DNA from: a virus
IMG/VR virus record: IMGVR_UViG_3300030098_000384
Span: 2,707 to 28,664 of that record
DNA: 25,958 bases
Reading direction: 5' to 3' (one strand)
The translations under genes were made by a program, and so were the position numbers. Shown piece by piece: positions 1 through 25,958 of this stretch (position 1 is the stretch's first letter; every line of letters begins with the position of its first letter). The notes beneath the pieces were generated by a model. It ran no database searches, was not told the DNA's origin, and saw nothing but the letters and a program-made list of their open reading frames with translations.

Positions 1-71
1 TGCATGAGTTGATGGATGCACTAAGAAGATTAGAAGATAAGTTAGACAAAGTATTGATGGGAAGTAGATAA
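1..71 (+). CDS. C-terminal end of an upstream structural-arm gene (partial)
   Basis: An open frame enters from the left edge (first whole codon at 3) and stops with TAA at 69-71. The visible 22 residues end in MDALRRLEDKLDKVLMGSR, a charged, probably helical or coiled-coil tail. The stop shares its last base with the ATG of the next gene (TAATG), which suggests translational coupling. Too little is visible to name a function; by position it belongs to the virion-structure operon. Confidence 0.6.
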   Translation, partial: HELMDALRRLEDKLDKVLMGSR

Positions 72-2050
72 TGGCAAAATTTGCAGGATTTAAACCCGAA
101 GGCATGAGAAAAATAGCCAATAGAATGGGTTATCAAGGCTCTATGGATGACTTTGATAATTATTTACAACAAAACCCTGAAAAGAAAAGACAAATGATTG
201 TGTTTGAATCTATAGCTAAACAAATGGCTAAAGGTGGTGTTGTTAATATGCGTGTAGGTGGGGTTAATACACTACCACAACCAACAGGCACTCCTACTGG
301 ACTACCCACAAAACAAGACTTAGGTCAAGCAGATCCTAGACAATTACCACAAGCAGACGTACCCTCTCCACCTACACAATATACTCCTACTACTGGCATA
401 GGTGATGTTTTTACTGATAGAGCACAAAACCCTGCATTGCCTCAAGGTGGTGTAACTATACCTGTTGGAACACAGATAACACAAGATCAATTATTAAGTG
501 GTGACTTAGGACAACTATCGGGTACAGTCGGTGTGCCTACAACTGTAGCACCGACAACAACTGCTAATATACAGCAACAAAAAGATGCTAACATAACTTC
601 TGCAGAGAGGAGTGCTCCAGCAGTAGATAGTGCTTTGGCGGCAACTCAAGCGGCACAGACAACATTAGAAGACCCAAGAGCAAAAGTATTAGCAGCTCAA
701 CAAACAGCATCAAGCGTTGGTGATTTGAATGCTGCACAAGGTCAAGCCACATTATTACAAAATCCAGTACAAAGACAAATAGAGCAAGGTGAACTAGTAT
801 CATCTACTGCTAATGCAGAGACTGCATCTAAGTACACAGAGCAAATACAAGCGGCAACTGCAACACCAACAAGTCAAGCAACTGTTCAAGGACAGTTAGC
901 TAGTCTTACTGCAAACTTTGATGCCACTAACCCACCATCATGGGCGGCAGGTGCTATCAGAGGTGTACAAGCAGTGATGCAACAAAGAGGTTTGGGTGCA
1001 TCTAGTATTGCAGGTCAAGCATTAATACAAGCTGCCATAGAGTCAGCTTTACCTGTAGCACAAGCAGATGCTAGTGTATTTGCACAATTTGAGAATCAAA
1101 ACTTATCTAACAGACAACAACGTGCTATGTTAGCTGCTCAACAGAGAGCACAGTTTATTGGACAAGAGTTTGATCAAGCATTTCAAACAAGAGTGCAAAA
1201 TGCTGCAAAGGTTAGCGACATAGCTAATTTAAACTTTAATGCAGAACAACAGATAGCATTAGAAAATAGTCGTGCAACAAACACTATGAACTTAAATAAT
1301 CTATCGAATAGACAAGCTCTTGTATTGGCAGAAGCATCTGCACTAGCTAACTTAGATTCATCTAATTTAAATAATAGACAACAAGCCGCTGTGCAAAATG
1401 CACAATCATTTTTACAGCAAGACATGGCTAATTTAACAAATCAACAGCAGACAGAGTTATTTAAAGCACAGCAGAGAACACAAGCCTTGTTTACAGATCA
1501 AGCTGCTACAAATGCCGCTAATCAATTTAATGCAACATCGCAGAATCAAGTGGATCAGTTCTTCTCTAACTTAGCACAACAAGCATCACAGTTTAATGCG
1601 ACACAAGCTAATGCACAAGCTCAGTTTAATGCAGGTCAAGTGAATACAGTAGAGCGATTTAACGCAGAGATAAACAATCAACGTGATCAGTTTAATGCAC
1701 AGAATCAACTAGCAATAGCACAAAATAACGCAGTGTGGAGGAGAGAGATTGCAACAGCAGATACAGTCGCTGTAAATAGAGCAAATGAGTTGAATGCAAA
1801 CGCAGTTCTTGATATATCTAAAGAGGCATATGATAATCTATGGTCTCACTATAATGACACTATGGAGTGGGCATGGACATCTGCAGATAATCAGTTAGAC
1901 AGAATAAATCAATTAGCAGTCGCAGAATTAAGTGCAGACATTAAAAGAGAAACACAAAAAATGGCATCATCCTCTGCGGCAGGAAGTGCAGTAGGTAAAT
2001 TAATTGGTACATTGGGATCTGCTGCAATTACTCAAGGATTATTTGGATAA
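71..2050 (+). CDS. Q/N/A-rich virion protein with long hendecad-repeat helix (659 aa)
   Basis: Very rich in Gln, Ala and Asn. Three parts are visible. Residues 1-55 form a compact start (AGFKPEGMRKIANRMGYQG) of a type I recall from marine-phage tail proteins. Residues 65-170 are a Pro/Thr/Gln/Gly-rich linker. Residues about 180-625 look helical, with 11-residue repeats from about 345 to 543. The last 25 residues are small and hydrophobic (SSAAGSAVGKLIGTLGSAA). I infer a fibrous or internal virion component of a short-tailed phage; no enzyme motif is visible. It overlaps the upstream stop and the downstream start by one base each, so it is in the structural operon. It could be an internal core protein, a tail-tube or needle part, or an adaptor; the sequence alone does not decide. 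Confidence 0.75.
   Translation: MAKFAGFKPEGMRKIANRMGYQGSMDDFDNYLQQNPEKKRQMIVFESIAKQMAKGGVVNMRVGGVNTLPQPTGTPTGLPTKQDLGQADPRQLPQADVPSPPTQYTPTTGIGDVFTDRAQNPALPQGGVTIPVGTQITQDQLLSGDLGQLSGTVGVPTTVAPTTTANIQQQKDANITSAERSAPAVDSALAATQAAQTTLEDPRAKVLAAQQTASSVGDLNAAQGQATLLQNPVQRQIEQGELVSSTANAETASKYTEQIQAATATPTSQATVQGQLASLTANFDATNPPSWAAGAIRGVQAVMQQRGLGASSIAGQALIQAAIESALPVAQADASVFAQFENQNLSNRQQRAMLAAQQRAQFIGQEFDQAFQTRVQNAAKVSDIANLNFNAEQQIALENSRATNTMNLNNLSNRQALVLAEASALANLDSSNLNNRQQAAVQNAQSFLQQDMANLTNQQQTELFKAQQRTQALFTDQAATNAANQFNATSQNQVDQFFSNLAQQASQFNATQANAQAQFNAGQVNTVERFNAEINNQRDQFNAQNQLAIAQNNAVWRREIATADTVAVNRANELNANAVLDISKEAYDNLWSHYNDTMEWAWTSADNQLDRINQLAVAELSADIKRETQKMASSSAAGSAVGKLIGTLGSAAITQGLFG
1103..1699 (+). 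repeat. 11-residue (33-bp) coding repeats within the 659-aa protein
   Basis: Phe recurs at residues 486, 497, 508, 519, 530 and 541, exactly every 11 residues, mostly in the motif (Q/R)FNA. Upstream, Leu or Phe at 345, 389, 411, 433 and 455 are also multiples of 11 apart, in NLSNRQ, NFNAEQ, NLSNRQ, NLNNRQ and NLTNQQ. The two blocks are offset by 2 residues mod 11, and Phe464 already sits in the second register. Eleven-residue periodicity is typical of right-handed coiled coils. Confidence 0.85.
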
Positions 2051-2280
2051 TGATAACAAACCCAACACTACAAGTATTAAGTTCATTTCAAAAGTTAAAA
2101 ACACCTCAAACTGAGAGTAGGTCAAAAAGCATGGGTATGATGACTAGATCTAGACCCCCAATACAAAATATGTCAAATACAAAAAAACAACCCATGATGA
2201 TAGCAAGAGAAATACAGATGCATATTAGAAATGCTAACAAAACACAAAAGAACGGAGAAAGCGATGGAACAATCGTTTGA
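2050..2280 (+). CDS. Small basic hypothetical protein (76 aa)
   Basis: Starts on the ATG that shares its A with the upstream TAA (TAATG) and runs to 2280, overlapping the next gene by 17 bases. The product is basic and rich in Met, Lys, Arg, Ser and Thr (SKSMGMMTRSRPPIQNMS), with no hydrophobic segment and no motif I recognise. The ribosome site is weak (an AAGGA about 11 bases upstream), so coupling to the 659-aa gene is likely. Position in the structural operon suggests a minor virion or assembly protein, but this is only context. Confidence 0.55.
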   Translation: MITNPTLQVLSSFQKLKTPQTESRSKSMGMMTRSRPPIQNMSNTKKQPMMIAREIQMHIRNANKTQKNGESDGTIV

Positions 2281-2761
2281 TAGACCTATACCCGGAATGG
2301 GTATGACATTTGAGGTTGGCTCACGACCTTGGCAAACACCACCAGAACTAACCACTGTAGAACAAGCTACAGATTATTATATAGAGAGGATGAACACAGA
2401 TCAGTTCAAAGCTCAACTAACAGACGTTATGGAAATGGGTGTGCCTTTAGCTACATTAGCAAACACCATACAACTAGCGAGTGTTATGGAAGGTGTTCAT
2501 TCAGTTGATGTCGGCATATTAATGTTACCAATAATAGTAGAACTGTTAATGACAATAGCAGATTCTCAAGGGATTGATTACGATACTGGTATGGAAGGTA
2601 TGGAGAATGAAAGAGCTACCTCTGTAGATAGAACAATAAACACTATAATGAGGGAAAGAAATCTACCAAAAGAAGATGCACCCACTGAGGAGCAAAGAGC
2701 AGATGTAGAAGTAGAGGAGACACCCCAACCACCTATGGGGTTAATGGCTAGGAGACTTTAA
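2264..2761 (+). CDS. Conserved phage structural-arm protein (165 aa)
   Basis: I place the start at the ATG at 2264 because GGAG lies at 2254-2257; an in-frame ATG at 2231 has no such site. The protein begins MEQSFDRPIPGMGMTFEVG. The middle (about 45-100) is helical and partly hydrophobic (ILMLPIIVELLMTIADSQG) and the C-terminal third is acidic, ending in PPMGLMARRL. I recall similar unnamed proteins (a PIPGM-type start, a DVMEMGVPL-type middle, a short GLMARR tail) in marine phage structural operons. The function is unknown. It directly abuts the next gene. Confidence 0.75.
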   Translation: MEQSFDRPIPGMGMTFEVGSRPWQTPPELTTVEQATDYYIERMNTDQFKAQLTDVMEMGVPLATLANTIQLASVMEGVHSVDVGILMLPIIVELLMTIADSQGIDYDTGMEGMENERATSVDRTINTIMRERNLPKEDAPTEEQRADVEVEETPQPPMGLMARRL

Positions 2762-4177
2762 ATGTTAGGTAAATTTTTTGGATCTGAATTTGGAAAAGGT
2801 CTTGTGGCTGGAGCCGCAGAGGGTTTTGCTGAAGGATTTCAAGACGATATAGATAGAACAAAAGATAATGTAGATAGGCTAGTATTAGAATCCTACAAAG
2901 GTGGTGTTGAGCAAAAGAAAAAGTATGATGCTGTATTTAAAGATAATCAAAAGATAGTTGAACAAATAGCTGGTAATTTAGGGGGAGATGATGGAATTAA
3001 TCATCCAATGGCTTTAGAGGCGGCATACGGATTAATAAACACTGCTGGTGGATTACAAAATGCTTTAGATGAGTCAGTGAACGCAAAAGCATTTTTTAAT
3101 AGATATGGAGTACATCCCACAAAACAATTAGAGTTATCCGTTATAAAAAACAGAGAAACACCTTTGACAGTTTCAAGTATTACTAAAACTACTGTTCCCA
3201 AAATGACTATACTTGACCCTAAAATTTTAGGTGACTCTGCGGCAGTTGGTATTATGAAAACTAATTTATTAGGTAGTGATTATGATCCGTCAAAAGAAAT
3301 AAGTAAGAGAGCCGCTGCTTTGCTTACAGCTAGAGGGATAGACATCAATCAAGGTGAAATGAAGATACCTATTGCGTCTAAAGTGACATTAGATCCATTA
3401 ATAAGAGGTATGCAAACAGATCCCGTTGCTGAAATAGCTAGACTTCAAGTCTTTGGTAATAAATTAGACCCTAAAGATCCTGACTTTGTACAAAAATTTA
3501 ACAGAGTTAAAGACATGATTGATGTGCAAGTAGAAGTTGCTACAGCAACAGCAAAAACTCAAGCGAGCATACTAGATGAGGCTAAAATAGGAAAAGGTTT
3601 ATCTATTTCTGCTCTTGGGTCTGCAAAAAATCAAATCACAAATCAAATAATAGAAAGTTTTAATGTTGTTGCAAAAAAAGATAGCACGGGATTATATATG
3701 ACCCAAGATCTTGTACAAGAAAAACAAAAAATAATAACCGATACAATGGCATATTACTTAAAAATGTTAAATTTAGGAGTAACAAATAAAGATGATCAAT
3801 CCTTTTTTAAAGTAATAGAAGCAATAAACAACAATAAAAAGTTGTCTTTGACTGATGGAAAGTTAGTAATGTTAAATGGAGAAGGATCTACCAACGTATC
3901 TACAAGAGATGTAGATACTTTAAAACAAGGAAGTAAAAAAATAGATGATCCTTTTAATTTAAATAAAAAACAACCCATTGATTATAGTAAAATTGATCAA
4001 AACGCTTTAATATCGTCAATAAGAAAACAAGGGATAAATACAATAAATGGGCAGAGGTTACTTAACACATTAAAAGGTAAGATAAACTTTGACAACCCTC
4101 CTGAATTACAAGGATTAATAGGTAAAGCTAAAGTTAACAAGATTGAAGAGTTAGCACGAGAGTTAGTCAAAAGGTAG
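2762..4177 (+). CDS. Probable internal or ejection virion protein (471 aa)
   Basis: Begins immediately after the preceding stop codon. Residues 1-30 carry small-residue repeats in a possibly amphipathic helix (GKGLVAGAAEGFAEGFQDD), a pattern seen in membrane-active or pore-forming segments. The rest is charged and mixed helical, with a Lys-rich C-terminus (ELARELVKR). No catalytic motif is visible. Its place just before an 1144-aa protein with Gly/Ala-rich segments, at the end of the structural arm, resembles the set of internal virion proteins that podoviruses eject with their DNA. The role is inferred from context only. Confidence 0.65.
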   Translation: MLGKFFGSEFGKGLVAGAAEGFAEGFQDDIDRTKDNVDRLVLESYKGGVEQKKKYDAVFKDNQKIVEQIAGNLGGDDGINHPMALEAAYGLINTAGGLQNALDESVNAKAFFNRYGVHPTKQLELSVIKNRETPLTVSSITKTTVPKMTILDPKILGDSAAVGIMKTNLLGSDYDPSKEISKRAAALLTARGIDINQGEMKIPIASKVTLDPLIRGMQTDPVAEIARLQVFGNKLDPKDPDFVQKFNRVKDMIDVQVEVATATAKTQASILDEAKIGKGLSISALGSAKNQITNQIIESFNVVAKKDSTGLYMTQDLVQEKQKIITDTMAYYLKMLNLGVTNKDDQSFFKVIEAINNNKKLSLTDGKLVMLNGEGSTNVSTRDVDTLKQGSKKIDDPFNLNKKQPIDYSKIDQNALISSIRKQGINTINGQRLLNTLKGKINFDNPPELQGLIGKAKVNKIEELARELVKR

Positions 4178-4183
4178 ATTAAC

Positions 4184-7100
4184 ATGGCAGAAAAAGATTA
4201 TTTTGATGTGGACTATACCACTCTATCTGATGATGAATTAAACAGAGAAAACTTAACTAGTAATTTTAAATTTATAAATGATGCATCACAATTTTTAGCA
4301 GAAAGAAATGACATATATCTAACTGATGCTGATGAAATATACGATGCTTATCTAGAACACTTTCGTGGTCAAAACGTAAACGAAGTTACAGCAGTTAAAG
4401 ACATGTACCAAGCTCAAAATTATAAAAGAGATGGTGATGATGCTGGACTAAAACGTATGGGTGATCTCATGAACACCTTTGATAGACAAGGAAGTGAATT
4501 CAATCTTGAAACTATAAAAGATTATTTAGGTGGTATATTTACTGCTCCATCAACATACGCTGGTATGTTTTCATTTGGTGCCGCAAAAGGTGGTGCTTTA
4601 GCTGCTCAACAAGGTATAAAGTTTGGTATAAAAGAACTAATAAAAGATGGTGCTCAAACTGAAGGATTAAAGAAAGGCATAACCACAGCAGTGGCAGACA
4701 AAGCAAGTGAAGTATCTAGGCTAAGAGCTTTACGACAAGGTTTTCAAAAGGGTGGTTACAAAACTGCTATAGGGGCAGGAGTAGTTGACGGATTAGGTGC
4801 TTCAGGGACTGCTTTAGCACAAGAGCAAACAAGAGTAGATTTAGAATTAAAAGATGACATAAATTATGACATGGTTGCACTTTCAGGTGCGTTAGGAATG
4901 GCTCCGGGTGCGTTGTTAGGTGGTTTGACAGGAAGCCGAAAGGCAATGACTGCAAATACTGCAGAACAATACGCAATAAAAGAACTAAATAAGAAAAGAG
5001 ATTTAGTTAACGATGCTTTTAAAAACAAAGCTATAAAAAATTTAAGAGACAGAGGTTTTAAAGGTAGGGCAACTTCAGCCTTGATGACTAAGTTAAAAAA
5101 GTCTTTAGCAGAAACTGCAGGTAGTTATAATTTAAACGTAGGTAAAAGACTAAAAATAGATTTAGCTTCTGAAGCTGATACCTTGTTAGGACTAGATAAT
5201 AAAATTATTGCGAATGTCGCATCTGCAGGTGCAGAAATAGTTGATATGATAGGTCCAAGATTAGGGGTTGTTAAAGGTAGTAAAGAGGATTTTGAAGAGA
5301 GAATAACATCTAGAATAGCTAGAGGTTTAATGTCCTCTGATGAAGCTACAACAAAAAAACTTATGGATTCTTTCTTAGGTGTGTTAGAGAGTCATAATCT
5401 TAGTCCCTCCGAGTTTGGTGCATTATATTTAGCAGAGATATCTCAAGCAGGTAGAACGCTAGGAACGCAAGGTAGAATATCCAAAGAGTTTTCTAAAAAA
5501 TTATTTTCAGAATTAAATGACTTAGACAAAGCGTTATTTACTTTAGGTGCAAACACAGAGGCAGCTAGAAAAGCAGTATATAATAAAATAGACAGAGGTT
5601 CTCTTTTAAATGCCACATCTAATTTTTTTCAGACATTAAATAAGACACGTATAGGTCTTATGACAATTCAAGCTGCAACAACGGTAAGAAACACAACTAA
5701 TGGTTATCTACGTAATTACGTATATGCAATGAATAATCTTGGGGCTGGTATTTATAATATTGCAAAAGGAGATTTACAAAGAGCATTTGGGGATGAAGAA
5801 TTAAAGAATGCAGGTAAATTTGCAGCCAAGGAGGGTGTTGCTCAGTTACAAACAGGTGTTAGGTCTTTGTTTTTCAAAGATATGGTGTTTGGCTTACAAA
5901 GTGAAGACACTGCCATATTAGTAAGAATGTTTAAAGATCCACGACTAGGTAATTCTCCAAAAGCACATCAATTATTTAGATCACTAGGAGATATAGGTAA
6001 TGTCTTAGGAAACGACCACAGTAGAATGATGAAGACTGCTAGATTTCTCAATACCTTTAATACAATGAGCGATGATTTATTTAAGTCAGCAATATTCTCA
6101 AGAGAAATAGATAAAATGATAAGGGCAGACATAGCCTTAGATAAAGATGGAAAAACAGTCATAGATGCTGGATTCAAAGCTGCAGGCATAAATAATTTAA
6201 GTGATTTAGTAAAAACTAATAATTTTAAGATGGTGGATGATATGTCTATTGCTAAAGCGATGAATCAAGCTATGGATTTTACTTATCAAACGGGTAACTT
6301 TAGAGGAAGAGAAGGTGGATTTAATAAATTAGCTGCTAGTTTTATCGATGTATCTAGTTCTCAACTAGGATCAACATTCGTTCCTTTTCCTAGATATATG
6401 GTAAATGCTTTTAGATTTTTCTATGAACACGCACCTATACTTGGTATGTTTAACATAGGTGGTGTTTTAAATAAATCTGATAGTGCAGATAGATTTGCAA
6501 AACAAGTTACTGGATTATCAATGATAGCAGCTTTCTTTGGAATGAGAGATAATTTAGGTGATGAAAATACAGGTGCGTTTGTCTATAAAAATCCTTATGG
6601 TCATGGGTCATTTGACGCTAGAGCAGCGCTAGGTCCTTTTAGTGCGTTTGCAGTTATAGCAGATTATTTATACAGTATAGGTAAACCAAATGGAAAACTA
6701 GATCGTGAGTTTGGATTTAGTTTACACGACAATGATAGAGTTTCAGAGGGAGTAAAGATAAGAGATTTAGTCTCAGCATTGACAGGTGGTGGATTTGGTA
6801 GAGCGGGTATAAGTTTAGATTTAGTCGATGGCATGGTTGAGATAGCCACAAAAGAAGCTAGTTTAACCAACTTAACAAGAGCAGAAGAAGCGATGGCTAG
6901 ATTCGTGGGTAATTATTTTAGCACGTACACAGTGGGTGCAGGAGTTATAAAAGATGCAGTTGCTATGGTTGATCCTGATTATAGATTGCTTACTGATAAT
7001 AGTGATGTTGAATTCTTTCCATACGTATTTAAACAAGCAACTAGATCGTTTCCTATGGAAGCACATGCAGATGGCGATGGCTTTTTTGAAAGACCTGCTC

Positions 7101-7618
7101 AAACATCGCCATATAAACCAACGGGTATAAGAAACACATTACCTCTGTTTAGACAGATATCAGGTCTTACGCCAATAGAAGAAAAGAATGAAACACAAAA
7201 AGAGCTAGACAGATTAAAAATAGATTACGTAGAGGTAGCACCAAGAAAGCTACAAGATCCTGAAGCTAACAGAGATGCAAGGCAATTTGTGGGATTAGCA
7301 GTAGAAAAATATTTAGCTGATTATATAAATAGTCCAGAATATTTAGGTTTAGAGACTGATACACAAAAAAGAAGAAACTTAAAAAAAGAATTAAACTCTA
7401 TTAGAACTGAGGCTATAGCGTATGCTTTAGGAGAAAAAGAGTGGGATACCCCTGAAGACATATTAAGAAAAACCAAAGCTAGATTTTTTAGATTGCCTTC
7501 AGTAGAGAGAACTATTATCGAAGAAAAATGGAATCAATTAAATCCTGATCAAGAGATTGACATATATGATTATCAAGATTTATTAGAAATAGGTCAAGCG
7601 TTTGGTTTTGTTAAGTAG
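4184..7618 (+). CDS. Very large virion protein, likely internal/ejection protein (1144 aa)
   Basis: Starts at ATG 4184, six bases after the previous stop. The first 110 residues are acidic and helical. Residues about 118-250 contain Gly/Ala-rich hydrophobic stretches (for example GMFSFGAAKGGALAAQQG and ALSGALGMAPGALLGGLTG) with GxxxG-like spacing, suited to membrane insertion. Later regions are charged and helical, with aromatic-rich segments (FVPFPRYMVNAFRFFYEHAP). No lysozyme or transglycosylase active-site motif could be recognised. Size and last-gene position resemble the biggest podoviral internal virion protein, which spans the envelope during DNA ejection; that assignment is inference. 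It ends inside the opposing minus-strand gene (8-bp tail-to-tail overlap). Confidence 0.75.
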   Translation: MAEKDYFDVDYTTLSDDELNRENLTSNFKFINDASQFLAERNDIYLTDADEIYDAYLEHFRGQNVNEVTAVKDMYQAQNYKRDGDDAGLKRMGDLMNTFDRQGSEFNLETIKDYLGGIFTAPSTYAGMFSFGAAKGGALAAQQGIKFGIKELIKDGAQTEGLKKGITTAVADKASEVSRLRALRQGFQKGGYKTAIGAGVVDGLGASGTALAQEQTRVDLELKDDINYDMVALSGALGMAPGALLGGLTGSRKAMTANTAEQYAIKELNKKRDLVNDAFKNKAIKNLRDRGFKGRATSALMTKLKKSLAETAGSYNLNVGKRLKIDLASEADTLLGLDNKIIANVASAGAEIVDMIGPRLGVVKGSKEDFEERITSRIARGLMSSDEATTKKLMDSFLGVLESHNLSPSEFGALYLAEISQAGRTLGTQGRISKEFSKKLFSELNDLDKALFTLGANTEAARKAVYNKIDRGSLLNATSNFFQTLNKTRIGLMTIQAATTVRNTTNGYLRNYVYAMNNLGAGIYNIAKGDLQRAFGDEELKNAGKFAAKEGVAQLQTGVRSLFFKDMVFGLQSEDTAILVRMFKDPRLGNSPKAHQLFRSLGDIGNVLGNDHSRMMKTARFLNTFNTMSDDLFKSAIFSREIDKMIRADIALDKDGKTVIDAGFKAAGINNLSDLVKTNNFKMVDDMSIAKAMNQAMDFTYQTGNFRGREGGFNKLAASFIDVSSSQLGSTFVPFPRYMVNAFRFFYEHAPILGMFNIGGVLNKSDSADRFAKQVTGLSMIAAFFGMRDNLGDENTGAFVYKNPYGHGSFDARAALGPFSAFAVIADYLYSIGKPNGKLDREFGFSLHDNDRVSEGVKIRDLVSALTGGGFGRAGISLDLVDGMVEIATKEASLTNLTRAEEAMARFVGNYFSTYTVGAGVIKDAVAMVDPDYRLLTDNSDVEFFPYVFKQATRSFPMEAHADGDGFFERPAQTSPYKPTGIRNTLPLFRQISGLTPIEEKNETQKELDRLKIDYVEVAPRKLQDPEANRDARQFVGLAVEKYLADYINSPEYLGLETDTQKRRNLKKELNSIRTEAIAYALGEKEWDTPEDILRKTKARFFRLPSVERTIIEEKWNQLNPDQEIDIYDYQDLLEIGQAFGFVK

Positions 7619-7859
7619 CAAATGCTCTCAATATACCCATCATAAGAGCAGCACAAGCAACCCCATTCAATACTAATAATGCTCGATCATGCCAAAGATA
7701 AGCCATAACAGTTAAACAACCAGTGCCTACGCAGGAGGATACTAAATCGTAGAGGGGAAATACACCGACTGCTCTGCAGACTATCCCTGACATGATGAAC
7801 AATGACCCTATCCATTTTAAGTACCAAGATAGGTCATAAGTTGGAGTTATTTTTTGCAT
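7611..7859 (-). CDS. Small membrane protein with about three helices (82 aa)
   Basis: Start ATG at 7857-7859 is preceded by AAGGGAG at good spacing. Three hydrophobic segments can be drawn at about residues 13-33, 37-56 and 60-79, with the short conserved-looking stretch MAYLWHDRALLVLNG between the last two. From memory it resembles small unnamed proteins of marine bacteria and phages (possibly DUF6552), but I cannot confirm this. It is the last gene of the minus-strand arm and ends inside the last 8 bases of the 1144-aa structural gene. A holin role is possible from size and topology, though the cell-wall hydrolase is 12 kb away. Confidence 0.7.
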   Translation of the reverse strand: MQKITPTYDLSWYLKWIGSLFIMSGIVCRAVGVFPLYDLVSSCVGTGCLTVMAYLWHDRALLVLNGVACAALMMGILRAFAT

Positions 7860-7998
7860 TTAACTCCCTTAACTTTTTTAAAGTTACTTCAGCAATAACT
7901 TCTATATCTTTTAGATTCTTTATAATCTCTTCCATTAGCCTTGGAAAAGAATTCTTTTTACCTTGCATAAATTTTTTAGCTTCGTCTTCTAGACTCAT
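7834..7998 (-). CDS. Small charged helical protein (54 aa)
   Basis: ATG at 7996-7998, stop TGA at 7834-7836. The product (MSLEDEAKKFMQGKK at the start) is charged and predicted largely helical, with Leu/Ile spacing that could form a short coiled coil. It overlaps the upstream gene by 23 bases and the downstream membrane-protein gene by 26. An AAGGA lies only one base before the ATG, so initiation probably depends on coupling. Function unknown. The downstream gene's ribosome site lies within its coding sequence, which supports a packed, real arrangement. Confidence 0.6.
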   Translation of the reverse strand: MSLEDEAKKFMQGKKNSFPRLMEEIIKNLKDIEVIAEVTLKKLRELNAKNNSNL

Positions 7999-8194
7999 TC
8001 CTTGTTGCCTGTTTAAAATAAGCAGAGTTATAACCTCTCTGCCACTCTCGATGTTGCATAGTCTTATCAGAGAATGGATTCAACTTATTAAATTTAAATC
8101 CAGTCATCCCTTGATTAAACTGCAACTTTAACGGTGCATCGTATTTACCTAGTCCTCTCTCTTGTCTACTTAGAATTTTTTTCTTTTGTTTCAT
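7976..8194 (-). CDS. Small basic protein with RMF-like motif (72 aa)
   Basis: The frame stays open upstream to a TTG at 8224, but the ATG at 8194 (MKQKKKILSRQERG) is the better start. The product is strongly basic and carries HREWQRGYNSAYF at about residues 49-60. An Arg/Gln-Gly-Tyr core like this is found in ribosome modulation factor (E. coli AHQRGYQAG) and in many tiny phage proteins. Whether it binds ribosomes is unknown. It overlaps its upstream neighbour by 29 bases and its downstream neighbour by 23. Confidence 0.6.
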   Translation of the reverse strand: MKQKKKILSRQERGLGKYDAPLKLQFNQGMTGFKFNKLNPFSDKTMQHREWQRGYNSAYFKQATRNESRRRS

Positions 8195-8417
8195 TAGAGT
8201 TTTCTTTTTGTGTTGGTCTCTCAAGATATTTTAATATCATTGATAACCTATCATCGTATTTTCCAATCTCTGATATTTCTTTATCTATGGAAGCCATGAT
8301 ATCGGAGTGTTCTCCTATACCAGTGGATCTACTCAAGTAGATCTCAACATTGGCTATGTGTTTGTTTATTAAACCAACATAATAAGATTTACATGCACTT
8401 AATAACATTTCTCGCAT
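8166..8417 (-). CDS. Hypothetical helical protein (83 aa)
   Basis: ATG at 8415-8417 follows the reductase stop after one base, with GAAGGAAG upstream inside the reductase's last codons. The sequence is helical with no transmembrane segment; the last 20 residues are highly charged (TQKENSNETKEKNSK). No domain is recognised. Its position directly behind the reductase may make it a co-translated accessory, but nothing in the sequence shows a reductase partner such as a glutaredoxin (no CxxC). Confidence 0.65.
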   Translation of the reverse strand: MREMLLSACKSYYVGLINKHIANVEIYLSRSTGIGEHSDIMASIDKEISEIGKYDDRLSMILKYLERPTQKENSNETKEKNSK

Positions 8418-8418
8418 T

Positions 8419-10347
8419 TTATCTTCCTTCTATATCAACTATTTCACATGCTCCTGCGACACACGCAAGATCCTTACTCCCCGTAGTTGTATCTTCTTTT
8501 TCAAAATCTTTTAACATACCCCAATCAATTTGGGTTGGCATCTTTTCCATCAACTTATTATACTCTTCTTCTGTTATGTCTTGATATGGTGCTTGTTGAT
8601 ATGTGTGCTCACTAAAGGGCAGAAATGATATACCCGAAACCTCATCAAAGTTTTTATACACCCATGCACCTACATCCATCCACTCATTTTCTTTTACTGA
8701 AATGGTAACAGATGGTTTGTGTTCACACCAATGTCTTTGGAACAAGAGCCAATAATCTAACTGCTCTATGGCAGTCATCTTAGTTCTAGTGATAGCACCC
8801 TTTGGTGATCGCATCGGAAAACTAAACACAGATACACTGTTAGGCTTGGTTATATCAGGCTCTATGGGTATGCCTACTTTTTGCATAAACTGTGTGAGTG
8901 GATCTTTGTTATCACCACGAACAGTTCTAACATAGAAGTCGTTGTGTCTAGCATGTATGCCACTAGCACTATCAACTAACTGTGACACCGTGCCTGATGG
9001 CTTTATACAAGTGATAGCAGTTGATTGTGGTATTCCTAAATCTTTGGCTATCTTCTTGTTAGTATCTATTGCCACTTGTTTTAAGTCTATTAAAATATCA
9101 TCCAAACCATAGTAGTTACTATTAAGTATTGGATTATCTAGTATACCTGTAAGAGATACACCCAACAATCTTTCTTCCTCTGTATTGTCTTTCCATACCT
9201 TACGTAGGTATTTAAAATCTGTTAGAGTAGATTGGAAAGTTCCTAATATTGTAGCTATGCGAACTTTACTTTGTAATGATTCTAATGTATCTGTTTCTCT
9301 GCAAACTACCTCTGTCAAATTACAAAACTGATATGGTCTGAGTATAATCTCACTACACGGATTGCAACCAAACTGATGGTCAGAACTACGTCTACCATTC
9401 TCGTCTACTTTCTTTTTAGCAGACTCTCTATTAAATATGCCACGTTCCCCTGATTTAGACTCATACAAAGCAGTCCACTCTCTCATGAATGTACCCATTT
9501 CAGGTTTCGTTTTAAATGCGACAGAATTATTTGCTAATGCCCTCTGTCCTTCGTTCTCCCACCATGATCCTGACTTAGCATGTCTCATCTGATCATCGCC
9601 AAGATTAGATAAAGATATGAGTGCTGATCGTCTAACACCACCAACAACAACCACCTCACCGATCTTGCACATGATGTCATGGCACTCTATTGGATATAAT
9701 CTTCTGCCTCTTGCAGCCTTAAACTTTTCAATACAAAAGCTAAATAAGTTCTCTAATGGGGCAGGACCTGATGCTCTACCACCAAATGTTTTTAATCTAG
9801 CACCTGCGGGTCTTATCTGTGATACATCCCACTTTGGCACTTGACCCACATAAAGCATAGCTATCATTTCTCTGAGAGCTTTTGCCCAACCGGGTCTGCT
9901 ATCTGCCACTGTTATTACAGTGCTACTGTCTTCAAAATGTTCGTTGACAATAGGTAACTTATCTACATTTTCTCTTTCTACAGAGAAGCCAACACCAGTA
10001 CCACACATTAAAATATACATACACTCATCAAAACTACGAGGACTATCAACAGGTATGTAGCTACAGTTATAACCAGCGACATGGCATCTGTCCAAAGCAA
10101 CACCTGCAGTCATCAATGCTCTCATGCTAGGCATGACACCTAAAGATGTAATAGCATCATTGATCTTCTCTTTTAATGCCTTTGTAACTGTATAATTATG
10201 CTTACTCCATAAATGATTACACATGTAATCTGAATATCTATCAACAGTTTCAATCCACGTTTCTCTACGTTGCTCATCGTCTTTCCATCTAGCATATCTA
10301 GATAGGGCAATAAAATTTTGGTAATCTGTTGGTAGGTAGTTATTCAT
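8419..10347 (-). CDS. nrdJ: Class II (adenosylcobalamin-dependent) ribonucleoside-triphosphate reductase
   Basis: Monomeric B12-dependent reductase converting NTPs to dNTPs for phage DNA synthesis. The residues match the Lactobacillus leichmannii-type enzyme: Cys95 (GYNCSY, first redox Cys), NPCSE at 329-333 supplying the thiyl-radical Cys331 and Glu333, partner Cys342, the KPSGTVSQL loop at 449-457, and a C-terminal CVAGAC pair (Cys629, Cys634) that re-reduces the active site. Length 642 aa is shorter than the roughly 740 aa of L. leichmannii, but all catalytic positions are present. AGAGGA lies seven bases before the ATG. The start follows the stop of the 55-aa gene at once (TAAATG). No NrdA/NrdB pair is seen. 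The enzyme needs cobalamin from the host cell. Confidence 0.96.
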   Translation of the reverse strand: MNNYLPTDYQNFIALSRYARWKDDEQRRETWIETVDRYSDYMCNHLWSKHNYTVTKALKEKINDAITSLGVMPSMRALMTAGVALDRCHVAGYNCSYIPVDSPRSFDECMYILMCGTGVGFSVERENVDKLPIVNEHFEDSSTVITVADSRPGWAKALREMIAMLYVGQVPKWDVSQIRPAGARLKTFGGRASGPAPLENLFSFCIEKFKAARGRRLYPIECHDIMCKIGEVVVVGGVRRSALISLSNLGDDQMRHAKSGSWWENEGQRALANNSVAFKTKPEMGTFMREWTALYESKSGERGIFNRESAKKKVDENGRRSSDHQFGCNPCSEIILRPYQFCNLTEVVCRETDTLESLQSKVRIATILGTFQSTLTDFKYLRKVWKDNTEEERLLGVSLTGILDNPILNSNYYGLDDILIDLKQVAIDTNKKIAKDLGIPQSTAITCIKPSGTVSQLVDSASGIHARHNDFYVRTVRGDNKDPLTQFMQKVGIPIEPDITKPNSVSVFSFPMRSPKGAITRTKMTAIEQLDYWLLFQRHWCEHKPSVTISVKENEWMDVGAWVYKNFDEVSGISFLPFSEHTYQQAPYQDITEEEYNKLMEKMPTQIDWGMLKDFEKEDTTTGSKDLACVAGACEIVDIEGR

Positions 10348-10515
10348 TTATGTATCCTCTGTAACTATTCTTAAACTGGTTATTTTCAAACCATCAACCT
10401 CATGTATCATATCTCTCAAGTAATCCTCTATCTCTGCGGCTAAATTACCATCAGAGGGTATTGGATATTCTTCGTGGTCTACTTTTACTGTAACCAATAT
10501 TTTAACTCGTGTCAT
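10348..10515 (-). CDS. Small hypothetical protein (55 aa)
   Basis: ATG at 10513-10515, TAA at 10348-10350, directly abutting the reductase ATG. The product begins MTRVKILVTVKVDHEEYPIP and alternates strand-like and helix-like segments (a beta hairpin, an acidic helix about 26-40, then a short strand), suggesting a compact alpha/beta fold. AAAGGA precedes the ATG within the upstream gene, which it overlaps by 14 bases. The reductase's ribosome site lies in its last codons, so the two are probably translated together. Function unknown. Confidence 0.7.
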   Translation of the reverse strand: MTRVKILVTVKVDHEEYPIPSDGNLAAEIEDYLRDMIHEVDGLKITSLRIVTEDT

Positions 10516-10759
10516 CCTTTTTTATTTCTATTAACTTTTTGAGATACCATAGTGCTTTTTCTAAGTCCTCAACACCATTTTTATATCTGTATCTCCACAC
10601 ATATTTGATTATATTACCTTGAAAGTAATATTCAGACCCCTCATCGGTGGCTGCGATTATAGCATCTATTGTTTCAATACCTGCTTTATTATAATGTGGT
10701 GGGTGGTTCACCATATCTACTTCTTTTGCTCTCATTTTCATATACTCTAAATGTCTCAC
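10502..10759 (-). CDS. DUF3310 family protein (85 aa)
   Basis: Carries the family signature: VNHPPHYN at residues 17-24, GIETIDAI, then GNIIKYVWRYRYKNG and a DLEKALWYLKKL helix. DUF3310 proteins are common in phages and related to the C-terminal part of T7 gp1.7; they are often annotated as nucleotide kinase-like, but the activity of the short forms is not established. The farthest start is a GTG overlapping the upstream stop (GTGA). Internal ATGs at residue 7 or 16 are also possible, the last with AGAAG upstream. Adjacency to the reductase fits a nucleotide-metabolism role. Confidence 0.85.
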   Translation of the reverse strand: MRHLEYMKMRAKEVDMVNHPPHYNKAGIETIDAIIAATDEGSEYYFQGNIIKYVWRYRYKNGVEDLEKALWYLKKLIEIKKDDTS

Positions 10760-11073
10760 TTGTTGTTTCTTTTTTTAGTTTTGAAATCTATATGTATTAC
10801 GTTACTGTCTTCTTCTCTTCTTACAAATTTATTTTTTACAAAAGACTCTAAGAAGTTTTCTAACTTTGTCAAAAGTCCCGGATCTAAATCCATGATTGGC
10901 ACAGAGGATGCAACTAACTGTGCTAAATGCATTAAACTAGCTCTACTTTCTGCATCTAATTTAGAATCAGGATGAGCTATAATATTTAACACAACTTCTC
11001 CAGTCCAATATGTTCCATCAACTTTTGGAACTAGTTCTAAATAAATTGCTTCAGGGTTTTTTCTATACATCAT
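10756..11073 (-). CDS. Conserved hypothetical protein (105 aa)
   Basis: I choose the ATG at 11071-11073 because AGGAGG lies six bases upstream and the codon overlaps the endonuclease stop (ATGA); a farther in-frame ATG at 11091 would put this ribosome site inside the gene. The sequence begins MMYRKNPEAIYLELVPK, has a GTYWTGEVVLNI strand region, a helical middle (RASLMHLAQLVASSVPI) and a basic tail (FKTKKRNNK). No named domain is recognised. It lies between endonuclease I and DUF3310. Confidence 0.75.
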   Translation of the reverse strand: MMYRKNPEAIYLELVPKVDGTYWTGEVVLNIIAHPDSKLDAESRASLMHLAQLVASSVPIMDLDPGLLTKLENFLESFVKNKFVRREEDSNVIHIDFKTKKRNNK

Positions 11074-11504
11074 TTTGTACCTCCTATACATTTAATAAAT
11101 TTTGGATGTTCGTTCTTCCCCTTTTCCTTTAACCATGCTTCAGGTATAATTCTGTCATGGTATAAGAAACCTTGTTCTACGCACCATTGTGCATAAGTAG
11201 TATTTGATCCTTTGTATAGCTTGTTTTTACTATTACCAAAAACAAAACGTATATCTAAATTAGGATGTTGTTTTTTTATCTCTACATGCTTTCTTCTATG
11301 CGTCGCTGTAAAGTGTCCCTTTGCTTCAATAATTATGCCATTATCTAAAATAAAATCAGGTTTATATGTTCTGTAACATAAATCTTGCCATTGTATTTTT
11401 ATAGTTTCATACTCAAAATTAGCCTTAATCGTATGTAACTTGATGGCTATGCTATATTCTAGACCACCTTTATATTTATCTTCTATATCTATTTCAAACT
11501 CCAT
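11070..11504 (-). CDS. T7-type endonuclease I (Holliday-junction resolvase)
   Basis: A 144-aa homologue of T7 gp3, which cuts branched DNA and helps break down host DNA. Matching residues are Glu16 (GLE), Asp50 in KPDF, Glu60 and Lys62 in EAKG, at nearly the same spacing as T7 Glu20, Asp55, Glu65 and Lys67. Conserved blocks QHPNLDIRFVFGNSKNKLYKGS and the IIPEAWL segment follow in T7 order. The start ATG has only a weak ribosome site and overlaps the upstream nuclease by 16 bases, so coupling is likely. Probably acts as a dimer in the cytoplasm, in host DNA breakdown and in resolving replication intermediates before packaging. Confidence 0.95.
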   Translation of the reverse strand: MEFEIDIEDKYKGGLEYSIAIKLHTIKANFEYETIKIQWQDLCYRTYKPDFILDNGIIIEAKGHFTATHRRKHVEIKKQHPNLDIRFVFGNSKNKLYKGSNTTYAQWCVEQGFLYHDRIIPEAWLKEKGKNEHPKFIKCIGGTK

Positions 11505-12238
11505 ATTTGACTAGCATCTTGTTTTGCCTTGTGTGACCACATCCAAGAGTCAACATTTGGAAAGAATAAAGAAGCAATATAGTGTTTGTCTTCACTTAGT
11601 GATAATAGTTTTTGTATACTAAATGCCACTGTTTGCAGTTGTTTTTTATGCAACGACAAATTTTTAAGATTAAATTTTTTGTGCATTTTAGGTGACGCAA
11701 AAAACAAATCTACTTTCTTCTTTGGGTATGCCATAGAATACAAAGCCATCTGTCTCATCTGTGCCTCTGTAGGCTTTGATGGCATCCTTGTCGTTGTTTT
11801 CAAATCCACTATTGTATCTTTAAATAAAAAATCTATGTAACCAATAATTGGTATGGGCAAGTCATCAAACTGTACCTCTACCTTTTGTTGATAGCTTTCT
11901 AAATTTTTATATTTAAAATTTTCATCTAACACTTCACCAAAACTAGCTAAAGTGTTACGTTCTTTTTTTACCTTCTCATCATTTAAATCAATACCAGCTT
12001 CGCCACAAAGACCAATAAACTTAGTATCAAGTTCTAAAAAATCAAAAGAACCTTTTTCATATTTCTGTGCTAACACATGCTCTTGTGCAATACCACGAAT
12101 AGCACCAGCACCACTATCTGATCTAATGCCAAATAAGTATCTCATAATCCATTGTGGTGGATCTGTGATGTAGGTGTTGATGCTACTTGGGGATAAGTAG
12201 TTTATATTGTGTACCCGAAATGGGTTGTTGGAAATCAC
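11489..12238 (-). CDS. RecB/Cas4-like PD-(D/E)XK exonuclease (249 aa)
   Basis: The motifs run in the order of the RecB-type nuclease family: LSPSSINTYITDPPQW at 15-30, a conserved His54 (QEH), GYID with Asp136, VDLK with Asp145 and Lys147, then the QMALY (QxxxY) motif at 163-167. It lacks the four cysteines that hold the iron-sulfur cluster in Cas4 and AddB. It is likely the phage's DNA-degrading or recombination exonuclease, filling the place of T7 gp6, though it is unrelated in sequence as far as I can see. The start is GTG, overlapping the upstream stop (GTGA). It sits between the presumed ssDNA-binding protein and endonuclease I. Confidence 0.87.
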   Translation of the reverse strand: MISNNPFRVHNINYLSPSSINTYITDPPQWIMRYLFGIRSDSGAGAIRGIAQEHVLAQKYEKGSFDFLELDTKFIGLCGEAGIDLNDEKVKKERNTLASFGEVLDENFKYKNLESYQQKVEVQFDDLPIPIIGYIDFLFKDTIVDLKTTTRMPSKPTEAQMRQMALYSMAYPKKKVDLFFASPKMHKKFNLKNLSLHKKQLQTVAFSIQKLLSLSEDKHYIASLFFPNVDSWMWSHKAKQDASQIWSLK

Positions 12239-13164
12239 TGTACTTCTTCTGTGTCAATATCAATGAAACCCTCTATTACTTCTTGATCAGCTTCACTAAC
12301 ATCGCCTTGTCTTTTCTGCACGTTAGTATCCCACTCTTTACAAACCCAATCGTTAAAACCTTTTATAAACATGCTAAACTCACCAAAAAGTTTTTTATCC
12401 TCATCATTAATTTCAAATGACTCCGTATAATCAACCTCAACTATAGGTGTGTAAAAAGAACTGCCATTAGGCAATTGATTGGCATGTGTTCCATTTAAAT
12501 GCATTGCATGTTGAATTGGTAGTCTAGACTTCTCTGATAACTCTGAGAATAGATCACCAAATGTTTTAAAAGCATCCTTGTTGTCAACTTCCCAAATGAA
12601 AGGAGAATCTGAAAAGTTTTCAACAGGGACACCTTTTTCATCTACGGGATCTTCCATAGATACTGTTCCAAAGAGCACTCGTACTCGTTTGATTTGTCTA
12701 ATTAAATCTTGTGTGCTTTTGGGCAAGGCTTGAAAATCCTCAACATAACCTGAAGGCTTACCACAGTTGAACCGACCTGTGTTATCTTTCAAATCAATAT
12801 TAAGGCTATCAGCCATGATGGTTCTGTGGAAAGAGCCTTTTTTCTCTCCACCTTTAGCACCCTGATTAGCAACATATCTTTTGAGCATGAAACGCTGCAT
12901 GAAAGGTCTGATGGTAATATTCTTGGAAAAAATGTAAAAAGAAGAATCTTCACTTACGACTTCAAGTCTATAAGCTCCACCCTCAATAACTTCTACGTTT
13001 GTGGGTTTACCATTAACCTCAACCTTACCCATAATAGGTGAGTGCCAAATTCTTAATCTGTTAAGTGTGCTAGTTTTCTTGGGTGCTTTTTTCTCTGTAG
13101 CCATTCCCATTGCTCTAGCCAAATCATCGTAATTATCTACGTTTATATTTGCTAATTCGCTCAT
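12235..13164 (-). CDS. Probable single-stranded DNA-binding protein (309 aa)
   Basis: Not recognised from a sequence signature; the assignment rests on several cues. The gene lies between polymerase and recombination nuclease, where T7-like phages keep ssDNA-binding proteins (T7 gp2.5). The body is strand-rich with basic and aromatic stretches (FMQRFMLKRYVANQGAKGG), and the end is strongly acidic (DQEVIEGFIDIDTEEVQ), as in gp2.5 and bacterial SSB, whose tails recruit partners. AAGGAGT precedes the ATG at ideal spacing, and a near-consensus promoter lies just upstream. It is longer than gp2.5 (about 230 aa). It could instead be a recombination mediator. Confidence 0.6.
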   Translation of the reverse strand: MSELANINVDNYDDLARAMGMATEKKAPKKTSTLNRLRIWHSPIMGKVEVNGKPTNVEVIEGGAYRLEVVSEDSSFYIFSKNITIRPFMQRFMLKRYVANQGAKGGEKKGSFHRTIMADSLNIDLKDNTGRFNCGKPSGYVEDFQALPKSTQDLIRQIKRVRVLFGTVSMEDPVDEKGVPVENFSDSPFIWEVDNKDAFKTFGDLFSELSEKSRLPIQHAMHLNGTHANQLPNGSSFYTPIVEVDYTESFEINDEDKKLFGEFSMFIKGFNDWVCKEWDTNVQKRQGDVSEADQEVIEGFIDIDTEEVQ

Positions 13165-13188
13165 TTTAACTCCTTAAAAAGTCTTATA

Positions 13189-13217
13189 GTTATATCAAGA
13201 GACATCTTTAGTGTCAA
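13189..13217 (-). promoter_or_regulatory. Sigma-70-type promoter for the SSB-like gene
   Basis: On the minus strand, TTGACA (13212-13217) is followed after exactly 17 bases by TATAAC (13189-13194), 6/6 and 5/6 matches to consensus. The -35 lies in the last codons of the polymerase gene and the -10 in the 30-base gap before the next gene, followed by AAGGAG and ATG at 13164. It would give the SSB-like protein and downstream genes a host-polymerase promoter independent of the upstream operon. Confidence 0.65.
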
Positions 13218-15222
13218 GCCAGTTGTCCCCCATCTTTGCTTCTAATAGCAAAGGTACATTAAAATCAATACCATATGTTGAATCAATAATCTGTTTCATA
13301 TTTTTATTTGTATTATTAATTATGTCAATCACAATATTTTCTTCATTGGGATGTACATCAATTACAATGGAATCATGTACTGTGTTCACAATGCATGATT
13401 TAAAATCTTGTAGCTGATCATCAATAGCCAACAAAACTAAAGGCACAATATCAGCAGTGGCAAAACTTTGTACTGGGTAGTTTTTTATTTGAGTAAAATG
13501 AGACACACCACCGTTTGTTCTTCTTTTAACATCCGGGAATGAAAACTCTCTACCCGAAGGTATTCTAATCTTCTGTGTGTTTAAAGCCTCTTTAGCCAAT
13601 CGGGTATGCCATAGTGCGATTTCTTTGTACTTTTTTGTAAACTGTTCGTAATATTTTGCTTCAGAAGTCGTTCTCCCAAATCCTGTTGCTCCGTAGAGAG
13701 GGGCAAAGGTGTGAGCTTTTGCTTCTTGCCTACTAATCTTTTGACCTGATTCCGTAATGACACTAGCAGTGTACGCATGAACGTCAAAGCCATCTTCTAT
13801 CTCCTTCATTGCTATTTTGTCTTGTGATAAAAATGCTGCAGTTCTAAACTCCAACTGTGCAAAATCTGCCTCTAAAATCTTTCCACCTTGCCATCTAGAA
13901 ACAAATACTTTTTTAACAGGGAATGTACCACCTCTAGGCATGTTTTGCATATTAGGATCAGCACCACTAAATCTTCCTGTTGATGTTCTGTGTTGTAAAA
14001 GTCTTACATGTAACATTCCATCTTCCTTAGTATGAATTTTTATACCCTCTACAAAAGAAGATAGATATGTATCTAGTGCCGACAGTCTTTGTATATCAGT
14101 CAAAAAGTTAAATGCAGGCACACTGTCGTTTCTCTTTGTGACATGTTGTAATACCTCCAACATCTTTTTGTTAACACTAAAACCATTGGCACTTACCCAT
14201 TTTACATTTGGTGGGTTAAATTTAAATCCTGCTATTTTTCCCACAGAAATAAAAGAATAGCCATTCCCATTGCAATCAGGGCATTTAGGTAATCGAGCAT
14301 AAAGAGTTCCATCCTTCTTCACCTTTCTTAATAAGCCTGAACCAATGCAAGTCCTACATTTCTGTGCTTTTGTTTTGTAAACTATGTCTGTGTTATCTTT
14401 TATAGTTTGATTAAAACTTGTCTTCTCCATTGCATATGCAAAGTTATTCATCCATGTGGATTTGTCTTTTGGTTTTCTACTATACAAAATCCATGACATC
14501 TGTTCAGGACTATTTAAATTTATAGGAGTATCACCCATAAGTTCCTTTACTTGTGTCTGTAGTCTTTGTTCTATTTCACTTTTTTCTTTTTGAAATTCTA
14601 ATTGTACGGATTCAAGTGTATCAACATCCACCTTGAATCCTCTCTTATATATCTTAGCCAATGCCACTGATACTTTGTTTGTAAATAATACAGTGTTCAA
14701 TAACCCAGCATCTTTTGGTGTATTCAATCTATAATATTGTTTGTCACTTAGTTGTTGTGTAGCACGTAGATCTGCAGAAAGATAACTAGAGAGTTCTGCT
14801 CTAGGTATTTCATCTGTGGCAAAACCTTGAGCAAAATAATTTTTGAGGGTATCTTCTTTCTTTGTCTCTAAGTCATATCTCTCTGCACAATCTTTTAGGT
14901 GCAAAGGTTCTTTCATGCCACGTTGCAAAACATACTCTGTTAGCATTGTACAAAATATAGGACCTTCATATTTAAACCCTGATTCCCAAAGCCACATGAG
15001 ATCGTAAGCTATGTTATGTCCGATTAGGATAGTAGCTTTGTCTAACAACTCTTGAATAGTTACATCATAGTTGTTTGCCCTATCCATATTAAATAAATAC
15101 TCGTTGCCTTGATCATCTAAGCATCCCACCATAACCAACTTGTTTGATGGCTCAAACGGATCTAGGTGCATCTTGCCATCTCTTTTTGTTACAGTGTTCT
15201 CTACATCTACTACTAACTTCAT
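13195..15222 (-). CDS. Family-A DNA polymerase with DnaJ-type zinc-finger insert (675 aa)
   Basis: Replicative polymerase. The proofreading exonuclease is complete: Asp6/Glu8 (VDVEN), Asp74 (HNIAYD), and Tyr147 with Asp151 (YLSAD). Polymerase motif A has Asp453 (ADFAQLEFR), motif B runs from Arg498 through Lys502 and Phe506 to LYG at 509-511, and motif C has VHDS with Asp617. Phe506 matches E. coli Pol I Phe762. The usual Glu after HD in motif C is Ser618. Between the domains, CRTCIGSG (289-296) and CPDCNGNG (314-321) form half of a DnaJ-type zinc centre, a trait I recall from HMO-2011-like marine phages. The ATG overlaps the upstream stop (ATGA). It works with the separate primase and helicase encoded just upstream. 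Confidence 0.97.
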   Translation of the reverse strand: MKLVVDVENTVTKRDGKMHLDPFEPSNKLVMVGCLDDQGNEYLFNMDRANNYDVTIQELLDKATILIGHNIAYDLMWLWESGFKYEGPIFCTMLTEYVLQRGMKEPLHLKDCAERYDLETKKEDTLKNYFAQGFATDEIPRAELSSYLSADLRATQQLSDKQYYRLNTPKDAGLLNTVLFTNKVSVALAKIYKRGFKVDVDTLESVQLEFQKEKSEIEQRLQTQVKELMGDTPINLNSPEQMSWILYSRKPKDKSTWMNNFAYAMEKTSFNQTIKDNTDIVYKTKAQKCRTCIGSGLLRKVKKDGTLYARLPKCPDCNGNGYSFISVGKIAGFKFNPPNVKWVSANGFSVNKKMLEVLQHVTKRNDSVPAFNFLTDIQRLSALDTYLSSFVEGIKIHTKEDGMLHVRLLQHRTSTGRFSGADPNMQNMPRGGTFPVKKVFVSRWQGGKILEADFAQLEFRTAAFLSQDKIAMKEIEDGFDVHAYTASVITESGQKISRQEAKAHTFAPLYGATGFGRTTSEAKYYEQFTKKYKEIALWHTRLAKEALNTQKIRIPSGREFSFPDVKRRTNGGVSHFTQIKNYPVQSFATADIVPLVLLAIDDQLQDFKSCIVNTVHDSIVIDVHPNEENIVIDIINNTNKNMKQIIDSTYGIDFNVPLLLEAKMGDNWLDTKDVS

Positions 15223-15695
15223 TCTAACGTCATCCTCAACTTATCTATTGGTAAATTAAAACATGTTGCCCTTACAGTATAATTATTTGAAGGGTCAACT
15301 TCCCCTTTTTTTAAATAGGTTGCCTTATCAAAGTATTCTTGTTTTTTCATAACACCAAGATACCAACCTACACTAAAATCTTTCTTAACTCTTGTGAATG
15401 CATAATAGTCACACTCTTGTTTTGCATTATACTCTGTAATGCTACACTCATAGTGTGGTAATGGTGTAACACTTGTTTGTTTAGTTTTAACATCTACTTT
15501 GTATCCTTTTACTAATAGATCGTAGTTGTATGTATTATCCCATTCACCACCTAACACAAACAATACAATCTGTTCTCCTATGAAACCTGCTAAGTTTCCA
15601 CCACCATTTAAAATGGAGTTTGTCAATCTTCCTACTTCAACTGCTTTCTCTCTAGCTTTGAGAAACATATCTTCCGATACATTCACTTCGATCAA
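15219..15695 (-). CDS. Small PD-(D/E)XK nuclease-like protein (158 aa)
   Basis: Shows a pattern typical of restriction-endonuclease-like folds: GFIGEQ with Glu41, then YDLLVKG with Asp59, then VDVKTK with Asp68 and Lys70. The C-terminal half alternates strands and helices. I recall similar unnamed proteins next to replication genes of marine phages. A role in cutting or processing DNA is inferred from the motif. The frame begins with TTG overlapping the helicase stop (TTGA); GTG at residue 4 or ATG at residue 10 are alternatives. It sits between helicase and polymerase and overlaps both by four bases. Confidence 0.7.
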   Translation of the reverse strand: MIEVNVSEDMFLKAREKAVEVGRLTNSILNGGGNLAGFIGEQIVLFVLGGEWDNTYNYDLLVKGYKVDVKTKQTSVTPLPHYECSITEYNAKQECDYYAFTRVKKDFSVGWYLGVMKKQEYFDKATYLKKGEVDPSNNYTVRATCFNLPIDKLRMTLE

Positions 15696-16918
15696 GATTC
15701 ATACCTTCCTAGTTTATAATTCAATTCACAAGTTATGACACCATGCCAACCTGTTAATTTATTCTTTACGATATTTAAATGCCTTTGTAAATCTTCTACA
15801 TCACCATCATCTTGCTTTGGTGGATTCTTAGCTATTAATATCATAAGATCTGCTTCCGCAGCTTTACCAGTTCTACTGCCTTCCATCATGGATTGATTCA
15901 ATAAAACTTTACCCTCTGCATCAGCAGACAGTTGTGACATGTAAAAGACTGCACACTCATGTTGTTTAGCAATCTGTCTTGCATGTATTGCATTTGCTTT
16001 AAGTGCTTCATCTGCTCGTGCAAACCCTTGAGTCCTAGCAAACTTGTCACCCATATCAAGCAGAAGAACATCAGGCTTGTACGATTTACATACACTCTCC
16101 ACCCAAGACATATCTCTGCCTGTAGCATCTTTGATTTTAATTTTATCTTTTATTGGTGCATACAAGTCTCTAGCTTTTGATGGGTCCTTCTTAACTTGTT
16201 GCATAGTCATACCTGTAGCTGCAGTTAAATATCTTGCACCAACTCTGTGACTGCCTTCTTCATTACACAACACAATACAGTTAGCACCTTGATGTGCCAA
16301 ACCGTTTGGTGATGCAATCATACTAGCATGAAAAGATGTCTTACCTGTATTTGGTCTAGCACCCACTTCAATCAAATGACCTGCATTCACACCATGTATC
16401 ATACGTGTGAGTGATGGAATGTTAAAGTTCCACCTCGCTTCAAGATCGTTTTTGGCTAACAATGTCTCTATTTCTATGTCATCCCACTCTACATTTAAGT
16501 CAGGTGTAAAGTCATCGTTATATTGTTCTAGTAATAACCGTAGTGGTTCTAGACTAGTCTGCACACCATTCACATAGTCAAAGCCTAAGTTAGCTACATC
16601 CTCACCTATAACTTGTTGGAATAGTTTTGATAACACTTCTTGTGCCACATCGCCACCCAAGGGTTGTTCTTTTTTAATTGTTTTGAAAAGTATTGAGTAT
16701 GCTTGTTTTTGTGCAGTTGTCATTGAAGGATGACTAGACATAAACAATGCTTCAATCTCATCCGGGGATAGAGTTCTCTCATACCTATCCATTGCTAAAT
16801 CTATTGATTGTTTTATCTTTCTAGCATCTTTGCTAAACAATCGGTCTGGACATCTTGCACCACGATGTTCATCGTAGAACGTTTTATCCATTAAACTTCT
16901 TAATAATGCTAATTCCAT
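15692..16918 (-). CDS. DnaB/T7 gp4-type replicative helicase (408 aa)
   Basis: A RecA-fold hexameric helicase that would unwind the fork 5' to 3'. The Walker A is GARPNTGKT at 186-194. A likely catalytic Glu lies in CNEEG (about 220), the Walker B is VLLLDMGD at 284-291, the Gln-containing motif is YMSQLS (Gln329), and GSRTGKAAEAD at 347-357 follows the usual arginine-finger region. About 170 N-terminal residues form a helical domain rather than a primase, so primase is a separate gene, unlike T7 gp4. GGAG lies six bases before the ATG, and the gene begins three bases after the primase stop. Confidence 0.93.
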   Translation of the reverse strand: MELALLRSLMDKTFYDEHRGARCPDRLFSKDARKIKQSIDLAMDRYERTLSPDEIEALFMSSHPSMTTAQKQAYSILFKTIKKEQPLGGDVAQEVLSKLFQQVIGEDVANLGFDYVNGVQTSLEPLRLLLEQYNDDFTPDLNVEWDDIEIETLLAKNDLEARWNFNIPSLTRMIHGVNAGHLIEVGARPNTGKTSFHASMIASPNGLAHQGANCIVLCNEEGSHRVGARYLTAATGMTMQQVKKDPSKARDLYAPIKDKIKIKDATGRDMSWVESVCKSYKPDVLLLDMGDKFARTQGFARADEALKANAIHARQIAKQHECAVFYMSQLSADAEGKVLLNQSMMEGSRTGKAAEADLMILIAKNPPKQDDGDVEDLQRHLNIVKNKLTGWHGVITCELNYKLGRYES

Positions 16919-16921
16919 ATT

Positions 16922-17713
16922 TTACTCCTTCGGGGTTAGGTTATATAAATTAGTTATATCTTTTTTATTATAGTATTTTAAATCGTCTGTTAGTCGTAAC
17001 ACCTTTATGTTGTTCACGTATCCTCTTAACTCTTTTGCAAACGCAAAAATCTTCGGCATAGCATCGGGGTCAAGTGCTATAATAATTGTAGAGAACCGTG
17101 AAAGAAACTTCTTGTGTTCTTCTGAGAGTGAAGTTCCAAGAATAGCAACCCCGATGTATGCATTGCCACCAACTTTAGCAGCACTAACACAGTCCTCTAC
17201 AACAACACCGACAGTACCACTGCCATAATAATATGGCAAGGTATTATTTCCGTATCGTTTCCACTTAGGCAATCTAGATGTTAGTGCTCTTCCAGTAGCA
17301 TCTACAATTTTATTATCATCCTTAATTAGGAAAACAACTCTATCTTCTTTAACATCATAATGTAAATCCAATTCATTTGGATCTAAACTCCATGTGTCGC
17401 AGAACTCTATTAACTTTTTTCTATTATTATGGGGAACAATATATTCGGGTAACACAAAGGCAGTGCATGGAGGAGATTCATTTTCTTTCTGTGACTTCGC
17501 AGTCTTAATATCATCAGCAGAAAGTCTTACCTTTGTGTTACCACTTATGTTACAAGAAGCCTTGTAACAATTCCAAACTAACATTCCCATGTTATTAGTA
17601 GCAGTAAATGTTTTATAACCATTACAAATGGGGCAGTTAAGTCTCTTAGTATGTCCTATGGGTATGTCTAGATCTAACATATACCCCCGGACAACGTTAA
17701 TGTCATTTACCAT
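16922..17713 (-). CDS. DNA primase, T7-like with zinc-binding and Toprim domains (263 aa)
   Basis: Makes RNA primers for lagging-strand synthesis. The N-terminal zinc-binding module has Cys27/Cys30 (CPIC) and Cys49/Cys54 (CYKASC). The Toprim core has Glu173 in VVEDCVSAAK and Asp215/Asp217 in IIIALDPDA. The size is close to the primase half of T7 gp4, with no helicase fused to it. The ATG has only a weak ribosome site and lies four bases after the integrase stop. With the next gene it forms a split version of the T7 primase-helicase. Confidence 0.92.
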   Translation of the reverse strand: MVNDINVVRGYMLDLDIPIGHTKRLNCPICNGYKTFTATNNMGMLVWNCYKASCNISGNTKVRLSADDIKTAKSQKENESPPCTAFVLPEYIVPHNNRKKLIEFCDTWSLDPNELDLHYDVKEDRVVFLIKDDNKIVDATGRALTSRLPKWKRYGNNTLPYYYGSGTVGVVVEDCVSAAKVGGNAYIGVAILGTSLSEEHKKFLSRFSTIIIALDPDAMPKIFAFAKELRGYVNNIKVLRLTDDLKYYNKKDITNLYNLTPKE

Positions 17714-17717
17714 AATT

Positions 17718-18611
17718 CTAAAAATCCGTCAATTTTTTTCTTGCATCGAGTGCAAAGTTAGCAGAAGTAAAGGTATTTTTCATGTATGGTTTCACACTCT
17801 GTGGATTAGAGTGACCTGTTACTGCCATGATATTACCCATAGATACTCCAGCATCTACCATCTCTGTTGTACCAGTTCTTCTAAGGTCAGATAATCGCAA
17901 ATTTTCAGACAATCCTGCTTCATTCATGATCTTCCTACCTATGAATGGTAGTTTAGTGAGCGAATAAGGCTCATACAGACCCCTTCTTGGCTTCGGTCTA
18001 GGGGTAACATACCTCTGAAATCCAAAGTCCTCACGTTGAGATTTTAACATGTCGTTAAGATCATCAGATATAGGCAAGAACACCTCTGCTTTTCTCTTTG
18101 ACTGTTTGATATGTGCTTTTTGATTGTCCAAATCCAAACTGTCCCATGTTAACACTCGCATGTCACCCAATCTTTGACACCACTCGTATGCCATATGCAC
18201 AATCAAACCTATGCTTCTATAATTAAAGTGAGAATAAGCATGATCTAGGAACTTTTTGACATCTTCTTTCTGCCAAACAACCTTTCTTTGTTCAGGTGTC
18301 CTCTTTTTTACATTTGAAAAAGGATTTGAGTTACAATACTCCATTTGAATACCATAATTTACTAAAACTCTTGACACAGACATGACATGATTCGCCATAT
18401 GTATGCCTTTTTCACACCATTTTTCGTAACACATCTTAGCATTCTTAGTTGTGATATCAGATAAGTTAGTACTACCCAAAGTGCGAGTAGTACCAACATT
18501 TGTATCCATAGCTACACTAAGAAAATACTTATATTGTGCTTTGGTTTCATCACGTAAGTTGTTGAAATCAAACGATAAATAGTATTCTTGTAGTAACTTA
18601 TTTGTCTTCAT
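17718..18611 (-). CDS. int: Tyrosine recombinase / integrase (297 aa)
   Basis: Strand-exchange enzyme of the XerD/lambda Int family. The start is set at the ATG at 18611, overlapping the upstream stop by one base (TAATG); a longer frame to 18680 only re-reads the neighbour. Catalytic positions match XerD closely: Arg147 (CQRLGD), Lys172 or Lys174, Arg244 (SDLRR), His267 (TGHSN) and nucleophile Tyr276 (KPYMKN). The box II His is Ser241 here. The N-terminal 110 residues look like a core-binding SAM-like domain. An integrase suggests capacity for lysogeny, yet it sits inside the replication operon, with no excisionase or repressor recognised and no attachment site beside it. Confidence 0.93.
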   Translation of the reverse strand: MKTNKLLQEYYLSFDFNNLRDETKAQYKYFLSVAMDTNVGTTRTLGSTNLSDITTKNAKMCYEKWCEKGIHMANHVMSVSRVLVNYGIQMEYCNSNPFSNVKKRTPEQRKVVWQKEDVKKFLDHAYSHFNYRSIGLIVHMAYEWCQRLGDMRVLTWDSLDLDNQKAHIKQSKRKAEVFLPISDDLNDMLKSQREDFGFQRYVTPRPKPRRGLYEPYSLTKLPFIGRKIMNEAGLSENLRLSDLRRTGTTEMVDAGVSMGNIMAVTGHSNPQSVKPYMKNTFTSANFALDARKKLTDF

Positions 18612-19465
18612 TACGCTGCCACCAATTGCTTGAACTGTGGTGAGTTTATCCACTTGGCAACCTCTTGCTCTCTCTTCCACATGGACTCTGCCTTAGTGTC
18701 GTGACCAGTATTTCTAAGAGTGAAACCATTGTGGTCATCAGCATAAGAAGAGTAGTTAGTGAAAGCAGAGTAAAGAGCAAACACATTCTTACCTCGCTTG
18801 GCAATCTCTCTGTGTGCTAACTCATACATCTTGTCTACCATCTTCTCAGACTTGATGATGCTAGATAAGAATGTCTTACCATCTACATTGAGAGGTGTAT
18901 CTGCCCACTTCTGTAGCATCTGACAACGCAACTCAAAGTTAGCTCTAGCTTTCTTAACTCTATTGATAAAGTTACCATAGAGAAAGCCACTAGTATTCTT
19001 CATCACGATACTGCTGAAGTCCCCAGTGATCTGTCCGTTGCTACAATAAGTATCAATAGCACCAGTATGCACTTGATTAGAACAAGACCCATCAATACCA
19101 TGCAAAGCAATGATACGTTCATTGATGACAGTCCTATGCTTGTTGGTGATCACCTCATGCTGAACATTAGGTAAGATGATATCCAAGAAACCAAAGGCAT
19201 TATTCCTAGCAGTCTTGATCTTTACCTCTGCATCTTCTAGCTCGTGAGGCAATCTATTGTCTTGTATCACTTGCTTGATCCCATTGAAAAACTGTGGGTG
19301 TGATGCACACTTGAAGCCATCGCCTACAATACCGATATAGTCTCCAGTACTTTTGTTGATGACATACTTTTTGCCTTTCATCTTGGTTGGCTTGAAGCCT
19401 ACTTTGAAGTCAAGGTCAGATCCCTCTATCTGAAATAAAGGGTTAGTTACAAAATCTAATGGCAT
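18611..19465 (-). CDS. DUF932 phage/plasmid-type protein (284 aa)
   Basis: Resembles the DUF932 (phage/plasmid-like TIGR03299) family: an N-terminal strand-rich part with NKSTGDYIGIVGDGFKCASH, a middle with VITNKHRTVINERIIALHG, and a helical C-terminal part with YELAHREIAKRGKNVFALYS. The biochemical role is not established; such genes occur on phages and plasmids, often near replication or recombination genes. AAAGGAG precedes the ATG. The coding sequence looks less A+T-rich than its neighbours, which I judged by eye. It is coupled to the integrase by the TAATG overlap. Confidence 0.8.
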   Translation of the reverse strand: MPLDFVTNPLFQIEGSDLDFKVGFKPTKMKGKKYVINKSTGDYIGIVGDGFKCASHPQFFNGIKQVIQDNRLPHELEDAEVKIKTARNNAFGFLDIILPNVQHEVITNKHRTVINERIIALHGIDGSCSNQVHTGAIDTYCSNGQITGDFSSIVMKNTSGFLYGNFINRVKKARANFELRCQMLQKWADTPLNVDGKTFLSSIIKSEKMVDKMYELAHREIAKRGKNVFALYSAFTNYSSYADDHNGFTLRNTGHDTKAESMWKREQEVAKWINSPQFKQLVAA

Positions 19466-19492
19466 GATATTCTCCTTTCTCCATTGTTTGTA

Positions 19493-19498
19493 ATTATA
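19493..19498 (-). promoter_or_regulatory. Possible -10 element upstream of DUF932/integrase
   Basis: TATAAT on the minus strand, about 30 bases before the DUF932 ATG, in the only gap (28 bases) of this part of the operon. No good -35 hexamer lies 16-18 bases upstream, so this is weak evidence for a separate promoter. Confidence 0.25.
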
Positions 19499-19820
19499 GT
19501 TGTTGTAGTAAGTTTAAGTCTGTGCCATAGCTTACGATACAATATATTTTATGTTCGGGATGATACTCCACCACAGTAAATGTTTTCGTATCGAAGTTGA
19601 CATATATTTGCAAGGGAAGAGACTCAATCCTCTCTTGCAAACCCTCTTTACTTCTAACTTTAGTCAGTTGTACTGCATTAAACAACAAGGTCTCACTCTT
19701 CTCTTTTATAGCTGATTGAACCTCTTGCTCTTCTGCACACATGACAGGCTTGTCATTCCAACTACCACCCCATGCATACGTACTGACTAAAATCATCAGT
19801 GTAATTAAAATTATTCTCAT
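19494..19820 (-). CDS. Small exported protein (108 aa)
   Basis: The ATG at 19820 is chosen because GGGAGA lies upstream and the codon overlaps the preceding stop (ATGA). Residues 1-22 form a clean signal peptide (MRIILITLMILVSTYAWGG) with a small-residue cleavage region and no lipobox Cys. The mature part has two cysteines, at about 30 and 92, which could form a disulfide in the periplasm, and strand-rich segments (LQIYVNFDTKTFTVVEYHP). I recall unnamed marine-phage proteins of this form. Placement after a hydrolase and a membrane protein suggests a lysis or envelope role, possibly spanin-like, but there is no spanin signature. Confidence 0.75.
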   Translation of the reverse strand: MRIILITLMILVSTYAWGGSWNDKPVMCAEEQEVQSAIKEKSETLLFNAVQLTKVRSKEGLQERIESLPLQIYVNFDTKTFTVVEYHPEHKIYCIVSYGTDLNLLQQL

Positions 19821-20023
19821 AGAAATTTCTCCCATACTGCCTTTATAAATACAAATAAACCATAGACATGTAGCAAAATAACTACCGTCTTCAGAACTTT
19901 GTTCATTTGGTCATCTGCCATATATACCCAATCTTGGTATTTCTTTTCTTTTGGTGAGATGTATGCTTTCATTCCTACATAATCAAAGTTCCAAGCATCT
20001 CGCCTAGTATCTTTTTTAGTCAT
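19817..20023 (-). CDS. Single-helix membrane protein, holin candidate (68 aa)
   Basis: About 42 polar residues followed by one C-terminal transmembrane helix (about 44-62, including VVILLHVYGLFVFIKAVW). ATG at 20021-20023 overlaps the cell-wall hydrolase stop by eight bases; the downstream exported-protein gene overlaps it in turn. The hydrolase has no signal peptide, so a pore-forming partner is expected, and this is the nearest membrane protein. The holin call is inference: size and context fit, but most holins have more helices or an N-terminal helix. Confidence 0.65.
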   Translation of the reverse strand: MTKKDTRRDAWNFDYVGMKAYISPKEKKYQDWVYMADDQMNKVLKTVVILLHVYGLFVFIKAVWEKFL

Positions 20024-20444
20024 GCTTTTCCCACCTATAAAATATGTGATCGTCTATTCTAGTTACATACGTCTTAGTCTCTGCCCAACTAGGATTAACA
20101 TAGTAGGCATGATAATGTGTAGCACCCTCAACAAAGTCATCTAGATGTCCATTATACACACCGTTAGCAACATGCATAGCAGTCTCCATAGCTTTCTTTT
20201 GTTTAGGTTTATCACTTTTCCCATCACAATACCAGCTAAATTGACATTTATTTTTTATTGGTAACGATGGTTTCCACTTATATGTTAAGCCTTGCTTGAC
20301 TACATCGCAGACATTGTTGGGATACCTAGGATCTTTGACCCTATTCATCACAACTTGTGCAACTGCCACTTGCCCAATGAAACTTTGATTCTTAGCTTCG
20401 TGGTACACATTAAGTGCTAGACACATTAACGATTCCATTAACAT
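20016..20444 (-). CDS. SleB-type cell-wall hydrolase (probable endolysin, 142 aa)
   Basis: Matches the Hydrolase_2/SleB family, which cleaves peptidoglycan glycan strands. The pattern VYHEAKNQSFIGQVAVAQVV holds the presumed catalytic Glu16; further family features are VVMNRV, CQFSWYCDG (67-75) and ATHYHAYYV (108-116). Length is normal for the single catalytic domain with no binding domain. The start is the ATG overlapping the methyltransferase stop (TAATG), with AAAGGA eight bases upstream; an in-frame start 45 bases earlier would lie inside the methyltransferase. No signal peptide, so release through a holin is expected. Its place between a methyltransferase and the DUF932/integrase genes, far from the structural arm, is unusual. 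Confidence 0.9.
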   Translation of the reverse strand: MLMESLMCLALNVYHEAKNQSFIGQVAVAQVVMNRVKDPRYPNNVCDVVKQGLTYKWKPSLPIKNKCQFSWYCDGKSDKPKQKKAMETAMHVANGVYNGHLDDFVEGATHYHAYYVNPSWAETKTYVTRIDDHIFYRWEKHD

Positions 20445-21616
20445 TATTTTATTCCTTTCAATATATGTGCTATGACATCTACAGTCCAACCATTCCCAAT
20501 CATCTTGTATCTCTGAGTATTGGAAACACCTTCTGTGTAGTTGTCAGGCAAGGTTTGTAATCTCTCACACTCTAGTGGTGTAAGTTTTCGGTACAAGAAG
20601 TCTTCGCCTACCACCACATTATCTTTCTGTACTGTGGTAAGACAGTTGGACTTTGCACCATCGCTAACCTCAAGTTGCGTAGTGAATGGCAACTCTAGTT
20701 GGTTATCTTTTCTAGTCCCATGCTCATCAAGCCTACGATTAACAATGCGACCAATGGCAACCTTTGGTTGTCTGTGTCCACCTTGCATAGTCGTAAGGGT
20801 AGGTGACTTACCTTGAGGTGAATACACTCTCTTGATAATATCAAACCCCTTGATGTCATTAGCAACACCTACTTGTATAGGCTTCTTGCTTTTGACAAAC
20901 GTAGGTATCTGCCCCTTGTACATAGATGCAGTAAGACAATGTGCCTTATCATCATCAACAGACTTGACTAGATCTCCTCGCACTCTGCCACACCATGTAC
21001 CCTTGAGGTAGTTGGGTGCTTCATCAAATGGCAAGTCCTCTAGTATATCAGATAGAACAATACCTTTGTCTTGTGGTTGTGTGACGTTAGGTATGTTAGT
21101 CCAATACAATCTGTTACGATTCTGTGCTGACATGAGGGCAGAGTTGATTGCAATAGGCTCAACACCTAGAGCATTCGTAATCACATCTTGTGACTCTTTC
21201 TTCATACGTACATTCTCCAACAAGAACTTTACTTGTGGTTTACCCAACTGTGCCTTTCTCGTATTGATATTATTGACGATCCTAATAAACTCAAAGAATA
21301 ATTTGCTGCGAGGATCATCAAAATTAAGTTGTCTACCCGCAAAAGAAAAACCTTGGCAAGGTGATCCTGCAAGTATCAAGTCTATATTTGTAGCCATCAT
21401 CTCTAGTAGACAATCATCCTTGACTCTATCCATAGGAATACCCCTCATGATATCGGTTACATCTCCTACATGCACAATATCCGGGAAGTTTTTCTTAGCT
21501 ACCTCAATGGCATACTTGTCAATCTCTGATGCAAAGTAATTCTTTACCTTGATGTCAGCACGTTGCAAGGCTAACTGCCCACAACTCATGCCATCAAATA
21601 AACTTAGTACATTCAT
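20444..21616 (-). CDS. DNA (cytosine-5) methyltransferase (390 aa)
   Basis: Methylates carbon 5 of cytosine in a target sequence that cannot be read from the gene. Motif I is LSLFDGMSCG (4-13), motif IV GSPCQGFSF with nucleophile Cys87, motif VI LENV (133-136), motif VIII QNRNRLYW (165-172), motif IX the LTPLECERLQTLPDNYT segment (345-361), and motif X GNGWTVDVI (374-382). The target-recognition region contains three similar short segments, noted separately. No restriction enzyme gene is adjacent, so it is a solitary enzyme, commonly read as protection against host restriction or gene regulation. Overlaps its upstream neighbour by four bases and the hydrolase by one. Confidence 0.96.
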   Translation of the reverse strand: MNVLSLFDGMSCGQLALQRADIKVKNYFASEIDKYAIEVAKKNFPDIVHVGDVTDIMRGIPMDRVKDDCLLEMMATNIDLILAGSPCQGFSFAGRQLNFDDPRSKLFFEFIRIVNNINTRKAQLGKPQVKFLLENVRMKKESQDVITNALGVEPIAINSALMSAQNRNRLYWTNIPNVTQPQDKGIVLSDILEDLPFDEAPNYLKGTWCGRVRGDLVKSVDDDKAHCLTASMYKGQIPTFVKSKKPIQVGVANDIKGFDIIKRVYSPQGKSPTLTTMQGGHRQPKVAIGRIVNRRLDEHGTRKDNQLELPFTTQLEVSDGAKSNCLTTVQKDNVVVGEDFLYRKLTPLECERLQTLPDNYTEGVSNTQRYKMIGNGWTVDVIAHILKGIK

Positions 21617-21822
21617 AGCTTCTCCTTTCGTATTGCTACATAGTCTCTTGTGAGTTTATGTTTGAAATATAAGTTGTCTTCATCCTCATACATAAACATA
21701 TAAAACTTCTTTATTAAGAAAGCTCCTTCTTCATATTTTTGTATCACTTCTTCTTGATTCTTAGGTGCTTTCAAGATAGTCTTGCCACCCTCACTTAACT
21801 GATCTCTTTGTGTGCTACTCAT
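21613..21822 (-). CDS. Hypothetical protein (69 aa)
   Basis: ATG at 21820-21822 with GAGGAG seven bases upstream; overlaps the methyltransferase start by four bases (ATGA). A hydrophilic N-terminus (MSSTQRDQLSEGGKT) is followed by a mixed alpha/beta body with an aromatic segment (FLIKKFYMFMYEDEDNLYF). No motif recognised. Close coupling to the methyltransferase suggests co-expression. Confidence 0.7.
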   Translation of the reverse strand: MSSTQRDQLSEGGKTILKAPKNQEEVIQKYEEGAFLIKKFYMFMYEDEDNLYFKHKLTRDYVAIRKEKL

Positions 21823-22000
21823 GTGTCCACTCCTCTTGTTTACAAAACAAATCTATACCAAAGTCATAGCCTTGCTTATAATAATGATGTGATTGTTTCT
21901 CATCTCTTGTGCCATGTAACATAGCATCCGTCACACCATCCTTAAACTTTTCTATGACCTTATGCTCTTTTATTTTTTTCTCTAATTCAATTAAGCTCAT
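21815..22000 (-). CDS. Small protein with RMF-like motif (61 aa)
   Basis: ATG at 21998-22000 with AAAGGAG upstream. The sequence starts with a charged helix (MSLIELEKKIKEHKVIEKF) and contains HHYYKQGYDFGIDLF at about 38-52. The KQGYDFG core resembles the QRGYQAG signature of ribosome modulation factor and the similar stretch in the 72-aa protein at 7976-8194. Function unknown; a ribosome or RNA contact is a guess from that motif. Overlaps both neighbours by a few bases. Confidence 0.7.
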   Translation of the reverse strand: MSLIELEKKIKEHKVIEKFKDGVTDAMLHGTRDEKQSHHYYKQGYDFGIDLFCKQEEWTHE

Positions 22001-22167
22001 GTCTCATCTCCTTTCCATTTATAACACGTATAGTGTATCTTAAATTTAAATGCACTAGTATCATTACATGCCACATCAGACTCTAGGACACGCACTAATC
22101 TCTTCCTAGCTTCTTCTTCTGTGTCGGCTTCAATGACATCATCATATGTAACAATCCAATTAGGCAT
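21997..22167 (-). CDS. Small hypothetical protein (56 aa)
   Basis: ATG at 22165-22167 and stop TGA at 21997-21999, overlapping both neighbours (8 bases upstream; ATGA downstream). The product reads MPNWIVTYDDVIEADTEEEA, then a helix (RKRLVRVLESDV), then a strand with HYTCYKW: a beta-alpha-beta layout typical of compact phage proteins. AGAGGA lies close before the ATG. Function unknown. Confidence 0.72.
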   Translation of the reverse strand: MPNWIVTYDDVIEADTEEEARKRLVRVLESDVACNDTSAFKFKIHYTCYKWKGDET

Positions 22168-22375
22168 GTCCTCTGTTCCTTAAATAAGACATCATTTGTA
22201 AGACAGAACTCATGTGATCCACCATCTTCTTATATGAATCAAACTTTAGTTTCTTTGCTTTGACACCTTGTAGTTGAGGTATAACCTTACCCTCAGTAAA
22301 GAGCGAAAGATCACTCTTATCTAAGCTCCATTGAACATGCGTACCATTACGCACCTCATACAATACTTTACTCAT
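22160..22375 (-). CDS. Hypothetical protein (71 aa)
   Basis: ATG at 22373-22375 with GGGAGAG upstream. The sequence begins MSKVLYEVRNGTHVQWSLDK and ends in a Met-rich helix (MVDHMSSVLQMMSYLRNRG). No membrane segment and no recognised domain. It overlaps its upstream neighbour by four bases and its downstream neighbour by eight, as usual in this early-type cluster. Confidence 0.72.
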   Translation of the reverse strand: MSKVLYEVRNGTHVQWSLDKSDLSLFTEGKVIPQLQGVKAKKLKFDSYKKMVDHMSSVLQMMSYLRNRGHA

Positions 22376-22539
22376 TTTTGATCTCTCCCTTGTAATAAAT
22401 CACGATTTTGTTTTTGCTTTTTAGTTAATGATTTTTCGTAAATCTCATTATCATGATTGATTTTATCAATACTAGCTTTAGTTAAATCATATAATCTTTT
22501 GCTATATGGTCTATTCCAATATTTAGTTTTATTTTCCAT
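22372..22539 (-). CDS. Small basic protein (55 aa)
   Basis: ATG at 22537-22539 with AAAGGAG upstream at good spacing; TGA at 22372-22374 overlaps the next ATG. The product (MENKTKYWNRPYSKRLYDLT at the start) is basic and rich in Lys, Gln and Asn, with a LTKKQKQNRDLL segment. It has no cysteine and no hydrophobic helix. Function unknown; a nucleic-acid or protein-binding role would be typical of such early peptides, but nothing shows it. Confidence 0.72.
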   Translation of the reverse strand: MENKTKYWNRPYSKRLYDLTKASIDKINHDNEIYEKSLTKKQKQNRDLLQGRDQK

Positions 22540-22783
22540 GAAACTTCTCCTTTCTAAGTTTGTTCCATTCTTGTATTGACATCTTAAATCTAGATAGCTG
22601 AGAACGTACCTTAGAAGGGGTAACTAAATCCCCTTGTGTGATACGCACCCACTTCCTACCTACAACTGCATACACAAGATACTGCCCACAGATAGGATAC
22701 CTAGTATCATAAAAGTTGGCAGAGTATCTCTGTGCATTCGCCCACAAGTTACTAAGTGGCTTTTCTAATGTGGACACTCTCAT
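22529..22783 (-). CDS. Hypothetical protein (84 aa)
   Basis: I take the ATG at 22783 (MRVSTLEKPLSNLW), which overlaps the upstream stop (ATGA); a GTG nine codons earlier would lie inside the upstream gene. The body has YPICGQYLVYAVVGRKWVRI, likely a beta hairpin, and a basic C-terminal helix. The GQYLV stretch recurs in the C-terminal part of the neighbouring 186-aa protein (RGQYLVDGENWRR), which may hint at a shared small fold. No known domain recognised. Confidence 0.7.
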   Translation of the reverse strand: MRVSTLEKPLSNLWANAQRYSANFYDTRYPICGQYLVYAVVGRKWVRITQGDLVTPSKVRSQLSRFKMSIQEWNKLRKEKFHGK

Positions 22784-23340
22784 TTTTTGTCCACATATAC
22801 ACGTAAGCACTTAGACTTTTCTATGGGCTGACCGAAAGAGTATCTTCTCCAATTCTCACCATCAACTAGATACTGACCACGTACCCTTATCTTATAGGAA
22901 TCTGTGTTAAGATACTCTCTTAGTTGTGCAACGAATGCCCTACCACTAGCATCGTTAGGTATGTCGCTGAAGGTATATCTATGTCCTTCAAGATTGAAGT
23001 TATCATGATATGCTTTTCTCCATCTATGTTCTTCTTTAGCAAACTTATCTATGATCTCATCTTTCTCCTCAAGAAGCTCATCTAGCTTGGCTATCTTGGC
23101 ATGTAGATCATGGTACACTTGCGTATCAGATGGCTTCTTCTTGTCAAACTGATCATCGTTAAGCAACAAGTAGAACTTACGAAGAACATGCTCTAGTGCC
23201 ATGTCTCCTATCTTGATATGCTCACCCCTGCCCTTAGAGTACACCTCATGATTAAGTATGTTCTCCATGTCGCAAGGTCTCTTGCGTGTAGATAATGCCC
23301 CTAACATGTCGTTGAGGGTGCTAACATTAAGATCTTTCAT
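22780..23340 (-). CDS. Coiled-coil hypothetical protein (186 aa)
   Basis: The frame is open to 23457, but the ATG at 23340 (MKDLNVSTLNDMLG) has GAGGAG eight bases upstream and is the likely start; the longer version would overrun the neighbouring 51-aa gene. Residues about 75-105 form a heptad-like, strongly charged helix (HAKIAKLDELLEEKDEIIDK) likely to be a coiled coil. The C-terminal 65 residues look like a compact alpha/beta unit (GRAFVAQLREYLN, then YKIRVRGQYLV). No family recognised. Confidence 0.72.
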   Translation of the reverse strand: MKDLNVSTLNDMLGALSTRKRPCDMENILNHEVYSKGRGEHIKIGDMALEHVLRKFYLLLNDDQFDKKKPSDTQVYHDLHAKIAKLDELLEEKDEIIDKFAKEEHRWRKAYHDNFNLEGHRYTFSDIPNDASGRAFVAQLREYLNTDSYKIRVRGQYLVDGENWRRYSFGQPIEKSKCLRVYVDKK

Positions 23341-23482
23341 TTTTACTCTCCTCTTTTTTGAGTTGTTGTTTAAAAGTATTCTCACTCTTGCGATCATACT
23401 TCTTCTTGTTTGGCACAACTTGCTTTCTTCGCCTATTGTGTGCCATTGCTTTCGCAATTGGGTTGATTGGTTTAATCATCAT
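23327..23482 (-). CDS. Small very basic protein (51 aa)
   Basis: Two adjacent ATGs (23480-23482 and 23477-23479) overlap the upstream gene's end; TAA is at 23327-23329, and the next gene's GAGGAG site lies in its last codons. The product is rich in Lys and Arg (AHNRRRKQVVPNKKKYDRK), as in small nucleic-acid-binding proteins. There is no clear purine-rich ribosome site; instead the palindromic repeat at 23486-23500 lies directly upstream of the ATG. Function unknown. Confidence 0.62.
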   Translation of the reverse strand: MMIKPINPIAKAMAHNRRRKQVVPNKKKYDRKSENTFKQQLKKEESKNERS

Positions 23483-23663
23483 TTTTTACCAACTTGGTAA
23501 GTTTTCTGAATGCATTTGATTGTATATCTGTGTACCCACTCTCGATGAACACTAAAGTGAAGTCATCAAAGTTTAGTGGATTGCACTTCTTGAACTCACA
23601 CAACTTCTTGTGTAGCTCAAACATACAAAACAAATCTTTCATAGTCGTTACGTATGCCATCAT
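23472..23663 (-). CDS. Small hypothetical protein (63 aa)
   Basis: ATG at 23661-23663 overlaps the GP88-like stop (ATGA), with GAAAGG upstream. The product has MKDLFCMFELHKKLCEFKKC with three Cys in the first 30 residues, then an acidic/aromatic strand (DDFTLVFIESGY), and ends FRKLTKLVKNDD. The KLTKLV part is encoded by the palindromic repeat at 23486-23500. No domain recognised. Confidence 0.65.
   Translation of the reverse strand: MMAYVTTMKDLFCMFELHKKLCEFKKCNPLNFDDFTLVFIESGYTDIQSNAFRKLTKLVKNDD
23486..23500. repeat. Palindromic element copy 1
   Basis: TTACCAACTTGGTAA: two 7-base arms around one central base. It lies in the last codons of the 63-aa gene and just upstream of the ATG of the 51-aa gene. 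The flank on the plus strand reads GTTTT, as in copy 2. Confidence 0.85.
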
Positions 23664-24385
23664 GCTACCTTTCTATTAATGTTTTTGTGTAGATACGAAT
23701 ATAGATTATGTACAACAAAGCCACTCGTATCCTTCTTAGCTTTGCCCTTTGCAGATAGCCACACACATACACCTTGAGGATCTAAGAAACGTAGATCATC
23801 TTTGTCCCCATCAATGCAATCCAAACCCCTAAACTTCTTGGGCATAGGTAGTGATGACACAACTGCCATGTTCTTACCAGTATCTCTAGTGGCTTTCCAT
23901 ATGGTATTAGCATAGTCCATATCAGCCTCACTATAAGACAAGGTAAGATGATAATTAGAAGGCAAGTCAGAATATGCCCTCTTGTAAGTCTTGGTGTAAT
24001 CGTAGAACTGTATGTCACTAAAATCCTTCATGAGATTAGTCCTCTCGAATAGAATATCACTAGTACCATTCGGTCTCGCACATGGTTGTATACCTCGCTT
24101 ATGCATTCTACGTCTAAACGTGGTCATATCTTGATACATAAACTCCATGAACGTAACCTTGTCTGTAAGATACAGATTAGTTTTTCGCTCCCTCGCATCT
24201 TGTATGTTGTCGAATATACCACGACCAGCAGTATTCAGACATGGCTCTTTACACTTAGCCACATTCTGAAAAGGGCAGATCTTGGTATTCATAGGCTTGA
24301 GATGCATAATAGCAGTCATGTACTCAGACCCATCTCCTTTTACAATCTTGGTATTACTACCAACTCCAAATAGTTTATATGTCAT
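23660..24385 (-). CDS. GP88-like conserved phage protein (241 aa)
   Basis: Resembles the phage Gene product 88 family, whose activity is not known. The signature blocks are a Cys cluster near the start (Cys37, Cys45, Cys49 in ICPFQNVAKCKEPC), then TAGRGIF, ARERKTNLYLTD, NGTSDILFER, and IQFYDYTKTYKR followed by YHLTLSYS. The Cys-x7-Cys-x3-Cys set could bind a metal, which is inference. The ATG has GAGGAG upstream, in a leader identical to that of the 68-aa gene at 24769-24975. It is the largest gene of the small-gene cluster and the only one with a recognisable wide phage distribution. Confidence 0.82.
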   Translation of the reverse strand: MTYKLFGVGSNTKIVKGDGSEYMTAIMHLKPMNTKICPFQNVAKCKEPCLNTAGRGIFDNIQDARERKTNLYLTDKVTFMEFMYQDMTTFRRRMHKRGIQPCARPNGTSDILFERTNLMKDFSDIQFYDYTKTYKRAYSDLPSNYHLTLSYSEADMDYANTIWKATRDTGKNMAVVSSLPMPKKFRGLDCIDGDKDDLRFLDPQGVCVWLSAKGKAKKDTSGFVVHNLYSYLHKNINRKVA

Positions 24386-24398
24386 AGTTCTCTCCTCT
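24383..24398 (-). promoter_or_regulatory. Repeated translation-start leader, copy A
   Basis: The minus strand reads AGAGGAGAGAACTATG, identical over 16 bases to 24973-24988, including ribosome site, spacer and start codon. It sits before the GP88-like gene. Confidence 0.7.
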
Positions 24399-24782
24399 CT
24401 AAATACGTGTTATTGGTTTACCATTCTCTGTTTCTAGTGCTACAGCATATGTCATGTTCCTATCTAGCTCCTTGTATTGTGTAGGATCAGAAAACTTCTG
24501 CACCATAAAGAAGTCATCTCTCTTAGGATTGTAAGATACCCTTCTCCATAACAATAGATCTTTGAACGTATGGTAATCCTTTTGATCCCACATTCCACGA
24601 ACAAAGGCATGAACATTCTTATGTCCAGTCTCCCTCACTCGCTTTTGTCCACTCTCACGAACAATAAACTTGGAATGTGTAAGGAATAAATTACTCCTAT
24701 GAGCGATCACAATCCCATCTTGTCGTATACTAAATACTTTTCTAGTAACATTGAAATATACATCAACTTCAATATTCTCCAT
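24399..24782 (-). CDS. Conserved hypothetical phage protein (127 aa)
   Basis: ATG at 24780-24782 with GAGGAG seven bases upstream. It starts with a strand pair (VDVYFNVTRKVFSIRQDG), then HRSNLFLTHSKFIVRESGQKR and KNVHAFVRG, then a helix and further strands. I recall closely similar unnamed proteins (VYFNLHKKLFSVR, then KNVHAFVRG) in many phages, so the family is widespread but unassigned. No catalytic motif seen. Overlaps the upstream gene by 14 bases and ends 13 bases before the GP88-like start. Confidence 0.78.
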   Translation of the reverse strand: MENIEVDVYFNVTRKVFSIRQDGIVIAHRSNLFLTHSKFIVRESGQKRVRETGHKNVHAFVRGMWDQKDYHTFKDLLLWRRVSYNPKRDDFFMVQKFSDPTQYKELDRNMTYAVALETENGKPITRI

Positions 24783-24975
24783 CTTTTATCTCCTCTAACA
24801 TATCTAGGTCTAATTCATTACATTCTTCTTGAATAACATTATCAAAAGCATCCTTTGCTTCGCCATCTTTCAATACAAATGTTTTGGCAGAACCATCTCC
24901 GTTTGTTATCTCATCTCCACTTTCCACATCATAAATGTAGAACTCTATCTTTGATATTGATATTCCTATACTCAT
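24769..24975 (-). CDS. Small acidic protein (68 aa)
   Basis: ATG at 24973-24975 in the repeated GAGGAG leader. The product is strongly acidic (DVESGDEITNGDGSAK early; EECNELDLDMLEEIKDGEY at the end) with a strand-rich first half (ISISKIEFYIYDV). Strongly acidic small early proteins are often DNA mimics or inhibitors in phages, but this one shows no specific sign beyond charge. Overlaps the next gene by 14 bases. Confidence 0.7.
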   Translation of the reverse strand: MSIGISISKIEFYIYDVESGDEITNGDGSAKTFVLKDGEAKDAFDNVIQEECNELDLDMLEEIKDGEY

Positions 24976-24988
24976 AGTTCTCTCCTCT
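24973..24988 (-). promoter_or_regulatory. Repeated translation-start leader, copy B
   Basis: Same 16 bases as 24383-24398 (AGAGGAGAGAACTATG), here before the 68-aa acidic protein gene. Strong ribosome site, eight-base spacing. Confidence 0.7.
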
Positions 24989-24990
24989 AG

Positions 24991-25170
24991 TTAAATAATT
25001 ATATAGTTACCTTTTAGTCTCACTTTCTTAGATATACAAGTAGTACAAATCACAGTCTCATACTCTTGCTTTTTGCCCTCATTGCAATAATCGTGATACT
25101 CTCCATTGTCACTACGATAAGCAAAACGCTCCTCTTTATCGCAGCTTTCGCACTTAAAATAATATGCCAT
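24991..25170 (-). CDS. Small zinc-ribbon-like protein (59 aa)
   Basis: ATG at 25168-25170 with GAGGAG seven bases upstream (inside the end of the upstream gene); TAA at 24991-24993. Cys7/Cys10 (KCESC) and Cys42/Cys45 (ICTTC) form two CxxC knuckles about 32 residues apart, a layout typical of a zinc ribbon; Cys29 is extra. Such small zinc ribbons can bind nucleic acid or polymerase subunits. The function is unknown. Confidence 0.75.
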   Translation of the reverse strand: MAYYFKCESCDKEERFAYRSDNGEYHDYCNEGKKQEYETVICTTCISKKVRLKGNYIII

Positions 25171-25173
25171 GTC

Positions 25174-25368
25174 TCACTCCTCTCCATTCATTATAAATAA
25201 AAACCCACCATAATTACCTTCGGGGTCTGCACTTACTGCAATTTTAACATCTTCATATCTAGGCTTAGTCAAAATAAATTCCGGGAATCCTTCTGCATCT
25301 TCTCCTAAGAATTTTTTTATAGTAAAACCCTCTAACTGCTTATAGTATTGATTTGAACTGATAGTCAT
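25174..25368 (-). CDS. Hypothetical protein (64 aa)
   Basis: The ATG at 25368 (MTISSNQYYKQLEGFTIKKF) has GAGGAG seven bases upstream; a TTG eight codons earlier would begin inside the palindromic repeat and is not needed. The protein is strand-rich and moderately acidic, with an ADPEGNYGGFLFIMNGEE end. No family recognised. Its 35-base leader holds palindrome copy 2, the one copy outside any coding frame. Confidence 0.7.
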   Translation of the reverse strand: MTISSNQYYKQLEGFTIKKFLGEDAEGFPEFILTKPRYEDVKIAVSADPEGNYGGFLFIMNGEE

Positions 25369-25385
25369 TTGTCTCTCCTCTGTTT

Positions 25386-25400
25386 TTACCAACTTGGTAA
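25386..25400. repeat. Palindromic element copy 2 (intergenic)
   Basis: TTACCAACTTGGTAA in the 35-base gap before the 64-aa gene, 18 bases upstream of its ATG and just ahead of the GAGGAG site. Because this copy is not coding, the conservation must be at the DNA or RNA level. Confidence 0.88.
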
Positions 25401-25403
25401 GTT

Positions 25404-25631
25404 TTAGTTACGATTATATGCCCTCTCAGCTAATATAAACGATAAAGCCATACACATTATGCCACAATAGCCAAAGGATAGTAAGATAATCCAAAAGATT
25501 AGATCATCTTCAAAGTATAAGGCTAAAGGGAATGCCAATAATATTGCGTTAAGATAAAAGAATATCATTGCATATGAACAATAGTCTGAATATCTAATTA
25601 ATTTTCTTCTAGTCTCGTATCTGTTTGCCAT
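25404..25631 (-). CDS. Small two-helix membrane protein (75 aa)
   Basis: ATG at 25629-25631 with AGAGGAG upstream inside the preceding gene, which it overlaps by 23 bases. Two hydrophobic helices are visible, at about residues 19-38 (YAMIFFYLNAILLAFPLALY) and 44-68 (LIFWIILLSFGYCGIMCMAL), with a basic N-terminus (RYETRRKLIR) and a short charged loop, so both ends probably face the cytoplasm. Function unknown; early membrane proteins of phages may act in superinfection exclusion, which is only a possibility here. Confidence 0.72.
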   Translation of the reverse strand: MANRYETRRKLIRYSDYCSYAMIFFYLNAILLAFPLALYFEDDLIFWIILLSFGYCGIMCMALSFILAERAYNRN

Positions 25632-25818
25632 TTTTCCATGCTCCTCTCACAGTTGTTTTTTCCCACTTCTCAAACTCTTTTAAAGTTGTGAAGAATTGAT
25701 ATGTGAAGTTGTCAGCTTTTCTGTTTAGCCACTCCACAAACAAAGACTTACCTTTAATACAAGAGATAATATTCTCTCTCTTGTTATAAATGTAAAACAC
25801 ATTATTTTTATATTCCAT
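25609..25818 (-). CDS. Hypothetical protein (69 aa)
   Basis: ATG at 25816-25818 with AAGGAGA seven bases upstream. Strand-rich start (MEYKNNVFYIYNKRENI), then a helical, Trp-containing second half (LKEFEKWEKTTVRGAWKNG). Basic overall. No domain recognised. Begins two bases after the stop of the preceding partial gene. Confidence 0.7.
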   Translation of the reverse strand: MEYKNNVFYIYNKRENIISCIKGKSLFVEWLNRKADNFTYQFFTTLKEFEKWEKTTVRGAWKNGKQIRD

Positions 25819-25820
25819 TC

Positions 25821-25958
25821 CTATCTCCTTTTAACTCCTATGTCTCCATACGTTACTAATCTAGGATAGCTAAAACCTCTAATAGCTATGCCCCCTCTGA
25901 TTCTTACCAACTTGGTAAGTTTCCTATGCTTATGGATAGGAATAGATAAACACGTATC
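25821..25958 (-). CDS. C-terminal part of a gene entering from the right edge (partial)
   Basis: The frame is open from the right edge of the window to TAG at 25821-25823 (45 residues). The visible part is basic and includes HRKLTKLVRIRGGIAIRGF; KLTKLV is encoded by palindrome copy 3. No function can be given. The frame fits the window edge exactly and abuts the next gene with a ribosome site in its last codons, supporting a real gene. Confidence 0.5.
   Translation of the reverse strand, partial: DTCLSIPIHKHRKLTKLVRIRGGIAIRGFSYPRLVTYGDIGVKRR
25904..25918. repeat. Palindromic element copy 3
   Basis: TTACCAACTTGGTAA; here the symmetry extends by one base on each side (C at 25903, G at 25919), giving 8-base arms. 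It lies inside the partial frame at the right edge. Confidence 0.85.

Follow-up and report, generated by a model that had tools for sequence, protein, structure and literature searches.

The window analysed here is a 25,958-nt stretch of viral DNA (positions 2,707 to 28,664 of the 28,664-base IMG/VR record IMGVR_UViG_3300030098_000384) that carries the gene of a marine phage DNA polymerase with a cysteine-rich insert. The question raised by this locus is whether the insert occupies the place of the thioredoxin-binding loop of T7 DNA polymerase, as the initial annotation had proposed, and what it might contribute to the polymerase.

Polymerase gene and cysteine-rich arm

The ORF at 13195..15222 (minus strand, as are the other features of the window given below) encodes a protein of 675 aa with 3'-5' exonuclease, thumb, palm and fingers domains. 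Pfam searching detected DNA_pol_A (E = 5.8e-51) and DNA_pol_A_exo1 (E = 2.9e-7), and the nearest annotated relative was the polymerase of Puniceispirillum phage HMO-2011, with 63.5% identity over 100% of the length. Possessing both an exonuclease domain and a partial DnaJ domain of two motifs, the protein is, as judged from its sequence, a family A polymerase of the HMO-2011 type. The polymerases of HMO-2011, CRP-1/2/3 and HTVC033P, as described in the polymerase passages of PMC9038755 and PMC6918029, have the same domain order and the two-CxxCxGxG insert, at 35-64% identity. Residues D6, E8, D74, D151, D453 and H616-D617 were invariant in 57 HMO-type sequences. The invariant D453 (13864..13866) is the catalytic Asp of motif A, confirming the initial annotation, which had also given 475 correctly for its T7 counterpart. 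Residue 506 (13705-13707), aligned with Phe762 of E. coli Pol I, is an invariant Phe in the family. Elsewhere in the window, a C-5 cytosine DNA methylase gene (20444-21616) overlaps a cell wall hydrolase gene (20016-20489).

The two CxxCxGxG units were found at residues 289-296 and 314-321, that is, in the 289-321 interval and within 14235-14380 as first annotated. A pair of such units within 40 residues did not occur in any of 20,000 shuffles of the polymerase protein. Knuckle 1, CRTCIGSG (14335..14358), had both Cys and both Gly invariant; in knuckle 2, CPDCNGNG (14260..14283), C317 and G321 were invariant. In an alignment of 236 relatives, C289, C292 and C317 were found in every sequence, and Cys occupied position 314 in 231, with Asp replacing it in 4 and His in 1. 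This pattern of Cys, Asp and His is consistent with what a metal ligand would show, and from the sequences we infer that the four-Cys site binds a metal, most likely zinc. The relatives with C314D (L016, L025, L030 and L035) or C314H (L071) retain the other three Cys and are natural variants useful for probing the site. In AlphaFold2 models, both of the full polymerase and of the insert alone, the knuckles were enclosed by a two-strand stalk (residues 282-288 and 322-330), forming an arm of about 50 residues (282-330; 14233..14379) within a thumb insert of about 85-100 residues.

Between the knuckles lies a hairpin, LLRKVKKDGTLYARLPK (297-313; 14284..14334), which had the highest family-mean positive charge of all 17-residue segments and is family-wide the most basic such stretch of the entire polymerase. 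Lys and Arg made up 35% of it across the family, versus 12.5% elsewhere in the polymerase, and its net charge was between +4 and +11 in all of the 62 representatives. Positions K300, K302 and K303 were mostly Lys or Arg across the relatives, and in the CRP-738 subgroup the hairpin was longer and richer in these residues.

Position of the insert relative to the T7 loop

An AlphaFold2 model of the polymerase was obtained from 57 sequences (mean pLDDT 89.5, pTM 0.80), and Klenow fragment, having neither the HMO-type insert nor the T7 loop, served as the neutral reference for profile alignments. The thumb helices are called H, H1 and H2, after the usual naming in T7 and Klenow. As delimited by the model and the profile alignments, helix H spans residues 200-229 (14536..14625). 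This long helix is followed in the model by a short helix at 239-247 (H1), the insert, a helix at 352-364 (H2; 14131..14169) and another at 368-397. Helix H1 together with the preceding INLNSP motif covers residues 234-247 (14482..14523), and N235 and S238 of the motif were invariant in 57 diverse HMO-type sequences. The INLNSP segment (from residue 234) matched FNPSSRDHI of T7 (from 334) and FNLSSTKQL of E. coli Pol I (from 578). The insert, bounded by the profile gap versus Klenow and by the model, spans residues 248-345 (14188..14481) and includes a helix at 267-277 in addition to the arm.

In the profile alignment of the HMO-type family with Klenow (E = 1.4e-56), INLNSPEQMSWIL (234-246) was placed on FNLSSTKQLQTIL, and the gap opened after this segment. 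In that of the T7 family with Klenow (E = 5.3e-23), FNPSSRDHIQKKL (334-346) was placed on the Klenow FNLSS/H1 segment, and the gap opened before it. Because the predicted helix order and the alignments with Klenow point to the same arrangement, the HMO-type insert is placed in the H1-H2 loop of the thumb, whereas the T7 loop is placed between H and H1. The initial annotation was to be abandoned if a predicted structure put the zinc unit outside the thumb, and on this point it was borne out by both the model and the alignments; its location of the unit at the thioredoxin-binding loop itself was one junction away. The distances to motif A on which this location relied are as stated (132 residues from 321 to 453, and 142 from 333 to 475 in T7), but since the insert follows H1 and the T7 loop precedes it, their similarity is a coincidence of neighbouring junctions in one subdomain, with unrelated sequences.

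The T7 gp5 loop resembles the HMO-type insert in being a thumb insert of about 75-100 residues near H1 in a phage family A polymerase. It differs in lying before H1, in having no Cys knuckles and in sequence, for profile comparison of the two with hhalign found no relation (probability 0.3%, E = 0.23). Thus, of the features that define the T7 thioredoxin-binding domain, neither the location between H and H1 nor the loop sequence was recognised in the insert. That the insert is a diverged form of this loop, binding host thioredoxin, appears extremely unlikely. Such a relationship would fit the comparable length and motif A distance, and direct global alignment of the HMO-type and T7 sequences does pair the inserts; however, this alignment sets T7 FNPSS on a non-conserved FNPPN and leaves the invariant N235/S238 motif unpaired. 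The direct pairing (MAFFT; hhalign global) was rejected as misleading on two grounds: each family has a confident alignment to Klenow, in which the gaps fall on opposite sides of the FNLSS/H1 segment, and H1 precedes the insert in the model. T7 uses host thioredoxin, so the lack of a thioredoxin gene in nine HMO-type phage records, one of them the record of the window, which is a fragment, does not decide the matter. As H-H1 and H1-H2 are neighbouring thumb junctions, the insert and the T7 loop are possibly near each other in space. The arm and the loop would be convergent in place, perhaps also in role, and not homologous.

Possible roles of the arm

Half-DnaJ zinc hairpin is the most fitting name for the module, given its motif and spacing. 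The Pfam DnaJ central domain matched the inserts of all 57 sequences (best E = 5.4e-7), the Q-like antiterminator family phrog_6060 matched 50 (best E = 5.9e-8), and the anti-TRAP profile matched 41. The spacing between knuckles was 25 in the 675-aa polymerase, compared with 26 in lambda Q (CRDCHGTG...CGRCKGVG), 23 in UvrA Zn3 (CEACQGDG...CDQCKGKR) and 22 between DnaJ repeats 2 and 3. Foldseek searching with the insert model returned DnaJA2, anti-TRAP, BSD2 and UvrA at E values of 0.1-2, with an rmsd of 1.2-1.4 A over about 35 residues for UvrA (E about 1), so that the fold assignment leans mainly on the motif; the whole polymerase returned generic family A polymerases only. Like the half-DnaJ hairpins of lambda Q, UvrA Zn3 and anti-TRAP, the HMO-type module has CxxC knuckles 22-26 apart with a hairpin between them and at least the first CxxCxGxG, and it differs in being inserted in a polymerase thumb and in its strongly basic hairpin. 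In UvrA, the Zn3 hairpin contributes to the contacts with DNA (PMC7835731), and a study cited there has also reported that the UvrA zinc finger regulates DNA binding without binding DNA directly.

The initial annotation had named a host chaperone among the possible partners, and the term partial DnaJ domain would suggest that the insert recruits the host DnaK/DnaJ machine to phage replication. We consider this very unlikely and rejected it as a leading idea, even though the DnaJ central domain is matched throughout and a passage of PMC9038755 recalls the role of DnaJ in lambda replication. The polymerase has two CxxCxGxG repeats versus four in E. coli DnaJ; neither the J domain with its HPD motif nor the four repeats and two zinc sites of a DnaJ (Hsp40) are present in it. 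Pfam and a motif check found no J domain or HPD in the polymerase, and none was found in the 9 phage records. The insert is not a DnaJ for these reasons, and the half unit also occurs in UvrA and lambda Q, neither of which is a co-chaperone.

A processivity or docking role, as first annotated, is plausible for a segment that is strongly basic, invariant and at the thumb tip. The reading we favour, at about an even chance, is that the insert forms a basic arm on the thumb, pinned by a metal, which holds on to the primer-template duplex and makes the enzyme more processive with no need of thioredoxin, as suggested by the sequences, the model and analogy with other polymerases. A metal, most likely zinc, would pin the arm, and the basic hairpin would rest against the backbone phosphates of newly synthesised primer-template duplex behind the active site. 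This contact would increase DNA affinity and processivity, so that the phage enzyme would contain within its own chain the function for which T7, at an adjacent site of the thumb, recruits thioredoxin. Neither an assay nor a structure with bound DNA was found in the literature for any HMO-type polymerase. A point against the DNA-grip reading is that a basic patch may also have an acidic protein tail as its ligand, as T7 illustrates.

Partner docking is accordingly its chief rival. The gene next after the polymerase (12235..13164) encodes a conserved 309-aa protein, a candidate SSB or replisome partner, and the arm might dock the acidic C-terminal tail of this protein, as the T7 loop binds gp2.5; we regard this as possible, though on the doubtful side. 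The tail, with a net charge of -5 to -11 in all of the relatives listed and often carrying an FIDV or FIDI motif, resembles SSB tails, and the SSB of T7 contacts the polymerase by its C-terminal tail, at the thioredoxin-binding domain (PMC7699545). However, no homology between the 309-aa protein and an SSB could be detected: searches of Pfam, PHROGs and PDB profiles and comparison with T7 gp2.5 gave no match, so its SSB identity, which could not be supported by sequence, is one we only infer. It may represent an unrecognised SSB family of HMO-2011-type phages. The phage helicase, whose C-terminus is not acidic, is on that account a less likely partner. By analogy with T7, gripping of DNA and docking of a partner could coexist. 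A combined form, in which a self-contained, metal-pinned processivity arm at H1-H2 takes over the function of the T7 thioredoxin, acting from the opposite side of H1, and doubles as the docking site for the acidic tail of a new SSB family encoded by the adjacent gene, is improbable in our estimate.

It is also rather unlikely that the arm does not itself hold DNA or a partner, the metal site serving only to stabilise the insert or the insert acting in primer shuttling, fidelity or strand displacement. Such a structural role would agree with the variable length of the insert (98 to 125 residues in the HMO-type family) and with the unrelated, knuckle-less inserts of similar size at the H1-H2 junction of Lullwater, JSF7 and R8W. 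Against it stands the basic hairpin, with K300, K302 and K303 conserved as mostly Lys or Arg beyond what metal binding needs.

Distribution and other thumb inserts

Published accounts of HMO-2011-type phages (PMC9038755, PMC6918029, in their passages on the polymerase) already give as a defining character a partial DnaJ domain that has two CXXCXGXG motifs and separates the exonuclease domain from the polymerase domain, in line with the DnaJ-like inserts mentioned in the initial annotation. Those passages make no thumb assignment and give no function beyond recalling DnaJ in lambda replication, and a search for literature joining HMO-2011 and thumb found none in the collection searched. The insert itself is therefore already known, and what is new with respect to these published accounts, as far as their polymerase passages go, is its exact position in the thumb, at the H1-H2 junction, and its candidate DNA-gripping role. 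HMO-2011-type phages are described in PMC9038755 as among the dominant marine virus groups. Their polymerase has so far been a marker without a mechanism. With the insert placed at H1-H2 and combining an invariant metal site with the enzyme's most basic stretch, a concrete, testable role can be given to it. A built-in processivity arm, if true, would be useful for engineering polymerases.

When the insert alone was used as the query against the phage collection, only HMO-2011-type phages were matched, plus one weak match to a phage DnaJ. Matches in bacterial genomes were to contigs of marine MAGs and single cells, probably mis-binned phage. Same-named HMO-type contigs (L423/L424 and L428/L429) occur in MAGs of both Flavobacteriales and Neomarinimicrobiota, which makes the MAG host labels unreliable.

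Phage family A polymerases thus carry unrelated inserts on either side of one thumb helix. The Autographiviridae phages R8W, Lullwater and JSF7 (L089, L091 and L095) have non-zinc inserts of similar or larger size at the H1-H2 junction, which lack Cys knuckles and are unrelated to the HMO-type insert in profile comparison (probability 0.6%). Pol nu/theta (Ins1) and plant organellar polymerases (insertion 1) also have inserts in the thumb, a likeness that holds by subdomain and not by exact loop. In the relevant portions of PMC13365964, PMC11080051 and PMC7699545, these inserts are linked to DNA binding or processivity: Ins1 at the thumb tip of Pol nu/theta touches DNA and is tied to processivity, and deletion of Ins1 from AtPolIB weakened DNA binding (both PMC13365964). 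Unlike for the HMO-type arm, no metal site is reported for them in the corresponding portions of PMC13365964 and PMC11080051.

In the Zobellviridae phages ICP2 (L083) and MEP402 (L084), the family A polymerase is split over separate ORFs: two in ICP2 (1453-3546) and, in MEP402 (1492-3603), a pair of polymerase ORFs separated by a small one. Stenotrophomonas phage StenR_269 (L088) carries a gene annotated as a thioredoxin domain protein (1-160) just upstream of its family A polymerase (360-2204), and this protein is possibly a phage-borne processivity factor.
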